Shown here in pieces: positions 1 through 64,000 of a DNA stretch of 64,000 nt; positions within the stretch are counted from its first letter, which is position 1; each line of letters opens with the position of its first letter. A program made the position numbers and the translations under genes. The DNA is taken from assembly GCF_002159625.1 (NCBI RefSeq), contig NZ_NFIZ01000005.1, positions 62,001 to 126,000 on the forward strand, written 5' to 3'. Below the pieces are notes generated by a model, which was given only the letters and a program-made list of their open reading frames with translations, ran no database searches and was not told the origin of the DNA. The stretch comes from Olsenella sp. An285. GTDB lineage: Bacteria; Actinomycetota; Coriobacteriia; Coriobacteriales; Atopobiaceae.

Positions 1-32
1 CAGGTGTCCTGGGGCGCGATCTTCTCGCTCAT
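1..32 (-). CDS. 5' end of an unidentified gene leaving the window
   Basis: The complement of 32..30 is ATG and opens a frame reading MSEKIAPQDT before the window ends. A purine-rich AAAGGA lies about 6 nt upstream (complement of 37-42), which is what supports a real start. Only ten codons are visible, so no function can be given. The gene is divergent from the NlpC/P60-like gene at 181. Confidence 0.5.
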   Translation of the reverse strand, partial: MSEKIAPQDT

Positions 33-180
33 GGAAGTCCTTTCGTTTGGTGGTTCTTCCTGACAGTCTCCCCCTAGCGCATAAGTATACGTCGTGGAGT
101 ACAGTCAAAAGGGCGTTGGGCGCGTTAAAAGGGTCGCGCCCTTTGACGCATCTCTTTTGACCACATCGAGGGGAGGCGCG

Positions 181-696
181 GTGAGGGAGCGGCTTCTGGC
201 GGCGCTGGCGGAGCGCGGTCTTCTGGCGGCCGACGGCGTGACCACCGCGTTTGGCGAGCCCGCGTGGCGAGAAGTACGGGCGGGACATGAGCCTCAGGCT
301 CTCATGGACGCCGGCGCGCTGCAGCGGCGCCTGGTCGAGTGCGCGTGCGGGACCGCGGCGATGGGGGAGGACCTCTGCGCCGCCTGGGTGGAGCGCGCGT
401 TCTCCCGGCTGGGCATGGGCTACGTAAGTGGCGACGCGCGTGAGCTCTGTGACGGGTTCTGCCACCTCACGGACACGGCCGACCTTCTGGTGGGGATGAT
501 CGTCGCCGTGGCGCGCGACCCGTACGGCGCCGGCGGCTGGGACCACGGGCACGTGGGCCTCTACGTGGGCGACGACGCGGTCATGGACTGCGTGGACGGC
601 CGCGTGCGCCGAGTGCCGCTCGAGCTCTGGCTCTCCGCGTACGGAGTGGCGTCCGAGCCCCGGTGGGGCTGGCTGGGCGCGATCTCGCTCGCGTGA
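181..696 (+). CDS. NlpC/P60-like cysteine peptidase-type protein
   Basis: 171 aa from a GTG start chosen because GGGGAGG lies 4-5 nt upstream; the open frame continues upstream to 94 but with no good ribosome site. Cys66 in EDLCAAWVERAF and His124 in DHGHVGLYVGD match the Cys and His boxes of NlpC/P60 amidases, with the usual spacing of roughly 60 residues. The C-terminal RWGWLG also fits this fold. There is no signal peptide or membrane segment, so it may be cytoplasmic or exported by another route. The family hydrolyses peptidoglycan stem peptides; the substrate here is inferred only. A CHAP-like or phage-derived amidase is an alternative. Confidence 0.6.
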   Translation: MRERLLAALAERGLLAADGVTTAFGEPAWREVRAGHEPQALMDAGALQRRLVECACGTAAMGEDLCAAWVERAFSRLGMGYVSGDARELCDGFCHLTDTADLLVGMIVAVARDPYGAGGWDHGHVGLYVGDDAVMDCVDGRVRRVPLELWLSAYGVASEPRWGWLGAISLA

Positions 697-766
697 GGGG
701 CGCGGCCGCGACGTTGCTGCCGCGTGGTTCTTCTCGCCGTCTGCGTGCTTGCTGCCCTCTGCGCAC

Positions 767-832
767 TCACCATGTTTCTCCGGACAAAAACGGGGCGTCG
801 AGGGGTGCTATCTGTCCGGAGAAACATGGTGA
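767..832. repeat. Perfect inverted repeat, 20-bp arms
   Basis: Arms 767-786 and 813-832 are exact reverse complements (core CCATGTTTCTCCGGACA) around a 26-nt loop. It lies downstream of the NlpC/P60-like gene and could end its transcription, although no T-run follows. Confidence 0.75.
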
Positions 833-864
833 TTGAAGGCGGCCCGCCTGAACGGTCCGCCGTC

Positions 865-940
865 TTCGCTCATCGCGCTCAAACGACCGTCTTTGGCGTC
901 GGGGGACCGCGCAAACTGGTTGTCTGAGCGCGATGAACGA
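865..940. repeat. Imperfect inverted repeat
   Basis: The left arm (TTCGCTCATCGCGCTCA) pairs with the right arm (TGAGCGCGATGAACGAA) with one mismatch, and weaker pairing continues inwards. It shares no sequence with the neighbouring repeat at 767. Role unknown. Confidence 0.55.
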
Positions 941-1067
941 ACGGGGCGCGGACACGTTAACCGCGCTTGTCCAAGCGCTCGGCAGGCTCCCAAAATGAGT
1001 ACACTTGCACATGGTTCTTATCGCTGAGACGGCCGGTGATCGCCGGCCCCGTGAGATGGGAGTTTCC

Positions 1068-2246
1068 ATGGCCGAGGACGCCAAGCAGTACGCGCTCGAC
1101 AAGCACCGCGAGTGGCAGGGCAAGATCGAGGTGATCACCCGCGCGCCGATCACCAGCCCCGAGGAGCTGGCGGTGGCCTACACGCCTGGCGTCGCGGAGC
1201 CCTGCCTCAAGATCTCCGAGAACGTGGAGGACTCCTACACCTACACCCGTCGCGGCAACCTGGTGGCCGTGGTCACGGACGGCACCGCGGTGCTCGGCCT
1301 CGGCGACATCGGCCCCGAGGCGGGCATGCCGGTCATGGAGGGCAAGTGCGCCCTGTTCAAGACCTTCGCGGACGTCGACGCGTTCCCCCTCTGCGTGCGC
1401 TCCAAGGACGTGGACGAGATCGTGCGCACCGTCGAGCTCGTCGCCGGCAGCTTCGGCGGCATCAACCTCGAGGACATCTCCGCGCCGCGCTGCTTCGAGA
1501 TCGAGCGTCGCCTCAAGGAGTCCTGCGACATCCCCGTCTTCCACGACGACCAGCACGGCACGGCGGTCGTGACCTGCGCCGCGCTCATCAACGCGTGCCG
1601 CCTCACCGGGCGCGAGCTCTCTGACGTGCGCGTGGTCTTCTCCGGCGCCGGCGCGGCGGGCATCTCCATCGCCAAGCTCATGCAGCGCATGGGCGCGAGG
1701 GACGTCATCATCTGCGACCGCACGGGCGCCATCTACGAGGGCCGCGAGGGCCTCAACCCCGAGAAGGCCGAGATCGCCACGTGGACCAACCGCGAGGGCG
1801 TGAGGGGCAGCCTCGCCGACGCCGTCAAGGGCGCCGACGTCTTCGTGGGCGTGTCCGCCCCGGGCGTGCTCACCCAGGACATGGTCCGCACCATGGCCGC
1901 CGACCCGATCGTCTTCGCCTGCGCCAACCCCGTGCCGGAGATCATGCCGGACGAGGCGCTGGCGGCGGGCGCCGCCGTGGCCGCCACGGGCCGCTCCGAC
2001 TTCCCCAACCAGATCAACAACGTGCTCGCGTTCCCGGGCATCTTCCGCGGCGCCCTCGACGTGCGCGCCTCCGACATCAACGACGACATGATGGAGGCCG
2101 CGGCCTACGCGATTGCCGGCCTCGTTGACGACGAGCACCGCGCCGCCGACTACATCATCCCCGGCGCCTTCGACGAGCGCGTGGCGCCCGCCGTCGCCGC
2201 CGCCGTTGCCGAGGCCGCCCGCAAGTCCGGCGTCGCCCGCCTCTAG
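1068..2246 (+). CDS. NAD(P)-dependent malic enzyme (oxaloacetate-decarboxylating)
   Basis: 392 aa, the usual length of the short bacterial malic enzymes. It oxidatively decarboxylates L-malate to pyruvate in the cytoplasm. Visible landmarks: AYTPGVAEPC with the catalytic Tyr39, the Lys93 motif MEGKCALFK, the metal ligands NLED and HDDQHGTA, the Rossmann glycines GAGAAGI, and NPVPEI followed by SDFPNQINNVLAFPG. The ATG at 1068 is chosen over an upstream in-frame ATG at 1005 because family members begin near here and GGGAG lies 4-5 nt ahead. It is monocistronic, ended by the terminator at 2287. The cofactor (NAD or NADP) cannot be decided by eye. Confidence 0.93.
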   Translation: MAEDAKQYALDKHREWQGKIEVITRAPITSPEELAVAYTPGVAEPCLKISENVEDSYTYTRRGNLVAVVTDGTAVLGLGDIGPEAGMPVMEGKCALFKTFADVDAFPLCVRSKDVDEIVRTVELVAGSFGGINLEDISAPRCFEIERRLKESCDIPVFHDDQHGTAVVTCAALINACRLTGRELSDVRVVFSGAGAAGISIAKLMQRMGARDVIICDRTGAIYEGREGLNPEKAEIATWTNREGVRGSLADAVKGADVFVGVSAPGVLTQDMVRTMAADPIVFACANPVPEIMPDEALAAGAAVAATGRSDFPNQINNVLAFPGIFRGALDVRASDINDDMMEAAAYAIAGLVDDEHRAADYIIPGAFDERVAPAVAAAVAEAARKSGVARL

Positions 2247-2249
2247 CGA

Positions 2250-2284
2250 GGTTGACAGGGGGACAGTCCCTTTGTCATGTTATG
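2250..2284. repeat. Half copy of a GGGACAGTCCC palindrome element
   Basis: The sequence from GGTTGACAGGGGGAC to GTTATG matches the left arm of the full palindrome at 36902-36976 with one difference, but the mirror arm is absent here. It starts four bases after the malic enzyme stop codon. Confidence 0.7.
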
Positions 2285-2286
2285 TG

Positions 2287-2333
2287 GCCGCCCCGACGTT
2301 CCTTTGCGAGAAGGACGTCGGGGTGGCTTTTCT
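2287..2333 (+). terminator. Rho-independent terminator of the malic enzyme gene
   Basis: A stem of GCCGCCCCGACGT against ACGTCGGGGTGGC, extended by CCTT/AAGG, with a short loop and then TTTTCT. Confidence 0.85.
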
Positions 2334-2421
2334 AATTGCGGGAGGAGCTGGCGGGGTCCGAGAATCGAGTTGTCGCAACATTTGCGACAGTTCAAACTGA
2401 GGGCATGAGAGAGATTGTCGT

Positions 2422-2655
2422 CAGGTCGAGCACTACAACGTCGACATGGTCCTTTCCGTCGGCTATCGCGTGAAGTCCGCGCGCGGCGTGGAGTTCCGCC
2501 GCTGGGCAACGGACGTGCTGCGCCGCTACATCGTGCGCTTCGGTGGGGAGGGCTCGCTCTTTGGCGTGGAGAAGGACGAGTCGTTCAAGGGCGCCATCGG
2601 CAACGTCTTCCAGAGCTTCGACGGACGCGACCTTTACTCCACGCTGGAGGAATAA
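2422..2655 (+). pseudogene. Remnant of a RhuM/Fic-DOC-type protein
   Basis: One frame reads VEHYNVDMVLSVGYRVKS, then FRRWATDVLRRYIV and then GVEKDESFKGAIGNVFQSF before a stop at 2653-2655. The first part resembles the conserved middle of RhuM family proteins. The second resembles the region just before the Fic motif in RhuM-Fic fusions. The N terminus, the segment between the blocks and the whole Fic motif (HPFxxGNGR type) are missing, so this is a decayed, internally deleted relic. A small hairpin with the stop region follows at once. Identification rests on recalled family sequence. Confidence 0.6.
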
Positions 2656-2679
2656 TGAAAAGGGGCCGTCCCTTTTCAT
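2655..2679. repeat. Small palindrome, 10-bp arms
   Basis: ATGAAAAGGG (2655-2664) mirrors CCCTTTTCAT (2670-2679). It overlaps the 3' end of the RhuM/Fic remnant and precedes the ribosome site of the next gene. It resembles the other GGGxxxCCC palindromes of this window. Confidence 0.65.
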
Positions 2680-2693
2680 CATCGGGAGGTGTG

Positions 2694-2873
2694 ATGGACG
2701 AGCGGGAGCGGGAGTTCAGGGCGTGCGGGCGCAAGAAGCGCTACGACACGCGCGTGGATGCGCGCAAGGCGGCGGAGAGGAACTCTCGTCGCAAGGATGC
2801 GCCTAAGATTTTCATCTATGAGTGTCCGTACTGCGGCGGTTGGCACCTCACGCACCGCCGGCCGGGACGCTAA
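2694..2873 (+). CDS. Small zinc-ribbon-like protein
   Basis: 59 aa, starting at an ATG preceded by GGGAGGTG. The N-terminal half is very basic (Arg/Lys-rich). The C-terminal part, ECPYCGGWHLTH, has a CxxC pair followed by WHLTH, which suggests one Cys2His2-like metal site. Comparable short proteins occur as hypothetical proteins in actinobacteria and firmicutes; function unknown. The upstream neighbour is a pseudogene, so the gene may belong to a decayed accessory patch, but its own frame is intact. Confidence 0.65.
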   Translation: MDEREREFRACGRKKRYDTRVDARKAAERNSRRKDAPKIFIYECPYCGGWHLTHRRPGR

Positions 2874-3014
2874 CTCATTTGTAGGGTGTTTCTGGCGGGG
2901 TGTCTTAAGTATCACCTTACGAGTAGCAATTCAACTACCTGCGGAAACACGGTGATAAGTCACATTTGATACTCGAAAGGACCTCCGCGAAATACCCTCA
3001 AAATGAGAGACCGC

Positions 3015-3980
3015 TCAGTCGCGAGAAAGCGCCTTCCCATCCCGCACGTTCACGATGACGATTCCCAGGCTCACGAGCACAAGGGCCGCCACGGCCACGA
3101 TGGGGCTCACCACGTTGGTCTCGCCGAGAAGGACGGCCGAGAGCAGCACGCCGAAGACCGGGTTCATGAAGCCGAAGACCGCCACGCGTGAGACGGGGTT
3201 CGCCGCCAGCGCGAGCGACCACAGCGAGTAGGCCGCGGCGGAGATGAAGCCCAGATAGGCGAGGAGCGCGAGCGCGGGCAGCGGGTTCGCGGCGTCCGCC
3301 GGAGCCACGTGTCCGCCCGCGGCGAGGCCCACCACCAGCATGATCGTCCCGCCGAGAACGAACTGCCAGCCGGAGAGCAGCACAGGGTCGTGCTCGCGGG
3401 AGAAGTGCTTGGCCAGGTTGCTCGACGTGGCGGCGGCCAGCGTGGACGCGAGCACCATGCCCTCCCCGGCCAGCGTGAAGCTGAAGCCGCCGGACTCGCC
3501 CGTGACGTTCACGAGCACTACGCCCGCAAAGCCGATGAGGCAGCCAAGAACCTTGCGGCTCGTGAGTCGCTCGAAGCGAAAGACCAACGCGGCCAGAAGC
3601 ACGCAGAGAAACGAGTTGCTCGCCTCAAGAATGGAGCTCGTGACACCGGCGCAGTTGGCGAGGCCCACGTAGAAGAGGACGTACTGGAGCACGGTCTGGA
3701 AGAGCGACAGCACGCCGACGGCGGGGAGGTCGCGCCGCTCGGGCACAAACGCGCGCCGCGTGGCCACGCTCATGCCTGCCACCACCATGAGCCCCGCAAT
3801 GACAAAGCGCGTACCGGCAAAGGCCAAGATCGAGGGCACGTCCGCCGCGTCCACGGCAAAGAGCTCGTAGCCGATCTTCACGCACGGGAACGCCGATCCC
3901 CACAGAAAGCATGCGGCCAGACAGGCCAGCACCACACCCGGCAGCGTGGCGATGAAGGGCTTGGACTCAGGATTGCTCAC
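3015..3980 (-). CDS. EamA/DMT-family transporter
   Basis: 321 aa from a GTG start with GAGAGG 8 nt upstream. The sequence is hydrophobic throughout, about ten membrane segments in two EamA repeats; the first opens with CLAACFLWGSAFPCVKIGY, a typical EamA start. The family exports or imports metabolites such as amino acids and nucleosides; the substrate cannot be predicted. It lies downstream of purL on the same strand, separated by a strong hairpin at 4021, so it is probably transcribed separately. Confidence 0.88.
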   Translation of the reverse strand: MSNPESKPFIATLPGVVLACLAACFLWGSAFPCVKIGYELFAVDAADVPSILAFAGTRFVIAGLMVVAGMSVATRRAFVPERRDLPAVGVLSLFQTVLQYVLFYVGLANCAGVTSSILEASNSFLCVLLAALVFRFERLTSRKVLGCLIGFAGVVLVNVTGESGGFSFTLAGEGMVLASTLAAATSSNLAKHFSREHDPVLLSGWQFVLGGTIMLVVGLAAGGHVAPADAANPLPALALLAYLGFISAAAYSLWSLALAANPVSRVAVFGFMNPVFGVLLSAVLLGETNVVSPIVAVAALVLVSLGIVIVNVRDGKALSRD

Positions 3981-4020
3981 GCGATGACCTCTCGGTTGAA
4001 ACTACTGGACCTGCACGCAG

Positions 4021-4088
4021 CTGCGCCCGGACTCCTCAACCGGCGACTTCTGGCGAAGCCAGTGAGCCGGCGAGAAGCCCGGGCGCAG
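4021..4088 (-). terminator. Long compound hairpin downstream of purL
   Basis: Outer arms CTGCGCCCGG and CCGGGCGCAG enclose inner pairs CCGGC/GCCGG and CTGGC/GCCAG, giving one long interrupted stem. No clear T-run follows on the minus strand, so it may be a terminator or a 3' stabiliser. Confidence 0.6.
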
Positions 4089-4105
4089 CGAAGCCTGTCG
4101 TCAGG

Positions 4106-7100
4106 CTATGCCGTGAAGTACGCCACACCGCCCTCGATGAGCGGCTGGTAGGCGTTGCCCGGCACGTTCTTGTAGAGCCCGGCGCCGGAGCGCTCGGTGT
4201 GGCCCATCTTGCCAAGGATGCGGCCGTCGGGCGAGGTGATGCCCTCGATGGCGAGCACGGAGCCGTTGGGGTTGACGTCGAGGCTCATGCCCGGCACGCC
4301 GTCCTCGTCCACGTACTGCGTGGCAACCTGGCCCGCGGCCATGAGCTGCGAGACCATCTCGGGCGAGGCCACGAAGTGACCCTCGCCGTGGGAGATCGCG
4401 ATGTTGTGGACGTCGCCGACCTCGCACTTGGAGAGCCAGGGGCTGAGGTTGGACGCCACGCGGGTGCGCACGAGGCGGCTCTGGTGGCGACCGATGGTGT
4501 TGAAGGTGAGCGTGGGGCAGGCGTCGTCCATCGGGCGGATGTCGCCGTACGGCACGAGGCCCAGCTTGATGAGGGCCTGGAAGCCGTTGCAGATGCCCAG
4601 CATGAGGCCGTCGCGCTTCTGCAGCAGCTCGCGCACCGCCTCGGTGACCTCGGGTGCGCGGAAGAACGCGGTGATGAACTTGGCGGAGCCCTCGGGCTCG
4701 TCGCCGCCGGAGAAGCCGCCCGGGATCATGACGATCTGGCTCTCGCGGATGCGACGGGCGAGCTCGTGGGTGCTCTCGGCCACGGCCTCGGGCGTGAGGT
4801 TGTTGATGACGAAGACGTCCGCTACGGCGCCGGCGCGCTCGAAGGCGTGAGCGGTGTCGTACTCGCAGTTGGTGCCCGGGAAGACGGGGATGATCACGCG
4901 CGGGCGCGCCACGTGGACGGCGGGCGTGGGACGGCTCTTGCCGGAGGAGGCGAGGTCGAACGAGATGGCCTCGACCTTCTCGCCCTCAGCGCGATACGGG
5001 AAGACGGACTCGATGGCACCCTCCCAGGCCTCCTGGAGCTCGGCGAGGTCGATCTTCTCGCCGCCGACGGAGAGCTCGTAGGTGTCCGTCGTGGTACCAA
5101 AGAGCGAGGCGGTCACGCCTGCGGGAACCTCGGGCAGCTCGGCGTCGTCAGAGAGCTCAACGAGGAAGCTGCCGTAGGACGGGCAGAAGAGGGCATCCGC
5201 GCCAAAGGCGGGCGCGAGCTCGAGGCCGATCTGGTTGCCCACGCACATCTTGAACGCGGCCTCGGCAACGCCGCCGTAGCCGGGCGTGGAGATGGCGAGC
5301 GCGTCGCCGCGGCCAACGAGGCCCTCGACGTAGGAGAACGTGTCGAGAAGGGCCTGGGCGCTGGGGGTGAGGCCGTCGTCGGCGTAGTCCGGCACGAGGA
5401 CGAGCACGCGGTGACCGCTGCCCTTGAACTCGGGTGAGGTCACGCGGCCCACGGTGCCGAGGCCCGTGGCAAAGGAGACCAGCGTGGGCGGCACGTCGAG
5501 ATCCTCGAAGCTGCCGGACATGGAGTCCTTGCCGCCGATGGAGCCGATGCCGAGGTCGACCTGAGCCATGAGGGCGCCGAGAAGGGCGGCGACGGGCTTG
5601 CCCCAGCGGCGCGGGTCCTCGCGCAGGCGCTCGAAGTACTCCTGGAACGTGAGGTAGAGGTTCTCGTGCTCGAAGCCGGCGGCCACCATGCGGCTCACGG
5701 ACTCGACCACGGAGAGATAGGCGCCGGTGTAGCAGTTGGCGCTCATGAGGTAGGGGTTGAAGCCCCACGCCATGCCGGAGCACGTGGTGGTCTCGCCGTC
5801 CACGGGGAGCTTGGCGGCCATGGCCATGCTGGGCGTGAGCTGGGTGCGCCCGCCGAAGGGCATGAGCACGGTCGCGGCGCCGATGGTGGAGTCAAAGCGC
5901 TCGGAGAGGCCCTTGTTGGAGGCGACGTTGAGATCGGTCACGAGGGCGTGCATCCTCTCGGCGAGAGTGTCGCCCTCCCAGGTGCGGCAGAACTCCTCGG
6001 GGGCCTCAACGTGCGCGGAGGTCTCCTTGGGGGCGCCGTTGGAGGCGAGGAACTCGCGGCTCACGTCCACGATCGTGTTGCCGCGCCAGCTCATGCGCAG
6101 GCGGGGCTCCTCGGTGACGGTGGCCACGACGGTGGCCTCGAGGTTCTCCTCGTGCGCGTAGCGCATGAACTCGTCGACGTCCTCCGGGGCCAGCGCCACG
6201 GCCATGCGCTCCTGGGACTCGGAGATGGCGAGCTCGGTGCCGTCGAGGCCCTCGTACTTCTTGGGAACGAGGTCGAGGTTGATGTCCAGGCCGTCTGCCA
6301 GCTCGCCGATGGCAACGGAGACGCCGCCCGCGCCAAAGTCGTTGCAGCGCTTGATGAGGCGGCAGGCGTCCTCGCGGCGGAAGAGGCGCTGGAGCTTGCG
6401 CTCGATGGGCGGGTTGCCCTTCTGCACCTCGGCGCCGTCCTGCGCGAGGGACTCGACGTTGTGGGCCTTGGAGGAGCCGGTGGCGCCGCCGATGCCGTCG
6501 CGGCCGGTGCGGCCGCCCAGAAGCACGATCTTGTCGCCGGGCGCCGGGCACTCGCGGCGCACGTGGGAGGCCGGGGTGGCGCCCACGACGGCGCCGATCT
6601 CCATGCGCTTGGCCACGTAGCCGGGGTGGTAGAGCTCGGAGACCTGGCCCGTGGCCAGGCCGATCTGGTTGCCGTAGCTGGAGTAGCCGGCAGCCGCGGT
6701 GGTCACGAGCTTGCGCTGCGGGAGCTTGCCCTCCATGGTCTGGGAGACGGGGACGGTGGGGTCCGCCGCGCCGGTGACGCGCATGGCCTGGTAGACGTAG
6801 CTGCGGCCGGAGAGTGGATCGCGGATGGCGCCGCCGATGCAGGTGGCCGCGCCACCAAAGGGCTCGATCTCCGTGGGGTGGTTGTGGGTCTCGTTCTTAA
6901 AGAGGAAGAGCCAGTCCTGATCCTCGCCGTTGACGTCCACCTTGACCTTGACGGTGCAGGCGTTGATCTCCTCGGACTCGTCGAGGTTCCTGAGCTGTCC
7001 GGTGTGCTTGAGCCACTTGGCGCCGATGGTTCCCATGTCCATGAGGCAGATGGGCTTCTCGTCGCGCCCGAGCTCGTGGCGCATCTCCATGTAGCGGTCA

Positions 7101-7852
7101 AACGCGGCACGGACCACCTGGTCGTCGAACTGCAGGTGCTCGAGGGCGGTGCCAAAGGTGGTGTGGCGGCAGTGGTCCGACCAGTAGGTGTCGATCATCT
7201 TGATCTCGGTGATCGTGGGCACGCGCCCCTCGCCGGCGAAGTAGCTCTGGCAGAAGGTGATGTCCGCGAGGTCCATGGCGAGGCCGCGCTCGTCGATGAA
7301 GGCCTTGAGCTGGGACTGGTCGAGCTCCAGGAAGTCGCTCAGCACCTCGACGTCGGCCGGCTCGGGGTAGGTCTGGCGCAGGGTCTCGCGCTCCTCGAGG
7401 CTCGCCTCGCGCGCCTCGACCGGGTTGATCACGTAGTGCTTGACCGCCTCGAGCGCGGCGAGGGTGCAGGCGCCCTCGATGACGTAGACCTTGGCGCAGC
7501 GCACCGTGGGGCGCTCGCCCTGGCTGATGAGCTGGACGCACTCGGCGGCGGAGTCGGCGCGCTGGTCAAACTGGCCGGGCAGCGCCTCCACGGCGAAGAC
7601 GCTCACGTCCTTCTCGCCCTTCTCCACGGGAAGCTCGCGCGAGGTTACGTCCACCTGCGGCTCGCTGAAGACGATGGGCACGCAGCGCTCGAAGAGCTCG
7701 GCGTCGATCCCCTCCACGTCGTAGCGGTTGACGATGCGCAGACGTGCGTCGGGCGCGAGCCCCTCGGTCACGACGGACGCGAGCTCGGCTCTGAGCTGCT
7801 GCGCCTCGACGTCGAACCCGGACTTCTTCTCCACGTAGATGCGTGAGACCAT
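4106..7852 (-). CDS. purL: Phosphoribosylformylglycinamidine synthase, large single-chain form
   Basis: 1248 aa, matching the fused PurL found in clostridia and proteobacteria rather than the PurS/PurQ/PurL set. It converts FGAR, glutamine and ATP to FGAM in purine synthesis. Visible: SDHCRHTTF near residue 230, ETHNHPTEIEPFGGAATCIGG (the ATP/substrate loop), the second synthetase half, and a C-terminal class I glutaminase with nucleophile Cys1088 in LGICNGFQ and His1218/Glu1220 in GHTERS. The ATG has AGGAGGT 8 nt upstream, and a -10-like TAGAAT is seen about 50 nt upstream. There is no purine operon partner nearby. All key residues appear intact. Confidence 0.96.
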   Translation of the reverse strand: MVSRIYVEKKSGFDVEAQQLRAELASVVTEGLAPDARLRIVNRYDVEGIDAELFERCVPIVFSEPQVDVTSRELPVEKGEKDVSVFAVEALPGQFDQRADSAAECVQLISQGERPTVRCAKVYVIEGACTLAALEAVKHYVINPVEAREASLEERETLRQTYPEPADVEVLSDFLELDQSQLKAFIDERGLAMDLADITFCQSYFAGEGRVPTITEIKMIDTYWSDHCRHTTFGTALEHLQFDDQVVRAAFDRYMEMRHELGRDEKPICLMDMGTIGAKWLKHTGQLRNLDESEEINACTVKVKVDVNGEDQDWLFLFKNETHNHPTEIEPFGGAATCIGGAIRDPLSGRSYVYQAMRVTGAADPTVPVSQTMEGKLPQRKLVTTAAAGYSSYGNQIGLATGQVSELYHPGYVAKRMEIGAVVGATPASHVRRECPAPGDKIVLLGGRTGRDGIGGATGSSKAHNVESLAQDGAEVQKGNPPIERKLQRLFRREDACRLIKRCNDFGAGGVSVAIGELADGLDINLDLVPKKYEGLDGTELAISESQERMAVALAPEDVDEFMRYAHEENLEATVVATVTEEPRLRMSWRGNTIVDVSREFLASNGAPKETSAHVEAPEEFCRTWEGDTLAERMHALVTDLNVASNKGLSERFDSTIGAATVLMPFGGRTQLTPSMAMAAKLPVDGETTTCSGMAWGFNPYLMSANCYTGAYLSVVESVSRMVAAGFEHENLYLTFQEYFERLREDPRRWGKPVAALLGALMAQVDLGIGSIGGKDSMSGSFEDLDVPPTLVSFATGLGTVGRVTSPEFKGSGHRVLVLVPDYADDGLTPSAQALLDTFSYVEGLVGRGDALAISTPGYGGVAEAAFKMCVGNQIGLELAPAFGADALFCPSYGSFLVELSDDAELPEVPAGVTASLFGTTTDTYELSVGGEKIDLAELQEAWEGAIESVFPYRAEGEKVEAISFDLASSGKSRPTPAVHVARPRVIIPVFPGTNCEYDTAHAFERAGAVADVFVINNLTPEAVAESTHELARRIRESQIVMIPGGFSGGDEPEGSAKFITAFFRAPEVTEAVRELLQKRDGLMLGICNGFQALIKLGLVPYGDIRPMDDACPTLTFNTIGRHQSRLVRTRVASNLSPWLSKCEVGDVHNIAISHGEGHFVASPEMVSQLMAAGQVATQYVDEDGVPGMSLDVNPNGSVLAIEGITSPDGRILGKMGHTERSGAGLYKNVPGNAYQPLIEGGVAYFTA

Positions 7853-7948
7853 GCGCGACTACCTCCTGGTTGCTGAAGGTGCGGTGATAGTTCCACCATT
7901 CTACGGCAAAACGCTACCGTTCGGCGGTCCGACGGCCCTTCTCGGCGC

Positions 7949-8752
7949 CTAGGCCACGAGTGCCGCCGCGGCGAGAAGAACCACGAGGCCCAGGGTCAGC
8001 GCCATCGCCACGCCCTCGCGCGCGCCGATGCGCTGCTCGTGGAGGTGCGTGCGCCCGGCGCCACCCTCGTAGCAGCGGGCGTCGAGCGCGCGGGAGAGGC
8101 CGTCGGCGTGGCGCAGGCCACTTGCGAGAAGGGCCACGACCACGGGCACGATGGAGCGCACGCGCTGGACGGGGCCGCCCTCGTCGAAGGCGCCGCCGCG
8201 CAGGGACTGGGCGTCGATGATGGCAGAGGCCTCGTCGGCGAGCGTGGGGACGAAGCGCATCATGAGCGAGAAGACCATGGCGATCTCGTGGCCCGGCAGG
8301 CCCAGGCGCGAGAGCGGGGAGAGCATGCGGTCGAAGGCGTCCGCGAGCTGCGTGGGCGTGGTCGTGAGCATGATGAGCGAGCCCGTCACGAGCGCCAGGG
8401 CAAAGCGCGCGGTGTAGAGGGCCGCCGCGCGGATGCCGCCCTCGGTGATGGAGAGGGGGCCGAGCACGGCCACGACGTCGCCCGCGCGGACGAAGACGAG
8501 GTTGAAGAGCGAGAGCACGGCGAGAAACACGAGGAGCGGCCGGACGGACGCGAGCACGCGGCCGGCGGGCACGCGTGCGGCGGCCAGAACGCCCGCCACG
8601 AAGACCGCGGCGACGACGAGCTGGGGGAGGCTCGAGACGCAGAAGATCGCCACGAGCGCCACGAGCGTGCAGACGAGCTTGACCCGGGCGTCGAGCCTGT
8701 GGACGGGGGAGTCCGCGGCAAAGTACTGGCCTACCGAGATCCTAAGCGCCAC
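7949..8752 (-). CDS. ecfT: ECF transporter transmembrane subunit EcfT
   Basis: 267 aa from a GTG that directly follows the ecfA stop (TAG-GTG). The ribosome site (GGAGGTGAGG) therefore lies inside the end of ecfA and translation is probably coupled. It has several hydrophobic segments at both ends and the EcfT coupling motifs ARG-like AQSLRGGAF and RALDARCY near residues 180-225. It connects the two ATPase domains to an S component. It is the third gene of the riboflavin-type ECF operon. A 93-base spacer to purL holds no hairpin. Confidence 0.92.
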   Translation of the reverse strand: MALRISVGQYFAADSPVHRLDARVKLVCTLVALVAIFCVSSLPQLVVAAVFVAGVLAAARVPAGRVLASVRPLLVFLAVLSLFNLVFVRAGDVVAVLGPLSITEGGIRAAALYTARFALALVTGSLIMLTTTPTQLADAFDRMLSPLSRLGLPGHEIAMVFSLMMRFVPTLADEASAIIDAQSLRGGAFDEGGPVQRVRSIVPVVVALLASGLRHADGLSRALDARCYEGGAGRTHLHEQRIGAREGVAMALTLGLVVLLAAAALVA

Positions 8753-10510
8753 CTACCTCACCTCCGCGGGTTGACAAAGGGACTGTCCCTTTGTCAAGTT
8801 GGCGACGAGCTCGTCGGTGGTGAGAGGGTCGCCGAGCGCGGGCCAGCCGCGGCGTTCCAGATCGCGCGCCACGCGCAGGGAGCGGGGGATGCCAAGGCCG
8901 CTCGCGACGAGGCGGGGCTCGCTCTCGCGGGAGAAGACGTCGCGCGGCGCATCGGCGGCGACGAGCCGCGACTGGTCGAGCGCGATCACACGGTCGCAGC
9001 GAGCGGCGTCCTCCATCGAGTGGGTGACCTGCACGAGCGTGATTCCGAGCTCGCGCAGGCGCGCGAGCACGCGTCGCAGCATGGCGCGGCCGCGCGGGTC
9101 GAGGCCCGCGGTGGGCTCGTCGAGCACGAGCACCGAGGGCTCCATCGCGAGGATGCCGGCGAGCGCGCAGAGGCGCCGCTGCCCGCCGGAGAGCTTGAAG
9201 GGAGGGGCGTCGCGACGCCCGGCGAGCCCCACGAGCTCGAGGGCCTGGGTCACGCGCCTGTCGACCTCCTGCTCGGGGAGGTGCAGGTTGCGGGGGCCAA
9301 ACGCCACGTCCTTCTCGACCGACTCGGCAAAGAGCTGGCGCTCGGGGTGCTGCATCACATAGCCGATGGCGCGGCGGGCGGCCTTGCGCCCGCGGCGGGA
9401 GGAGGTGTCGTTCCCGTCCACGACCACACGGCCGCGGTCAGGGACCTCGAGCCCGCAGAGCAGGCGGAGGAGCGTGGACTTGCCCGACCCGGTCTGCCCG
9501 ATGACGGCGACCGAGGACCCCTCCGCCACCTCGAAGGAGACGTCGTCGAGGGCGGGCACGCTGCGCCCGTACGAGAAAGACACGTGCTGGACCTGCAAAA
9601 TGGGGACAGTCCCCAATTCACACACACTTTTGATGCGCTGCGGGTCTTCGGATATCAAAGATCTCTGCAAATTGGGGACTGTCCCCAATTTGCAGAGATT
9701 GTCTACCACGTCCTTCTCGCTGCAGGTCCAGGGGAGGCCCAGACGCTGGGAGAGGCGCGCGGCAAAGGGCACCTCGAGGCCAAGCTCGGTGAGCTCGTGG
9801 CCATGGGAGAAGACCTCCTCCGGCGTTCCCTCCAGGGCAACGTGTCCGCGATCGAGCACGATGACGCGGTCCGCCTCGAGGGCCTCCTCCATGAAGTGCG
9901 TCACGTGGACGAGGGTGGTCCCCGCGTTGGCGAGCCGCCCCATCACGCGCAGGATCGCGGAGCGACCGCGCACGTCAAGAAGCGAGCCGGGCTCGTCGAG
10001 CACGAGCACCGCGGGCTCCATCGCAAGCGCCCCGGCAATGGTCACGCGCTGCTTCTGGCCGCCGGAGAGGCGCGACGGGTCCGCGTGCGCGTAGTCGTCC
10101 ATGGCAACGCGGTGCAGCTCGCGGGCTACGCGCGAGGCTATCTCCTCGCGCGGCAGGCCGAGGTTCTCCGGGCCAAAGGCAACGTCGTCCTCCACCACAC
10201 TCGTGACGATCTGGTCGTCCGGGTTCTGGAACACGAGGCCGAGGGAGCGCCGCGCGCGCCGGTACGCCTCGAGGTCCGGTCTGCCGCCTGCGCACACGCG
10301 CTCGCCCGCGAGCTCCACCTCGCCCTCGTCCGGGGCGAGAAGCCCGCAGATCACGGACGCGAGCGTCGACTTTCCGGAGCCGTTTGCCCCCAGCACGCAC
10401 ACGCGCTCGCCGCGCGCGATCTCGAGGGAGACGTCGTCAAGCGCGACGACGCCCCCCTCGTAGAAGAGGCTCACGTGGGAGAGGCGTATGGGGGAGGGCT
10501 CGGGGCTCAC
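8753..10510 (-). CDS. ecfA: Fused ECF transporter ATPase (two NBDs, EcfA-EcfA')
   Basis: 585 aa. NBD1 (about residues 6-235) has GANGSGKST, LSGGQKQR and VLVLDEP. NBD2 (about 300-540) has GQTGSGKST, LSGGQRR and VLVLDEPTAGLDP. ECF ATPases are usually two genes; here they are one chain. The linker (about 265-298) is encoded by two palindrome copies and contains [10 protein letters not shown] and CELGTVPILQ. The last residues, LTKGQSLCQ, are encoded by another palindrome (8771-8797). So repeat DNA has been absorbed into the protein in frame at two places without breaking it. The GTG start has GAGAAGAAC directly before it and AGGA further up. Confidence 0.92.
   Translation of the reverse strand: MSPEPSPIRLSHVSLFYEGGVVALDDVSLEIARGERVCVLGANGSGKSTLASVICGLLAPDEGEVELAGERVCAGGRPDLEAYRRARRSLGLVFQNPDDQIVTSVVEDDVAFGPENLGLPREEIASRVARELHRVAMDDYAHADPSRLSGGQKQRVTIAGALAMEPAVLVLDEPGSLLDVRGRSAILRVMGRLANAGTTLVHVTHFMEEALEADRVIVLDRGHVALEGTPEEVFSHGHELTELGLEVPFAARLSQRLGLPWTCSEKDVVDNLCKLGTVPNLQRSLISEDPQRIKSVCELGTVPILQVQHVSFSYGRSVPALDDVSFEVAEGSSVAVIGQTGSGKSTLLRLLCGLEVPDRGRVVVDGNDTSSRRGRKAARRAIGYVMQHPERQLFAESVEKDVAFGPRNLHLPEQEVDRRVTQALELVGLAGRRDAPPFKLSGGQRRLCALAGILAMEPSVLVLDEPTAGLDPRGRAMLRRVLARLRELGITLVQVTHSMEDAARCDRVIALDQSRLVAADAPRDVFSRESEPRLVASGLGIPRSLRVARDLERRGWPALGDPLTTDELVANLTKGQSLCQPAEVR
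8771..8797. repeat. GGGACTGTCCC palindrome inside the 3' end of ecfA
   Basis: TTGACAAAGGGAC and GTCCCTTTGTCAA are perfect 13-bp arms around one T. It encodes the C-terminal LTKGQSLCQ of EcfA on the minus strand. Confidence 0.85.
9596..9622. repeat. Imperfect GGGGACAGTCCCC palindrome inside ecfA
   Basis: AATGGGGAC-A-GTCCCCAATT with degraded outer arms. It is read in frame in the EcfA interdomain linker, about 40 nt from the perfect copy at 9661. Confidence 0.75.
9661..9699. repeat. Perfect GGGGACTGTCCCC palindrome inside ecfA
   Basis: Arms ATCTCTGCAAATTGGGGAC (9661-9679) and its exact reverse complement (9681-9699) flank a single T. The 39 bases are read in frame as part of the linker between the two ATPase domains. 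Confidence 0.9.
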
Positions 10511-10546
10511 GTTCTTCTCGGCACTTCCTGGTGTCGGCCGGCGCGG

Positions 10547-11122
10547 CTACTTGGAGACCATCTGCGAGACGGGCTTCTGGATGAGGCCCGTGACCACGCA
10601 GTTGATGACGATCTTGAGGGCGTTGAAGGGCAGCAGGATGGGCACGATCATGGCGATCACGTCGGTCGTGGAGACTGCGGTGTAGAGCGGCGTGACGATG
10701 ATGTTGCCCACGATGCACGCGGCAAGCGCCATGACGGCGCCGGCGACCATGCCGGCCACGAGCCCGCGCGTCCCGCCCATGCGCCGCGCGATGATGGCGG
10801 CGGGCACGCAGAGCGCCACGCCCGCGATGATGGCCATGAGGTGGCCCCACGGGTTGAAGCTGAAGAGGGTCTTGAGCACCCAGGGAAGAACCACCACGAT
10901 GGTGCCGGTGCTCGGCCCAAACGCGAGCGCGGCGACAAACGCGACGATGCCCGACGGGTCGTACATGAGCCACGGCGCGGGCGGGAAGATGGGAATCTCC
11001 ACGAAGGTGAGGACGAACGCGAGGGCGCAGAAGAGCGCCGTCGTCGCGATGCGCCGGGTTGACCAGGCCCCGCCTGCGGTGGTGGAGTGGGTGTCGTGAG
11101 AGACATGCGTGGAAGCAGCCAT
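10547..11122 (-). CDS. ribU: ECF transporter S component, riboflavin type (RibU-like)
   Basis: 191 aa, six hydrophobic segments, with FVEIPIFPPAPWLMYDPSG near the N terminus, like RibU proteins. The start used is the ATG with ACGGAGG 5 nt upstream; an earlier in-frame ATG at 11143 falls inside the riboswitch. An FMN riboswitch lies immediately upstream, which fixes the substrate as riboflavin or a related flavin with good confidence. It is followed by the fused ecfA and then ecfT, forming a complete transporter operon. It spans the membrane and captures the vitamin outside the cell. Confidence 0.9.
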   Translation of the reverse strand: MAASTHVSHDTHSTTAGGAWSTRRIATTALFCALAFVLTFVEIPIFPPAPWLMYDPSGIVAFVAALAFGPSTGTIVVVLPWVLKTLFSFNPWGHLMAIIAGVALCVPAAIIARRMGGTRGLVAGMVAGAVMALAACIVGNIIVTPLYTAVSTTDVIAMIVPILLPFNALKIVINCVVTGLIQKPVSQMVSK

Positions 11123-11136
11123 GACGGCCTCCGTTT

Positions 11137-11264
11137 CTTCCATCCGGACTGTAACCGTTGGTCCCGGACTCTCACCGGGTCAGCCGCCTTTTTAGCGGGT
11201 CGCGGACTTCGGGGCGCGCACGCCGCCGTTACCGCCAGTGGGGACTTTCACCCCGCCCTGAAAC
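11137..11264 (-). ncRNA. FMN riboswitch (RFN element)
   Basis: Read on the minus strand, all conserved blocks appear in order: CAGGGCGGGGTGAAAGTCCC, CACTGGCGGTAA, AAGTCCGCGACCC, GACCCGGTGAGAGTCCGGG, AACGGTTACAGTCCGGATGG. It ends about 14 nt before the ribU start, next to the ribosome site, so control may be at translation initiation; no separate terminator hairpin is visible. Confidence 0.95.
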
Positions 11265-11305
11265 TGACCTCTGTAGCGTATCACTTTCTGACGAGAAGAA
11301 CCGCG

Positions 11306-11311
11306 TATACT
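11306..11311 (+). promoter_or_regulatory. Candidate -10 of murB
   Basis: TATACT 34 nt before the murB start; the -35 is weak (TTTCTG at a short spacing). The GAGAAGAAC motif lies between them. Confidence 0.45.
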
Positions 11312-11344
11312 GATGAGCAACCCTGTACCCGTCGAAAGGTCGAC

Positions 11345-12268
11345 ATGTCCGAGAGCGATAGCGGTCGAGAGCCCCTCGAGTGGCGCCTGCGTGCCATCGT
11401 CGGAGAGGAGAACGTGCTCGAGGGCGAGCCCATGAGCGAGCACACCACCTTCGAGGTGGGGGGTCCGGCCGATCTCTACGTGATTCCCGAGGACTTTGAC
11501 GAGGTCCGCGACGTCCTGCGCGCCTGCGACGAGGCGGGCGTCGAGCGCTTTGTCCTGGGGCGCGGCTCCGACCTGCTGGTCTCGGACGAGGGCTACCGCG
11601 GCGTCATCGTTGCGGTGGCGGACGGGCTGGTGGGCGTCTCGGTGGACGGCACGGAGATGACGTGCCAGGCCGGCGTGGACCTGCGCGAGGCCTCCGAGAT
11701 GGCCTGCGAGCTGGGGCTCTCCGGCCTCGAGTTCGCGTGCGGGATCCCGGGCTCGGTGGGCGGCGCGTGCTTCATGAACGCCGGCGCCTACGGCGGGTGC
11801 GTCGCGGACGTCCTCAAGTGCGTTCGCGTGGTGATGCCGGACGGTTCCCTCGACACCATCGATGCGGCCGACCTCGACCTTGGCTACCGCCGCAGCCGCG
11901 TTGCCTCCGACGGCCTCGTGGTGCTCTCCGCCACCTTTGACCTGGACAAGGGCGACCCCGAGAAGATTCGCGCCACTATGGACGACCTCATGCGCCAGCG
12001 CGAGGACAAGCAGCCGCTTGACCTGCCGAGCGCGGGCTCCACGTTCAAGCGTCCCGAGGGCCACTTCGCCGGCAAGCTCATCATGGACGCCGGGCTGCAG
12101 GGCTACCAGGTCGGCGGCGCCGCCGTTTCCACCAAGCACGCCGGCTTCGTCGTCAACGTGGGAGGCGCCACGGCGGCGGACGTCCATGCCGTAATCGAGC
12201 ACGTGCAGGACGAGGTCGAGCGCCAGTTTGGCGTGCGCCTGGAGCCCGAGGTCCGCTTCCTGGGGTAG
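11345..12268 (+). CDS. murB: UDP-N-acetylenolpyruvoylglucosamine reductase
   Basis: 307 aa, normal for the family. The flavoenzyme reduces UDP-GlcNAc-enolpyruvate to UDP-MurNAc in the cytoplasm for peptidoglycan synthesis. Motifs: HTTFEVGGPADLYV near residue 30, FVLGRGSDLLVSDEG (FAD binding), GIPGSVGGACFMNAGAYGG, AGSTFKRP with the catalytic Ser, and the C-terminal Glu in LEPEVRFLG. The ATG is preceded by GAAAGG. It is divergent from the riboflavin transporter operon and is followed by a bidirectional terminator at 12292. Confidence 0.96.
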   Translation: MSESDSGREPLEWRLRAIVGEENVLEGEPMSEHTTFEVGGPADLYVIPEDFDEVRDVLRACDEAGVERFVLGRGSDLLVSDEGYRGVIVAVADGLVGVSVDGTEMTCQAGVDLREASEMACELGLSGLEFACGIPGSVGGACFMNAGAYGGCVADVLKCVRVVMPDGSLDTIDAADLDLGYRRSRVASDGLVVLSATFDLDKGDPEKIRATMDDLMRQREDKQPLDLPSAGSTFKRPEGHFAGKLIMDAGLQGYQVGGAAVSTKHAGFVVNVGGATAADVHAVIEHVQDEVERQFGVRLEPEVRFLG

Positions 12269-12291
12269 GGACGCGAGACCGCTCAGATCAC

Positions 12292-12334
12292 AGAGGCGCG
12301 GGGCCGAGAAGAACCTCGACCCCGCGCCTCTTTC
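12292..12334. terminator. Bidirectional terminator between murB and the UPF0210 gene
   Basis: AGAGGCGCGGGG pairs with CCCCGCGCCTCT and is followed by TTTCT on the plus strand. The loop contains CCGAGAAGAACCTCG, a copy of the window-wide GAGAAGAAC motif. It lies between convergent genes. Confidence 0.85.
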
Positions 12335-12352
12335 TGTCAGCTGCCGGATGCG

Positions 12353-13717
12353 CTAGTTCTTCAGCGAGTTGAGCGGCGCCGGGAAGCGGCCGCCACGGTG
12401 CGCGAAGACGGACCCTGCGAACTTGTTGACGGGCATGACCGGCGCGGAGCCGAAGAGGCCGCCGAACTCGAGCATGTCGCCCTCCGCCTTGCCGATGGCC
12501 GGGATGAGGCGCACCGCCGTGGTCTTGGTGTTGATGACGCCGATGGCCATCTCGTCCGCGATGATGCCGGCGATGGTCTCGACCGAGGTGTCCCCGGGAA
12601 CGGCGATCATGTCCAGGCCCACGGAGCAGACGCAGGTCATGGCCTCGAGCTTCTCGAGGGAGAGCGCGCCGTCCACGGCCGCGCGGATCATCCCGGCGTC
12701 CTCGGAGACGGGGATGAAGGCGCCGGAGAGGCCGCCCACGCTGGAGGACGCCATGACGCCGCCCTTCTTGACGGCGTCGTTGAGCAGCGCGAGCGCGCAG
12801 GTGGTGCCGGGGCCGCCGCACTCGCCCACGCCTATGGTCTCGAGAATCTGGGCCACGGAGTCGCCGGCGGCAGGCGTCGGCGCGAGGGACAGGTCAACGA
12901 TGCCCTTCTCCACACCCAGGCGACGGCTCGCCTCGCGGCTCATGAGCTCGCCCGCGCGCGTGATCTTGAAGGCGGTCTGCTTGATCTTCTCGGCCACGTC
13001 CATGAGGCTCGCGGTCTCGGGGAGTTCCGCCAGCGCCGCGGCCATGACGCCGGGGCCGGAGACGCCCACGTTGATGACGGCGTCGGCCTCGCCGGAGCCG
13101 TGCACCGCGCCCGCCATGAACGGCGAGTCCTCGACCATGTTGGCAAAGACCACGAACTTGGCGGCGCCGTAGCAGTCGATGTCCACCGTGCGGCGCGCGC
13201 ACTCGAGGATGGTCTCGGCGGAGAGCAGCACGGCGTCCATGTTGATGCCGGCGCGCGTGGAGGCGATGTTGAGGGAGGAGCACACGCGGTCCGTGGTGGC
13301 CAGCGCCTCGGGCACGCTCGCGATGAGACGGCGGTCGGCGTTGCCCATGCCCTTCTGGACGAGCGCGGAGAAGCCGCCCATGAAGTCGATGCCCAGGGTC
13401 TCGGCAGCGCGGTCCATGGCGTGCGCGAGCGGGGAGAGGTCCTCGTCCTTGCAGCCGGCGGCGATCTGCGCGATGGGCGTCACGGAGACGCGCTTGTTGG
13501 CAATGGGGATGCCGTACTCGGCCTGCAGGTCGTCAGCGGTCTCCACCAGGTGTTCTGCTGTGTGCGTGATGCGGTCGTAGACCTTGTCGCACATGCGGCC
13601 CATGTCCTCGTCCGCGCAGCCGGCGAGCGAGATGCCCATCGTGATGGTGCGAAGGTCGAGGTTCTGCTCGGAGACCATGGAGAGGGTCTCGGCCACTTCC
13701 TGCGGTGTGATGTCCAT
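12353..13717 (-). CDS. UPF0210 (PFL/DUF711) family protein
   Basis: 454 aa, full length for the UPF0210 family. Recognisable stretches are [38 protein letters not shown]-like [21 protein letters not shown] and [17 protein letters not shown] structure from this family suggests a barrel fold with metal binding, but no reaction is established, so no function is claimed. In many bacteria a small ACT-domain gene (UPF0237) lies just upstream; none is visible here. The ATG has GAAAGG 6 nt upstream. Confidence 0.88.
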
Positions 13718-13853
13718 GCGGGCCTTTCGTCGCGGGTTGCTGTAGCCGTTCATTATAGATAAGGGCAAGGGAGGGCGTGCGAGAAGAACGGGCGTGGTAG
13801 ACGCCGGCACGTCATGGGGCATTGGGCCGTGGGCGGGGTTCAGGCTGCCGGTT

Positions 13854-13887
13854 CCCGTTGTTCCCCTCTTCGGAGCGTAACAACGGG
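13854..13887. repeat. GTTGTTAC-type hairpin
   Basis: CCCGTTGTT mirrors AACAACGGG with a partly paired CCCCTC/GGAGCG inner stem. It belongs to the same family as the repeats at 36156, 36285, 50633 and 50692. Confidence 0.7.
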
Positions 13888-13920
13888 ACTCAAATCCAGG
13901 AATCGGGTAGGTTCGTCCCG

Positions 13921-13948
13921 GTTGTTACACCCTGCGGAGCGTATCAAC
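13921..13948. repeat. GTTGTTAC-type hairpin, imperfect
   Basis: GTTGTTACACCCTGCGGAGC is followed by GTATCAAC; outer pairing GTTG(T/A)TAC with one mismatch. It is the partner of the copy 33 bases upstream. Confidence 0.55.
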
Positions 13949-14024
13949 GCCCCAGCGGCAGCTCGGCATCGTCGGCTGCCGCCATGCCGGGCCGGCATTG
14001 ACCGTCGTGGCTCTCCGTCCTTTG

Positions 14025-14750
14025 CTACAGCTCGCGCCGCTCGTAGAGCTTGAGCGAGACCGCTGCGGAGATTGCCAGCACCACGGCTGAGAAGGCGACG
14101 CACGCAGTCACGCCGCAGGCCATGCCCGCCGGCGTCTCCAGCGCCTCGAGTGCTGCGGAGACGAGCTCCATGCCCGGGATGCCGCCGTCGAGCATGCCGC
14201 TGTTGCCAAGGATGACGACCGGGACTACAAAGAGCAGCACGATTACTGTGGGCAGAATCTGCGTGGCGCGCGTCTGGCCCAGGCGGAAGTAGAGTGGCGT
14301 CACCACGCTCGCCACCACCGATCCTATGAGCAGGGTGAAGCTCGTGACAAAGGCCATGGGCCCCAGCAGGTCGGCGTCGAGGGCGAACGCCTCGCCCACC
14401 TCGCCGCCGATGCCCAGCGCGCTGACCGCCCCGATGGAGATGAGGGCGCCCACCAGGCCCACGGCCATGCCGAGCAGGCCGAACGTCACGATGGCGGCGT
14501 AGCGGCCGAGCACGACGTCCCTCCGGGAGAGAGGCAGCGTGAGCCTGAAGAGCTCCCAGTGGTTGAGCTGGTCGTAGGCGGCCAGGCCCATCGCGCTCAT
14601 CATGAAGAACATGCAGGTCAGCGTTGCGGGCATCGCCAGCGGGGTCTGCATGCCCAGGCCGATGCACAAGGAGACGAGAAGCCCCAGCCCCACAAGCTGG
14701 CGGGCGTAGTCGCGAAAGACCGTCATTTCAATCAGGTAGGCGCGCTTCAT
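14025..14750 (-). CDS. ABC-2 type permease
   Basis: 241 aa with six hydrophobic segments and a cytoplasmic loop LFRLTLPLSRRDVVLGRY typical of ABC-2 permeases of the YtrC/YtrD or bacitracin-export kind. Its start overlaps the ATPase stop by one base (TAATG), so the two are translated together. It is the third gene of the gntR-ATPase-permease operon. Likely exports a peptide-like or envelope-active compound or confers tolerance; substrate unknown. Confidence 0.85.
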   Translation of the reverse strand: MKRAYLIEMTVFRDYARQLVGLGLLVSLCIGLGMQTPLAMPATLTCMFFMMSAMGLAAYDQLNHWELFRLTLPLSRRDVVLGRYAAIVTFGLLGMAVGLVGALISIGAVSALGIGGEVGEAFALDADLLGPMAFVTSFTLLIGSVVASVVTPLYFRLGQTRATQILPTVIVLLFVVPVVILGNSGMLDGGIPGMELVSAALEALETPAGMACGVTACVAFSAVVLAISAAVSLKLYERREL

Positions 14751-15640
14751 TATCGGACACCGCCCTTCAGGGTGAGGGTCATGTAGTCGTCGATGGTCAT
14801 GCGGTCGCAGGGAATCTCCGGGAAGCGACGGGCAAAGTCGTAGCGGTCGGGGACGAGCACGTCGATGCCGTAGTCGTGGCGCAGGTAGCGAAGCTCGTGC
14901 TCTGGCACCATGCCCGCGTCCGCGATCTTCTCGAGGTCCGCCACGCGGCAGCGAGCGATGCCCATCTCGTCCGTGATGACGTCCTTGGGCAGGTCAAAGA
15001 TGATGCTGCCGGCGTCGATGCAGACGATGCGGTCCGCGATGCGCTCGAGGTCGCTCGTGATGTGGCTGCTCATGAGGATCGCATGTCCCGGCTCGGCCAC
15101 GAAGTCGCGCAGGCGGTCCAGAACCTCGTCGCGCGCCATGGGGTCCAGGCCCGCCGTCGCCTCGTCCAGGATGAGCAGGCGCGCGTCGTGCGCAAACGCG
15201 CAGGCTAGGCTGAGCTTCATGCCCATGCCGCGGGAGAGCTCCTTCACCGTCTTCTTGGCGTCCAGGCCAAACTCCGTGGTCATGCGCTGAAAGCGATGCG
15301 CGTCCCACGTGGCGTAGGCGCGCGCGTAGATGCGGCTGACGTCCGCCACCTTGAGGTGCTCCGGGAGCGAGATCGCGTCAAAGACCACGCCGACCTGCTC
15401 CTTGGTGGCTGCGCCCGAGGTGCGGGAGAGCTCCTCGCTCGGGCAGCCGAGCACGCTGGAGGTGCCGCCGTCGGTGGGGAAGAGGCCGAGAAGCGCCTTG
15501 ATGGTGGTGGACTTTCCGGCGCCGTTCTGGCCCACAAAGCCTACGACCTCGCCTTCGTTGACCGTGAGGTCCACGCCTTGCAGCGAGAACCCGTCGTAGT
15601 GCTTGGTGAGCCCGCTGGCCTCTATGAGGGTGCTGCTCAT
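14750..15640 (-). CDS. ABC transporter ATP-binding protein (YtrB-like)
   Basis: 296 aa. Walker A is GQNGAGKST, the signature is the variant LSRGMGMKLSLA and Walker B is LLILDEATAGLDP, followed by the switch His in SSHITSDLERIAD. The long C-terminal tail after residue 220 is typical of YtrB-like subunits. It lies 36 nt downstream of the GntR regulator and overlaps the permease gene. It powers the permease at the membrane. Confidence 0.9.
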   Translation of the reverse strand: MSSTLIEASGLTKHYDGFSLQGVDLTVNEGEVVGFVGQNGAGKSTTIKALLGLFPTDGGTSSVLGCPSEELSRTSGAATKEQVGVVFDAISLPEHLKVADVSRIYARAYATWDAHRFQRMTTEFGLDAKKTVKELSRGMGMKLSLACAFAHDARLLILDEATAGLDPMARDEVLDRLRDFVAEPGHAILMSSHITSDLERIADRIVCIDAGSIIFDLPKDVITDEMGIARCRVADLEKIADAGMVPEHELRYLRHDYGIDVLVPDRYDFARRFPEIPCDRMTIDDYMTLTLKGGVR

Positions 15641-15676
15641 GCTGACGTCCTTTCTACGCGAGGTTCTTCTCGCGCA

Positions 15677-16045
15677 TCACTCCAGTGCCAGGGCGAACAT
15701 CTCGCCGAGCTCGTCGTCCGTGAGGCCCATCGCGCGGCCGGCGTCCACCGCTCGCGCCATGTGCGCCTCCACCTGGCGAAGCTGCTCCTCGCGGATGAGC
15801 TCGGCGTTGCCGCCGGCCACGTAGGTGCCCTTGCCCTGCACGGTCTCTATGAGGCCGGCGGCCTCCAGGTCCGCGTAGGCGCGCTTGGTGGTGATGGCGC
15901 TCACGCGAAGGCTGTTGGCCAGGGCGCGGATGCTGGGCAGCCGCTCGCCCTCCGCGAGCTCGCCCGAGACGATCGCCGCCTTGATCTGGTCGGTGATCTG
16001 CTCGTAGATGGGCTTGCCATTGGAGTTGGAGATGATGATGTCCAA
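15677..16045 (-). CDS. GntR-family regulator, YtrA subfamily
   Basis: 122 aa. It has a winged helix: PIYEQITDQIKAAIVSGEL, then LPSIRALANSLRVS and TTKRAYADLEAAGLIETVQGKGTYV. The short C-terminal tail without an effector domain marks the YtrA subfamily. The start is probably TTG, with GGAAGGAC about 8 nt upstream; no better start codon is in frame at the conserved position. It opens an operon with an ABC ATPase and permease, as in the ytr locus of Bacillus, and likely represses it through the operator at 16131-16170. Confidence 0.9.
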   Translation of the reverse strand: MDIIISNSNGKPIYEQITDQIKAAIVSGELAEGERLPSIRALANSLRVSAITTKRAYADLEAAGLIETVQGKGTYVAGGNAELIREEQLRQVEAHMARAVDAGRAMGLTDDELGEMFALALE

Positions 16046-16130
16046 GTCGTGTCCTTCCTGCTCGCCCGTCGGGGCGTCCCCCTGGGGCGGTGGGAGCGGC
16101 CGGACGTCTCGGCCTCTCCCTCGGCATACC

Positions 16131-16170
16131 GTGTATATCCGATAAGTACAGTATATACTCACCTATACAC
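16131..16170. promoter_or_regulatory. Candidate GntR (YtrA-type) operator
   Basis: GTGTATA (16131-16137) and TATACAC (16164-16170) form an inverted repeat across the -10 of the operon promoter, with another TATATAC between them. Its position suits autorepression. Confidence 0.65.
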
Positions 16171-16177
16171 AGTGCAA
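16150..16177 (-). promoter_or_regulatory. Promoter of the gntR-ABC operon
   Basis: On the minus strand: -35 TTGCAC (16177-16172), 16-nt spacer, -10 TATACT (16155-16150). Confidence 0.75.
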
Positions 16178-16252
16178 GGGGGAATTTGGAAAAGCGTACG
16201 CGTGTCATCTGCAAAACCGCATGCGAGTATCTTTGACGTAAAGGAGGTGCCC

Positions 16253-16858
16253 GTGATCTACGTCATCGATTCGCCTGAGCATCCGCTCCCTGTTGCGGAC
16301 GCGTCGGAGGGACTGCGGTCGCGCGTGACGAGCGTGCCGGTTGCTAACTGGGGCGATGCGCTCACGCCGTGGCCTGCCCCCGCGCTGCGCCCGGGCGAGA
16401 GGGACTTTGGCGGCCGTGCGGACGCGACGCTCGCCTCGCTCGCCGAGCTGCTGGACCGGACTCCCGGACCCCATGCCATCTGCGGCTACTCGCTCGGCGG
16501 ACTCTTTGCGCTCTATGCGTTCGTGCGCGAGCCGCGCCTCTCGGCATGCGCGTGCCTCTCGGGCTCGGTCTGGTACGAGGGCTGGGTGGAGTGGCTGCGC
16601 ACGAATGCGCCGGACTGCGTCGGACGCTACGCGTTCTTCTCGGTGGGGAAGAAGGAGAAGCGCGCCGGGCTGCCGTTTCGCCACGTGGAGGAGGACCTTG
16701 CCTCCTGTGCGGACATCCTGCGAGAGCACGGTTGCAGGGTGGATGTGGCGCTCGGCCCCGGCAACCACATGCAACACCTGGCCGAGCGCCTCGCCACGGG
16801 CCTTTCTGTGCTGGACTCTGTAAATTGGGGACAGTCCCCAATTTACAGACGCATGTAG
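16253..16858 (+). CDS. Alpha/beta hydrolase (esterase-like)
   Basis: 201 aa from a GTG preceded by AAAGGAGGTG. The nucleophile elbow is ICGYSLGGLF (GxSxG), followed by SGSVWYEGW and a late GPGNHMQHL that supplies the probable catalytic His; this matches the Fes/esterase D-like or DUF-type hydrolases. There is no signal peptide. The last residues, VNWGQSPIYR plus RM, are translated from the palindrome at 16817-16849, so the original C terminus has been replaced or extended by repeat sequence. It overlaps the convergent GNAT gene by 16 bases. Substrate unknown. Confidence 0.8.
   Translation: MIYVIDSPEHPLPVADASEGLRSRVTSVPVANWGDALTPWPAPALRPGERDFGGRADATLASLAELLDRTPGPHAICGYSLGGLFALYAFVREPRLSACACLSGSVWYEGWVEWLRTNAPDCVGRYAFFSVGKKEKRAGLPFRHVEEDLASCADILREHGCRVDVALGPGNHMQHLAERLATGLSVLDSVNWGQSPIYRRM
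16817..16849. repeat. GGGGACAGTCCCC palindrome at a convergent gene end
   Basis: TCTGTAAATTGGGGAC mirrors GTCCCCAATTTACAGA around one A. The minus-strand GNAT gene stops in it (TAA), while the plus-strand hydrolase reads through it. Confidence 0.9.
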
Positions 16859-17283
16859 AGCAGCGGGTAGGGGCGGCCCTCCTCGTCGAGGTCGGTGCGA
16901 CGGTATGTTGAGAAGCCCATATGCTCGTAGAAGCCCACCGCCTGCGGGTTCTGCTCGTTTACGGTGAGCTCGGTCACGCCGAGGCGCTCGATGCCGTGGG
17001 TGAGAAGCTGACGGCCGAGACCCTGGCCGCGCACGTCCGGGTCAAGGAAGAGCATCTCCAGGCGGCCATCCTGCGCGCCCATGAAGCCCACGGGCTCGCC
17101 GTCCCTCTCGGCTACGACAAGTGTCTCTACGCCCGCGAGTGCCTGCGGGACGAACGGCTTGATCTCGGCAATCTCGCCCTCGGAGAGAAAGTCGTGCGTG
17201 GCGCGCACGGAGCTCTCCCACACGCGGGTGAGTTGGTCGATGAGCTCCGGAGTGCGCTCGGTGACGATGAAATAGCTGTTCAC
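16843..17283 (-). CDS. GNAT-family N-acetyltransferase
   Basis: 146 aa. It has the acetyl-CoA binding motif in LFLDPDVRGQGLGRQLL and a later NEQNPQAVGFYEHMGF, both standard GNAT landmarks. The family moves an acetyl group from acetyl-CoA to an amine; the substrate is unknown. A GTG start has TGAGGAT a few bases upstream, overlapping the trmL stop region, so it is probably cotranscribed with and translationally coupled to trmL. The stop codon is supplied by the palindrome at 16817. Confidence 0.9.
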   Translation of the reverse strand: MNSYFIVTERTPELIDQLTRVWESSVRATHDFLSEGEIAEIKPFVPQALAGVETLVVAERDGEPVGFMGAQDGRLEMLFLDPDVRGQGLGRQLLTHGIERLGVTELTVNEQNPQAVGFYEHMGFSTYRRTDLDEEGRPYPLLYMRL

Positions 17284-17289
17284 GGATCC

Positions 17290-17865
17290 TCACATTCCCT
17301 TGAATCCAGTCTGACGCAGCGCCTCATAGAGCACGATGGCCGCGGCGTTGGAGAGATTGAGCGCGCTGATGCGGTAGTCCTCCGGGTTCACGAAGTTGCC
17401 GCAGACGTCCTGGGCGAGCAGCGCGGCGTGGTCGTCCTTCTGGGCCGGCGCGCCCCAGCTCTGCGCGTTGTCGAGTGAGGCGACGTCCGGCAGCATGGGG
17501 ATGCGCTCGCAGCACGGCGCGTGCGCCGCCAGCAGCTCCTCGGTCAGGCCCACGCTCTCGCAGCCAAAGACAAGGTAGTCGCCGTCCTGGTAGCGAGCCT
17601 CGACGTAGGTGCGCCGCGCCTTCTTTGTGAGGAGATGCAGGCGCGCGTCCGGTCCGGCGGCAGTGAGAAACGCGTCCCAGCTCTCATGCACCGTGACATT
17701 GAGGTTCTCCCAGTAGCCGAGGCCCGCGCGGTGCAGGGACTTCTCGTCAAGCGAGAAGCCGAGCGGCTCCACGAGGTGCAGGCGCGATCCCGTGACTACG
17801 CACGTCCTCCCAATGTTTCCGGTGTTCGCCGGAATCTCCGGCGCCACGAGCACGATGTTGAACAT
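17290..17865 (-). CDS. trmL: tRNA (cytidine(34)-2'-O)-methyltransferase-like SpoU protein
   Basis: 191 aa, longer than the usual 150-160. Landmarks: VLVAPEIPANTGNIGRTC, HLVEPLGFSLDEK, YLVFGCESVGLTEELL and ISALNLSNAAAIVLYEALRQ, the knotted SAM-binding core. Between RIPMLPDVASLD and ISALNLSN lies an insertion of about 37 residues, within the region where TrmL normally runs straight from RIPM to SLNLSN. The enzyme methylates the ribose of the wobble base in certain tRNAs. The start has AGGAG about 10 nt upstream. I believe related coriobacteria share the insertion but cannot confirm it. Confidence 0.88.
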   Translation of the reverse strand: MFNIVLVAPEIPANTGNIGRTCVVTGSRLHLVEPLGFSLDEKSLHRAGLGYWENLNVTVHESWDAFLTAAGPDARLHLLTKKARRTYVEARYQDGDYLVFGCESVGLTEELLAAHAPCCERIPMLPDVASLDNAQSWGAPAQKDDHAALLAQDVCGNFVNPEDYRISALNLSNAAAIVLYEALRQTGFKGM

Positions 17866-18300
17866 CTATCTCAGCTCCTCGCTGGCGGGCAGAACTAGGG
17901 ATGTGCAAAACACGCCTTCGGGACAGGATATCTCCGATTCGAATGCAAAACTTGCCTTCGGGTCAGTGGATTTTGCCTCCAGAGGGACGATATGAAGCAA
18001 AGCAATTAAAATAATGATAATCATATCTGCGATAACGCTGTCATGCTCATTGCTGACGAGCAGATTTCCACTGACCCGAAGGCGGGTTTTGCAGTCTGAT
18101 GCTGGATTTACTGACCCGAAGGCTTGTTTTGCACGGCGGAAGACCGCCGTGCCGGCACGCTCCTTGCGGGTGAGGCGGGGAGCGCGGGACGCTGCACGGC
18201 GGCATGAGATCTCAGGGCTCGACGGCAGGCATCGCGCCGCCACGGCCCGCTATACTATCGTGAGCAGCAAGACAGCAACACGCAGTTCGAAAGGAACCTC
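17866..18300. other. 435-base divergent spacer dominated by a compound inverted element
   Basis: No coding potential is seen. It contains the compound element at 17902-18134, a short hairpin (GCACGGCGG/CCGCCGTGC, 18131-18152), and a -10-like TATACT at 18251 about 50 nt before the deformylase-like gene. Confidence 0.6.
17902..18134. repeat. Compound inverted element with CCTTCGGG units, copy 1
   Basis: Two units face right (17902 and 17943, type TGCAAAACTTGCCTTCGGG) and two face left (18067-18093 and 18109-18134, type CCCGAAGGCGGGTTTTGCA). Around them lies an AT-rich core of about 100 bp containing ATAATGATAATCAT. The inner units pair over 27 bases with two mismatches. The same architecture recurs at 45941. 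Confidence 0.8.
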
Positions 18301-18720
18301 ATGATCAAGGACCTGGTGCACGACGACGCCATCCTCTCCACTCCGTGCGAGCCCGCGACCGCCGAGGACGCCCCCGTGGCGCAGGACCTCGTTGACACGC
18401 TTGCCTCCATTGACGACGCGGTCTGCCTGGCGGCCAACCAGATCGGCGTGACCAAGGCCATCATCGCCTTCCAGGATGACAAGGACGAAGTCCACGTCAT
18501 GTACAACCCCAAGATTCTCATGGGCCTGGGTGGAGCCAAGGTTGAGGAGAGCTGCCTCACGCACGAGGAGGTCTCCAAGGTCACGCGCTTTGCCAAGATC
18601 AAGGTGTCGTTCGACGACCTCGTGGACGGGCAGCTCAAGGCCCGTCGTCGCGACTACGTGGGCTGGACCGCGCAGATGATCCAGCACATGGTCGACCACT
18701 GCAAGGGCAAGCTGGTCTAG
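18301..18720 (+). CDS. Peptide deformylase-like protein with a substituted active site
   Basis: 139 aa. The three deformylase motifs are recognisable: CLAANQIGV (motif 1), EESCLTHE with metal-ligand Cys85 (motif 2) and IQHMVDH (motif 3). Motif 3 is normally HExxH; His129 and His133 are kept but the catalytic Glu is Met130. Ordinary deformylases remove the formyl group from nascent proteins; with the Glu missing, activity is doubtful. The ATG has GAAAGGA upstream. One base separates its stop from the start of the UvrA paralogue, so the two are coupled. Whether the genome has another def gene cannot be seen. Confidence 0.8.
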
Positions 18721-18721
18721 C

Positions 18722-21214
18722 ATGTCTCCTCGCGCCGAGGTCGCCCCGGACCACATAGAGGTTCGGGGCGCTCGCGTCCACAACCTCAAGAACATCGACG
18801 TCGACATCCCCCTGAACGAGCTCGTGGGGGTTGCCGGCGTTTCTGGTTCGGGCAAGAGCTCGCTTGCGCTGGGCACGCTCTACGCGGAGGGCTCGCGACG
18901 CTACCTCGACGCGCTCTCCACGTACACGCGCCGTCGCATCTCGCAGACGGGGCGAGCCACCGTGGACGAGGTGCTGCACGTTCCCGCTGCGCTCGCCCTG
19001 CGCCAGCGCCCCGCGGTGCCGGGCGTCCACTCGACCTTTGGCACCTCCACCGAGCTCCTCAACTACCTGCGACTTCTCTTCTCGCGCCTGGGCAGCCACG
19101 TCTGTCCCAACGGGCATCGCGTGCCACCCTCCATGGACGTCGCCCTGGGCCGTGCCACGCGCTGCCCCGTCTGCGGCGTGGAGTTCATGGGACCCGGCGC
19201 GGAGGACCTCGCCTTCAACAGCGGCGGGGCGTGCACGACGTGCGGCGGAACCGGCGTGGTGCGCACCGTTGACGAGGCCTCGCTCGTGCCCGACGAGAGC
19301 ATATCCATCGACGACGGCGCGGTGCTGCCGTGGGGCTCGCTCATGTGGGACCTCATGAAGCAGGTGTGCGGCGCCATGGGCGTGCGCACCAACGTGCCGT
19401 TTTGCGAGCTCACGCCCGAGGAGCGCGACATCGTCTTCCACGGCCCCGCGGTCAAGAAGCACATCCTCTACCGGTCCAAGAAGGGCGACGACTTCGCGGA
19501 GCTGGACTTCACGTACTTCAACGCGGTCTGCACGGTGGAAAACGCGCTCTCCAAGGCCAAGGACGAGAAGGGCCTCGCGCGCGTGTCTCGGTTCCTGCGC
19601 GAGGACGTGTGCCCGGACTGCGGTGGCACGCGCCTCTCTGCCGCAGCCCGCGGCCCGCGAATCGATGGCATGAACCTCGCGGACGCCACGGCGATGACGC
19701 TCGACGAGCTCGATGCCTGGGTGCCCACGGTGCCAGGGCTCGTGCCGGAGGAGATGCGGCCCATGGCGCGGGCGATCTGCGCCGAGACGGACGAGCCCAT
19801 CTGCCGCCTCCGCCAGCTTGGCCTGGGCTACCTCTCGCTCGATCGCGCGAGCTCCACGCTCTCGACGGGCGAGCGCCAGCGCGTGCAGCTGGCGCGAGCG
19901 GTGCGCAACCGCACGACGGGCGTGCTCTACGTGCTTGACGAGCCGTCGATAGGCCTCCATCCCTCCAACGTGGAGGGCCTGCTCGGCGTGGTGGACGACC
20001 TGCTGGCAGACGGCAACTCCGTCGTGCTGGTGGACCACGACGTCCGCGTGCTGCGCCGCGCGGACCACCTGATCGAGATTGGTCCCGGGTCGGGCGCGGA
20101 CGGCGGTCGCGTCATCGCCCAGGGCAGCGTCGAGGAGGTCGAGAAGAACCCGGCGTCGCGCATCGGCCCCTTCCTCTCCGGGGCGCGGCGCGTGCGCGCT
20201 CGTGTACGGGCCGCGGCAGGGGAGGTCTTCTCGGCGGGGTCGCTGCGCCTCGAGACGGACGCCATCCACACCGTGCGCCCGCTCGCGGTCGAGATCCCCC
20301 GCGGGCGGCTCACGGCGGTGACGGGCGTCTCGGGCTCCGGTAAGACGACGCTCGTGCTGGAGAGCTTGGTTCCGGCCCTGCGGGCCGCCATCGCGGGCGA
20401 GCCGCTGCCGGCGCACGTTCGCTCGGTCGAGGCCGAGGGCCTGCGCCGCGCCAACCTCATCGACGCCACGCCCATTGGGGCCAACGTGCGCTCGACGGTC
20501 GCCACCTACTCCGGCGTCCTCGACGATCTGCGACGTGCCTACGCCAAGCTTCCGGAGGCCCGCGATCGCGGCCTCAAGGCTGGCGCGTTCTCGTACAACA
20601 CCGGGTCGCTGCGCTGTCCCACGTGCGACGGCACGGGACAGATATCGCTCGACGTGCAGTTCCTGCCGGACGTGGACATCCCCTGCCCGGACTGCGGCGG
20701 CGCGCGCTACGCGCGGGAGGCGTGGGAGGTTCGCCTGGCAGGCGACCTGAGTCTGCCGGAGCTGCTCTCCTATACGGTCGACCAGGCCCGGGAGGCCCTG
20801 TCGGAGACGGGGCTGCGCTCCGCCAAGGGCAAGCTCGAGGTGCTGCACGACCTCGGTCTCGGCTACCTCACGCTGGGGGAGGCCACGCCCGCGCTCTCGG
20901 GCGGCGAGGCCCAGCGTCTCAAGCTCGCGAGCGAGCTCACGCGCGACCAGGCAGGCTCGCTCTTCGTCTTTGACGAGCCCACCATCGGTCTGCACCCGCT
21001 TGACGTGGAGGTCCTTCTCGGCGTGCTGCAGCGCCTCATCGAGAACGGTGCCACCGTCGTGGTGATCGAACACGACCTGGACATGATCGCCAGTGCGGAC
21101 TGGATCATCGACATGGGGCCCGGTGGCGGTGACGCGGGCGGGCGCATCGTGTGCGCGGGCACGCCCGAGCAGGTTGCCGCATGCGAGCAGAGCGTGACCG
21201 GTCGCTATCTGTAA
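18722..21214 (+). CDS. UvrA paralogue (excinuclease-like ATPase, UvrA2 type)
   Basis: 830 aa, shorter than housekeeping UvrA (about 940-980). It has two ABC domains: [11 protein letters not shown] and [12 protein letters not shown] with [11 protein letters not shown], then [11 protein letters not shown] and [12 protein letters not shown] with [11 protein letters not shown]. Zinc modules [24 protein letters not shown] and CPDCGGAR are present. The reduced N-terminal half suggests loss of the UvrB-binding region, as in UvrA2 proteins linked to DNA-damage or drug tolerance. Translation is coupled to the deformylase-like gene. The TAA stop lies in the palindrome at 21204. Confidence 0.88.
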
Positions 21215-21244
21215 GTTGGGGACAGTCCCCAATTTACAGATAGC
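21204..21244. repeat. GGGGACAGTCCCC palindrome between uvrA paralogue and nth
   Basis: GCTATCTGTAAGTTGGGGAC mirrors GTCCCCAATTTACAGATAGC with one mismatch. The outer GCTAT/ATAGC pair is special to this copy and comes from gene sequence on the left side. It holds the stop of the plus-strand gene. Confidence 0.9.
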
Positions 21245-21245
21245 C

Positions 21246-21908
21246 CTAGCAGCGGTGGGCGCTCGGACAGATGTCCTCGAGGACGCAGCCGTCGCACTTG
21301 GGGGAGCGCGCGGAGCAGGTGTCGCGGCCATGCTTGATCCACTGGTGGTTGACCGGTCCCCAGAGCTCGCGCGGCAGCAGGCGAAGGAGGTCCTGCTCGG
21401 TCTTGAGGGGCTCCTTCTCGTGCGTCTTGGGGGAGAGCGCGAGGCGGTGCGCTATGCGGTTGACGTGCGTGTCCACCGCGATCCCCTCCACGATCCCAAA
21501 GCCCACGTTCATGACGATGTTCGCGGTCTTGCGCCCCACGCCGGGAAGGCGCGTGAGCTCCTCCATCGTGTGCGGGACCTCTCCGCCAAACTCCGAGACG
21601 ATCATCTGCGCGCACTCCACGCAGTGACGCGCCTTGGACTTGTAGAAGCCGAGGCTGCGAATGTACTCGGAGACCTCCTCGGGCGAGGCGGCGGCCATGG
21701 CCTCGGGCGTGGGAAAGCGCTCGAAGAGCGCCGGTGTGACCTTGTTGACCTGCGCGTCCGTGGTCTGAGCGGAGAGCAGGACGGCAATCGTCAGGCGAAA
21801 GGGGCTCTCGTGGTCGAGAAAGCACTCGACGGGGCCGTACTTCTCGTCAAGGCGGCGGCACACCTCGACGGCGCGGTCGATTTTGGCCTGCTTGGTCTCT
21901 CGCGGCAT
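21246..21908 (-). CDS. nth: Endonuclease III
   Basis: 220 aa, normal length. It is a bifunctional DNA glycosylase/AP lyase for oxidised pyrimidines. The helix-hairpin-helix LPGVGRKTAN carries the catalytic Lys, VDTHVNR carries the catalytic Asp, and the C terminus has the 4Fe-4S ligands in a C-x6-C-x2-C-x5-C pattern (CSARSPKCDGCVLEDIC). The start is the ATG before PRETKQAK, with GGGAGGGAG upstream. It is convergent with the UvrA paralogue, so two repair-type genes meet at one palindrome. Confidence 0.95.
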   Translation of the reverse strand: MPRETKQAKIDRAVEVCRRLDEKYGPVECFLDHESPFRLTIAVLLSAQTTDAQVNKVTPALFERFPTPEAMAAASPEEVSEYIRSLGFYKSKARHCVECAQMIVSEFGGEVPHTMEELTRLPGVGRKTANIVMNVGFGIVEGIAVDTHVNRIAHRLALSPKTHEKEPLKTEQDLLRLLPRELWGPVNHQWIKHGRDTCSARSPKCDGCVLEDICPSAHRC

Positions 21909-21950
21909 GGCGCTCCCTCCCGGCTCTCTTGCGTGACCAAGATGATAGCT

Positions 21951-22018
21951 TGCACAAAACGGGACGTGCCTGAAACATGCAGAAAGTTGCATGCTTCAGG
22001 CACGTCCCGTTTTGTGCA
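21951..22018. repeat. Long palindrome between nth and the HTH-aminotransferase gene
   Basis: About 30-bp arms: TGCACAAAACGGGACGTGCC continues to CATGCA on the left, and the mirror sequence follows on the right with one mismatch and a 6-nt loop. A partial extra copy (CCGTTTTGTGCA) follows at once. It lies between divergent genes. Confidence 0.85.
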
Positions 22019-22042
22019 CCGTTTTGTGCAAGTTTCTGAGAA

Positions 22043-22121
22043 GTTCAATTTGATTCTGTGGTAGAGTGCTTGATATTGAACTTATGAGCCCATCTAGTTC
22101 AATTTGACTCTCAAATTGAAC
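22043..22121. promoter_or_regulatory. Promoter and operator region of the HTH-aminotransferase
   Basis: A perfect palindrome with 11-bp arms (GTTCAATTTGA / TCAAATTGAAC, 22097-22121) lies just before the ribosome site. A second pair of half sites (GTTCAATTTGA at 22043, TATTGAAC at 22074) brackets a possible promoter, TTGATT-16-GATATT (22050-22077). This arrangement suits autoregulation by the encoded HTH domain. Confidence 0.7.
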
Positions 22122-22135
22122 CTCAAGGAGCCGTG

Positions 22136-23650
22136 ATGGACGGAACGACCTTCGCCGATCGCCTGCAGCAGGTGATGGCCGAGAAGAACCTCAAGCAGGC
22201 GGATCTCATCCACATCGCTGCCGAGCTTGGGGAGAAGCTCGGAAAGAGCCAGGTCAGCCAGTACGTGAGCGGCAAGGTCGTGCCGCGCGCCAATGTGATG
22301 CGCCTGCTCTCCTCGATTCTGGACGTCGAGGAGGCCTGGCTCGCCTCGGGGGACGGGGGGCGAGCTTCCGCGCGGCCTGAGACCGCCTCCACGACCCCGT
22401 CTGACAGCGCAACCACAAAGAGGAGCAGCACCATGCGAGAGTTCAAGAAGTCCAACAAGCTCGACAACGTTCTCTACGACGTCCGCGGTCCTGTTGCCGA
22501 CGAGGCGGCCCGCATGGAGGACGAGGGCACGCGCATCCTCAAGCTCAACATCGGCAACCCCGCCCCGTTTGGCTTCCGCACCCCCGACGAGGTGGTCTAC
22601 GACATGCGCCAGCAGCTGCCGGACTGCGAGGGCTACTCGGACTCCCGCGGCCTCTTCTCCGCGCGCAAGGCCATCATGCAGTACGCGCAGCTCAAGCACC
22701 TGCCCAACGTGACGATGGACGGCATCTACACGGGCAACGGCGTTTCCGAGCTCATCCAGCTCTGCATGAACGCGCTGCTCGACACCAGTGACGAGATCCT
22801 CATCCCCAGCCCGGACTATCCGCTCTGGACCGCGTGCGCCACGCTCGCGGGTGGTACCCCCGTGCACTATCTCTGCGACGAGCAGGCCGAGTGGACGCCC
22901 GACCTCGCGGACATGGAGTCCAAGGTCACGAGCAACACCAAGGCCATCGTCATCATCAACCCCAACAACCCCACGGGCGCTGTCTATCCGCGCGAGGTGC
23001 TCGAGCAGATCGTTGAGATCGCTCGTCGCCACCAGCTCATGATTTTCTCGGACGAGATCTACGACCGCCTGTGCATGGACGGCTACGAGCACATCTCCAT
23101 CGCCTCCCTCGCTCCCGACCTGCCGTGCGTCACCTTCTCCGGCCTCTCCAAGTCCCACATGGTGGCGGGGTATCGCATCGGTTGGATGATTCTCTCCGGC
23201 AACAAGCGCTGCATGCAGGACTTCATTTACGGAATAAACATGCTCTCCAACATGCGTCTGTGCTCCAACGTGCCCGCCCAGTCCATCGTGCAGACGGCGC
23301 TCGGCGGCTACCAGAGCGTGGAGCGCTACGTGGAGCCGGGCGGCCGTGTCTACGAGCAGCGCAACTACGTCTACGAGGCGCTCAACGCCATCGACGGCAT
23401 CACGGCGGTGAAGCCCAAGGCGGCCTTCTACATCTTCCCCAAGATCGACGTGAAGAAGTTCAACATCACGGACGACGAGCAGTTCGCCCTTGACCTGCTG
23501 CACGAGAGGCACATCCTCATCACGCGCGGCGGCGGCTTCAACTGGCCCGAGCCCGACCACTTCCGCATCGTCTACCTGCCGCGCATGGGCGTGCTGCGCG
23601 AGGCCATGACCGACCTGGCAGACTTCTTCGCACACTATCGCCAGGCCTAG
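22136..23650 (+). CDS. Fusion of an XRE-type HTH domain and a class I aminotransferase
   Basis: 504 aa. Residues 1-70 form a Cro/CI-type HTH (FADRLQQVMAEKNLKQADL, then KSQVSQYVSGKVVP). A Ser/Thr-rich linker follows, and then from about residue 100 an AlaA-like aspartate/alanine aminotransferase with NIGNPAPFGF, INPNNPTGAVYP, DEIYDRLC, the PLP Lys in SGLSKSHMVAGYRIGW, and the Arg near FRIVYLP. The ATG is chosen because AAGGAG lies 5 nt upstream; a GTG three bases earlier is too close. This fusion is a known but uncharacterised type in Gram-positives. Autoregulation through the upstream palindrome is likely. Confidence 0.93.
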   Translation: MDGTTFADRLQQVMAEKNLKQADLIHIAAELGEKLGKSQVSQYVSGKVVPRANVMRLLSSILDVEEAWLASGDGGRASARPETASTTPSDSATTKRSSTMREFKKSNKLDNVLYDVRGPVADEAARMEDEGTRILKLNIGNPAPFGFRTPDEVVYDMRQQLPDCEGYSDSRGLFSARKAIMQYAQLKHLPNVTMDGIYTGNGVSELIQLCMNALLDTSDEILIPSPDYPLWTACATLAGGTPVHYLCDEQAEWTPDLADMESKVTSNTKAIVIINPNNPTGAVYPREVLEQIVEIARRHQLMIFSDEIYDRLCMDGYEHISIASLAPDLPCVTFSGLSKSHMVAGYRIGWMILSGNKRCMQDFIYGINMLSNMRLCSNVPAQSIVQTALGGYQSVERYVEPGGRVYEQRNYVYEALNAIDGITAVKPKAAFYIFPKIDVKKFNITDDEQFALDLLHERHILITRGGGFNWPEPDHFRIVYLPRMGVLREAMTDLADFFAHYRQA

Positions 23651-23680
23651 GCCGCACGCTGCGTTTGTAGGGTACTTTTT

Positions 23681-23719
23681 TGGCACCTCCTCAAGTACGA
23701 CCGGGGAGGTGCCATTTTT
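23681..23719 (+). terminator. Terminator of the HTH-aminotransferase gene
   Basis: TGGCACCTCC pairs with GGGAGGTGCCA and is followed by TTTTT. A wider inverted repeat (GGGTACTTTTTT at 23670, AAAAAAGTACCC at 23770) surrounds it. Confidence 0.85.
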
Positions 23720-23822
23720 CTGCCTGCGATTTTCTGACGAGATAGTTGTTGGGTATTTAAGGCTCATGGAAAAAAGTACCCAACTTATGAATGTCCTGGC
23801 GGAGGTCGTGGGCAAGCGCCTT

Positions 23823-24155
23823 CTATGACGAGATTGGGACGATGCTCCATACGTCGTCGAAGGAGATGCGCTCGCGCGCGATCGAGAACGCGCGAAACTC
23901 GGGCTCCACGCTGCTCACCACGCCCGTTCGCTCCGCATAGGCGGTGCCGTCGTAATGGGTCACGCGCACGAGCTGGCCGCGTTTGAGGCTGGCAAGCTCC
24001 GCCGAGATGCGCGCCGCGTCCTCCTCCCCGGGATCGCGCCGCGGCTCGCACACGTGCTCCCTCCTGCGCACGAGGTCGTAGTAGCCGGTGAGCGCGGCAA
24101 ACGGCATGAACTGCGCGGCCCTCTCCGCGCGGCGTCCCGTGTCCCGACTACTCAT
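23823..24155 (-). CDS. YolD-like protein
   Basis: 110 aa. The start RRAERAAQFMPFAALTGYYD and the later RVTHYDGTAYAERTGVVSSVEPEFR and RISFDDVWSI match YolD-like proteins. These accompany Y-family polymerases in Gram-positives and are predicted to act like UmuD. The gene overlaps the polymerase by 8 bases (ATGAGTAG), so translation is coupled. It probably works in translesion synthesis with its neighbour. Confidence 0.88.
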   Translation of the reverse strand: MSSRDTGRRAERAAQFMPFAALTGYYDLVRRREHVCEPRRDPGEEDAARISAELASLKRGQLVRVTHYDGTAYAERTGVVSSVEPEFRAFSIARERISFDDVWSIVPISS

Positions 24156-25476
24156 GATGGCCTCCTACCTGCTGGTTTCTCTCCCGTGCCGTGGCCTCCG
24201 GCCTCAGGCTGATGCCGCGCACGAGGGCGTTCTTGCCAAACCTGCGCTTCACGGCCATCGTCGCGCGGGCGAGGCTCTTCTCGGCCGTGTTTGCCGCGGG
24301 GTCCGAGAAGAGCGTGAGCTCCGCGTACTCCTCCGGCACGAGCTCCCCTGCGGCTATGTTGACGCGCCTGACGGCACGGTTGGGGTCTACGACCTCAGCG
24401 TAGAGGGTCAGAAACGCCGCGGTGAGCGCCTCGCGCGAGCTGGTGGCCTCGGCGAGCTTGCGCGAGGCGTTGGCTCCCTCCCCGCGCCGGCCGACTACGC
24501 GCGTCCCGTGCTCGCCCGTGAAGGTCTGTGCGGGCGTCCCGGCCTCGTCGGCGCCCCCGCGCTCGTGCGCGTAGCCCACGAAGAGCGAGATATGGCTGCA
24601 GACCAGGCCCTTGTCAACGAGCTCGAGCACGAGGCCGTCCACCATCTCGCGCAGGATCGTGCCGGCCTCCTCGAAGCTGTAGTCGCGCATGAGGACCTGC
24701 CCGGAGCCCATGGAGTGCGCGCGCGGGCGATACGCGTGAATCTCCGCCATGGTGCAGGGCTCGATGCCCCAGGCATGGTCTATGAGCAGCTCTGCGTTGA
24801 TGCCAAACTCGTCGTAGAGCCCTCGCTCGTCCAGCAGGGCCACGCCGCCCATGTCGTGCGCCCCCATGCGGGCGAGCCTTCGCGCGATGCCCGGGCCGAT
24901 CCCCCAGATGTCCGTGATGGGGCGGTGCGGCCAGATGAGGCACTTGTAGCGCTCTTCGTCCAGCTCGCCTATGTGGTCCTCCACGTGCTTGGCCGTGATG
25001 TCGAGCGCGACCTTGGCGAGGAAGAGGTTGGTGCCTATCCCCGCGGTGGCGCAGACGCCCGTCTCCCGGAGCACGAGGTCCATGAGCATCGTGGCGAGCT
25101 CCCGGGGCGTCTTGCCGTAGAGGTCGAGGTAGGGGGTCACGTCTATGAAGCACTCGTCGATGGAGTAGACGTGGATGTCCTCTGGCGAGAAGTACCTCAG
25201 GTAGAGCTCGTAGATGTCCGCGGAGACCTCCATGTAGCGCCGCATGCGCGGGGGCGCCATCTCGTAGTCGATGCCCCCCGGGATCTCGAAGACGCGACAG
25301 CGGTTGCGCACCCCCAGCGCCTTCATGGCAGGCGAGATGGCGAGGCAGATGGTCTTGGGTCCGCGCGTGGGGTCTGCCACCACAAGACGGTGCTCGAAGG
25401 GGTCCTTCCCGCGATCAACGCACTCCACGGAGGCATAGAAGCACTTGAGGTCTATGCAGAGATAGCTGCGCTCCAT
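24148..25476 (-). CDS. Y-family DNA polymerase (UvrX/UmuC-like)
   Basis: 442 aa. Catalytic acidic residues are seen in CIDLKCFYASVECV and in VYSIDECFIDVTPYL. The later GIGTNLFLAKVALDI and the helix-hairpin-helix WGIGPGIARRLARMG are also typical. It resembles the Gram-positive UvrX/YqjW branch more than DinB. It performs error-prone synthesis across DNA lesions. The operon is polymerase then yolD. A LexA-box-like palindrome lies 29 bases upstream of the start, which suggests SOS control. Confidence 0.92.
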   Translation of the reverse strand: MERSYLCIDLKCFYASVECVDRGKDPFEHRLVVADPTRGPKTICLAISPAMKALGVRNRCRVFEIPGGIDYEMAPPRMRRYMEVSADIYELYLRYFSPEDIHVYSIDECFIDVTPYLDLYGKTPRELATMLMDLVLRETGVCATAGIGTNLFLAKVALDITAKHVEDHIGELDEERYKCLIWPHRPITDIWGIGPGIARRLARMGAHDMGGVALLDERGLYDEFGINAELLIDHAWGIEPCTMAEIHAYRPRAHSMGSGQVLMRDYSFEEAGTILREMVDGLVLELVDKGLVCSHISLFVGYAHERGGADEAGTPAQTFTGEHGTRVVGRRGEGANASRKLAEATSSREALTAAFLTLYAEVVDPNRAVRRVNIAAGELVPEEYAELTLFSDPAANTAEKSLARATMAVKRRFGKNALVRGISLRPEATARERNQQVGGHHE

Positions 25477-25504
25477 CGCCCCCTTGCCCCCTCGGTTGCC
25501 GAAT

Positions 25505-25518
25505 CAAACACGTGTTCT
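25505..25518. promoter_or_regulatory. Candidate LexA (SOS) box
   Basis: CAAACACGTGTTCT matches the Gram-positive LexA consensus CGAACRNNYGTTYG at 12 of 14 positions. It precedes a translesion polymerase. A weaker similar sequence (CAACACTTGTTCT) lies near 25589, before thpR. Confidence 0.55.
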
Positions 25519-25629
25519 CTTTATGAGTCTATGATGCTCCTGGCGACGGACGCGAATCGTCTGGGGCGCGCGCATCACAAAGACTGCAACACTTGTTCTG
25601 GTATAGTGACGAGAAGGACAGGAGGGTGA

Positions 25630-26163
25630 ATGAGGGCGTTCATAGCCATAGAGCTGCCGGAGGCGTTTGCGGACGAGGTCGACGAGCTCGCGCGTGGTCT
25701 TGCGGGCGTCTGCGAGGGCCGCTTCGTGTCGCAGGAGAACCGCCATATCACGCTCGCGTTTCTCGGCGAGGTGGGAGAGGCCGAGACGCGCTCCGCCATG
25801 GGGGCGCTTGACGCTGCGTGCGGAGGGCGGGGTCCCGTGCCGCTGCAGCAGTGCGGCCTTGGTACCTTCGGACGCTCCCGTGACGCCACGCTCTGGCTCG
25901 GCATCGAGAAGGACCCGCAGCTCATGGGGCTTACCGCCCGCGTGCGCGAGGAGCTCTCCGCCCGCGGGCTCGCCTATGACGAGAAGGACTTCCTACCGCA
26001 CGTGACGCTCGCGCGGCGGGCGCGCGTGCCCCGCGGGTCGCTGGGGGACCTGGCGTTCCCGCTTCCGGACGAGGCGACGCGCGTCACGCTCTTCAGGAGC
26101 ATCCTCGGACCGGACGGTGCCCGCTACAAGCCGCTCTACACCTGTCCCCTCTTGGCGGGCTAG
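25630..26163 (+). CDS. thpR: RNA 2',3'-cyclic phosphodiesterase
   Basis: 177 aa, typical of 2H phosphoesterases. The start MRAFIAIELPE, the first HITLAFLGEV motif and the second HVTLARR motif supply the two catalytic His residues. It opens 2',3'-cyclic phosphates on RNA ends, and was earlier called 2'-5' RNA ligase. The ATG has AGGAGGG 4-5 nt upstream. TATAGT then GACGAGAAGGAC, a variant of the window's recurrent motif, lie in the leader. It overlaps the convergent recQ by 4 bases (CTAG). Confidence 0.93.
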   Translation: MRAFIAIELPEAFADEVDELARGLAGVCEGRFVSQENRHITLAFLGEVGEAETRSAMGALDAACGGRGPVPLQQCGLGTFGRSRDATLWLGIEKDPQLMGLTARVREELSARGLAYDEKDFLPHVTLARRARVPRGSLGDLAFPLPDEATRVTLFRSILGPDGARYKPLYTCPLLAG

Positions 26164-28046
26164 CCGTTGATCCTCTCGAGGAAGACGTCGCCGTAGCGCT
26201 CGGCCTTCTTGGCGCCCACGCCGGAGACGCCGAGGAGCTCCTCGACCGTGCTCGGCCGCTTGGCGCACATGTCCACGAGCGTGGCGTTGGAGAAGATGAA
26301 GTACGACGGCACGCCCTGCTCGCGCGCGAGCTCGCCCCGAAGCTCGGAGAGCCGAGCGTAGAGCTCCCGCCCCGCATCGTCCAGCTCGGAGACGTCCGTG
26401 GCGGCCCGGGTCTTGGCGGGGGCGGCGGGGACGCGCTCGACGCGCGGGGCGCCTCGCGCCACCTTGAGCACGAACGGCTCGTCCCAGGGTGCCTCCCGGC
26501 GCAGGAACGGCCCCGAGAGCCCGGTGAGCTCGATCGTGGGATAGTCCCCTCCGGTGCGCGCGAGGATGCCACGGAAGACCAGCTCGTCCATGATGGCGCG
26601 CACGCGCGCGGCGGGGACGTCGGCCATGATGCCGTAGGTTGAGAGCGAGTCGAAGCCGCGGCGCAGGACCTTCTCGCCGCGCGATCCACGCAGCACGTCC
26701 ACGATCATGGTCGCCCCGACGCTGCGCCCGCGCTGGGCGACGCGCGCGACGCAGCTCACCACCTTGAGGGCGTCCGTGGTGGCGTCCACCTCCTCGAAGT
26801 CCGTGAGGCAGTTCCCGCAGTTGCCGCAGTAGGCTGGCGCCTCCTCGCCAAAGTAGCGCAGGATGTGGGCGCGCAGGCACTCGGTGGTGGTGGCGTAGAA
26901 GACCATCTGGCGCAGCCGCTCGGCGTCGCGCTCGGCGAGCGCCTCGACCTGCTCGGACGTGAGCCCCTCGCGAGGCTCGCTCCGCGAGAGCAGGAACTCC
27001 GCCGTGTGAACGTCGCCGGGGGAGTAGAGCAGCAGGCAGTCCGCCTTGGTGCCGTCGCGGCCCGCGCGCCCGGCCTCCTGGTAGTAGTTCTCCAGGCTGA
27101 GCGGCAGGTTGTAGTGGACCACGTAGCTCACGTTGGACTTGTCGATGCCCATGCCAAAGGCGTTGGTGGCCACCATCACGCGCGCTCGGTCGTAGAGGAA
27201 GTCCTCCTGGTTGCGCTCGCGCTCCTCCGCGGAGAGCCCCGCGTGGTAGCGCGTGGCGGCCAGCCCCTCGTCGCGCAGCAGCTCGCAGACCTCCTCCACG
27301 GCGCGTCGGCTCGAGCAGTAGACGATGCCGGAGAGACTGGCGCGCTGGCGGACAAAGGTAACAAGCATGCGGTCCTTCTCGGCAGCTCCTCGCGGGCGCG
27401 AGACGGAGAACGAGAGATTCGGCCGGTCAAAGCTCGCCACGACCACAAGGGGGTCCCGAAGCCCCAGCGCGGCCAGAATGTCCTTGCGCACGGCGCGGGT
27501 GGCCGTGGCCGTGAGCGCCATCACGGGCGGACGCGCGGGCAGTGCCTCGAGAAACTCAATGATGCGCTGGTAGCTGGGCCTAAAGTCGTTGCCCCACTGA
27601 GAGATGCAGTGAGCCTCGTCCACGGCGAGGAGCGCCACGCCGCGCGCGGAGACGGTCTCCAGGAAGGCCGGGTCGTCAAGGCGCTCCGGCGCCGCGTAGA
27701 CGAGGGCGAGCGCCCCCGAGGCCATGCCGTGGAGCACGCCTGCGCGCTCGCTGGCCGAGAGCGTGGAGTTGAGGAAGCTTGCCGCCACGCCCATCTGGCG
27801 CAGCGCTCCCACCTGGTCCGCCATGAGCGAGATGAGCGGGGAGACCACGAGCGTGAGCCCGCCCGTGCGCGCGGCGAGCGCGAGCGCCGGCACCTGGTAG
27901 CAGATGGACTTGCCGGCGGAGGTTGGCATGACGGCCATGATGTCGCGGCCTGCGAGCACGGCGTCCACGATCTCCGCCTGGTGCGGCCGGAAGCTCGGGT
28001 AGCCAAAGGTGGTGCGCAGTATGTCGAGGGGCGTCGCGTCCGCCAT
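26160..28046 (-). CDS. recQ: ATP-dependent DNA helicase RecQ
   Basis: 628 aa. It has helicase motifs FRPHQAEIVDAVL, PTSAGKSICYQ (Walker A), DEAHCISQWGNDFRPSY, and motif VI around YYQEAGRAGRDG. Next come a zinc-binding RQC region with CLRAHILRYF and CGNCGNC, and a C-terminal HRDC domain (VPSYFIFSNATLVDMC). It unwinds DNA 3'-5' in recombination repair. The ATG at 28046 is chosen over one 11 codons upstream because ACAGGAG is 5 nt ahead. The upstream region carries GTTCTTCTC (28065). Confidence 0.95.
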   Translation of the reverse strand: MADATPLDILRTTFGYPSFRPHQAEIVDAVLAGRDIMAVMPTSAGKSICYQVPALALAARTGGLTLVVSPLISLMADQVGALRQMGVAASFLNSTLSASERAGVLHGMASGALALVYAAPERLDDPAFLETVSARGVALLAVDEAHCISQWGNDFRPSYQRIIEFLEALPARPPVMALTATATRAVRKDILAALGLRDPLVVVASFDRPNLSFSVSRPRGAAEKDRMLVTFVRQRASLSGIVYCSSRRAVEEVCELLRDEGLAATRYHAGLSAEERERNQEDFLYDRARVMVATNAFGMGIDKSNVSYVVHYNLPLSLENYYQEAGRAGRDGTKADCLLLYSPGDVHTAEFLLSRSEPREGLTSEQVEALAERDAERLRQMVFYATTTECLRAHILRYFGEEAPAYCGNCGNCLTDFEEVDATTDALKVVSCVARVAQRGRSVGATMIVDVLRGSRGEKVLRRGFDSLSTYGIMADVPAARVRAIMDELVFRGILARTGGDYPTIELTGLSGPFLRREAPWDEPFVLKVARGAPRVERVPAAPAKTRAATDVSELDDAGRELYARLSELRGELAREQGVPSYFIFSNATLVDMCAKRPSTVEELLGVSGVGAKKAERYGDVFLERING

Positions 28047-28157
28047 GGGGCTCCTGTCGCCGGGTTCTTCTCGCCCCATTATGCGCCTTGGGCCGGACGG
28101 AAATCGCCCCTCGCCACGCGGCTTTGTCGCGCTCGGGTCGTGCCGCTCGTGCGTCGC

Positions 28158-28192
28158 CCGTAAGCCGCGGCACCGTTCGCCGCGGCTTACGG
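28158..28192. repeat. Hairpin upstream of sigI
   Basis: CCGTAAGCCGCGG and CCGCGGCTTACGG are perfect 13-bp arms with a 9-nt loop. It lies between the divergent recQ and sigI genes about 110 nt before sigI. A smaller CCCCGC-TTTT-GCGGGG hairpin follows at 28254-28270. Either may control sigI or mark a transcript end. Confidence 0.7.
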
Positions 28193-28301
28193 AGCGCTTA
28201 CGTTCTCGTGCCGCGCGGCCGATATCCTGAACGCTTCAGGTGATTTCCAGGCGACCCCGCTTTTGCGGGGCGGCGTCCGCATCCTATCTCCGAGGGGAGC
28301 G

Positions 28302-29045
28302 ATGAGAGAAAGCAGGGAGATAGTCGCTCGGGTTCGCGCAGCAAGGCGGGATCCGCGTGCCGCCGACGAGCTCGTACGGAGCTACCTCCCGTTCATCAAG
28401 GCGGAGACGGCAAAGTTCATGGGCCGGCCGCCGCAGGAGGGACGAGACGACGAGCTGGGGATCGCCATGTATGCCTTTCACGAGGCGGTGATGACGTACG
28501 ACCGCGCGCGAGGAGCGTTCATACCCCTCGCCGCCCTGAGCATCAGAAACCGCCTGATTGACTTCAGGCGCAGAGAGAGCAGGCACGCCGAGGTGGTCTC
28601 TCTGGACGAGCGGCGCCCGGCGTCCGACGACGAGGACGACCGCCCGCTCGTTGAGACGCTGGCTGCAGAGAAGGACGAGATCTCGGAGCGCGAGACGCGT
28701 CTTGCGAGCCGGGCGGAGATAGCGGAATTTGCCTCGCAGCTCAGGGACTTTGGGATAACCCTCTTTGACGTGACGGAGAGCTGCCCGCAGCAGCGGCGCA
28801 CGCTCGAGGCGTGCGGCAGGGCCCTTGCGCACGCCCGAGCCAACCCCGAGCTCCTGGAGCGTCTTCTCGCCACCAAGAAGCTGCCGATCACCGACCTTGC
28901 CCGCGGCTCCGGGGTGGAGAAGAAGACCCTCGAGCGCCACCGCACCTATCTCGTGGCGCTGCTGCTGGCCTACACCAACGGCTTCGAGATCATCCGCGGA
29001 CACCTCCACAAGATTGTGGAGCGCCCGGGAGGTGACGCACGATGA
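28302..29045 (+). CDS. sigI: RNA polymerase sigma factor, SigI family
   Basis: 247 aa. The region-2-like part covers DELVRSYLPFIKAETAKFM, DELGIAMYAFHEAVMTYD and GAFIPLAALSIRNRLIDF, with the SigI-specific C-terminal domain (ITDLARGSGVEKKTLERHRTYLVALLLA, then NGFEIIRGHL). SigI factors in Bacillus and Clostridium answer to heat or to extracellular polysaccharide and are held by the membrane anti-sigma RsgI. The ATG has GAGGGGAG upstream. It overlaps rsgI by 4 bases (ATGA), so expression is coupled. Confidence 0.93.
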   Translation: MRESREIVARVRAARRDPRAADELVRSYLPFIKAETAKFMGRPPQEGRDDELGIAMYAFHEAVMTYDRARGAFIPLAALSIRNRLIDFRRRESRHAEVVSLDERRPASDDEDDRPLVETLAAEKDEISERETRLASRAEIAEFASQLRDFGITLFDVTESCPQQRRTLEACGRALAHARANPELLERLLATKKLPITDLARGSGVEKKTLERHRTYLVALLLAYTNGFEIIRGHLHKIVERPGGDAR

Positions 29046-29866
29046 GGTACCTGATCATGGAGTGCGCGCTGAGCTACGCGGTGGCCCTTGACGAGGAGGG
29101 GCGCTTCCTGCGGGTTCCCAACCTCGGATACGAGATGGGCCAGGTGGTCGAGGACGTCGTCCTCTTTGGGGAGGGGGAAGTCCTTGAATTCGGGGCCCGC
29201 TCGGCGAGAAGAACCCGCGGGCGTGTGGGGCTGATAGCCGCCGCGGCGTGTCTCGTCGTTGCCGTTGTTGCCGGTGGCGTGCTGTGGCGTCTGCCAATCG
29301 GCACGGTGTACATGAGGATCAATCCCGAGGTGAGCATGGAGGTCAACCGGCTTGACCGCGTGGTCTCCCTCGAGGGAGAGAACAACGACGGCGCCGAGCT
29401 CATCGCCGGCTTCTCCTATTACGGCCGGACGGTCGACGAGGTCACGGACGACTTGGCGGAGCTCGCCGAGGACGAGGGCTATCTCGACGAGGGCGGGACC
29501 ATCGAGGTGACGGTCGAGTCCGAAGACGAGGGGTGGAAGACCGCGACGGAGGACCGGCTGATCGTGGAGCTGGAGGTGCACCTCGACCACAGGGTGACCG
29601 TGACGGTGCCGGGCGTAAGCGATGACGTCATGAGGCCAGAGCCGGGGGACGCTTGGGATGACGATGCGGCGGACGATGCGGTCGAGGGGGATGCGGAGAC
29701 GCCGCCCCCGAGCGTGCCCGCTGGCGACGAAGACGACGACGGGGACGACGACTGGGACGACGATGGCGACGACGGGGACGACGGCGATGACGGGGACTGG
29801 GACGACGACAGCGACGACGACGGGGACGATGACGGCGACTGGGACGATGACGATGACGATGACTAA
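29042..29866 (+). CDS. rsgI: RsgI-like membrane anti-sigma factor with Asp-rich tail
   Basis: 274 aa. Residues 1-50 form the RsgI N-terminal sigma-binding region (ECALSYAVALDEEGRFLRVPN). One membrane helix is at about 62-83. The external domain starts with YMRINPEVSMEVNRLDRV. The Asn94-Pro95 pair lies where RsgI proteins are reported to self-cleave. Residues 229-274 are almost only Asp with Gly and Trp (DDDWDDDGDDGDD type), where clostridial RsgI often carries carbohydrate-binding domains. It presumably holds SigI inactive until an outside signal; the acidic tail could bind cations or a positively charged surface, which is inference. Confidence 0.88.
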   Translation: MRYLIMECALSYAVALDEEGRFLRVPNLGYEMGQVVEDVVLFGEGEVLEFGARSARRTRGRVGLIAAAACLVVAVVAGGVLWRLPIGTVYMRINPEVSMEVNRLDRVVSLEGENNDGAELIAGFSYYGRTVDEVTDDLAELAEDEGYLDEGGTIEVTVESEDEGWKTATEDRLIVELEVHLDHRVTVTVPGVSDDVMRPEPGDAWDDDAADDAVEGDAETPPPSVPAGDEDDDGDDDWDDDGDDGDDGDDGDWDDDSDDDGDDDGDWDDDDDDD

Positions 29867-30006
29867 CCCGCCTTCCGAACGGCGTCCCTAGCCCCGCGTT
29901 CTTCTCGCCAGATCTTTTTTCGAGCGACCCCGGTTTTGGTGATGCCCCCTGCGCAACCTCTCACCGCAAGGCAAGAAGAAGGCACGACAACCTCAAGGAG
30001 GACACC

Positions 30007-30912
30007 ATGAAGAGCACGAGCCTGAAGAGCATCCTTACCAGCGCGACGATGGGCGTTGCCCTTGCGGCGGTTCTCGCGGGATGCGGGTCGACCACCACGA
30101 CGAATCCCCCCGCGCAGACGAACGAGGCCCAGGTCGAGGCCCAGGCGGAGACTCCCGTCTCCCAGGCGGTGGGCACCCTGCTCCTGAGCGTCAACCCCGA
30201 GATCGAGATCGAGTATGACAACAAGGGCCTGGTCACCGAGATCGAGGGAGTGAACGACGAGGGCCGAGGCGTTGTGGGCGGCTATGGCGGGTACGAGGGG
30301 CGTGAGTGTCGGGAGGTGGTCTCCGAGCTCGTGGGGGAGATCTACGAGGCGGGCCACTTCAACCAGACCGTCGACGGACACGACCGAAACGTTGTCGTGA
30401 AGCTCGAGCAGGGCTCGAGCTACCCGGGGGAGGACTTCCTTCGCAGAATCGAGAGCGGCGTTCGCGAAACGGTCGGCGGGTTCGGCCTTGCGTCCGACGC
30501 CCTTGCGGTGGCGCCCGAGCAGCTTGACGACCGCGGGTACATCGGCCTCGATGCAGCCAAGGACATCGTCTTGTCTCAGCTGGGGCTGAGCGAGGCAAGC
30601 TTCAACGACCACGAGTACGAGCTCGATGACGGCGTCTACGAGATGGAGTTCACGTCCGGCGGCGTGGAGTACGAGTATGAGGTCGACGCTCGCACGGGCA
30701 AGGTCCTCGAGGCTGACATCGACGGCAACGACGACTGGGATGACCGCGACGACTGGGATGACTGGCACGACGACCGCTACGATCGAGACGACGACTGGGA
30801 CGATCGAGACGACGACTGGGACGACGATGACGACCTGGATGACCGTGACGACTGGGACGACGACCGCGACGACGATCGCGACGACTGGGATGACGACCGC
30901 GACGACGACTAG
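30007..30912 (+). CDS. Lipoprotein with RsgI-like and PepSY-like domains and a DW-repeat tail
   Basis: 301 aa. A lipobox (VLAGC, Cys26) ends the signal peptide. A domain beginning LLLSVNPEIEIEYDNKGLV (Asn63-Pro64) resembles the outer domain of RsgI next door. Residues about 180-238 look like PepSY (AAKDIVLSQLG, then YEVDARTGKVLEADID). From 241 to the end the protein is a repeat of DDWDD with Arg, His and Tyr, echoing the tail of RsgI. It starts 140 bases after rsgI, with AAGGAGG upstream, and ends at a clear terminator. It likely sits on the outer membrane face as a partner or sensor for the SigI/RsgI pair; the function is not known. Confidence 0.85.
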   Translation: MKSTSLKSILTSATMGVALAAVLAGCGSTTTTNPPAQTNEAQVEAQAETPVSQAVGTLLLSVNPEIEIEYDNKGLVTEIEGVNDEGRGVVGGYGGYEGRECREVVSELVGEIYEAGHFNQTVDGHDRNVVVKLEQGSSYPGEDFLRRIESGVRETVGGFGLASDALAVAPEQLDDRGYIGLDAAKDIVLSQLGLSEASFNDHEYELDDGVYEMEFTSGGVEYEYEVDARTGKVLEADIDGNDDWDDRDDWDDWHDDRYDRDDDWDDRDDDWDDDDDLDDRDDWDDDRDDDRDDWDDDRDDD

Positions 30913-30938
30913 CTGACGGCTGCAATTCACTCTCGCGT

Positions 30939-30966
30939 GAGGCGGGCCCGGTGCCCGCCTCGTTTT
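30939..30966 (+). terminator. Terminator of the sigI-rsgI-lipoprotein cluster
   Basis: GAGGCGGGC pairs with GCCCGCCTC and is followed by GTTTTT. Confidence 0.9.
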
Positions 30967-31099
30967 TGCGTCGTTGCGGAGCGGTCGCGAATCGCCACCA
31001 TACATCCCGCGCGATTCCGGGGAAGTTTGCCCAGTTGACGAGAAGAACGTCACGCAGGATGTATGCTGCGCTCCCGCGGGCAGCCCGGCGTCCGCCGCC

Positions 31100-31846
31100 C
31101 TACAGCGCCACGGCAAGCGCCACGAGCGCCACGCAGAGCGCGAGCACCGCCCAGTCGCGCGCGACGAGCGGGTAGCGGCGGTAGCTGCTCTCGCGCGTGC
31201 GCAGGTAGAAGCCGCGCTGCTCGGCGGCGAGCGCCGTGGCGTCGGTCTTTCCCACGGAGCTCACGAGCAGGGGGACGCAGAGCGGCAGCATGAGCGTGAG
31301 CTTGCGGACGGGGTTTCTCGTGTCGTACTCGACCCCGCGCGCGGTCTGGGCCTCCATGATCGCGTTCATCTCCTGGGAGAACACGGGCACGAAGCGCAGC
31401 GCCGTGGTGAACGTGAACGCGTAGCGGTAGGGCACGTGCAGCACCTCCACGCAGGCGTTGGCGAGGTCCGTGAGCCTGGTCACCGTGAGCATGAGCACGA
31501 GCGGCAGCGCCACCCCCATGAGGCGCAGGCACACCTTGGGGGCCGTGGCCAGGCCGTCCGTGGTGACAAAGCCCCAGACGACCTCGCCGGTGTGGGTGAA
31601 GAGGAGCTGGAAGACAAACATCACCACGCCGAGCGGAACCACCAGCTTGAGCAGCCGCGCGAGCCGTTCCGGCACGCCGGCGTGGGCCGCGAGCGCAAAC
31701 GTGAGGGCAAGAAGCCCCAGGAGCAGGGCATAGGTGTCCGCCAGCAGCGTCGCGGCCACGATGGCTGCGGCAAGGGCGAGCTTGGTCACGGGGTTCAGCC
31801 GGTGGAGCAGCGTGCTCCCGGGAACGTAGTCGATGACGCTAGTCAC
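31100..31846 (-). CDS. ecfT: ECF transporter transmembrane subunit EcfT (second module)
   Basis: 248 aa from a GTG that overlaps the end of the fused ecfA gene by 8 bases. It begins TSVIDYVPGSTLLHRLNPVTKL, a typical EcfT start, and carries the coupling motifs AQTARGVEYD and AEQRGFYLR near residues 160-215. Several membrane helices are present. It is the last gene of the leader peptide-S-EcfA-EcfT operon. It couples the ATPases to the S component encoded at 33694. Confidence 0.92.
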   Translation of the reverse strand: MTSVIDYVPGSTLLHRLNPVTKLALAAAIVAATLLADTYALLLGLLALTFALAAHAGVPERLARLLKLVVPLGVVMFVFQLLFTHTGEVVWGFVTTDGLATAPKVCLRLMGVALPLVLMLTVTRLTDLANACVEVLHVPYRYAFTFTTALRFVPVFSQEMNAIMEAQTARGVEYDTRNPVRKLTLMLPLCVPLLVSSVGKTDATALAAEQRGFYLRTRESSYRRYPLVARDWAVLALCVALVALAVAL

Positions 31847-33608
31847 GGCGGACCATCTCCTCCACGGTGTCGACGATGCCGGAGACCTGGGTGATGCCCG
31901 CAAACGCGGGCGAGACGGTGCGCGCGAGCTCACCCGCCAGGCGCACGACCTGCGGGGGCTCTATGCCGGCACGGGCCATGAGGGCCTCGTCGGCAAAGAC
32001 GTCGCTCGCCGGGCCCTGGGCCAGGATCCGTCCTTCCGCCATGACCACGCAGCGCTCGGCAAAGTCCGAGACCACCTCCATGTCGTGGCAGACCATCACC
32101 ACGGCGCACCCGCGTGCGGCCATCTCGCGCACCGTCTCCATGACCGTCATGCACTCGCGGTAGTCGAGACCGCTCGTGGGCTCGTCCAGGAGAATCACGT
32201 CCGGCTCCATGACCACCACGGAGGCCAGGGCGACCATCTGGCGCTGCCCGCGGGAGAGCGAGAAGGGCGCGGCGTCGAGGGGCAGGCCAAAGCGCTCCGC
32301 CACGGCGCGGGCGCGCTCGCGCGCCTCGTCCGCGGGGACGCCCGTGAGCTCGAGGCCAAAGGCGACCTCGTCGAGGACGGTGTCCTTGCAGAGCTGGCGG
32401 TCGGGGTTCTGGAAGAGCGTGGCCACATGGGCGGCAAGGCGGCTCGTGGGGGCGTCACTCGTGCGGAGGCCCGCCACGACCACCTCGCCGGAGGCGGGCT
32501 TGAGCAGGCCGTTCAGAAGCTTCGTGAGCGTTGTCTTGCCGGCTCCGTTCTGGCCGATGACGCTCACGATCTCCCCGGGGCGCGCCTCGAAGGAGAGGTG
32601 CTCCACGGTGGCGCGGCTGCCCGGATAGGCAAAGCTCACGTCGTGGAAGCGAACGACGGGCTCGGCGGCGGGTCCGGCGTCCGGAGCCTCGGGCTTCGCG
32701 GCGGTGGCGGGCGCCGGGTTCTTCTCGCCCGCGCGCACGCCGCTCCGTCCGCGCAGGAGGCCCGCAATGAGGTCGCGCGCCTCCGCCACGCTGAGGCAGG
32801 GGGCGCCGGGGGCGATGATGCCGTGCTCGGCAAGGCTGTTGGAGACGCGAGCCACGCGGGGGCTGTCCACGCCAAGCGCCCGCAGCTCGCGGCCGTGCGA
32901 GAAGACCTCGCGAGGCGTGCCGTCAAAGGCCAGGCGCCCCTCGTCCATCACCAGGATGCGGTCGCAGTGCTCGCAGAGGAGCGCCACCTTCTGCTCGATG
33001 ACCACCACCGTGATGCCGGCGCTGGCGTTGAGCTCCCGCAGCGTGTCAAAGACCGCGCTCGAGGAGACGGGGTCGAGCGCCGCCGTGGGCTCGTCCAGCA
33101 CGAGGACGCGCGGCGCGAGCGCAAGGATGGCAGCGATGGCCACCTTTTGCTTCTGCCCGCCCGAGAGCGTGGCGATCTCGCGCTCGCGCAGGTCGGCAAT
33201 GCCCGCGGTCTCAAGCGCCTCCGCCACGCGGGCTGGAATCTCCTCGTGCGGCACGCCGAAGTTCTCGAGGCCAAAGAGCAGCTCGTCCTCCGTCACGGAG
33301 GCTACCATCTGGGCATCTATGTCCTGGTTCACGCTGCCCACGATGCGGGAGATGTCCGTGAGCGTGACCTCGCAGGTGTCCCGGCCGTCCACGAGGGCGG
33401 CGCCAAAGAGCTGCCCGCGGTAGTGATGGGGGATGGCCCCGGACATGACGGCCGCGAGCGTGGACTTTCCGGCGCCCGAGGGGCCTATCACGCCAACGAA
33501 CTCCCCCGACGCGATGTCGAGGGAGGCGTGGTCGAGCGCGGGGTGGTCGGACCCACCGTATGAGAACGAGACGTCCTCGAGCCTGATGATGGGGGAGTCG
33601 CTGGTCAT
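31839..33608 (-). CDS. ecfA: Fused ECF transporter ATPase (second module)
   Basis: 589 aa with two NBDs. NBD1: GPSGAGKST, LSGGQKQKVAIA, VLVLDEPTAALDP. NBD2 from about residue 320: GQNGAGKTT, LSRGQRQMVALA, ILLDEPTSGLDY. An Ala/Pro-rich linker (GEKNPAPATAAKPEAPDAG) joins them. As in the riboflavin module, both ATPases are one chain, but here the linker contains no palindrome. A 29-bp-arm palindrome lies upstream, between this gene and the S-component gene. The ATG has AAAGG upstream. Confidence 0.93.
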   Translation of the reverse strand: MTSDSPIIRLEDVSFSYGGSDHPALDHASLDIASGEFVGVIGPSGAGKSTLAAVMSGAIPHHYRGQLFGAALVDGRDTCEVTLTDISRIVGSVNQDIDAQMVASVTEDELLFGLENFGVPHEEIPARVAEALETAGIADLREREIATLSGGQKQKVAIAAILALAPRVLVLDEPTAALDPVSSSAVFDTLRELNASAGITVVVIEQKVALLCEHCDRILVMDEGRLAFDGTPREVFSHGRELRALGVDSPRVARVSNSLAEHGIIAPGAPCLSVAEARDLIAGLLRGRSGVRAGEKNPAPATAAKPEAPDAGPAAEPVVRFHDVSFAYPGSRATVEHLSFEARPGEIVSVIGQNGAGKTTLTKLLNGLLKPASGEVVVAGLRTSDAPTSRLAAHVATLFQNPDRQLCKDTVLDEVAFGLELTGVPADEARERARAVAERFGLPLDAAPFSLSRGQRQMVALASVVVMEPDVILLDEPTSGLDYRECMTVMETVREMAARGCAVVMVCHDMEVVSDFAERCVVMAEGRILAQGPASDVFADEALMARAGIEPPQVVRLAGELARTVSPAFAGITQVSGIVDTVEEMVRRD

Positions 33609-33623
33609 GGTGACCTTTCTCTT

Positions 33624-33682
33624 TTGACAATCTGCCCGGGGCCAGCTGTCAAGTTGACAGTTTGACCCGGGCAGATTGTCAA
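33624..33682. repeat. TTGACA-type palindrome between ECF genes
   Basis: 29-bp arms (TTGACAATCTGCCCGGG outwards, CTGTCAA inwards) with two mismatches and a one-base loop. It is related in outer sequence to the palindromes at 55940 and 57514. It sits between two codirectional genes of one operon. Confidence 0.85.
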
Positions 33683-33693
33683 GTCCTGGGTGG

Positions 33694-34272
33694 CTAGTCG
33701 GCGAGTTTGAGGGCGGCCTTGATGGGGAGGTAGAGCGCGCTCACCAGGATGGCGTTGAAGACGCCGGTGAGGACGACCACGGGAAGCATGGCCGCGGCGA
33801 GCTCGGCCGCGCCGCCCACCATGGCGATCTTGATGAGCATGAAGATCACGCCGGAGACCACGGTGGTGACAAAGGAGCCGGCGAGCGGGACGAACTTCTT
33901 GGCGGGCGAGGCCATGCCGGCGGCCACGATTCCGGCCATGAGCATGGCGGCGATGCCCTCGGCCGCGAAGTCGATGAAGGGCGAGGTGGTGGTGACCTGG
34001 ATGACTGCCGCGGAGATGAGGCCGATCACGAGCGCCTGCGGCAGGTTGGGACGCACCACGAGGATGGTGAGGCAGAAGGCGGAGATGATGAACTCGGGGC
34101 TGATGAGGCCGCCGGAGATGCCGGAGATGGCCTTGCCCACGGTGAAGTTGAGGATGAAGCCCGCGGCAAGGAGGACGGCGAGAAGAACGAGGGCCTGGAT
34201 GTCGAGCTTGCCGTGGTCGGCGGTGGCGACGGTGCGGGCGGCGGAGGTCTGGGCGGCGGTGTTCTCGGACAT
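33694..34272 (-). CDS. ECF transporter S component, probably tryptophan-related
   Basis: 192 aa with about six membrane segments (VLLAVLLAAGFILNF, and later GFVTT-like SFVTTVVSGVIFML). It is clearly an S component by operon position before a fused EcfA and EcfT. Substrate assignment rests on the upstream attenuator: a leader peptide with three Trp codons in a row and a terminator. That predicts induction when charged tRNA-Trp is scarce, hence uptake of tryptophan or a precursor. The ATG has GAAAGGA upstream. Confidence 0.82.
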   Translation of the reverse strand: MSENTAAQTSAARTVATADHGKLDIQALVLLAVLLAAGFILNFTVGKAISGISGGLISPEFIISAFCLTILVVRPNLPQALVIGLISAAVIQVTTTSPFIDFAAEGIAAMLMAGIVAAGMASPAKKFVPLAGSFVTTVVSGVIFMLIKIAMVGGAAELAAAMLPVVVLTGVFNAILVSALYLPIKAALKLAD

Positions 34273-34314
34273 GGCGGTTTCCTTTCTGGAGTCTGGCGGG
34301 AGGTGCTGGCTGGA

Positions 34315-34360
34315 GGTTCTTATCGGCTTGCGGTTCTTATCGGCTTGCGGTTCTTATCGT
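34315..34360. repeat. 17-bp tandem repeat, nearly three units
   Basis: Units of GGTTCTTATCGGCTTGC at 34315, 34332 and (partial) 34349. They lie in the transcribed leader between the attenuator terminator and the S-component gene. GGTTCTTATCG resembles the window's GTTCTTCTCG motif. Confidence 0.85.
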
Positions 34361-34386
34361 CCTGGGCGCTGATTGCCACAAGAAAA

Positions 34387-34410
34387 GGGCCCCCGGTCTT
34401 CCGGGAGCCC
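34387..34410 (-). terminator. Attenuator terminator of the tryptophan-type leader
   Basis: On the minus strand, GGGCTCCCGG pairs with CCGGGGGCCC and is followed by TTTTCTT. It lies about 30 nt after the leader peptide stop. GCGCCA just after the leader can pair with TGGCGC at the Trp codons, as expected for a 1:2 stem. Confidence 0.85.
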
Positions 34411-34441
34411 TCTCAGCGCAAATGGGTATGGCGCGTGAGAC

Positions 34442-34525
34442 TCACCATCGACCGAGCGAGGAGAAGTTGCGCCACCACCAGTTCATGGACGTGCGAACGT
34501 TGACGTTGATGAAGGTCTGGCTCAT
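34442..34525 (-). CDS. Trp leader peptide (attenuation)
   Basis: 27 aa, ending in ...RTSMNWWWRNFSSLGRW, that is three consecutive Trp codons at positions 16-18 and a fourth Trp last. AGAGGAG lies 8 nt before the ATG, a promoter is 45 nt upstream, and a terminator follows the stop. These are the hallmarks of ribosome-mediated attenuation: with little Trp-tRNA the ribosome stalls at the Trp codons and the terminator fails to form. The controlled operon is the ECF transporter downstream. Confidence 0.88.
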   Translation of the reverse strand: MSQTFINVNVRTSMNWWWRNFSSLGRW

Positions 34526-34571
34526 GTCTGGCGCTCCTCTCGTGCTCTCGTGGGCCTTACGCGTTGTGGAC

Positions 34572-34600
34572 ACGATACGCGCGCGGCGACGCGTGCGCAA
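34572..34600 (-). promoter_or_regulatory. Promoter of the Trp leader-ECF operon
   Basis: On the minus strand: -35 TTGCGC (34600-34595), 17-nt spacer, -10 TATCGT (34577-34572). Confidence 0.7.
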
Positions 34601-34675
34601 GGGTATTTTCCCGCCGGAAACAATTGAGGCATCGCACCGCGGCGTCAAGGTCCGTGTGAATATCGCGTGGCTCGC

Positions 34676-34703
34676 TTGATACCCGGGGAGGCGGGGCGAT
34701 AAT
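34676..34703 (+). promoter_or_regulatory. Promoter of the marR gene
   Basis: -35 TTGATA (34676-34681), 16-nt spacer, -10 GATAAT (34698-34703). Confidence 0.65.
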
Positions 34704-34704
34704 G

Positions 34705-34722
34705 ATGTTACGTAGTTAACAT
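34705..34722. promoter_or_regulatory. Candidate MarR operator
   Basis: ATGTTA-CGTAGT-TAACAT, perfect 6-bp arms, directly after the -10 of the marR promoter; MarR proteins commonly repress themselves from such a site. Confidence 0.65.
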
Positions 34723-34759
34723 CCATCCATCCTTCTTGGGGATCGGGGAGGCGAGCGGC

Positions 34760-35227
34760 GTGACCGAGAAGCGCTTCGAGGACTTCGTCGGCATCATCAG
34801 CGCCCTTGGCAAGGAGATTCAGCGCATCAAGACGGCCGAGGCCAAGCGCCTGGGCTTTCGCGGGTCCGACGTCATGTGCCTCTACTACCTGGTCAAGCAT
34901 CCCGAGGGACTCACCGCCTCCGAGCTCGCGCGCCTGGTGGACGTGAGCCGCGCCGCCATGTCGCGCACCATCGCGCACCTTGCCGAGGACGGCTTCGTGG
35001 AGGTGGGGGACGCCGAGGACGAGGACGCCTCCCGCTACCGCGCGCCCGTGCGCCTGACCGAGAAGGGCTACGAGGCGGCGCGCCCCCTCGACGACATCAT
35101 TCACCGAGTGCTCGACGAGGCTGGCGGGGAGCTTGCCATGCGGCAGCGCCTTCAGATGTACGATTCCCTCAACCACATCCTCGAGCGCCTCAGGACGTTT
35201 GGGCGAGAAGGACGAGAAGAGCAGTAG
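34760..35227 (+). CDS. MarR-family transcriptional regulator
   Basis: 155 aa from a GTG with GGGGAGG 8 nt upstream; an in-frame TTG at 34736 is less likely. Winged helix: VMCLYYLVKHPEGLTASELARLV, then SRAAMSRTIAHLAEDGFVEV, and the wing with RYRAPVRLTEKGYE. The effector is unknown. The degV gene follows 25 bases later and is probably cotranscribed. Confidence 0.92.
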   Translation: MTEKRFEDFVGIISALGKEIQRIKTAEAKRLGFRGSDVMCLYYLVKHPEGLTASELARLVDVSRAAMSRTIAHLAEDGFVEVGDAEDEDASRYRAPVRLTEKGYEAARPLDDIIHRVLDEAGGELAMRQRLQMYDSLNHILERLRTFGREGREEQ

Positions 35228-35252
35228 CCGCCCAGGCAGAAAGGTAAGCGCC

Positions 35253-36098
35253 ATGCCCGTTCGCATCATCACCGACTCCGGCTTTGACATCCCCGACCAG
35301 AGCGACCCGCGCCTCACGGCGCTGCCGCTGGGCATCACCTTTGGCGAGACCACGTACGCAGATGGCGTCGACCTCTCCAACGACCGCTTCTACGAGCTGC
35401 TCATCGAGAGCGACGAGCTCCCCAAGACGAGCCAGGCCACGCCGTATGCCTACCAGCAGGTCTTTGACCAGGTGCGCGCCGCCGGCGAGGAGGCCGTGGT
35501 GATCACGCTCTCCTCTGCGCTCTCCGGTACCTACCAGAGCGCTCTCACCGCAGCGGCCGACTACCCCGAGGTCCACGTTGTCGACGGCAAGAACGCCACC
35601 ATCGGCCAGGGCATCCTCGTGCTCTACGCGCTGCGCCTCGCGGACGAGGGCCTGGGTGCGGCGGAGATCGCCCAGAAGGTCGAGGCGGCCGTGGGCCGCG
35701 TGTGCCTGCTCGCGCTTCTGGACACGCTCGAGTTCCTCAAGCGCGGCGGTCGCATCCCCAAGAGCGTGGGCACCATCGGCGAGCTGCTCTCCATCAAGCC
35801 CGTGGTGGGCGTGAGGGACGGCGAGGTCGTGATGCTGGGCAAGGCGCGCGGCTCCAAGAACGGGCGCAACCAGCTCCACCAGCAGGTCGAGAAGTTCGGC
35901 ATCGACTTCACGATGCCGGTGCTGCTGGGCTACACGGGCCTCTCGCAGAAGCTCCTCAAGAAGTACCTGGAGGACAACCGCGCCATCTGGGAGGACGTGG
36001 TGGCCGAGGAGGACCTGCCCATCACCTCCGTGGGTGCCACCATCGGCACGCACGTGGGGCCCAACGCCATTGCGCTCGCGTTCTTTGCCAAGAACTAG
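35253..36098 (+). CDS. DegV family (FakB-like fatty acid-binding) protein
   Basis: 281 aa. It starts VRIITDSGFDIP. It has the DegV boxes LPLGITFGETTYADGVDLS, TSQATPYAYQQVF, ITLSSALSGTYQSA and VVDGKNATIGQG, and the C-terminal GATIGTHVGPNAIALAF. DegV proteins hold a fatty acid; FakB members present it to the kinase FakA. Whether this one is a FakB cannot be told. AGAAAGG precedes the ATG. The hairpin with T-run at 36156 ends the unit. Confidence 0.93.
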   Translation: MPVRIITDSGFDIPDQSDPRLTALPLGITFGETTYADGVDLSNDRFYELLIESDELPKTSQATPYAYQQVFDQVRAAGEEAVVITLSSALSGTYQSALTAAADYPEVHVVDGKNATIGQGILVLYALRLADEGLGAAEIAQKVEAAVGRVCLLALLDTLEFLKRGGRIPKSVGTIGELLSIKPVVGVRDGEVVMLGKARGSKNGRNQLHQQVEKFGIDFTMPVLLGYTGLSQKLLKKYLEDNRAIWEDVVAEEDLPITSVGATIGTHVGPNAIALAFFAKN

Positions 36099-36155
36099 CG
36101 GGGCCTGCGGGGTGGTTTCCCTCCCCCGAGAAGGGGGCTGGTCCAGGTCTTCGAG

Positions 36156-36199
36156 CGGCCGTTCTTCTCCTCTCTAGGGTGTAAGAACGGCCGTCTTTT
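36156..36199 (+). terminator. GTTCTT-type hairpin acting as terminator of degV
   Basis: CGGCCGTTCTT mirrors AAGAACGGCCG and TCTTTTT follows. It belongs to the GTT(G/C)TTAC repeat family. The left arm contains the GTTCTTCTC motif. Confidence 0.75.
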
Positions 36200-36226
36200 T
36201 GGCGCTGGAGGGCCCGTCCCTCTCGT

Positions 36227-36255
36227 TGTTACACCCTCGCAAGGGGGAGAAAGAG
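36227..36255. repeat. GTTGTTAC-type repeat, degenerate
   Basis: TCGTTGTTACACCCTCGCAAGGGGGAG: the left arm and the CCCTC/GGGGG stem are recognisable but the right outer arm has decayed. Confidence 0.4.
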
Positions 36256-36284
36256 GGGCTCGCGCCGAAAAATGGGGACTTCGC

Positions 36285-36319
36285 GGCCGTTCTTCCCCTC
36301 ACGGGAGGGAAAGAACGCC
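36285..36319. repeat. GTTCTT-type hairpin between degV and tetR
   Basis: GGCCGTTCTTCCCCTC (36285-36300) mirrors GGAGGGAAAGAACGCC (36304-36319) with two or three mismatches and a three-base loop, 17 bases before the end of the minus-strand tetR gene. Confidence 0.7.
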
Positions 36320-36335
36320 AACGGAGGTCAGACCC

Positions 36336-36881
36336 CTACAGCGCGATGCGCACCACGAGGTCGATGAGGCGGTCGATGGGCATGGGGTCCTTCTCCGCCG
36401 TCCATGTGCGGATGATGGCCAGGATGCCGGAGAGGTAGAACTCGCGGACGATGCGCCTGCCCTGCTCGTCCACGGTCTCGTCCTGCAGGAAGAAGCGGTC
36501 GACGATGGGGCTCACGATCTCCTTGAGGCGCTGTCCAAAGGTGGGGTCGCCGTGCTCGCCGAGGAGCACCTCGGTGTAGGCGCGCGACCTCTGGGCAAGG
36601 CGCAGGATGAGTCCCATGTGCTGGGAGAAGTCCAGGCGGTCGCCCTTGAGCAGGTGCTCGTTCACCAGGCGGTCGATGTTGCCGAGCACCTGGTCCTCGA
36701 TCTCGCCCAGCAGCTCGTAGACGTCGTGGTAGTAGAGGTAGAAGGTTGCCCGGTTGTAGCCGGCGCGGTCCGTGATCTCGCGGACGGAGATCTTCTCGAT
36801 GGGACGCTCGGCGTAGAGCTCCCAGAACGCCTGGCGGAGGTTGGCGCGCGTCTGCTCGGTGACCTGCGGCTGCTTCTTCAT
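36336..36881 (-). CDS. TetR-family regulator of the adjacent ABC exporter
   Basis: 181 aa. The HTH lies at VTEQTRANLRQAFWELYAERPIEKISVREI, then AGYNRATFYLYYHDVYELL, the YxYF-type hallmark of TetR recognition helices. The C-terminal domain has no recognisable ligand class. It is divergent from an ABC ATPase/FtsX permease pair, and a perfect GACAAC-AC-GTTGTC site lies between them, so it most likely represses them. GAGGG lies 5 nt before the ATG. Confidence 0.92.
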   Translation of the reverse strand: MKKQPQVTEQTRANLRQAFWELYAERPIEKISVREITDRAGYNRATFYLYYHDVYELLGEIEDQVLGNIDRLVNEHLLKGDRLDFSQHMGLILRLAQRSRAYTEVLLGEHGDPTFGQRLKEIVSPIVDRFFLQDETVDEQGRRIVREFYLSGILAIIRTWTAEKDPMPIDRLIDLVVRIAL

Positions 36882-36901
36882 GGCACCCTCGTCTCCGGTC
36901 A

Positions 36902-36976
36902 GGTTGACAGGGGGACAGTCCCTTTGTCACGTTATGCGATCACATAACGTGACAAAGGGACTGTCCCCCTGTCAAC
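36902..36976. repeat. Perfect 35-bp-arm palindrome next to tetR
   Basis: GGTTGACAGGGGGACAGTCC continues to GTTATG and is mirrored exactly after a loop of about 5-6 nt. The same left arm alone occurs at 2250. It lies upstream of tetR, about 20 bases before its start codon. Confidence 0.92.
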
Positions 36977-37041
36977 CGCCACGTGCTCGACACTTGCGGG
37001 GCGGCTGTCGAGTGATGGTTCTTCTCGCCCCGTGGCCTCAG

Positions 37042-37047
37042 TATACT
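37042..37047 (+). promoter_or_regulatory. Candidate -10 of the ABC exporter genes
   Basis: TATACT 39 nt before the ATPase start; no good -35 is visible, and GTTCTTCTC occupies that position. Confidence 0.5.
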
Positions 37048-37054
37048 TCGATTA

Positions 37055-37068
37055 GACAACACGTTGTC
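37055..37068. promoter_or_regulatory. Candidate TetR operator
   Basis: GACAAC-AC-GTTGTC, perfect 6-bp arms, widened by CGATT / AATCG outside. It starts 8 bases after the -10, where a bound repressor would block transcription. Confidence 0.7.
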
Positions 37069-37085
37069 GAGCAATCGGAGCTTCG

Positions 37086-37787
<702 letters not shown>

Positions 37788-37789
37788 CC

Positions 37790-40700
37790 ATGGCCGGGGC
37801 CTCGTCACACAACGCCTTCACCAGGGGCATCCTGCGCACGGTGCGCGGGAGCCTCAAGCGCTTCGTGGCGCTCGCCACGATCACGGCGCTTGGCGTGACG
37901 ATGCTCACCGGCCTGCGCGCCTCGTGCGTGGACCTGCGCAACTCGGCGGACGCCTTCTTCGACGAGCAGCAGCTCTTTGACATTCGCGTGCAGTCCACGC
38001 TGGGTCTCACCGAGGAGGACGTGGACGCGCTCGCCGCCCTCAACGGGGTGGAGAAGGTCGAGGGGGGCTACGTCGAGACCGCCTACACCACGGTGGGCTC
38101 GGTCTCCGAGAAGGTCGACGTCAAGGCGCTCTCCCCCTCGGGCATGAACGAGCCGCTGGTCATGGAGGGGCGCCTGCCCCAGAGCGCAGACGAGATAGCC
38201 GTGACGCAGCGCTACCTCAAGGACTCGGGCCTCTCCATCGGCGACACCGTGACCTTCCATGGCGCCGACGACGACGCCCAGGACCAAGATGCCGAGAAGG
38301 ACGAGGGGCTCGACGCCCTTGACTCCGAGTCCACCGAGGTCTTCGAGCGCGGGGAGTACGTGATCGTGGGCTCCGTGCTGGACCCGATGGACGTCAACGC
38401 CGGCGAGGGGACGATGTCCTTCCGCTCGAGCGGCGGTTCCCAGTACTCGTTCTTCGTCACGCGGGAGTGCGCCACCGCGGAGGCCTACACGGTCGTCTAC
38501 CTCACCGTTGAGGGCGCGGACGAGCCGCTGTGCTACTCGGCGGAGTACGAGTCCGTCGTGGACAAGGTCAAGCAGAGCGTGGAGGACGCCCGCGCCGAGC
38601 GCGAGCGCGCCCGCGGCGAGGGCCTGCGCGCGGACGCCACCGAGGAGGTGGACGAGGCGGAGGCCGAGGCGCTCGAGGAACTGGCCGACGCCGAGCAGGA
38701 GATCGCCGACGGCCAGGCGGAGCTTGACGAGGGGCGCGCCGAGGTCGCGGATGGCCAGGCGGAGCTCGACGAGGAGCGCGCCGACGCCCTGCAGCAGCTC
38801 GATGACGCTCAGGCGGAGATCGACGAGGGTCGGGCGCAGCTCGAGGACGGCGAGGCTCAGCTCGCGGACGGGCGCGCCGAGCTCGAGGCGGGCATCAGGG
38901 AGTTCAACGAGTCCCTCCCGGGGGCCGAGCAGCAGCTGAGGGACGGCCAGTCCCAGCTCGACGCCGCGCGGGAGGAGTTCTACGGCACGACCATCGCCGA
39001 CCTCGAGGCGCAGCGCGCCGAGGTGGCGGCGACGGTGGGGAGCCTGGAGGAGACCGTCTCCATGCTGGACGGAAGCGTTGCGGAGATGGCGGACGGGCTC
39101 GAGACGATGGCCGGCGCGCTGCCCCAGGGCGGCGAGGCGCTCTCCGCGGTGGCCGGGCAGATTCGCAGCTCGTGGGAGCAGGTCTGCGCGGCGGACGCGA
39201 GCGACGCGGAGTCCACGCAGGCGGCGGTCGGTGCGTTCGCGAGCTCCATGGCGCAGGCGGCGCAGGTGCTGACGCCCGTCTCCGAGACGCTCGCCCAGAC
39301 CGCAGACCAGCTCTCCGCGCAGGCCGAGGAGGTCACGGCGCAGATCGGGACCATCGACGCCGCGCTCGCCCAGCTCGACGAGGGAATCGCCCAGACCGAG
39401 CAGGCCCTCGAGGCCGTTGACGCGCAGATCGCCCAGCTCGAGCAGGCTGGCACGGGCGAGCCCGGGGAGGGCGAGGGTGCCGGGGAGGACGAGGCTGAGC
39501 CCGGGGAGGACCCTGGTGTCGAGGATTCCGGGGAGAACGCGGGCCCCGGCATGGTGGTTCTGGGGACGAATCCCGAGCTCGAGGCTCTTCTCGCCCAGCG
39601 CGAGGAGCTTCAGGCGACGCTCGACGGCCTCACGGCCCAGCGAGACGAGCTCGAGGCCACCAGGGAGACCGCGCAGCAGGGCCTCGAGGCCATCCAGAGC
39701 CAGCTGACCGCCCTCGAGGGCTACCAGGTGGGCATCCAGCAGATCGTTGCGCTGGGCACCGCTGACCCCTCGAGCGACCAGAGCGCGACCGCCCTGGCGA
39801 GCGGGCGCGTTCAGGCCGCGGCGGGCCTCTCGCAGGCCACCGACGGCCTGGCGCAGCTCGATGCCGGCATCGAGCAGGCAAAGACCACGGCGGAGGCGGA
39901 GTTTGCCAAGCAGCAGGCCCTCATAGACTCGGGCTGGCAGGAGCTGCGCGACGCCTACGACCAGCTCGCGAGCGCCCAGGCGACGCTCGAGCAGAGCGAG
40001 CGCGAGCTCGCGGAGGGATGGGCCGAGCTCGAGGACGGCCAGGCCGAGCTCGACCGCCAGCGCGCGGACGCCCTGGAGCAGCTGGCCGACGCGCAGCGCC
40101 AGCTCGACGACGCCCTCGCCGAGATTGCGGACGGCCAGGCCGATCTCGACGACGCCCGCGCGACCTTCGAGTCCGAGCGCGACGACGCCCTGGCGGAGAT
40201 CGCCGACGCGCGCGAGGAGATCGAGGACATCCCGGATGCCACGTGGTACGTGCAGGACCGCTCGAGCCTCTCGAGCTACGCGAGCGTCGACTCCGACGCC
40301 TCCTCCATCGAGGCCATCGGCACCGTCATCCCCATCGTGTTCTTCGTGGTGGCCGTGCTCATAAGCCTTACCACCATGACGCGCATGGTGGAGGAGGAGC
40401 GTGGGCTGATTGGCGTCTACAAGGCGCTCGGGTACTCGCGCGGCCGCATCCTCTCCAAGTACGCGCTCTACGCGCTCGCCGCGTGCGTCGTGGGTGCCAT
40501 CGTGGGCAACGTGCTCGGCTTCGTGGTGCTCCCCGCCATCATCTTCACGATCTTCTCCACCATGTACGCGCTGCCCGGGTTCATGTACGGCTATGACGTG
40601 GGGAGCGCGGCACTGTCCTTCGCGCTCTTTGCGGCCGGCATCGTGGGGGCCACGCTCTTCACCTGCTGGCGCGAGCTGCGGGAGTCCCCGGCCGAGCTTA

Positions 40701-41902
40701 TGCGCCCCAAGGCTCCCAAGGCGGGCTCGCGCATCCTCCTGGAGCGCATCGCCCCCGTGTGGAGCAGGTTCAGCTTCCTCAACAAGGTCACGGCGCGCAA
40801 CCTCTTCCGCTACAAGCGGCGCTTCCTCATGACGACCTTTGGCATCGCGGGGTGCGTGGCGCTGCTCATCACGGGCTTTGGCATCCGCGACACGGTGCTC
40901 TCGCTCTCGCCGCGCCAGTACGGGGACGCCGGCGTGACCCGCTACGACCTCATGGCGGTGAGCTCCTCGGACGACCTCGACTCCGTGGTGGAGGACCTGG
41001 CTGCGGACTCCGAGGTCGAGGACCTCGTGCGCGTCTACATAGACAGCCTCACGGTGAGCTACGGGGACGACAAGGAGACCGTGCAGCTGGTGGTGGTGCC
41101 CGAGGCGACGGACCTCGAGGGCTACGCCCAGCTCGAGGACGAGGGCGGCCACGAGCTTTCGCTCTCGGGGGAGGGCGCGGTCATCACCAAGAACGCTGAG
41201 CAGGTCATGGGCTTCTCGCTCGGCGACGAGCTGGCGCTCCAGGACAGCACGCTCGCCGAGGGTGTCGCGCGTGTGGACGGCATCGCGCTCAACTACCTGA
41301 GCAACACCATCTTCATGACGGCGGACGCCTACGCGGCCGCATTTGGCGAGAAGTGCGAGATGAACGGCGTGCTCGCGCACCTCTCCGGCACGAGCGAGGA
41401 GCAGATCGAGCTCTCCGAGCGCCTCACCCAGGATGACCGCCTGCTCTCCGTGGTCTCCACGGCCAAGCTCGTGCGCGACTTCTCGAGTGCCTTCACGCTC
41501 ATCAACACCGTGGTCTACGTGGTCATCGTGCTTGCCGCGGCGCTCTCGTTCACCGTGGTGTTCACGCTCTCCAACACCAACATCTCCGAGCGCGAGCGCG
41601 AGCTCGCGACGCTCAAGGTGCTGGGCTTCAAGCGCCCCGAGGTCCACGGCTACATCAACAAGGAGACGCTCATCCTCACGGGCATCGGTGTGGTGATGGG
41701 CATGCCGCTGGGCTATGCCCTCGCGCGGTCGCTCACGTGGATCCTGCGGATGCCGTCGCTGTACTTCGACGTGGTGGTGGACCCGCTCACGTACGTGATC
41801 TCCGCGGTGCTGGCCTTTGTGTTCACGCTGCTGGTGAACCTCATCACCAACCGCTCGCTCGACCGCATCGACATGGTGGGCGCCCTCAAGTCCGCGGAGT
41901 GA
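37790..41902 (+). CDS. Giant FtsX-type ABC permease with extracellular coiled coil
   Basis: 1370 aa. One N-terminal membrane helix (FVALATITALGVTMLTGL) is followed by a MacB-like outside domain. A coiled coil spans about residues 285-830, built of QAELDEGRAEVADG-type repeats and broken by an acidic Gly/Glu/Pro stretch near 560 (GEGEGAGEDEAEPGEDPG). Then come two FtsX permease domains with the remaining helices (VVAVLISLTTMTRMVEEERG near 850, and a second set at the C terminus). Such large permeases are common in Coriobacteriia and Firmicutes. The long stalk suggests it reaches across the thick wall. Its TGA stop is inside the palindrome at 41899. Substrate unknown. Confidence 0.9.
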   Translation: MAGASSHNAFTRGILRTVRGSLKRFVALATITALGVTMLTGLRASCVDLRNSADAFFDEQQLFDIRVQSTLGLTEEDVDALAALNGVEKVEGGYVETAYTTVGSVSEKVDVKALSPSGMNEPLVMEGRLPQSADEIAVTQRYLKDSGLSIGDTVTFHGADDDAQDQDAEKDEGLDALDSESTEVFERGEYVIVGSVLDPMDVNAGEGTMSFRSSGGSQYSFFVTRECATAEAYTVVYLTVEGADEPLCYSAEYESVVDKVKQSVEDARAERERARGEGLRADATEEVDEAEAEALEELADAEQEIADGQAELDEGRAEVADGQAELDEERADALQQLDDAQAEIDEGRAQLEDGEAQLADGRAELEAGIREFNESLPGAEQQLRDGQSQLDAAREEFYGTTIADLEAQRAEVAATVGSLEETVSMLDGSVAEMADGLETMAGALPQGGEALSAVAGQIRSSWEQVCAADASDAESTQAAVGAFASSMAQAAQVLTPVSETLAQTADQLSAQAEEVTAQIGTIDAALAQLDEGIAQTEQALEAVDAQIAQLEQAGTGEPGEGEGAGEDEAEPGEDPGVEDSGENAGPGMVVLGTNPELEALLAQREELQATLDGLTAQRDELEATRETAQQGLEAIQSQLTALEGYQVGIQQIVALGTADPSSDQSATALASGRVQAAAGLSQATDGLAQLDAGIEQAKTTAEAEFAKQQALIDSGWQELRDAYDQLASAQATLEQSERELAEGWAELEDGQAELDRQRADALEQLADAQRQLDDALAEIADGQADLDDARATFESERDDALAEIADAREEIEDIPDATWYVQDRSSLSSYASVDSDASSIEAIGTVIPIVFFVVAVLISLTTMTRMVEEERGLIGVYKALGYSRGRILSKYALYALAACVVGAIVGNVLGFVVLPAIIFTIFSTMYALPGFMYGYDVGSAALSFALFAAGIVGATLFTCWRELRESPAELMRPKAPKAGSRILLERIAPVWSRFSFLNKVTARNLFRYKRRFLMTTFGIAGCVALLITGFGIRDTVLSLSPRQYGDAGVTRYDLMAVSSSDDLDSVVEDLAADSEVEDLVRVYIDSLTVSYGDDKETVQLVVVPEATDLEGYAQLEDEGGHELSLSGEGAVITKNAEQVMGFSLGDELALQDSTLAEGVARVDGIALNYLSNTIFMTADAYAAAFGEKCEMNGVLAHLSGTSEEQIELSERLTQDDRLLSVVSTAKLVRDFSSAFTLINTVVYVVIVLAAALSFTVVFTLSNTNISERERELATLKVLGFKRPEVHGYINKETLILTGIGVVMGMPLGYALARSLTWILRMPSLYFDVVVDPLTYVISAVLAFVFTLLVNLITNRSLDRIDMVGALKSAE

Positions 41903-42004
41903 CCCAAAAGGGGATGACCCAAAAGGGGACAGGACGAAATTGGGACATCAAGCGATATCCCAATTTCGTCCTGTCCCCTTTTGGGTCATCCCCTTTTGGG
42001 TCAC
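41899..42004. repeat. Perfect 47-bp-arm palindrome containing both stop codons
   Basis: Left arm 41899-41945 (GTGACCCAAAAGGGGATGAC, then CCAAAAGGGGACAGGACG and so on) is mirrored exactly at 41958-42004 with a 12-nt loop. Each arm contains a tandem duplication of TGACCCAAAAGGGGA. The plus-strand permease stops at TGA 41900-41902 and the minus-strand ATPase stops at the mirror TGA (42003-42001). Confidence 0.95.
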
Positions 42005-42792
42005 TCGCGCTGGGCGAGGAACGCCCGCGTGCGGGCCTCGCGCGGGTGGTCGATGACCTGCTCGGCCGGTCCCTCCTCCACGATCACGCCGCCGTCCATG
42101 AAGATCACGCGGTCGGCGACCTCACGGGCGAACCCCATCTCGTGCGTCACGATGACGAGCGTCATGTTCTCGGCTGCAAGCTGCTTGATGACGCGTAGGA
42201 CCTCGGCCGTGAGCTCGGGGTCGAGCGCGCTCGTGGGTTCGTCGAAGTAGACGATGTCGGGGTGCATGGCCAGCGCCCGGGCGATGCTCGCGCGCTGCTG
42301 CTGGCCGCCGGAGAGCTGGCAGGGCACCTTGTCCTCGTTGCCGGCGAGGCCCATCTTTGCCAGGAGCGCGCGTGCCTCGGCCTCCGCCTCGGCGCGGTCG
42401 CGCTTCTGCACGCACACCGGCGCGTCCATGACGTTGCGCAGCACCGAGAAGTGCGGGAAGAGGTTGTAGTTCTGAAAGACCAGGCCAAAGCGGGCACGGG
42501 CGGCGGCGAGCACGTTCTTGTCGCCATAGGCGCCGCCGCGGGCCACGGAGACGTCCTCGTAGGAAAGGTCGCCGCCGTCCAGGCGCTCGAGCAGCGTGAG
42601 GCAGCGTAGGAGCGTGGACTTGCCGCCGCCGGACGGGCCGATGATGGCCACGACCTCGCCGGGCGAGACGGAGAGCGAGATGTCGTGCAGGACCTCCACG
42701 TCGCCGAAGCTCTTGCGCGCATGCTCGAGGGAGACGACGGGGGCCGCCTCGCTCTTCTCGACGCTCTTCTCGGCAGGTGCGGCGCTAGTCAT
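42001..42792 (-). CDS. Polar amino acid ABC transporter ATP-binding protein
   Basis: 263 aa. Walker A is GPSGGGKST, the signature is [12 protein letters not shown], Walker B is [13 protein letters not shown] and the switch is [12 protein letters not shown], the usual GlnQ/ArtP-type sequence ([10 protein letters not shown] is also typical). A 25-residue Ala/Glu/Lys-rich N-terminal extension precedes the domain. The start overlaps the permease by 8 bases. It drives uptake with the permease and binding protein upstream. The stop is supplied by the palindrome. Confidence 0.94.
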
Positions 42793-43438
42793 GGTAGTAG
42801 CTCAGCTTTCTCTCGATGCGCCCGGCGACAAAGTCCACGAGCAGGTTGAACACCCAGTAGAACGCCGCGGCGATGGCAAACGGCAGCATGCTCACCTGGC
42901 TCGCCACGAGCTGCTTGGCCACCGTGAACATCTCGATGACGCCGATGGAGAACGCGAGCGAGGTGTCCTTGACCAGGGTGATGACCTCGTTGGTCATGGC
43001 GGGCATGATGCGCTTGACCACCTGCGGGAGCACGATGCGGAAGAACGTCTGCGCCCTGGAGTAGCCCAGGACCTCGGCCGCCTCGTGCTGGCCGCGCGGG
43101 ATGGACTGGATGCCGGAGCGGTAGATCTCCGCGAAGTAGGCCGCGTAGTTGATGATGAAGGCCAGAATCGTGGCGTACCACTTGCTGTCCGTGGTGAGGC
43201 GAATCCCAAAGACGTAGTACGGCACGAAGTAGATCGCGAACATCTGGAGCATGAGCGGGGTGCCGCGCATGATGGAGATGTAGAGCCTGGCGAGAAGGGC
43301 CAGGGGCCTGAACCTGCTCATGCGGGCGAAGGCCACCAGCATGCCGAGCGGCAGCGACCCCACGAGGGTGAGGGCGAAGATCTGGAGGCTCACGAGGAAT
43401 CCCTCGGCGAGCATCCCTGTCATGGTGAGCGTGTCCAC
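42785..43438 (-). CDS. Polar amino acid ABC transporter permease
   Basis: 217 aa from a GTG with AAAGGGG upstream. It has five to six membrane segments and the EAA loop [29 protein letters not shown], diagnostic of HisM/GlnP-type permeases. The transporter probably uses a homodimer since only one permease gene is present. It lies between the binding-protein gene and the ATPase gene. Confidence 0.94.
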
Positions 43439-43454
43439 GCGACCCCTTTCAAGA

Positions 43455-43491
43455 AATGGGCCAAAAGGGGGCGGCCCCCTTTTGGCCCATT
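43455..43491. repeat. Palindrome between binding protein and permease genes
   Basis: AATGGGCCAAAAGGGGG mirrors CCCCCTTTTGGCCCATT with a two- to three-base loop. It is related to the TGACCCAAAAGGGG palindromes. Inside an operon it may lower expression of permease and ATPase relative to the binding protein. Confidence 0.88.
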
Positions 43492-43513
43492 GGGAGGAAC
43501 GGATGAGACGGGC

Positions 43514-44374
43514 CTACTCGAGGCACCAGTTCTCGTAGGAGATGCCGTCGTCGGCGTACTTGTCGCAGAGCTCCTGGACGAAGCCGTCCTCGTCCATGGC
43601 CTGGAGGGTCTCGGTGACCGTGGTGGCGGTGGCGTCGTCATCCTGCTTGAAGCCCACGGCGTAGTGCTCCTCGGAGAGGGACTCGTCGAGCTGGACGTAG
43701 GCGTCGGGCTTGGCCGCGAGCTGGTAGGCGGCGATGGAGAGATCGCAGGCTACGGCGTCCACGGCGCCGGACTCGAGCTGCATGAACGCGGTGTTGTACT
43801 CGCCGATGGTCTCGAGGCTGGCAAAGGTCGCCGCGAGGTCGGCCTGCGCGGCGTCATCGCCCGCGAGCACGTTGTAGGCGGCGGAATCGACCTGCGTGAT
43901 CACGTTCTTGCCGGCAAGGTCCTCGAGGCTGGCGATGCCGGAGTCGGCGCGGACCACGATGACCTGGGCGTTGAGCATGTAGGGCTCGGAGAAGGTGTAG
44001 TCGTCCTCGCGGCCCTCCATGGTGAAGCCGTTCCAGATGCAGTTGATGGCACCGCTGTCGAGCAGGGTGTCCTTGGCGTCCCAGTCGATGGCCTCGAGCT
44101 GGACCTCCCAGTCGTTGCGGTCTGCGACCTCCTGGGCGAGCTCGAGGTCGAAGCCCGTGTACTCACCGTCGTCGCCCACGTAGCCGTAGGGAGGGTAGGA
44201 GGAGTCGAAGCCCACGATGAGGGTGCCGGTGTCCGTGGCGCTGGTGGCCTCGGTGGCGGTGGGCTCCGAGGTGTCGTCGGTGGCGGCGGGGGTGCCGCCG
44301 CAGCCCACGAGCAGGGCGGCGGCGAGCGCGGCGGTGGTGAGGCAGGTGAGGACCGAGGTGGCGCGGCGCTTCAT
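43514..44374 (-). CDS. Polar amino acid-binding lipoprotein
   Basis: 286 aa. The signal peptide ends at a lipobox LLVGC (Cys near residue 25), followed by a Thr/Ala-rich linker. The SBP_bac_3 domain shows TLIVGFDSSYPPYGYVGDDG, GFDLELAQEVADR and the later AYQLAAKPDAYVQLDE. It binds a polar amino acid outside the membrane and hands it to the permease; the exact amino acid is unknown. The ATG has GAAAGGA upstream. The promoter carries a palindromic site in its spacer. Confidence 0.94.
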   Translation of the reverse strand: MKRRATSVLTCLTTAALAAALLVGCGGTPAATDDTSEPTATEATSATDTGTLIVGFDSSYPPYGYVGDDGEYTGFDLELAQEVADRNDWEVQLEAIDWDAKDTLLDSGAINCIWNGFTMEGREDDYTFSEPYMLNAQVIVVRADSGIASLEDLAGKNVITQVDSAAYNVLAGDDAAQADLAATFASLETIGEYNTAFMQLESGAVDAVACDLSIAAYQLAAKPDAYVQLDESLSEEHYAVGFKQDDDATATTVTETLQAMDEDGFVQELCDKYADDGISYENWCLE

Positions 44375-44440
44375 GTGCGTTCCTTTCGGCGGCCCAGGTG
44401 GCTGGGCGGTGGACTTTACTACGCTAAAGTACAGGACCCG

Positions 44441-44469
44441 AATATACGCTTTAGCGTGATGGAGTGCAA
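44441..44469 (-). promoter_or_regulatory. Promoter of the amino acid transporter operon
   Basis: On the minus strand: -35 TTGCAC (44469-44464), 17-nt spacer, -10 TATATT (44446-44441). Confidence 0.75.
44446..44457. promoter_or_regulatory. Candidate operator in the transporter promoter
   Basis: ACGCTTTAGCGT, an inverted repeat ACGCT/AGCGT, fills most of the spacer between -35 and -10. A second, partial site (ACGCTAAAGTA) lies downstream at 44421. The regulator is unknown. Confidence 0.6.
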
Positions 44470-44503
44470 GGTCGTTTTCAGGTTCGAAACAGAGGGGCTG
44501 TGG

Positions 44504-44509
44504 TATGAT
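44504..44509 (+). promoter_or_regulatory. Candidate -10 of the mntP leader
   Basis: TATGAT just upstream of the riboswitch aptamer, with GTTCGA 16 bases before it as a possible -35. Confidence 0.5.
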
Positions 44510-44514
44510 GCAGC

Positions 44515-44607
44515 GCACACGAGGGAGTAGTGGCATGCCGGCAGCGGCATGCGGCGCGTCAACACGCTGGCGACAACGCCTGGCGCGCCTTAATCAACGA
44601 GACTCGC
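44515..44607 (+). ncRNA. yybP-ykoY manganese riboswitch
   Basis: The conserved GGGAGTAG is seen at 44523, then a GGCATGCCGGCAGCGGCATGC arm, CGTCAACACG with the second arm, and AACGAGACTCG closing the P1 stem against CGAG. It precedes mntP, the classic target. The 3' strand of P1 (CTCGCG) also forms the terminator stem, so aptamer folding with manganese would prevent termination and switch the gene on. Confidence 0.88.
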
Positions 44608-44650
44608 GACAAGGCCTGCCTGCCGGGCGGTCCTTGTCGCGAGTCTTTTT
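44601..44650 (+). terminator. Expression-platform terminator of the manganese riboswitch
   Basis: GACTCGCGACAAGG (44601-44614) pairs perfectly with CCTTGTCGCGAGTC (44632-44645), followed by TTTTTG. It overlaps the aptamer P1 strand. Confidence 0.92.
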
Positions 44651-44695
44651 GTTTGACGGGTGCGCCCCGCAGGGCGGACCGGGAGAGGGGACGTC

Positions 44696-45268
44696 ATGGG
44701 AATCGTCGAGCTGGTGCTCATTGCCGTGGGACTTTCGATGGACGCGTTTGCGGTGTCCATCTGTCGCGGCCTGGGGATGCGCAGCCTCAACCTGCGTACG
44801 GCGGCGGTGCTCGCCCTCTTCTTCGGCGGCTTCCAGGCGCTCATGCCGCTCATCGGCTGGGCCCTGGGCACGCAGTTCATGTGGCTGATCGAGCCGGTCG
44901 ACCACTGGGTCGCCTTTGTGCTGCTCGCCTTCATCGGCGGGAAGATGCTCTGGGAGGCGTTTCACGAGGACGCGGACGACTGCGAGTGCGAGGACACGAG
45001 CGGCATCGACCTGCGCGAGTTTCTCGTGCTGGCGGTGGCGACCTCAATCGACGCGCTGGCTGCCGGCATCTCGTTCGCGGCGCTCTCGGTGGACATCGTG
45101 GCCTCGGTCTCGCTCATCGGCGTCATCACGTTTGGCCTGTCCTTCGTGGGCGTGGCCGTGGGACACTTCTTCGGCGCGCGCTACGAGAGGCCCGCGAGCA
45201 TTGTGGGCGGCGTGGTGCTCATCCTTATTGGCCTCAAGGTCCTGCTGGAGCACCTCGGCGTTCTGTAA
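44696..45268 (+). CDS. mntP: Manganese efflux pump MntP
   Basis: 190 aa, six membrane segments. Conserved acidic motifs are GLSMDAFAVSI near the N terminus and VATSIDALAAGISFA in the second half, as in MntP. A charged loop DADDCECEDTSG lies between helices 3 and 4. It exports Mn(II) across the cytoplasmic membrane. The ATG has GGGAGAGGGG upstream. A manganese riboswitch controls it. The TAA stop is in the palindrome at 45262. Confidence 0.95.
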   Translation: MGIVELVLIAVGLSMDAFAVSICRGLGMRSLNLRTAAVLALFFGGFQALMPLIGWALGTQFMWLIEPVDHWVAFVLLAFIGGKMLWEAFHEDADDCECEDTSGIDLREFLVLAVATSIDALAAGISFAALSVDIVASVSLIGVITFGLSFVGVAVGHFFGARYERPASIVGGVVLILIGLKVLLEHLGVL

Positions 45269-45294
45269 ATTGGGGACAGTCCCCAATTTACAGA
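45262..45294. repeat. GGGGACAGTCCCC palindrome with mirror-image stop codons
   Basis: TCTGTAAATTGGGGAC mirrors GTCCCCAATTTACAGA around one A. mntP stops at TAA 45266-45268 and ysxC at the mirror TAA 45290-45288. Confidence 0.93.
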
Positions 45295-45875
45295 CAGGCC
45301 TCTGCGATGAGGCGGCGCAGCTCGTCGATGCCCTGACCGGTTTCCGAGGAGGTCACGACGATCTGATTGCGTTCGATGCCGAGCTGCCTGGCGATGGTGG
45401 CTGCCTGCTGGGCCTGCTTGGAGCGCCCGAGTTTGTCCGCCTTGGTGAGCGCCACCACAAAGGGGAGCTCACTCTCCTGCAGGAACCCCACCATCTCGTG
45501 GTCGAGCTTCTGGGCGTCGTGACGAATGTCCACGAGCGCGATCACGAGGTTGAAGCTGCGCTCCTGCGCGAAGTAGCCGGAGATAAGGTCTGCCCAGCGC
45601 TGCTTCTCCTTCTGGGAGACCTTGGCAAAGCCGTAGCCGGGGAGGTCGACAAAGCGGATGCCGTCGACGTCAAAGAAGTTGATGTTCGCGGTCTTGCCCG
45701 GGGTGCTCGAGACCTTGACCAGACCCTTGCGGTTGAAGAGCTTGTTGAGCAGGGAGGACTTGCCCACGTTGGAGCGGCCGGCAACGGCGACCTCGGGCGT
45801 GGTCGAGGCGGGAAGCTGCGCCACGGTGCCGTACGAGGCCTCGAAGCGCGCGGTCTGGTAGTTGATGCCGGCCAT
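45288..45875 (-). CDS. ysxC: Ribosome biogenesis GTPase YsxC/EngB
   Basis: 195 aa. G1 is GRSNVGKSSL, G2 is in TPGKTANINF, G3 is DLPGYGFAKV, G4 is TKADK and G5 is SSETGQG. EngB acts in late assembly of the 50S subunit. The ATG has GAAAGGA upstream. It is divergent from the fructosamine-kinase-like gene, with the second compound inverted element between them. Confidence 0.95.
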   Translation of the reverse strand: MAGINYQTARFEASYGTVAQLPASTTPEVAVAGRSNVGKSSLLNKLFNRKGLVKVSSTPGKTANINFFDVDGIRFVDLPGYGFAKVSQKEKQRWADLISGYFAQERSFNLVIALVDIRHDAQKLDHEMVGFLQESELPFVVALTKADKLGRSKQAQQAATIARQLGIERNQIVVTSSETGQGIDELRRLIAEACL

Positions 45876-46204
45876 GTGGGTCCTTTCGGTCTGAACAGGT
45901 AAGTCATTGTACCTGCGGACTCGCTTCGGACGAGATTCTTCGCAAAAACCTCCTTCGGGTCAGTGGCCGAGGAGGCTGGCTGCAATTCTGCCCTTCGGGA
46001 CAGTGGATTTTGGGCGGGGACGGCCTGGCCGAAGAGTGCCGACGCGCGTTTTCCCAGATAATGATATCAATAGTCGTACTATAATCGGACGCGCTGGCCA
46101 TAATCCACTGACCCGAGAGGCCGTTTTGCATTCTAGAATCGTATTCACTGACCCGAGAGCGTTATTTGCATTTTGGAGGGCGGCCAATCGGGGGGAAGGC
46201 AGCA
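45876..46204. other. 329-base divergent spacer with compound inverted element
   Basis: No coding potential. It is taken up by the compound element at 45941-46170 and the ribosome site of the next gene (GGGGGAAGG). Confidence 0.6.
45941..46170. repeat. Compound inverted element with CCTTCGGG units, copy 2
   Basis: Units facing right begin at 45941 (CTCCTTCGGGTCAGTGG) and 45981 (GCCCTTCGGGACAGTGGA). Units facing left lie at 46104-46130 (TCCACTGACCCGAGAGG, then TTTTGCA) and 46145-46170. The AT-rich core contains AGATAATGATATCAATAG and a TATAAT at 46080. The architecture and length match copy 1 at 17902, also in a divergent spacer. Confidence 0.8.
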
Positions 46205-47014
46205 ATGGATCAGTTCGTGAAGACGGCGGGATACGGCGACAACCTGCCCGGCGAGGCTGCGGCGCTGCGCTGGCTGGCGGAGGCGGAGCCCCATGGCGGT
46301 ATCAGGGTGGCGCGCGTGCTGAGCGCCGACGAGGGCGAGCTCGTCGAGGAGCGCGTGGCGACGGGCGCCCCCTCTGCGGCGGCCGCGCGTCGCATCGGCG
46401 CCGCGCTCGCGCACATGCACGCGGAGGGCGCGGCATGGTACGGCTGCCCGCCCGACGGCTGGACGGGAGACCCCTGGTGCGGGAGGGCCAGGACCCCCTA
46501 CGTCTCGCGTGAGGACGCGTCCTCGCGCTGGGGTGCGTTCTTTGCCGAGCACCGCATAATGAACTACGTGCGGACGCTCGTTGACCGAGGGGATTTCGAC
46601 TCCTCCGACGAGGCGCTCCTCGAGCGCGTTGCCTCGCGCCTGGCCAGCGGTGACTTCGACGCCCCGCAGCCGACGCTCGTGCGCGACTCGGGCGCCGCCT
46701 GCGCCCGTCTGCACGGTGACCTCTGGGCGGGCAACGTCCTGTGGGACGCGGATCGCTCCGCCCCCACGGGCGGTGTCCTCATCGACCCCATGGCCTACGG
46801 CGGGCACGCCGAGACGGATCTCGCGATGCTCGCGCTCTTTGGGTACCCGTTCCTCGACGAGGTCCTTCTCGGCTATGACGAGGTCTCTCCGCTCGCCGAC
46901 GGCTGGCGGGAGCGCGTGGGCCTTCACCAGCTGGCGCCGCTGCTCCTGCACTGCGTGCTCTTTGGTGGATGGTATATAGGCGAGACGCTGGCGATGGCGC
47001 GCCGCTACGCGTGA
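46205..47014 (+). CDS. Fructosamine/ketosamine-3-kinase family protein
   Basis: 269 aa. It has the kinase-like Brenner motif RLHGDLWAGNVLWDAD with catalytic Asp, and LIDPMAYGGHAETDLAMLALFG as the metal-binding DxD-type segment, typical of the fructosamine-kinase family. The N terminus VKTAGYGDNLPGEAAALRWL corresponds to the nucleotide-binding lobe. The family phosphorylates sugars attached to amines and so repairs glycated proteins; substrate here inferred. The TGA stop forms the left end of the palindrome at 47012. Confidence 0.9.
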   Translation: MDQFVKTAGYGDNLPGEAAALRWLAEAEPHGGIRVARVLSADEGELVEERVATGAPSAAAARRIGAALAHMHAEGAAWYGCPPDGWTGDPWCGRARTPYVSREDASSRWGAFFAEHRIMNYVRTLVDRGDFDSSDEALLERVASRLASGDFDAPQPTLVRDSGAACARLHGDLWAGNVLWDADRSAPTGGVLIDPMAYGGHAETDLAMLALFGYPFLDEVLLGYDEVSPLADGWRERVGLHQLAPLLLHCVLFGGWYIGETLAMARRYA

Positions 47015-47060
47015 CGCGGTGACCCAAATGGGGTCAGCCCCCATTTGGGTCACCGCGTCA
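47012..47060. repeat. Perfect 22-bp-arm palindrome bounded by two stop codons
   Basis: TGACGCGGTGACCCAAATGG (continuing GG) is mirrored exactly with a 5-nt loop. The first three bases are the plus-strand gene's stop and the last three are the minus-strand gene's stop. Confidence 0.95.
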
Positions 47061-48308
47061 GGAGCGGAGCAGGGCGTCCACGAGGGCGTTGTCCTCGGGG
47101 TCCGGCGAGCCAAGCGGCAGGCCGCACGCCTCGAAGAAGTGGCTTCCCGCAAACTGCCGCGCGCGGAAGGTGTCGTGCGCCCCGTCGCTCAGGTAGCGAA
47201 CGCGCGAGAGGCAGTCGGTCGTTGCGCAGTAGAGCACCCCGTGCTTCTCGGCGTAGTCGAGGTACGTCTCGTCGTCGGACCAGAGGGTGACGCCCGCCAT
47301 GTTCTCGAGCTCGTACGCCACGGCGTACTCCTGCCAGGGAATCTCGCGCACGCGCACGTAGCGGTCGAGCAGCGTTGCCATGCGCTTCACGCGGCTGAGC
47401 GTGGCGGCGGCGTCGATGAGTCGCGCCCCCTCGGCCGGCGGAAAGAGCGCGCGCCTCGTCATCGTGGCAAGGGCCTGCTCGCGCTCCGCCCCCTCGAGGA
47501 GCACCGCCGGCACGGAGAGCTTTATCGACTCGTCCGGGAAGAGCTCTATCGCGGAGTGCGGCACCACGGTCTCGTCGCGGGCGGGGATGCGAAAGACCAG
47601 GCTGTCATGGGCGTGCTGGATGCGACAGTCGAGCCCCTGCCGCTTGAAGGCCCGGCGCATGGCGACGGCCGTCTCGTTTGTGCGGTCGCGCGAGTAGGAC
47701 TCCTCGGATGCGCGCCCCATCCTAAAGAGATAGAGGTCAAAGAGGGGGAGCTCCCTGCGGCGGGCGTCCGGCATGGGGTAGTACACGGTGCGTGCGCAGA
47801 ACGCGCGCACCTCGAGGCGCCTCCGCGTGGCCTTGTCGTAGAGGTCCACGAGCGCGGTGCCGGCGGCGGGCCCGGAGGTGGAGCCCTCGCGGATTTCCAC
47901 GATGCCGTCCGCCACGTAGGGCGGAAAGTCCCCCTCGAGCACCTGTACCAGAACGACGCCCTGCTCGGAGTTGGCGGGGTCGGGCAGGAAGCGCGCGACA
48001 AAGCGCGGGGCCGGCGAGACGTGCCGTCGGCAGAGCTCGCCGATGACCTGGCTCACGTCCGCCGAGGGGCGGGGGACCGGGCACACGTCCTTCTCGGCAT
48101 CCGAAACGCCGATGACGAGCCAGCCGCCGCGCGAGTTGGCAAAGGACGCCACGATCTTGGGGATCTTGCGGCGGACGCTGGGCGAGAAGGTCTGCTTGAG
48201 CTCCAGCGCAAAGCCCTCCTCGAGGTCGCGCAGCTGCTCGAGGTCGGCGTACTCGACCTCGGCGATCGTCTTGGGCGTGCCCTGCTCGGTGCGGAAGGGG
48301 CTGAACAT
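47058..48308 (-). CDS. AlbA/Schlafen-type ATP-binding domain protein
   Basis: 416 aa. The N-terminal half has EEGFALELKQTFSPSVRRKIPKIVASFANSRGGWLVIGVSD, the signature of the AlbA_2 (Schlafen AAA_4) domain. The remaining 250 residues are not recognised. In other bacteria such proteins act as regulators or accessory nucleic-acid-binding factors; no role is claimed. The ATG has GAGGAGG upstream. It lies between palindromes at both ends (47012 and 48353), following helD. Confidence 0.8.
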   Translation of the reverse strand: MFSPFRTEQGTPKTIAEVEYADLEQLRDLEEGFALELKQTFSPSVRRKIPKIVASFANSRGGWLVIGVSDAEKDVCPVPRPSADVSQVIGELCRRHVSPAPRFVARFLPDPANSEQGVVLVQVLEGDFPPYVADGIVEIREGSTSGPAAGTALVDLYDKATRRRLEVRAFCARTVYYPMPDARRRELPLFDLYLFRMGRASEESYSRDRTNETAVAMRRAFKRQGLDCRIQHAHDSLVFRIPARDETVVPHSAIELFPDESIKLSVPAVLLEGAEREQALATMTRRALFPPAEGARLIDAAATLSRVKRMATLLDRYVRVREIPWQEYAVAYELENMAGVTLWSDDETYLDYAEKHGVLYCATTDCLSRVRYLSDGAHDTFRARQFAGSHFFEACGLPLGSPDPEDNALVDALLRS

Positions 48309-48352
48309 GGGACCTCCTCGCCTGCGCTGGATGTTGCCCCATTGTCTCACGT

Positions 48353-48385
48353 TCTGTGAATTGGGGACTGTCCCCAATTCACAGA
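48353..48385. repeat. GGGGACTGTCCCC palindrome between helD and the AlbA-domain gene
   Basis: TCTGTGAATTGGGGAC mirrors GTCCCCAATTCACAGA around one T. The genes on both sides run in the same direction. Confidence 0.92.
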
Positions 48386-48391
48386 CCCGGG

Positions 48392-50518
48392 TCACAGCAG
48401 CGGGGTGAGCGGCCCCTGGGCCAGTACGGTGACGCGGTGCATCGCGCGGGAGAGCGCGGTGTAGAGGCGCCGGCGCGCGAGCGGCGTGTCCGGGTAGACC
48501 TCCGCCTGGGCGTCCGGCACGATGACGTGGTCGAACTCGAGGCCCTTGGCCACGCGCAGGGGGAGGAGCACCACGCCCGTCGCGGGCAGCCCCGTGTTGC
48601 TGCCAACCGTGAGGACGGCGTCGCCGAGCTGCTTGGAGAGCCAGCTCACGCGGGCGTCGGACTCGGCGATGACGGCCGTGAGGCCCTCGCCCGGCTCGGC
48701 CACCGCGGCGTGCAGGGCGGCGAGGTACTCGTCCTTCTCGGAGAACGTGCGAATCACGGGCTCCACTCCGGCGCGCTGGACGGAGGTGAGGCGCAGCTGC
48801 TCGTCCTTCTCGAGAAGGCCGGTGAAGAGCGCGGTGATCTCCGGGGAGGAGCGGTAGCTCGTGAGCAGGCGGCACTCGTCCACGCTGCCGTGGGTCTCGC
48901 GGAAGATCTCCGCGATGCGGCCAAAGGACGCGGTGCCCTCGAAGATGGCCTGGTGCTCGTCTCCCAGCAGCAGGAAGTGCGCGCGCGAGAAGTGCTTGGC
49001 GAGCACCATGAGCTGGGCCTCGGTGTAGTCCTGCACCTCGTCCACCATGACGAAGCGCGCGTCCTTCTCGCCGGTGCCGGTAAAGAGGAGCCTCAGGTAG
49101 AGCCACTCGGTGGCGGAGATGGCACCCTTGCCCAGGACGCGCATGCCAATGCGGTCGAAGCGCAGCCAGGACAGGCGCTCGATCTTGTCGTGCGCGGCGG
49201 AGTAGCGCGACTCCACCAGCCTGCGCGCGTACTCGATGGTCTGGGCCTCGTCCTCGGGGGAGATGGTCTCGCCAAAGATCTCGACCTGCTGCTCGACGTC
49301 CATGCCGAGCATCTCCTCCTGCAGCTCCTCGTCCTTGGCCATCTGCGTGAAGCGGCGCTCCAGGCGGTCGTGGAGCTCGTCCTTCACGAGCGCCGTGAAG
49401 CGCGGCCCCACGGGGAACTGCGAGAACTTCTGGACGGCGCCCTGCACCTGGCCCAGCTTGAGCAGGACCTCCCCGTCAAGGCGAATCTCGCGCAGGTCGT
49501 CCGGCTCGAGCTCGAGGTCTCCCGCCGCGGCGTCTATGCGGCGCAGCGCCTCGGGCGGGGTGTCGAGGCCAAGGTCCCGCTCGCCGGCGCCCTGGGCGTT
49601 CACGAAGGCGCGCCAGGTGAAGGTCTGGGGGTTGGCCTCGCCCATGGAGGGCAGCACCGTGTCGATGTAGTTCTCGAAGACGCTGTTGGGCGTGAAGAGC
49701 CACACCTGGCTGGGGTCGAGCGTCTTGCGCTCCTGGTAGAGGAGAAACGCGATGCGCTGCAGCAGCACCGACGTCTTGCCGGAGCCCGCGATGCCGTTGA
49801 CCAGCAGCGCCGGCACGTCCTCGTGGCGCACGACCTCGTTCTGCTCGCGCTGGATGGTGGCGGTGATGGCCTGGAGCTTCTCCGTGTGGTGCTTCTTGAG
49901 GGCGCCCAGCAAGAGCGAGTCCTGGATGGCCACCGTGGTGTCGAAGTACATGTTGAGCTGGTCGCGCACGATGTCGAACTGGCGGCGCAGCAGGAGGTTC
50001 ACGGTGCGGGTCTTCCCGTCGACGTCGTAGCTCGTGGGGCCCATCTGCTGGTTGTAGTAGGTCTCCGCCACGGGGGATCGCCAGTCCACCACGAGGGGAC
50101 GGCTGCGCTCGTCGGTCATGCCGGCGGCGCCGATGTAGACGTCGCGCGGCGGCCGGCCCGGGCGCATCTCGAGCGTGACCTTGGCGAAGTAGGGCTGCAG
50201 CAGCAGGAGCATCACGCGGCGGAGCTTGTCCACGTTGAAGTCGTGGTGCTGGTTGTGGGCGTCGATGACGGCGTTGAGGCCCTCGATCGCGGCGAGGGTC
50301 TCGATGGTCTCGTCCGCGCCGCCAAAGTCCAGGCGCACCTCCTCGGACATGTCTATGAGGTCCTGGCGGGCGCTCGCCTCGCCGGCGCCGAGCTCCTCGG
50401 TGAGGTCGTCCCTGATCTGGAGGAGCTTGGCGTAGAGCTCCGTGAGGTGGGCCTGCTCCTGCTGGAAGATCGGGTCGTCTGCGTGAGCGCCCTGGACGCC
50501 CTCGACGTTCTCGGCCAT
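48392..50518 (-). CDS. helD: HelD-like UvrD-family helicase
   Basis: 708 aa. A long N-terminal region precedes the motor, with DPIFQQEQAHLTELYAKLLQ (coiled coil), followed by the HelD-specific VYIGAAGMTDERSRPLVVDWRSPVAETYY. The helicase core shows VNGIAGSGKTSVLLQR (Walker A), FVMVDEVQDYTEAQ (Walker B), LLGDEHQAIFEG, and the late VAKGLEFDHVIVPD and YTALSRAMHRV. HelD removes stalled RNA polymerase from DNA in Gram-positives. The start ATG lacks a strong upstream site within view (GGAGG lies close by). It stands alone between hairpins. Confidence 0.92.
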   Translation of the reverse strand: MAENVEGVQGAHADDPIFQQEQAHLTELYAKLLQIRDDLTEELGAGEASARQDLIDMSEEVRLDFGGADETIETLAAIEGLNAVIDAHNQHHDFNVDKLRRVMLLLLQPYFAKVTLEMRPGRPPRDVYIGAAGMTDERSRPLVVDWRSPVAETYYNQQMGPTSYDVDGKTRTVNLLLRRQFDIVRDQLNMYFDTTVAIQDSLLLGALKKHHTEKLQAITATIQREQNEVVRHEDVPALLVNGIAGSGKTSVLLQRIAFLLYQERKTLDPSQVWLFTPNSVFENYIDTVLPSMGEANPQTFTWRAFVNAQGAGERDLGLDTPPEALRRIDAAAGDLELEPDDLREIRLDGEVLLKLGQVQGAVQKFSQFPVGPRFTALVKDELHDRLERRFTQMAKDEELQEEMLGMDVEQQVEIFGETISPEDEAQTIEYARRLVESRYSAAHDKIERLSWLRFDRIGMRVLGKGAISATEWLYLRLLFTGTGEKDARFVMVDEVQDYTEAQLMVLAKHFSRAHFLLLGDEHQAIFEGTASFGRIAEIFRETHGSVDECRLLTSYRSSPEITALFTGLLEKDEQLRLTSVQRAGVEPVIRTFSEKDEYLAALHAAVAEPGEGLTAVIAESDARVSWLSKQLGDAVLTVGSNTGLPATGVVLLPLRVAKGLEFDHVIVPDAQAEVYPDTPLARRRLYTALSRAMHRVTVLAQGPLTPLL

Positions 50519-50632
50519 GTGCCTCCTCCTGCCGCCGCGCGGAATATCGAGTTATCAATGGTACGGCATCCCGGCGCCCGCGTACAGGCGGGGCGAGAAG
50601 GACGGAGGCGTGCCCTTCCTGCCGTTCCTGCC

Positions 50633-50660
50633 GTTCTTACGCTCCCGAGAGTGTAAGAAT
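50633..50660. repeat. GTTCTTAC-type hairpin
   Basis: GTTCTTACGCTC mirrors GAGTGTAAGAAT with two mismatches and a CCGA loop. It lies between helD and the RpiB-like gene. Confidence 0.75.
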
Positions 50661-50691
50661 GAGGCCCAAAGTGCCAGAACTTGGATGTTGG

Positions 50692-50729
50692 CCCCCGTTG
50701 TTACGCTCTCGAGGCTGTAACAACGGGGG
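50692..50729. repeat. GTTGTTAC-type hairpin
   Basis: CCCCCGTTGTTACGCTC mirrors GGCTGTAACAACGGGGG with one mismatch and a short TCGA loop. It is 32 bases from its relative at 50633 and shortly after the end of the minus-strand RpiB-like gene. Confidence 0.85.
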
Positions 50730-50766
50730 CTGGCGAGAAGGACGGTGGCACGCTCTTCTTGCTACC

Positions 50767-51405
50767 CTAGAGCTCCAGAATCTCCCTTACCTTTGCGGCC
50801 ACCGCAGAATCCGTCGCGTTTGCGAAGAAGAGCTCCTGGAAGCGCTCTCCGGAGAGCGCCCCTCTCGTCAGGTCTCGGTCAAGGTTCTCCAGGAGCTCGG
50901 CGAAGGGGCGGAAGTTGTTCGCGCGAACCACGTCGAGGGTCTGTCGCGCCTCCAGCTCCGAGGCCGCGCTCTCGGCGGGGTATCCTCCCCCCAGCTGCGA
51001 GGAGAAGAGCTTCTCGAAGGTGTACTTGAGGCCGAGCTCCTGTCCCAGCCCGCACTTGAGGGCCAGGGGCACGGATACCGCGTTGCCCCCATTGATCTGG
51101 GCAAAGGTGAAGGCGTCGAGCGGATCGGTCACATATCCGCAGATGACGCCGGGAAAGCTGTTGAGCGAGAGCATTGCCCCGCCGCCCGTTCCGCATCCCG
51201 TGACCACAAAGTCCGCGGCGCCGCCGTTGAGAAGGACCGACGCGAGGATTCCGGTCTGGACGTATGAGATGGGGTTCGAGTCCTCCCCGTACATCCCATA
51301 GTTGAACACCGTGTGCCCCAGGGGCTCGACTGCCCTTCTCAGCGCTCCCTCGAGCATGGGGTTCTTGGTGCACTGGCTGTCCTCGCTGACGATGGCAATT
51401 CTCAT
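50767..51405 (-). CDS. RpiB/LacA/LacB family sugar-phosphate isomerase
   Basis: 212 aa, longer than RpiB (about 150). It starts MRIAIVSEDSQCTKNPMLEGAL. It contains the family motif VVTGCGTGGGAMLSLNSFPGVICGYVTDP (the Cys in GCGTG acts in RpiB) and FAQINGGNAVSVPL. A C-terminal extension of about 70 residues has no clear match. It likely isomerises a pentose or hexose phosphate. The ATG at 51405 has CAGGAGGG upstream. Its promoter is decorated with repeated AACGTGA sites, suggesting sugar-responsive control. Confidence 0.85.
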   Translation of the reverse strand: MRIAIVSEDSQCTKNPMLEGALRRAVEPLGHTVFNYGMYGEDSNPISYVQTGILASVLLNGGAADFVVTGCGTGGGAMLSLNSFPGVICGYVTDPLDAFTFAQINGGNAVSVPLALKCGLGQELGLKYTFEKLFSSQLGGGYPAESAASELEARQTLDVVRANNFRPFAELLENLDRDLTRGALSGERFQELFFANATDSAVAAKVREILEL

Positions 51406-51440
51406 GCGACCCTCCTGTGAGCATGTCTGAAACACTACTG

Positions 51441-51485
51441 GTTAAACGTAACTATATGCGTAAACGTGATGTGTTTGAACGTGAT
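51441..51485. promoter_or_regulatory. Three repeated operator-like sites at the isomerase promoter
   Basis: GTTAAACGTA (51441), GTAAACGTGA (51460) and TTGAACGTGA (51476), same orientation, spaced 16-19 bases, covering the promoter at 51451-51479. They may bind a regulator cooperatively. Confidence 0.55.
51451..51479 (-). promoter_or_regulatory. Promoter of the RpiB-like isomerase
   Basis: On the minus strand: -35 TTCAAA (51479-51474), 17-nt spacer, -10 TATAGT (51456-51451). Confidence 0.65.
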
Positions 51486-51584
51486 GCGGACATGTTTTGC
51501 GGCGATGGCGAAAATTACAAGTGACGAAGCGTTTCTAATGAGTACAATAAGAGCCATTAGGAAGCTCTCATCAGAGGAGGCGTC

Positions 51585-52586
51585 ATGGCCGAGAAGAACC
51601 CCCAGCCCGGAACCGGTGGCGAGCGCTACGTGCCCTACGCGGAGCGCGCGGGCAACGAGTCGATCGTCTACTTCACGCGCGACCTCTCCGCGGAGGGTCT
51701 GCGCCGCGCGTACGAGCAGGTGAGCGGCGGCGTCGGCGGCAAGGTGGCCGTGAAGCTGCACACCGGGGAGCAGCACGGCCCCAACATCATCCCGCGCCCG
51801 TGGGTGGCCGAGCTCCTGGAGACCGACCTCCCGGACGCCACCATCGTGGAGACCAACAGCTACTACGCCGGAGATCGCGACACCACCGAGAAGCACCGTG
51901 CGACCCTCGAGGTCAACGGCTGGACCTTCGCACCCGTCGACATCCTGGACGAGGAGGGGGCTACGCCCTTCCCCGTGGCGGGCGGCAAGTGGTTCGACGC
52001 GGTGCACATGGGCTCGCACCTGGCCAACTACGACTCGCTCGTCGTGCTCACGCACTTCAAGGGCCACACCAAGGGCGGCTTTGGCGGCTCTGCCAAGAAC
52101 ATCGGCATCGGCTGCGCGGACGGCAAGGTCGGCAAGAGGGAGATCCACACCACGCCTGGCTCCGACGACATGTGGGACATCTCGGACGAGGAGTTCATGG
52201 AGCGCATGATGGAGTCGGCCAAGGCCGTGTGCGACCACTTCGGCGATCGTATCACCTTCGTGAACGCGATGCGCAACATGTCCGTCTCCTGCGACTGCGA
52301 GGGCACCGCGGCCGAGCCCGTGGTCACGCCCAACGTGGGCATCCTCGCCTCCACGGACATCCTCGCGGTTGACCAGGCCTGCGTCGACATGGTCTACGCC
52401 ATGCAGGAGGAGGACCGCCACGCCCTCGTGGAGCGCATGGAGACGCGCCACGGCCTGCGCCAGCTCTCCTACATGAAGGAGCTCGGCATGGGCAACAACC
52501 GCTACGTGCTCGTGGACCTCGACAACGGCGGTGCGCGCATCCAGCCTGCCGACGCGGTGGCCCACGTGGTGCCCTTCGAGGGGTAG
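51585..52586 (+). CDS. DUF362 domain protein
   Basis: 333 aa. Conserved DUF362 parts are VAVKLHTGEQHGPNIIPRPWV, TNSYYAGDRDTTEKHRATLE, HFKGHTKGGFGGSAKNIGIG and DILAVDQACVDMVYAM. Many relatives carry an added ferredoxin domain; here there is no C-terminal 4Fe-4S motif, only a short CDC. The biochemical role is unknown. The ATG has AGAGGAGGCG upstream, and the second and third codons fall in a GAGAAGAAC motif (51591). Confidence 0.87.
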   Translation: MAEKNPQPGTGGERYVPYAERAGNESIVYFTRDLSAEGLRRAYEQVSGGVGGKVAVKLHTGEQHGPNIIPRPWVAELLETDLPDATIVETNSYYAGDRDTTEKHRATLEVNGWTFAPVDILDEEGATPFPVAGGKWFDAVHMGSHLANYDSLVVLTHFKGHTKGGFGGSAKNIGIGCADGKVGKREIHTTPGSDDMWDISDEEFMERMMESAKAVCDHFGDRITFVNAMRNMSVSCDCEGTAAEPVVTPNVGILASTDILAVDQACVDMVYAMQEEDRHALVERMETRHGLRQLSYMKELGMGNNRYVLVDLDNGGARIQPADAVAHVVPFEG

Positions 52587-52608
52587 CGAGCGGACGTTCT
52601 TCTCGCCT

Positions 52609-52710
52609 TGCCATAACGGCTTTTTTCACAACGCACGAACACGGCCATCTACCTGCACATTTACAAGAAATCGCAGGTAGATGGCCGTGGTGAAAAAACG
52701 CGTTATGGCA
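52609..52710. repeat. Two-part palindrome between convergent genes
   Basis: Inner arms ACGGCCATCTACCTGC and GCAGGTAGATGGCCGT pair perfectly. Outer arms TGCCATAACG...TTTTTTCAC and GTGAAAAAA...CGTTATGGCA also pair, with a bulge of about 9 bases on the left. It may be a bidirectional terminator: T-runs are on the left arm and A-runs on the right. Confidence 0.85.
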
Positions 52711-52733
52711 CGCCGTGCGCCGGCAGAGCCCGC

Positions 52734-55325
52734 CTACTCGTCGTCCACGAAGCCCACGCGGTAGCTCGAGAACACCACGGCGCCTTCGTCCTGCGTGGCG
52801 TCGAGGTCGACGTCGCCCCAGATGCCGAAGTCGCGGTCGTCGTCGGAGTCGCGGAAGACCTGGTGCACGTGCCAGACGTGGCCCGAGCGCTCGTCCTTCT
52901 CGTCGATGGTGTAGTACGCGGCGCTGCGGGCGTCCCCGTCCAGGACGATCTCCTCGTGCTCCTCGTAGAAGCGGTCGAGCGCGCGCTGCCACACGGGCGC
53001 GCGCCAGCCCCACTCGGCGTCGAGCTTGCCGAGCTCGTCCACGCGCCCGAAGGCGGCGAGCCGCACGCGGGCGAAGAGGGCGTTGCGCACGAGCAGCGTG
53101 AGGCCGCGCCGGTCGCGCACGACCTCGTCCGCGGCGGGCGGTGCGGCGTCGAGCCCCTCCGAGGAGCCCTCCCCGGCGGCCGCCCACTCGTCCACGAGCG
53201 AGGAGTCCACCGTGCGCACCACCAGGCCCAGCCACGCGATGATGTCGCGCAGGCGCTCGTCGCGCTTGTCCAGCGGGACGGTGCGGTCGAGCGCGCGGAA
53301 CGCCTCGGAGAGGTAGCGCAGGAGGAGCCCCTCGGAGCGCGCGATGTTGTAGCGTCCCACGTACTCCTTGAAGTCGCTCGCGGTCTCCACCATGTCGCGC
53401 AGGATGGACTTGGGGCTGAGCGCAAAGTCGCGCGCCCAGGGCACCTTCTCGCAGTACTCGGCAAACGCGGCATCCAGCAGCTCCTCGAGCGGCTTGGGCC
53501 ACGTGACCTCCTGGAGGCGCTCCATGCGCTCGTCGTACTCGATGCCCTCGGCCTTCATCTCGGACATCGCGCGGTCGCGCGCCACGCGCTGCTGGGCGCG
53601 CAGGATCTGCCACGGGTCCTCGAGCGTGGCCTCCGCCATGGAGATGACGTCGAGCGCATAGGTCTCGGACTCGGGGTCCAGGAGCTCCAGCGCGGCCAGC
53701 AGGAACGGCGAGAGGGGCTGGTCCAGGGCGAAGTCGTCCGGCAGGTCCACGGTGGTGTGCCAGTCCGAGCCCCCGTCTGGCAGCTCCTCGCGCGTGACCA
53801 CGCCGGCGTCGAGCAGCGTGGCAAAGATCTCGTCCGCGCGGGTGGCAAGCGCGACCTTCTCCTCCGCCGGCTGGGCGGACTCCTCGACGAGCGCGTGCAC
53901 GCGGGCCCAGGCGTCGCCGCCCTGCTCGACCTCGGCGAGCACCATCGAGTGCGTGACCTTCATGCGCGGGCGCAGCGGCTCGGGCACGGCGGCGATGAGG
54001 CGCTCGAACGTCTGCTTGTTCCATCCCACGAAGCCCTCGGGCGGCTTCTTGGTCTTGATCTTGCGCGCCTTCTTGGGGTCGCCGCCGGCCTTGGCGAGCG
54101 CGCGGGCGTTCTCGATGTCGTACTCGGTGGCCTCGGCGATGACGTGGCCCTCGGTGTCAAAGCCGGCGCGCCCGGCGCGGCCCACGATCTGGTGGAACTC
54201 GCGCGCGTTGAGGTGACGCATGCGCCGGCCGTCGAACTTGGAGAGCGCGGTGAGCACCACGGTGTGGATGGGCACGTTGATGCCCACGCCCAGGGTGTCC
54301 GTGCCGCAGATTACCGGCAGCAGGCCCTGCTGGGCGAGCTTCTCCACCAGAAGGCGGTAGCGCGGCAGCATGCCCGCGTGGTGCACGCCCACGCCGCAGC
54401 CCAGGAGGCGCTGGAGGGTCTTGCCAAAGGTGGTGGTGAACCGAGTGCCCTTCATCGCCTCCTTGATGGCCTCGCGCTGCTCCTTGGTGGAGACGCCGTA
54501 GCTGGCCAGGGACTGCGCGCTCGCGAGCGCGGCGTCCTGCGCAAAGTGGACGATGTAGAGCGGCGCCTCTCCCGCGCGCAGGGCCAGCTCCACCGTGCCC
54601 TCCAGCGCCGTGTCCACGAACTCGTACGAGAGCGGCACGGGGCGCGGGGCGTCCGCGATGACGTCGACCGTGCGCCCGCCCGTGTGCTCCGTGAGCGACT
54701 CCGCGATGGTCGAGGTGTCCCCCAGCGTGGCGCTCATGAGGAGGAACTGCACGTGGGGAAGGGTGAGCAGCGGGACCTGCCAGGCCCAGCCGCGGTCCGG
54801 GTCCGCGTAGAAGTGGAACTCGTCCATGGCGACGCAGCCCACGTCGCACTTCTCGCCCTCGCGCAGCGCCTGGTTCGCCAAGATCTCCGCGGTGCAGCAG
54901 ATGATGGGGGCGTCCGCGTTGATGGCGGCGTCGCCCGTGATCATGCCCACGTTCTCGCGGCCAAAGAGGCTCACGAGGTCAAAGAACTTCTCGCTCACCA
55001 GGGCCTTGATGGGCGCGGTGTAGTAGGCGCGCCGGTCCGTGCAGACGCTCATGAAGCACATGCCCAGCGCCACCATGGACTTTCCCGAGCCCGTGGGGGT
55101 GCCCAGGATGAGGTGGTCGCCCGCCGCCAGGGAGAGCAGGGCCTCCTCCTGGTGCGGCCAGAGCTCGATGCCGCGCGAGTCCACCCAGCCGAGGAAGAGG
55201 TCGAGCGCCTCCTCCGCGCCGATGTTGGGATAGGTCTCGTCGTCGGGCCAGGGGATGAGCCTGCCCAGCGAGCCCTCTCCGTTGGGGCCCTCGTCGAGCG
55301 TCTGCGTCTCGGGTGCGTCTGCCAT
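52734..55325 (-). CDS. DEAD/DEAH-box helicase with DUF3516 C-terminal region
   Basis: 863 aa. The motor has GTPTGSGKSMVALG (Walker A), ICCTAEILANQAL, AMDEFHFYADPDRGW (a DEFH box), LMSATLGDTS, GTDTLGVGIN and QIVGRAGRAGFDTEGHV. The C-terminal 400 residues match DUF3516, an actinobacterial helicase extension. It may act on RNA or DNA; the related Ski2/Dob1 type motor favours RNA. The ATG at 55325 has TAGGAG upstream. It is divergent from the nitroreductase. Confidence 0.9.
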   Translation of the reverse strand: MADAPETQTLDEGPNGEGSLGRLIPWPDDETYPNIGAEEALDLFLGWVDSRGIELWPHQEEALLSLAAGDHLILGTPTGSGKSMVALGMCFMSVCTDRRAYYTAPIKALVSEKFFDLVSLFGRENVGMITGDAAINADAPIICCTAEILANQALREGEKCDVGCVAMDEFHFYADPDRGWAWQVPLLTLPHVQFLLMSATLGDTSTIAESLTEHTGGRTVDVIADAPRPVPLSYEFVDTALEGTVELALRAGEAPLYIVHFAQDAALASAQSLASYGVSTKEQREAIKEAMKGTRFTTTFGKTLQRLLGCGVGVHHAGMLPRYRLLVEKLAQQGLLPVICGTDTLGVGINVPIHTVVLTALSKFDGRRMRHLNAREFHQIVGRAGRAGFDTEGHVIAEATEYDIENARALAKAGGDPKKARKIKTKKPPEGFVGWNKQTFERLIAAVPEPLRPRMKVTHSMVLAEVEQGGDAWARVHALVEESAQPAEEKVALATRADEIFATLLDAGVVTREELPDGGSDWHTTVDLPDDFALDQPLSPFLLAALELLDPESETYALDVISMAEATLEDPWQILRAQQRVARDRAMSEMKAEGIEYDERMERLQEVTWPKPLEELLDAAFAEYCEKVPWARDFALSPKSILRDMVETASDFKEYVGRYNIARSEGLLLRYLSEAFRALDRTVPLDKRDERLRDIIAWLGLVVRTVDSSLVDEWAAAGEGSSEGLDAAPPAADEVVRDRRGLTLLVRNALFARVRLAAFGRVDELGKLDAEWGWRAPVWQRALDRFYEEHEEIVLDGDARSAAYYTIDEKDERSGHVWHVHQVFRDSDDDRDFGIWGDVDLDATQDEGAVVFSSYRVGFVDDE

Positions 55326-55374
55326 GCGTCTCCTATCAGATGGTGGACCACCCATTCTAGCGCGGAGCCGGGGG

Positions 55375-55380
55375 TATACT
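55375..55380 (+). promoter_or_regulatory. Candidate -10 of the nitroreductase gene
   Basis: TATACT 30 nt before the start codon; the -35 is poor. Confidence 0.5.
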
Positions 55381-55410
55381 CGAGGTGTCCATCGATGTGA
55401 GGAGGCTCCC

Positions 55411-55926
55411 ATGACCGACTTCCTGCAGCTCGCGCACGATCGCTACTCCTGCCGCGCCTTCTCGGACGCGCCCGTCGAGGCCGAGAAGATCGAGGCGCTC
55501 CTCGACGCTGCCGTTGACGCCCCCACCGCGGTGGACAAGCAGCCCTGGCACATCTGGGTCGTTGAGAGCCCGGAGGCGGTGGAGCGCCTCTCCGCGCTCA
55601 CGCGCTTCAACTTTGGCGCCAAGATCATCCTCATGCTGGGCGCCGCCCCCGCGGAGGCGTGGGTGCGCAAGTACGACGGTCGCAACTTCGCGGACGTGGA
55701 CGCCTCCATCGTGGGAACGCACGTCATGCTGGCGGCGCACGACCTTGGTCTGGGCACCACGTGGGTGGGCCACTTCGACGCGCCGGCGGTGAAGGAGGCC
55801 TTCCCCGAGACGGCGGACTACGACCTCGTGGCGCTCTTCCCGCTGGGCTACCCCGCGGAGGGCGACGAGCCCGCGGCCAAGCACTTCGAGCGCAAGCCCA
55901 AGGAGGAGCTCGTCTCCCGCCTCTAG
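55411..55926 (+). CDS. Nitroreductase family protein
   Basis: 171 aa, short form. It starts FLQLAHDRYSCRAFSDAPV with the FMN-binding RYSCR, then DAPTAVDKQPWHIWVVE, and ends its core with GTTWVGHFDAPAVKEAF and LVALFPLGYPAEGDEPA. It binds FMN and reduces nitro groups, quinones or similar compounds with NAD(P)H; the natural substrate is unknown. AGGAGG lies 5-6 nt before the ATG. Confidence 0.93.
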   Translation: MTDFLQLAHDRYSCRAFSDAPVEAEKIEALLDAAVDAPTAVDKQPWHIWVVESPEAVERLSALTRFNFGAKIILMLGAAPAEAWVRKYDGRNFADVDASIVGTHVMLAAHDLGLGTTWVGHFDAPAVKEAFPETADYDLVALFPLGYPAEGDEPAAKHFERKPKEELVSRL

Positions 55927-55939
55927 TGCGGCGGTGCCC

Positions 55940-56018
55940 GCGCTTGACAGATTGCTCAGGCCAAACTGTCAAGTTGCTTACGCTCTTGACAGTTTGGCCT
56001 GAGCAATCTGTCAAGCGC
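55940..56018. repeat. Perfect 34-bp-arm palindrome
   Basis: GCGCTTGACAGATTGCTCAG continues through GCCAAACTGTCAAG and is mirrored exactly after an 11-nt loop. It follows the nitroreductase gene. The motif TTGACAG recurs in the palindromes at 33624 and 57514. Confidence 0.93.
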
Positions 56019-56165
56019 GCGACTCGTGTTGGCTCAGTGTACCAGCGGTTAAGTGACGCAACCGTCACCGATTCCTCATGCCCAAACTGGTAGGCTGAGG
56101 GTCGGGCGCCGCCCTGTCGCGTGCGTCCCCACATCAGCAGGAACCAGCACGAACGGATGGAATCA

Positions 56166-57512
56166 ATGAGCGAGAACTACTCTCGTGGTCAGTATCAGCC
56201 CCAGTCGCGCACCCGCACGGCGCCGCCCCACCTGCGTGCGGAGGCCGCCCGTAGGCAGCCCTCCGGGCGCGGCTCCTCTCCTCAGCGCCGCAAGCCCAGC
56301 AATGGCGGCTCGGGGGGCGGGCGCGGCATCACCCTCATCGCCCTTCTCGTCATCGCCGTCATCGTGGGCGGTGGCGTATGGATGTGGCTCAACCGCACGG
56401 TCTACGTGAGCGTGAACGGGCAGTCCGCCGAGGTCAAGATCGACTCCGGCCTCACGGACATCCTGTCCGTCTCGGGCGTCTCGCCCAAGCCGGGCAACCT
56501 CGTCTCCGTGGGCGGCAACGTCCTGGAGGAGGGGGGCGGCACTGCCTTCACCGTGAAGGTCAACGGCGACGAGCTCACCGAGGGGGAGATCGGCTCCTTC
56601 CGCGCCAAGGGCAACGAGGCCATCTCCTTTGGCGACGGCACGGACGTGACCGAGTCCTCCCACGAGGAGGAGCGCGAGTCCCAGCCCAAGCTCGAGCCTG
56701 CCAGCAGCGTGGGCGCCGTCACGTTTGTCTCCCAGTACGGCAAGACGGGCCGTCAGAAGTTCACGGTGGGAGACATCTCCGGCGAGGCCATCGAGGGCGA
56801 GGTCATCGAGCCCGTCCAGAACGTGAAGATCGAGAGCGTCAACGTCAGGCCCGAGAACGGCCGCAAGGTCGTGGCCCTCACGTTTGACGACGGCCCCAGC
56901 AAGTACACGCAGCGGTACCTGGACATCCTGAGCAAGTACGGCGCGCGTGCCACCTTCTTCTGCCTCGGCTCGCAGATCCCCGGCAACGAGGGCCTCGTGC
57001 AGGCCATCAAGAACCAGGGCTCCCAGGTGGCCTCCCACACCCAGAACCACGAGCAGCTCACGCTGCTCGACCCGGACGCGCTGCGCTCCGAGGTGACGCA
57101 GACGTTCTCCGCCATCTCCTCCGCGGGCGGCGGCGACACCACGGTGCTGCGCCCGCCCTACGGTGCGCTCGACACCAGCACGTGGGCGGCCTCCGGCGGC
57201 ACCTTCTCCGCCTCGATCATCTGGAACCTCGACAGCCTTGACTGGGAGCTGCCCGGCGTTGACACCATCGTGGAGAACTGCACGCTGGGCGTCACCAGTG
57301 GCAGCATCATCCTCATGCACGACGGCGGCGGCAACCGAGACCAGGACGTCGAGGCGCTGCCCCGGATCATCGAGACGCTGCAGGGTCAGGGCTACGAGCT
57401 GGTGACCATCAACGAGCTCCTGGCCACGGACAGCCGCATCCCCGAGTCGGTGGCCTCCGGAAACGCCACCATACCCGAGGGCCACGTCTGGGCCTCCGAG
57501 GTGGTGGAGTAG
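56166..57512 (+). CDS. Membrane-anchored polysaccharide (peptidoglycan) deacetylase
   Basis: 448 aa. A basic, Ser/Pro-rich cytoplasmic N terminus (about 55 residues) is followed by one membrane helix (ITLIALLVIAVIVGGGVWMW). The middle outer region is a low-similarity beta domain. From about residue 235 there is a NodB domain: VVALTFDDGPSKYTQRYLDI (metal Asp), SHTQNHEQL (metal His pair), LRPPYGALD and a late ILMHDGGG. It removes acetyl groups from wall glycans outside the cell, often giving lysozyme tolerance. An in-frame ATG at 56157 is an alternative start. Confidence 0.92.
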   Translation: MSENYSRGQYQPQSRTRTAPPHLRAEAARRQPSGRGSSPQRRKPSNGGSGGGRGITLIALLVIAVIVGGGVWMWLNRTVYVSVNGQSAEVKIDSGLTDILSVSGVSPKPGNLVSVGGNVLEEGGGTAFTVKVNGDELTEGEIGSFRAKGNEAISFGDGTDVTESSHEEERESQPKLEPASSVGAVTFVSQYGKTGRQKFTVGDISGEAIEGEVIEPVQNVKIESVNVRPENGRKVVALTFDDGPSKYTQRYLDILSKYGARATFFCLGSQIPGNEGLVQAIKNQGSQVASHTQNHEQLTLLDPDALRSEVTQTFSAISSAGGGDTTVLRPPYGALDTSTWAASGGTFSASIIWNLDSLDWELPGVDTIVENCTLGVTSGSIILMHDGGGNRDQDVEALPRIIETLQGQGYELVTINELLATDSRIPESVASGNATIPEGHVWASEVVE

Positions 57513-57513
57513 C

Positions 57514-57542
57514 TTGACAGTTTGCTCAGGTCAAACTGTCAA
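57514..57542. repeat. TTGACAG-type palindrome after the deacetylase
   Basis: TTGACAGTTTG and CAAACTGTCAA, perfect 11-bp arms, loop CTCAGGT. It is a short relative of the palindrome at 55940 (same TTTGGCCTGAG-like interior). Confidence 0.88.
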
Positions 57543-57566
57543 CCCGGGAAAGTATCAGCAACAGGA

Positions 57567-57604
57567 GACGGGCCGGGGCGCAGCTCAAAGCGCCCCGGCC
57601 CGTC
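57567..57604. terminator. Bidirectional terminator between deacetylase and pyrE
   Basis: GACGGGCCGGGGCGC and GCGCCCCGGCCCGTC, perfect 15-bp arms, 8-nt loop. Convergent genes lie on both sides. Confidence 0.85.
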
Positions 57605-57626
57605 CTCGTTCGTACCGCTCTTCTCG

Positions 57627-58289
57627 CTACTTGACGCCGTACTGCTCGTAGTAGGCGTCGATCGCGGCGCGCAGCTCGGGCGTGATGACGGTGCCGTCGA
57701 GGGCCTCGACGACCTCGGCCATGGAGACGATGCTCGCCACGGGGAACCCGTACTTCTCCTGGATCTCCTGCTGGGCGGTCACGACGCCGCCCTTGCCCAC
57801 CTCCATGCGGTTGAGGCTCACGATGAGGCCCTTGACCTCCACGTTGGCGGCGCCCGTCACCTTGGGGTAGGTCTCGTCGATGGACTTGCCGGAGGTGGTG
57901 ACGTCCTCGATCATGACCACGCGGTCGCCGTCGGCGAGCTTGGTGCCCAGCAGGCCGCCCTTGTCCGCGCCGTGGTCCTTCTCCTCCTTGCGGTCGGAGC
58001 AGTAGCGGACCTCCTTGCCGTACAGGTCGTGCAGGGCGATGGCGGTGGTCACGGCCAGGGGGATGCCCTTGTACGCCGGCCCAAAGAGCACGTCAAAGTC
58101 CAGGCCAAAGTTGTCGTGGATGGCGTGGGCGTAGTACTCGCCCAGGCGCTTGAGCTGGGAGCCCGTGACGTAGGCGCCCGCGTTCATGAAGAAGGGAGAC
58201 TTGCGCCCGCTCTTGAGCGTGAAGTCGCCGAACTTCAGGACGTTGGACTCCACCATGAACTCGATGAATTCGCGCTTGTAGGCTTCCAT
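57627..58289 (-). CDS. pyrE: Orotate phosphoribosyltransferase
   Basis: 220 aa. It has FTLKSGRKSPFFMNAG (orotate loop), FGPAYKGIPLAV, the flexible-loop RKEEKDHGADKGGLLG, and the PRPP motif VVMIEDVTTSGKS. It joins orotate to PRPP, giving OMP in pyrimidine synthesis. The ATG has AAGGAG 6 nt upstream. No other pyrimidine gene is nearby; the AAA ATPase upstream is separated by 47 bases and is probably unrelated. Confidence 0.96.
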   Translation of the reverse strand: MEAYKREFIEFMVESNVLKFGDFTLKSGRKSPFFMNAGAYVTGSQLKRLGEYYAHAIHDNFGLDFDVLFGPAYKGIPLAVTTAIALHDLYGKEVRYCSDRKEEKDHGADKGGLLGTKLADGDRVVMIEDVTTSGKSIDETYPKVTGAANVEVKGLIVSLNRMEVGKGGVVTAQQEIQEKYGFPVASIVSMAEVVEALDGTVITPELRAAIDAYYEQYGVK

Positions 58290-58336
58290 GTGCTCTCCTT
58301 CCGGCGGCCAAGCCGCGTCGTGTGCGTAGCTAGATT

Positions 58337-59710
58337 CTACTTGTCCGCGGCGCCCGCATCGTCCGAGAGAAGCCACTTCCACGCGGGCACCTGCGCGATA
58401 CGACCGGCCTCTGACTCGTATGTCGCCGCTGGGCCGTTTCCTACCACGATGAGCCCCTCGTCGAGACGCGACTCCCGCATCGCCTCCCAGAGCGCGCGAG
58501 TCTCCCTCTTGGCGGTTTCGGGGTCATCCATGCGGTCCGTGACCTGGACGAGCTGGTACGGAGCACCATCGAGGACGTCGCCAACCACAAAGTCGATCTC
58601 GTATCCGTGCTCGTGGGTGTGGAGCGTGGATATGGTCCCCTCGCGTGCGGAGGGGTTTCGTCTGCGCAGCTCCAGATACACGGCGTTCTCGAGCCGCTGG
58701 CCTCGATCGTTCACCCCCGCCCGGCTGTTGGCGAGCGCAAGCCCCGGGTCTACCGCGTAGACCTTTGGCTGGGCGGTCGTGCTCTCGGAGAGCGAGCGCG
58801 AGAACTCCTTGACCTGAAAGAGCAGATACGCCTCCTCGAAGTACGAGACGAGACCCGCAAGGTATCCGCGTCCCGTGGCAAGGCCTGCCGAGCGCAGGTC
58901 GTTCTCGATCTTTCTCACAGAGAGCTGCCGCGCATTGAGGCCGAGGAGCCTCGTTGCCAGGGCGGAGGCGACGCGCGGGCGGGACAGGTTGTGGCGCTCC
59001 ACTACGTCCTTGGCCACGACGCGCTGGGCGTATGACTGGAGCAGGGCGTTTGCCCTCGGTCGCGGCAGGTCCTGGACTGCCGGGAACCCGCCCTTGTCGA
59101 GATATGCGTCGAGAAGGGCCTGGAACTGAGCCTGGCTCGAGGGGGCGTGAATCGGCTCCTCCCGATGGGCGGCGAGCGCGGGGTCGAGGGAGACAACCTC
59201 GCCGAAGGAGAAGGGGAGCAGCTCGAAGTCAAGTGCGCGGCCGCGGAACTCGGTGGATATCTCCTTTGATAGCATCTTTGACGACGATCCGGTCACATAG
59301 ATGGTCGCGCGGGTGGTGTCAACGATGCGGCGAAGCCAGCGACCCCAGTCGCTCATCTCCTGGAGCTCGTCCAGAAAGAGGTAGATTCCTTCCTCAGATT
59401 GCGTCTCGGGGTTGAGGTAGCGAAAGGTCTCGAGAAGGTCGTCGCCCGTGCGTGGGGTTACGGGACCCAATCGATCGTCATCGAAGTTGAAGTAGCAGAT
59501 GCGCCTCTCGGGAACGCCCGTCGCAAGAAGCCTGTCCATCTCCTGGTACAGGCGGTAGGACTTGCCTGAGCGCCGCATTCCCGTGACAACCTTGACGAGG
59601 TTGCCCGCACGGGGGGCGAGGGGCTCGCCCAGGTCGAGGTCACGCGGCACGATGGGTCGATAGAGGTCGAGGGAGAACTCCCGGAGGATGACCGCGATGG
59701 TTTCGTTCAT
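58337..59710 (-). CDS. AAA_14/DUF4143 ATPase
   Basis: 457 aa. The N-terminal P-loop is [17 protein letters not shown], with [16 protein letters not shown] and [19 protein letters not shown] (the AAA_14 hallmark). The C-terminal DUF4143 part includes [12 protein letters not shown] and the nuclease-like EIDFVVGD. Such proteins are widespread, often horizontally moved, and of unclear role. The start region is unusually AT-rich and carries repeated ACTGGTAA sites (59728-59780), suggesting autoregulation. Confidence 0.9.
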
Positions 59711-59727
59711 GCTATGACCTCCACAAC

Positions 59728-59780
59728 TGGTAACTTCATATTACCAATATTACTAAAACTGGTAATCTTATATGACCAGT
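59728..59780. promoter_or_regulatory. Operator-like repeats before the AAA ATPase
   Basis: TGGTAA-7 nt-TTACCA (59728-59746) and ACTGGT-11 nt-ACCAGT (59758-59780) are two inverted repeats built on the same half site. A further TTGGTCA follows near 59790. They lie between the AAA ATPase and asnS. Confidence 0.6.
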
Positions 59781-59920
59781 TTTCTCAAAATTGGTCATGC
59801 AGGGTTGCCAGCTGGGTGTCACGACGCTCCTTTGCCACGGGCCCTGCAAGCGCCGTCCCGTGCGTTGCGCTAGAGTTACAGAGGCTCATTACAGGCGAGA
59901 AGAACCTCGGAGGAGTACCC

Positions 59921-61324
<1,404 letters not shown>

Positions 61325-61336
61325 CGTGAGCTTCGG

Positions 61337-61362
61337 GGCCGGCCGCGCGCCGGCCCCTTCGC
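61337..61362 (+). terminator. Terminator-like hairpin after asnS
   Basis: GGGGCCGGC and GCCGGCCCC, perfect 9-bp arms, followed by TTCGCT rather than a clean T-run. Confidence 0.7.
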
Positions 61363-61538
61363 TGTCTCGAGGTTCTTCTCGCCGCGTCCTCCCTCCGCCC
61401 CTCTCGCCACGTTCCAAACGTGACAGGTGGTGGTTCTTGCATTAAGCGCGGGAACAACTCGACAACCTTAGGGCGTTTTTAGAGAGACTACCTGCATCGT
61501 TTGGGGCCGCAGGGCGAGGGGGCGCCGGGCCGCATGGC

Positions 61539-61574
61539 GAGAAGAACGTGCGGCACGCCGAGAAGAACGTGCGA
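61539..61574. repeat. Direct repeat of GAGAAGAACGTGCG
   Basis: GAGAAGAACGTGCG occurs at 61539 and again at 61560, 21 bases apart, in the leader of the CapA-like gene. It is the only place in the window where two copies of the recurrent motif are adjacent. Confidence 0.9.
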
Positions 61575-61611
61575 CAATGGGGCCACGTTCGCCCCCGGCG
61601 AGGAGGTCCCC

Positions 61612-62832
61612 ATGGCACGCATCATACTCACGCGCCGCTCGTTCTTCTCGGCCGCCGCCCTTGCGGGGCTGGGGACGCTTGCGGGCTGCTCTGCCGCATC
61701 TGTGTCCGAACCGGAGCCCGGGCGCGAGGACGTCACGATCTACGACCAGGCGTCCGGGGGAGGGGAGGCCGTCGAGCCCGCTCCGTCTCCCGTCGAGCTG
61801 GAGATTCTGGTGGTGGGGGACGTCCTGCTGCACGACACGGTGCAGGACACGGGCCTCATGCCGGACGGCACGCGCGACTATGCGCACCTCTTTGCGCAGG
61901 TGGCAGATGACATAGCTGCCGCTGACGTGGCCGCGGCCAGCCAGGAGAGCCCGCTGGGCGGCGCGTCGCTGGGACTCTCCGGCTACCCTGCCTTCAACGG
62001 CCCGCAGGAAGTGGGAGACGCGGAGGTCGCCGCGGGATTCGACGTCATCACCCACGCCAACAACCATGCGCTTGATCGCGGCATGGACGGCATCGCGGCG
62101 GAGCTCGCCTACTGGCGCTCGGCGCATCCGGAGGTGCTGGTGACGGGTATCGCGGACAGTCAGGAGGCGGCCGACGTGCCGCCCGTCATCGAGCGCGAGG
62201 GACACGTCGTTGCCGTTCTGAGCTACGCCACCATGACCAACGGCATCCCGCTGCCGGAGCTCTGGGCCGTGCGCATGGTGGACGAGGGGACCATCGCGGC
62301 GGACGTGGCGGCCGCACGCGAGGCGGGGGCGGAGCTCGTGGTGGCGTGCCCCCACTGGGGCGAGGAGTACGTAACCGCGCCGGATGACAGCCAGCGCCAC
62401 TGGGCGCAGGTGCTCGCGGATGCCGGGGTCGACGTCATCGTGGGCGGCCACCCCCACGTGCTGCAGCCGTTCGAAGTGCTGGCGGCGTCCGACGGGCGCT
62501 CGGTGCCGGTCTTCTGGTCCCTGGGCAACTTCACGTCCAACCAGAACGACATGGAGACCATGGTGGGCGGGATGGCGCACGTGCGGGCGTCCCTCGCGGA
62601 CGGCGGCGCGTCCGTCACCGAGTGTCGGCTCACGGCGCTGGTGACGCACAAGGCGGCGGGCACGGACTTCACCACGTACCGCCTTGCGGACTACACGGAG
62701 GAGCTCGCGGCTGTCAACAACGTGCACGTCACCGAGAGCAACTTCTCGCGCCAGGCGTGCGTGGACTTCTGTGCCGGCCTCCTGGGCGACGGCTTTGATT
62801 CCGCGAGCTGCGAGCTCACCTGGCGGCCGTGA
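61612..62832 (+). CDS. CapA/PgsA-like metallophosphoesterase-fold lipoprotein
   Basis: 406 aa. The N terminus LTRRSFFSAAALAGLGTLAGC combines a twin-arginine-type RRSFF with a lipobox ending in Cys, so it may be exported folded by Tat and lipid-anchored. The CapA motifs are ILVVGDVLLHD, ITHANNHALDRGMDGI, ACPHWGEEY and VGGHPHVLQPFEV, then WSLGNFTSNQ. Related proteins take part in poly-gamma-glutamate or capsule synthesis; no cap/pgs partners are nearby, so the role is open. AGGAGG lies 6 nt before the ATG. Confidence 0.9.
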   Translation: MARIILTRRSFFSAAALAGLGTLAGCSAASVSEPEPGREDVTIYDQASGGGEAVEPAPSPVELEILVVGDVLLHDTVQDTGLMPDGTRDYAHLFAQVADDIAAADVAAASQESPLGGASLGLSGYPAFNGPQEVGDAEVAAGFDVITHANNHALDRGMDGIAAELAYWRSAHPEVLVTGIADSQEAADVPPVIEREGHVVAVLSYATMTNGIPLPELWAVRMVDEGTIAADVAAAREAGAELVVACPHWGEEYVTAPDDSQRHWAQVLADAGVDVIVGGHPHVLQPFEVLAASDGRSVPVFWSLGNFTSNQNDMETMVGGMAHVRASLADGGASVTECRLTALVTHKAAGTDFTTYRLADYTEELAAVNNVHVTESNFSRQACVDFCAGLLGDGFDSASCELTWRP

Positions 62833-62841
62833 CGGGGGGGG

Positions 62842-62860
62842 ACGGGGCTGTCAGCCCCGT
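62842..62860. repeat. GGGGCTGTCAGCCCC palindrome at a convergent end
   Basis: ACGGGGCTG and CAGCCCCGT, perfect 9-bp arms around one T, between the CapA-like gene and glpK. Confidence 0.85.
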
Positions 62861-62864
62861 TGGG

Positions 62865-64000
62865 CTACAGCACGCGGCGCACGGCGTCGTGCCAGCCGGC
62901 AAGAAGGGCGTCCACCCGCTCCGGCTCCATCGTCCGCCGGAAGACGTCGTCGGTCTCCCGCAGGCCGCGCAGCTCGTCCGTGCTGCCCCAGAAGCCGGAG
63001 GCAAGTCCCGCCAGGTAGGCCGCGCCGAGCGACGTGGTCTCCGTGTTGGCCGGGCGACGCAGCTCGCAGCCGAGCAGGTCTGCCTGGAACTGCATGAGAA
63101 AGTCGTTTGCCGAGGCGCCGCCGTCCACGTTGAGGACGTCGAGCGCGCCGCCGGCGTCCGCCGCCATGGCGTCCGCGAGGTCGCGGATCTGGTATGCGAG
63201 CGCCTCGAGCGCCGCCCGCGCGAGGTGGGCGCGCGTGGTCCCGCGCGTGAGGCCCAGGATCGCTCCGCGCGCGTCCGGCTTCCACCAGGGGGCTCCCAGC
63301 CCGGTGAGCGCGGGCACGATGTGCACGCCGCCCGTGTCCGGCACGCTCCGAGCAAGCGCCTCGGTCTCGGCGGCGGTCCTCACGATGCCCAACTCGTCGC
63401 GCAGCCACTGGATGAGCGCGCCCGCCACAAAGACGGAGCCCTCGAGCGCGTACTGGGTCTCGGCGACCCCGGGAGGAGCCGCGGCGATGGTGGTCACGAG
63501 GCCGTGCTCGCTCTCGCGCGCCACCGACCCCGTGTTGAGCAGCATGAAGCAACCGGTGCCGTAGGTGTTCTTGGCCTGCCCCGCGTCGAAGCAGCACTGC
63601 CCAAAGAGAGCGGACTGCTGGTCGCCGGCCACGCCCGTGACGGGGATTCCGGCGGGGAGCCCCGGATAGCTCGTCTCGCCAAAGAAGCCGGAGCTCGGGC
63701 GCACCTCGGGCATCATGGACGCGGGGACGCCAAAGAGCGCGAGCAGCTCCTCGTCCCAGCGTCCCTCGTGGATGTTGTAGAGCATCGTGCGGCTTGCGTT
63801 GGTGGGGTCCGTCGCGTGCACGAGCCCGCCCGTGAGCACCCAGATGAGCCACGTGTCCACCGTGCCAAAGAGGAGTTCGCCCGCTTCCGCGCGCTCTCGC
63901 GCGCTAGGGACGTTCTCTAGGATCCAGGCGATCTTGCTGGCCGAGAAGTACGCGTCGGGCAGAAGGCCCGTCTTGGCGCGCACCATCTCGCGCACCTCCG
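62865..64000 (-). CDS. glpK: Glycerol kinase, C-terminal part (5' end outside the window)
   Basis: About 378 codons are inside the window. Sequence features are [14 protein letters not shown] with the ATP/substrate loop, [51 protein letters not shown] and [20 protein letters not shown], all diagnostic of glycerol kinase. It phosphorylates glycerol to glycerol 3-phosphate. The N-terminal third lies beyond 64000. It is convergent with the CapA-like gene. Confidence 0.95.

Follow-up and report, generated by a model that had tools for sequence, protein, structure and literature searches.

The sigI and rsgI genes of the analysed window, a 64,000-nucleotide stretch of an Atopobiaceae genome, form one three-gene unit with a lipoprotein gene (Table 1). 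The lipoprotein is best read from its sequence as a lipid-anchored copy of the outer half of RsgI, with a SEAL-type domain bearing an Asn-Pro site and a similar tail, to which a PepSY domain is added. We propose, with a probability of roughly 0.45, that this is a SigI/RsgI unit of regulated intramembrane proteolysis with a third gene, in which the tails of RsgI and the lipoprotein share a partner in the envelope within a homeostatic loop.

Table 1. Features of the sigI-rsgI-lipoprotein unit, in positions of the window
Feature	Position	Strand	Evidence
Sigma-I-type promoter of sigI-rsgI (ACCCCG ... CGCATCCT)	28254..28285	+	strict motif
sigI, RNA polymerase sigma-I factor, 247 aa	28302..29045	+	
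rsgI, membrane-bound anti-sigma-I factor, 274 aa; 4-bp overlap with sigI	29042..29866	+	
RsgI transmembrane helix, residues 59-83	29216..29290	+	AlphaFold2 model helix; hydrophobic stretch in sequence
RsgI SEAL-type (periplasmic autocleavage) domain, residues 85-188	29294..29605	+	RsgI_M 1.5e-19; structural match 8t9n
RsgI Asn94-Pro95, predicted autocleavage site, between beta1 and beta2	29321..29326	+	translation, model
RsgI Asp-rich disordered tail, 47 aa	29723..29863	+	sequence, AlphaFold2 model
Sigma-I-type promoter of lipoprotein gene (ACCCCGGTTTT ... CGCAACCT)	29927..29959	+	strict motif
SEAL-PepSY lipoprotein gene, 301 aa	30007..30912	+	
Lipobox cysteine Cys26 (LAGC)	30082..30084	+	
Lipoprotein SEAL-type domain, residues 56-168	30172..30510	+	RsgI_M 2.5e-11; top structural match 8t9n
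Lipoprotein Asn63-Pro64, between beta1 and beta2, place equivalent to that of RsgI	30193..30198	+	
Lipoprotein PepSY domain, residues 179-235	30541..30711	+	PepSY 7e-10
Lipoprotein Asp/Trp/Arg tail, 61 aa, disordered	30727..30909	+	sequence, model
Terminator-like hairpin 3' of lipoprotein gene	30937..30963	+	

The sequence-only reading had described overlapping sigI and rsgI genes and a lipoprotein with an RsgI-like Asn-Pro domain and a PepSY-like domain, and both descriptions were confirmed. Ten SigI/spore_sigI NCBIfam models match the SigI protein, each below its curated cut-off (best 6.3e-45, 153.6 bits). The RsgI_N domain scores 15.8 bits on the host RsgI in Pfam, below the cut-off of 25, and the genome search gave no RsgI_N match; the RsgI model was aligned with the N-domain structure of RsgI1 (6ivs) with a probability of 1.00, an E-value of 0.067 and 33% identity over 46 columns. 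RsgI further comprises a single transmembrane helix and the SEAL-type periplasmic domain, identified by RsgI_M and in the AlphaFold2 model, whose first structural match is the RsgI of Bacillus subtilis (8t9n). All 72 RsgIs contain the motif INP[DES][VIL], the Asn-Pro of which we take to be the self-cleavage site. No Pfam domain follows RsgI_M in the host protein, the carbohydrate-binding or enzyme C-terminal domain of the clostridial polysaccharide-sensing RsgIs being absent from its Pfam matches, and its tail is disordered in the model.

In the lipoprotein, the lipobox cysteine is conserved at 90% or more across 40 aligned rows. The SEAL fold, with its Asn-Pro loop between the first two beta strands, is evident from the model and from structural and profile comparison, the profile match to RsgI being 6.4e-16, and the protein may be cleaved at this Asn-Pro. 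SVNPEIE was one of the two search patterns used to find loci, so its conservation in the recovered loci is partly due to selection. The PepSY part matches the Clostridium difficile PepSY lipoprotein CD1622 (PDB 4exr, 0.0096) and the PepSY protein 9vy3 (9e-08); these matches span PepSY alone, and the searches reported no SEAL domain in either protein.

Motifs of the sigma-I type, of the form ACCCC...CGCA/CGTA, precede both sigI and the lipoprotein gene. They resemble the mapped sigma-I promoters of Clostridium thermocellum in comprising a C-run, an A/T tract and CG-x-A (PMC6056542). Of 34 triad loci, 33 carry such a motif 5' of sigI, against 27 of 1700 control windows; 5' of the lipoprotein gene it occurs in all 34 closely read triad loci and in 63 of the 72 named ones, which speaks for co-regulation of the lipoprotein with sigI. 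SigI probably uses the lipoprotein promoter, and the protein is therefore best read as a SigI product and not, as had been suggested, as a second membrane-tethered sensor. The strict motif has two matches in the host genome, both in the unit, while the same pattern read backwards as a control has three; in three Clostridia genomes the off-locus strict matches numbered 2, 1 and 1 against 1, 2 and 4 for the backwards controls. The strict pattern would miss variant sites, and hence the SigI regulon may be larger. Two terminator-like hairpins were found in the region, against a mean of 1.1 in shuffled sequences. A third strict promoter-like match, examined at five loci (L117, L126, L127, L134 and L135), recurs in the genus, including the triad-less genomes G007 and G013, and is absent from the host.

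SEAL cleavage, the RseP step and the release of SigI are known from established work on SigI/RsgI systems, and a site-2 protease is encoded by the host genome (PF02163, 1.5e-41). In the proposed unit RsgI would keep SigI at the membrane, and its SEAL-type domain would cleave itself, the halves remaining joined until the outer part detaches, after which an RseP-type protease would release SigI. The sigma factor would then transcribe its own operon as well as the lipoprotein gene, which has a sigma-I-type promoter to itself. The two tails may engage a common envelope partner, or each other, and the lipoprotein would relieve or buffer the load on RsgI, thereby closing the homeostatic loop; the shared tail partner, the ligand and the sign of the feedback are the presumptive elements of this scheme. 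A mechanical homeostat, which we regard as doubtful, would require that SigI serve mainly or solely to produce a lipid-anchored, self-cleaving copy of the outer half of the sensor, with matched, disordered, Asp-Asp-ended tails that recognise each other or one partner, and with the copy competing with RsgI or sharing its load. If correct, the proposal would offer a case, open to testing, in which a decoy of the ectodomain tunes the sensor itself, an example of disordered tails that keep a like kind in two proteins, and a way to study how load reaches SEAL-type sensors such as that of B. subtilis.

Wall stress and the sensing of cellulose are the settings in which SigI/RsgI systems are already known; here the sensor would be coupled to a tailed copy of itself. 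The SigI-RsgI pair of B. subtilis likewise consists of a sigma factor and a membrane anti-sigma factor with a SEAL domain, and according to a review (PMC10202637) the cleavage products stay paired until a wall defect arises, upon which RasP cuts. The output in B. subtilis consists of wall-repair genes, with no RsgI-like lipoprotein named in the text consulted, whereas in the present unit the lipoprotein gene is the target indicated by the promoter motif. The SigI/RsgI pairs of C. thermocellum have an equivalent sigma factor, anti-sigma factor and autocleaving domain (PMC12203970) and a promoter layout similar to that of this unit (PMC6056542). However, the RsgIs of that species mostly end in carbohydrate-binding or enzyme domains and its SigI factors drive cellulosome genes, in contrast to the Asp-rich tail and tailed lipoprotein found here. 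No description of a sensor and a lipoprotein with a common release domain and tail was found in the open-access literature searched.

A search of other genomes for sigI-rsgI loci with the tailed lipoprotein gave 80 named lipoprotein-encoding loci in Coriobacteriia and Clostridia; in 72 of these, sigI and rsgI precede the lipoprotein gene in the same orientation. The three-gene form spans these two phyla, and many of its bearers are anaerobes of gut-type kinds. In all 34 closely read triads the 4-bp overlap is kept and the gap between rsgI and the lipoprotein gene is 101-212 bp; no more than 519 bp separate the rsgI stop from the lipoprotein Asn-Pro codons in 71 of the 72 loci, the exception being L188 (1303 bp). 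Four of the eight loci without sigI-rsgI have less than about 1.2 kb of upstream sequence, and the other four (L178, L180, L218 and L223) lack the pair although 2.5-5 kb is present. Six of 31 same-genus genomes have no full-length lipoprotein match, two of these six being less than 90% complete. A conserved fourth gene was rejected, as neighbour clusters occurring in more than one of the three clade groups numbered only two, including an ABC-ATPase. SEAL lipoproteins that stand alone and end in SGYDD tails were also encountered; their start was recovered in only two of ten loci, neither with an upstream motif.

The two tails had been described as matching, composed mainly of Asp with regular Trp, Gly or Arg. 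Both are indeed Asp-rich, but the RsgI tail has few Trp (three residues) and Arg is found only in that of the lipoprotein, so the tails are alike in kind, not letter for letter. Among orthologues the tails vary in sequence and length and are rarely absent, the RsgI being not tail-like at one of 72 loci (L199). Neither of the outcomes set beforehand as refuting the sequence-only reading, free variation or absence of the tails in orthologues and a lipoprotein not co-regulated with sigI, was borne out. Over the last 40 residues, Asp makes up a median fraction of 0.60 in the 72 RsgIs accompanied by the lipoprotein and of 0.675 in the 65 complete lipoproteins, those cut by contig ends being left out. 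The corresponding median is 0.05 in the RsgIs of the 30 best-scoring loci of an RsgI_M family search, none of which has a lipoprotein match in its 1.5-kb flanks. A C-terminal Asp-Asp, counted with L188 left out, ends 62 of the 72 RsgIs and 61 of the 65 lipoproteins, where composition predicts 15.4 and 23.9, respectively. A known repeat family was rejected for the tails, as no Pfam domain matched them in the window proteins and seven relatives.

The strong acidity of the tails, with a median net charge over the last 40 residues of -26 in the RsgIs and -24 in the lipoproteins, and their conserved terminal Asp-Asp would suit a sink for cations or cationic peptides, in which the RsgI tail senses Ca2+, metal ions or antimicrobial peptides and the lipoprotein soaks them up. 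We consider this unlikely, however: some loci have low-Asp tails of the NSGYDD type on RsgI and lipoprotein alike, which would be poor cation sinks, and no metal-binding Pfam family was matched in the seven relatives (five lipoproteins and two RsgIs, one of them NSGYDD-tailed). A general ligand would also leave unexplained the near-privacy of the repeat kinds to the RsgI-lipoprotein pair. Matches coding for DTDYGP are confined to rsgI and the lipoprotein gene in all three Clostridia genomes, and those coding for DDWDD in the host fall in rsgI (one), the lipoprotein gene (six) and one SLH protein (three); a genome-wide tail habit is unsupported by these searches.

Tail distances of RsgI and lipoprotein are correlated after correction for SigI distance (partial r 0.61 for two- and three-letter words, 0 of 5000 permutations, 64 loci). 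SigI trees were built from whole SigI pieces, and in that of 67 loci the kind of RsgI tail differs within just two supported independent pairs; the lipoprotein tail follows in 1.9 of the 2 on average and never goes the opposite way, which is far from significance. Where pairs were chosen by lipoprotein tail kind, two of three go the same way and one does not differ. Independent contrasts gave P = 0.001 for Tyr and were not significant for Asp (0.32) or Trp (0.48), nor was the covariation of Trp content in the Olsenella group (rho 0.32, p 0.14, n = 23). These data, which are very thin, are consistent with tail kind having switched jointly in the two proteins more than once. The locus L228, where the lipoprotein frame runs into other sequence, was left out of the tail tests, tails shorter than 40 residues out of the Mantel and DNA tests, and L188 and L215, where the lipoprotein tail start was not located, out of the DNA-sharing, contrast and tree-pair tests.

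Much of the tail matching follows clades, as it would if the tails were passive acidic spacers of low complexity, spanning the wall and aiding solubility, and matched through descent, genome habit or sequence exchange. DNA sharing between the two tails exceeds all 30 codon shuffles in four of 62 loci, as exchange would give, and gene conversion is possible in these four, which are of the TDYGP kind. The sharing stays within the codon-shuffled range in the other 58, however, leaving gene conversion unsupported as the general cause. Nor are the repeat kinds a genome habit; the terminal Asp-Asp is kept far beyond composition, and the 30 lipoprotein-less RsgIs have no such tails. A passive role appears rather improbable, and a shared envelope partner remains our preferred reading of the tails.

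The matching tails and the release domain common to RsgI and lipoprotein might also be expected of a positive co-sensor, a lipoprotein that, on binding a ligand or a component of the wall, would transmit tension to RsgI through contact between the tails and so amplify the signal. The three-SLH protein with a DDW tail, read in three genomes (G000, G008 and G018), could provide a wall-side contact. Yet its near-full-length homologues occur in four of the 31 genus genomes, so that it is missing from most of those bearing the triad and was rejected as a core part, and the SigI-type promoter before the lipoprotein gene would turn such co-sensing into a positive loop; we hold this reading to be quite unlikely. 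Six tail-motif matches in other genomes were read: three lie in unrelated ORFs (L287, L288 and L289), one (L292) has no motif-bearing ORF above 60 aa, and two (L290 and L291) fall in a triad lipoprotein.

The triad of the window consists of sigI, rsgI and a gene for a SEAL-PepSY lipoprotein with an acidic tail. Ten NCBIfam SigI models match SigI, all under cut-off (best 6.3e-45), RsgI contains an RsgI_M domain (1.5e-19) and an RsgI_N match under cut-off, and the lipoprotein combines RsgI_M (2.5e-11) with PepSY (7e-10). The 4-bp overlap of sigI and rsgI was found in all 34 closely read triads, 24 from the genus and 10 from the Collinsella family. A further RsgI_M match of the host genome lies on another contig (contig 28; loci L035 and L103) and its product has no Asp-rich tail. 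This RsgI-type gene, with the motif VNPSIEL and an end rich in His and Gly, is of a kind common to many genomes of the class. No description of such a lipoprotein with SigI/RsgI was found by title or abstract opening among the open-access papers listed.

Features of the sigI-rsgI-lipoprotein unit in the window
Feature	Position	Strand	Basis and remarks
sigI promoter motif	28254-28285	+	motif match
sigI	28302-29045	+	matches to SigI models
rsgI	29042-29866	+	RsgI_M domain; tail of 47 residues
lipoprotein gene promoter motif	29927-29959	+	motif match
lipoprotein gene	30007-30912	+	RsgI_M and PepSY; tail of 61 residues

In the AlphaFold2 model of the lipoprotein, residues 51-240 have block-mean pLDDT values of 77-98, and strand beta1 (56-61) is followed by a loop with Asn63-Pro64 and then by beta2 (65-70); the tail blocks have values of 50-58 and almost no secondary structure. 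The RsgI model comprises a small N-domain, a helix (59-83), beta1 (85-92), Asn94-Pro95, beta2 (96-102) and a low-confidence tail, Asn-Pro being where the cut of SEAL-type domains is placed. The top Foldseek match for both proteins is B. subtilis RsgI (8t9n; 6.9e-06 for the lipoprotein and 1.3e-05 for RsgI), with C. thermocellum RsgI domains as runners-up, and profile comparison of the lipoprotein and RsgI alignments gave a probability of 98.6% (E 6.4e-16). Together with the layout of the models, these matches show that the lipoprotein and RsgI share the same SEAL-type domain. Self-cutting of SEAL-type domains is reported in PMC12203970.

Lipoprotein matches with E < 1e-70 occur in 27 of 100 relatives including the host, 25 of them among the 31 genus genomes, and RsgI_M is present in 83 of the 296 genomes sampled from the class. 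A scan of 84,980 species genomes yielded 125 relatives, the best 80 of which, taken further, belong to Olsenella, Thermophilibacter, Collinsella and many Clostridia (Lachnospiraceae, Oscillospiraceae, Flavonifractor and others); one of the 80, from an uncultured Atopobiaceae bacterium (L155), is 100% identical to the lipoprotein domain of the window, which places the host in the Atopobiaceae. Among these best 80 of 125, sigI and rsgI accompany the lipoprotein gene in 72 loci, always on the same strand, and in 71 of the 72 the rsgI stop lies no more than 519 bp from the Asn-Pro codons of the lipoprotein. The other eight include four (L181, L184, L185 and L220) with less than about 1.2 kb of upstream sequence, and four (L178, L180, L218 and L223) in which sigI and rsgI were not found within 2.5-5 kb upstream; the promoter motif still precedes the lipoprotein gene in L180, L184 and L223. 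Coriobacteriial loci L071-L077 encode stand-alone SEAL-type lipoproteins whose motif is NPEFAI or NPEIAV and whose tails are of the SGYDD type, the triad sigI being unmatched within these 4-4.5 kb loci.

The promoter motif (ACCCC, 17-22 bases, CGCA or CGTA) was found upstream of sigI in 33 of the 34 closely read triads, the exception (L067) having ACACC, and upstream of the lipoprotein gene in all 34, versus 27 of 1700 control windows, each 110 bases long. A related pattern precedes sigI in 56, the lipoprotein gene in 63 and both in 50 of the 72 named loci, and occurs in 65 of 1440 controls that were 200 bases long; the tested windows measured 230 and 170 bases. This layout agrees with that of the sigma-I promoters mapped in C. 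thermocellum (PMC6056542). In the host genome the strict pattern has two matches, both in the window unit, and its backwards control has three, so the pattern by itself is no proof of a two-promoter regulon; the argument for the promoters rests on conservation at the sigI and lipoprotein-gene sites. A fixed-spacing related pattern with up to two mismatches, whose spacing is unable to match the lipoprotein promoter, detected the sigI promoter and two other weak sites in the host. Three Clostridia genomes contain 5, 2 and 3 pattern matches, with 3, 1 and 2 at the triad and 2, 1 and 1 elsewhere; the backwards control gave 1, 2 and 4. By eye, sigI promoters tend to follow ACCCCG with an A tract and lipoprotein promoters to carry a T tract, which is also seen at the sigI promoter in the host and some close relatives.

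The median Asp fraction of the last 40 residues is 0.60 in 72 RsgIs and 0.675 in 65 complete lipoproteins, compared with 0.05 in the 30 RsgIs whose loci scored best in the RsgI_M search, a comparison in which kinship is not fully controlled because most of the 30 come from other families. C-terminal Asp-Asp, for which expectations ignore kinship, ends 62 of 72 RsgIs and 61 of 65 lipoproteins, among them 29 of the 35 and 11 of the 13 tails, respectively, with less than 45% Asp. Seven of the 72 RsgI tails have an Asp fraction below 0.25, that of L199 is the single non-tail-like case, and only 11 contain more than 5% basic residues. Three kinds of tail recur: Asp with Trp, Arg or Gly; DDTDYGPNNDGVTDY repeats; and NSGYDD repeats. 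Across 64 loci, 11 have the TDYG/VTDY kind in both proteins, five only in the lipoprotein and none only in RsgI; for the SGY kind the counts are five, one and one. At L228, from a MAG, the lipoprotein frame leaves the repeat tail for unrelated sequence, perhaps through a frameshift or assembly error.

Partial Mantel tests controlling for SigI distance gave r of 0.54, 0.61, 0.61 and 0.53 for words of one to four letters, reached by none of 5000 permutations at each length; such tests are known to be lenient. On the corrected SigI tree (67 loci), RsgI and the lipoprotein share either of the two repeat kinds at 17 loci and both lack them at 49; at one locus only the lipoprotein has such repeats. 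Only two supported independent pairs have different RsgI kinds; the lipoprotein changes in step in 1.9 of the 2 and never in the opposite direction, a result that cannot be significant. Among 12 tests of independent contrasts (56 loci), Tyr was significant (P 0.001), Ala marginal (0.04), and Asp (0.32) and Trp (0.48) not significant. DNA sharing exceeds codon-shuffled controls in 4 of 62 loci. Thus, RsgI and lipoprotein plainly match in tail kind, and the tree pairs and contrasts only suggest repeated co-switching.

The best reading is a load-sensing RsgI with a SigI-made lipoprotein copy. The RsgI tail would sense envelope load, and SEAL release followed by RseP-type cleavage would free SigI; a PF02163 protease is present in the host genome. 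Freed SigI would then raise the production of SigI/RsgI and of the lipoprotein, which repeats the outer half of the sensor, tail kind included, in membrane-anchored form and may buffer or compete for the same partner as RsgI. We infer the ligand, the sign of the feedback and the lipoprotein's own cleavage.

DTDYGP-coding matches are confined to the triad locus in all three Clostridia genomes. Host DDWDD-coding matches number one in rsgI, six in the lipoprotein gene and three in a single contig 33 gene (L275:6264-7124), the product of which has three SLH matches (6.8e-14) and its own DDW-rich tail ending in WDD. DDWDD matches occur in 11 of 12 further genomes, and the off-triad ones that were read are not tails. 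Near-full-length homologues of the SLH protein are found in 4 of the 31 genus genomes, and L276 contains a homologue. SLH domains bind wall polymers, so in a few species this protein may be a partner on the wall side. By sequence, we take its gene's neighbours to be a proS-like gene before and a transglycosylase-like gene after, and an RseP-type protease gene lies on the same 14-kb stretch.
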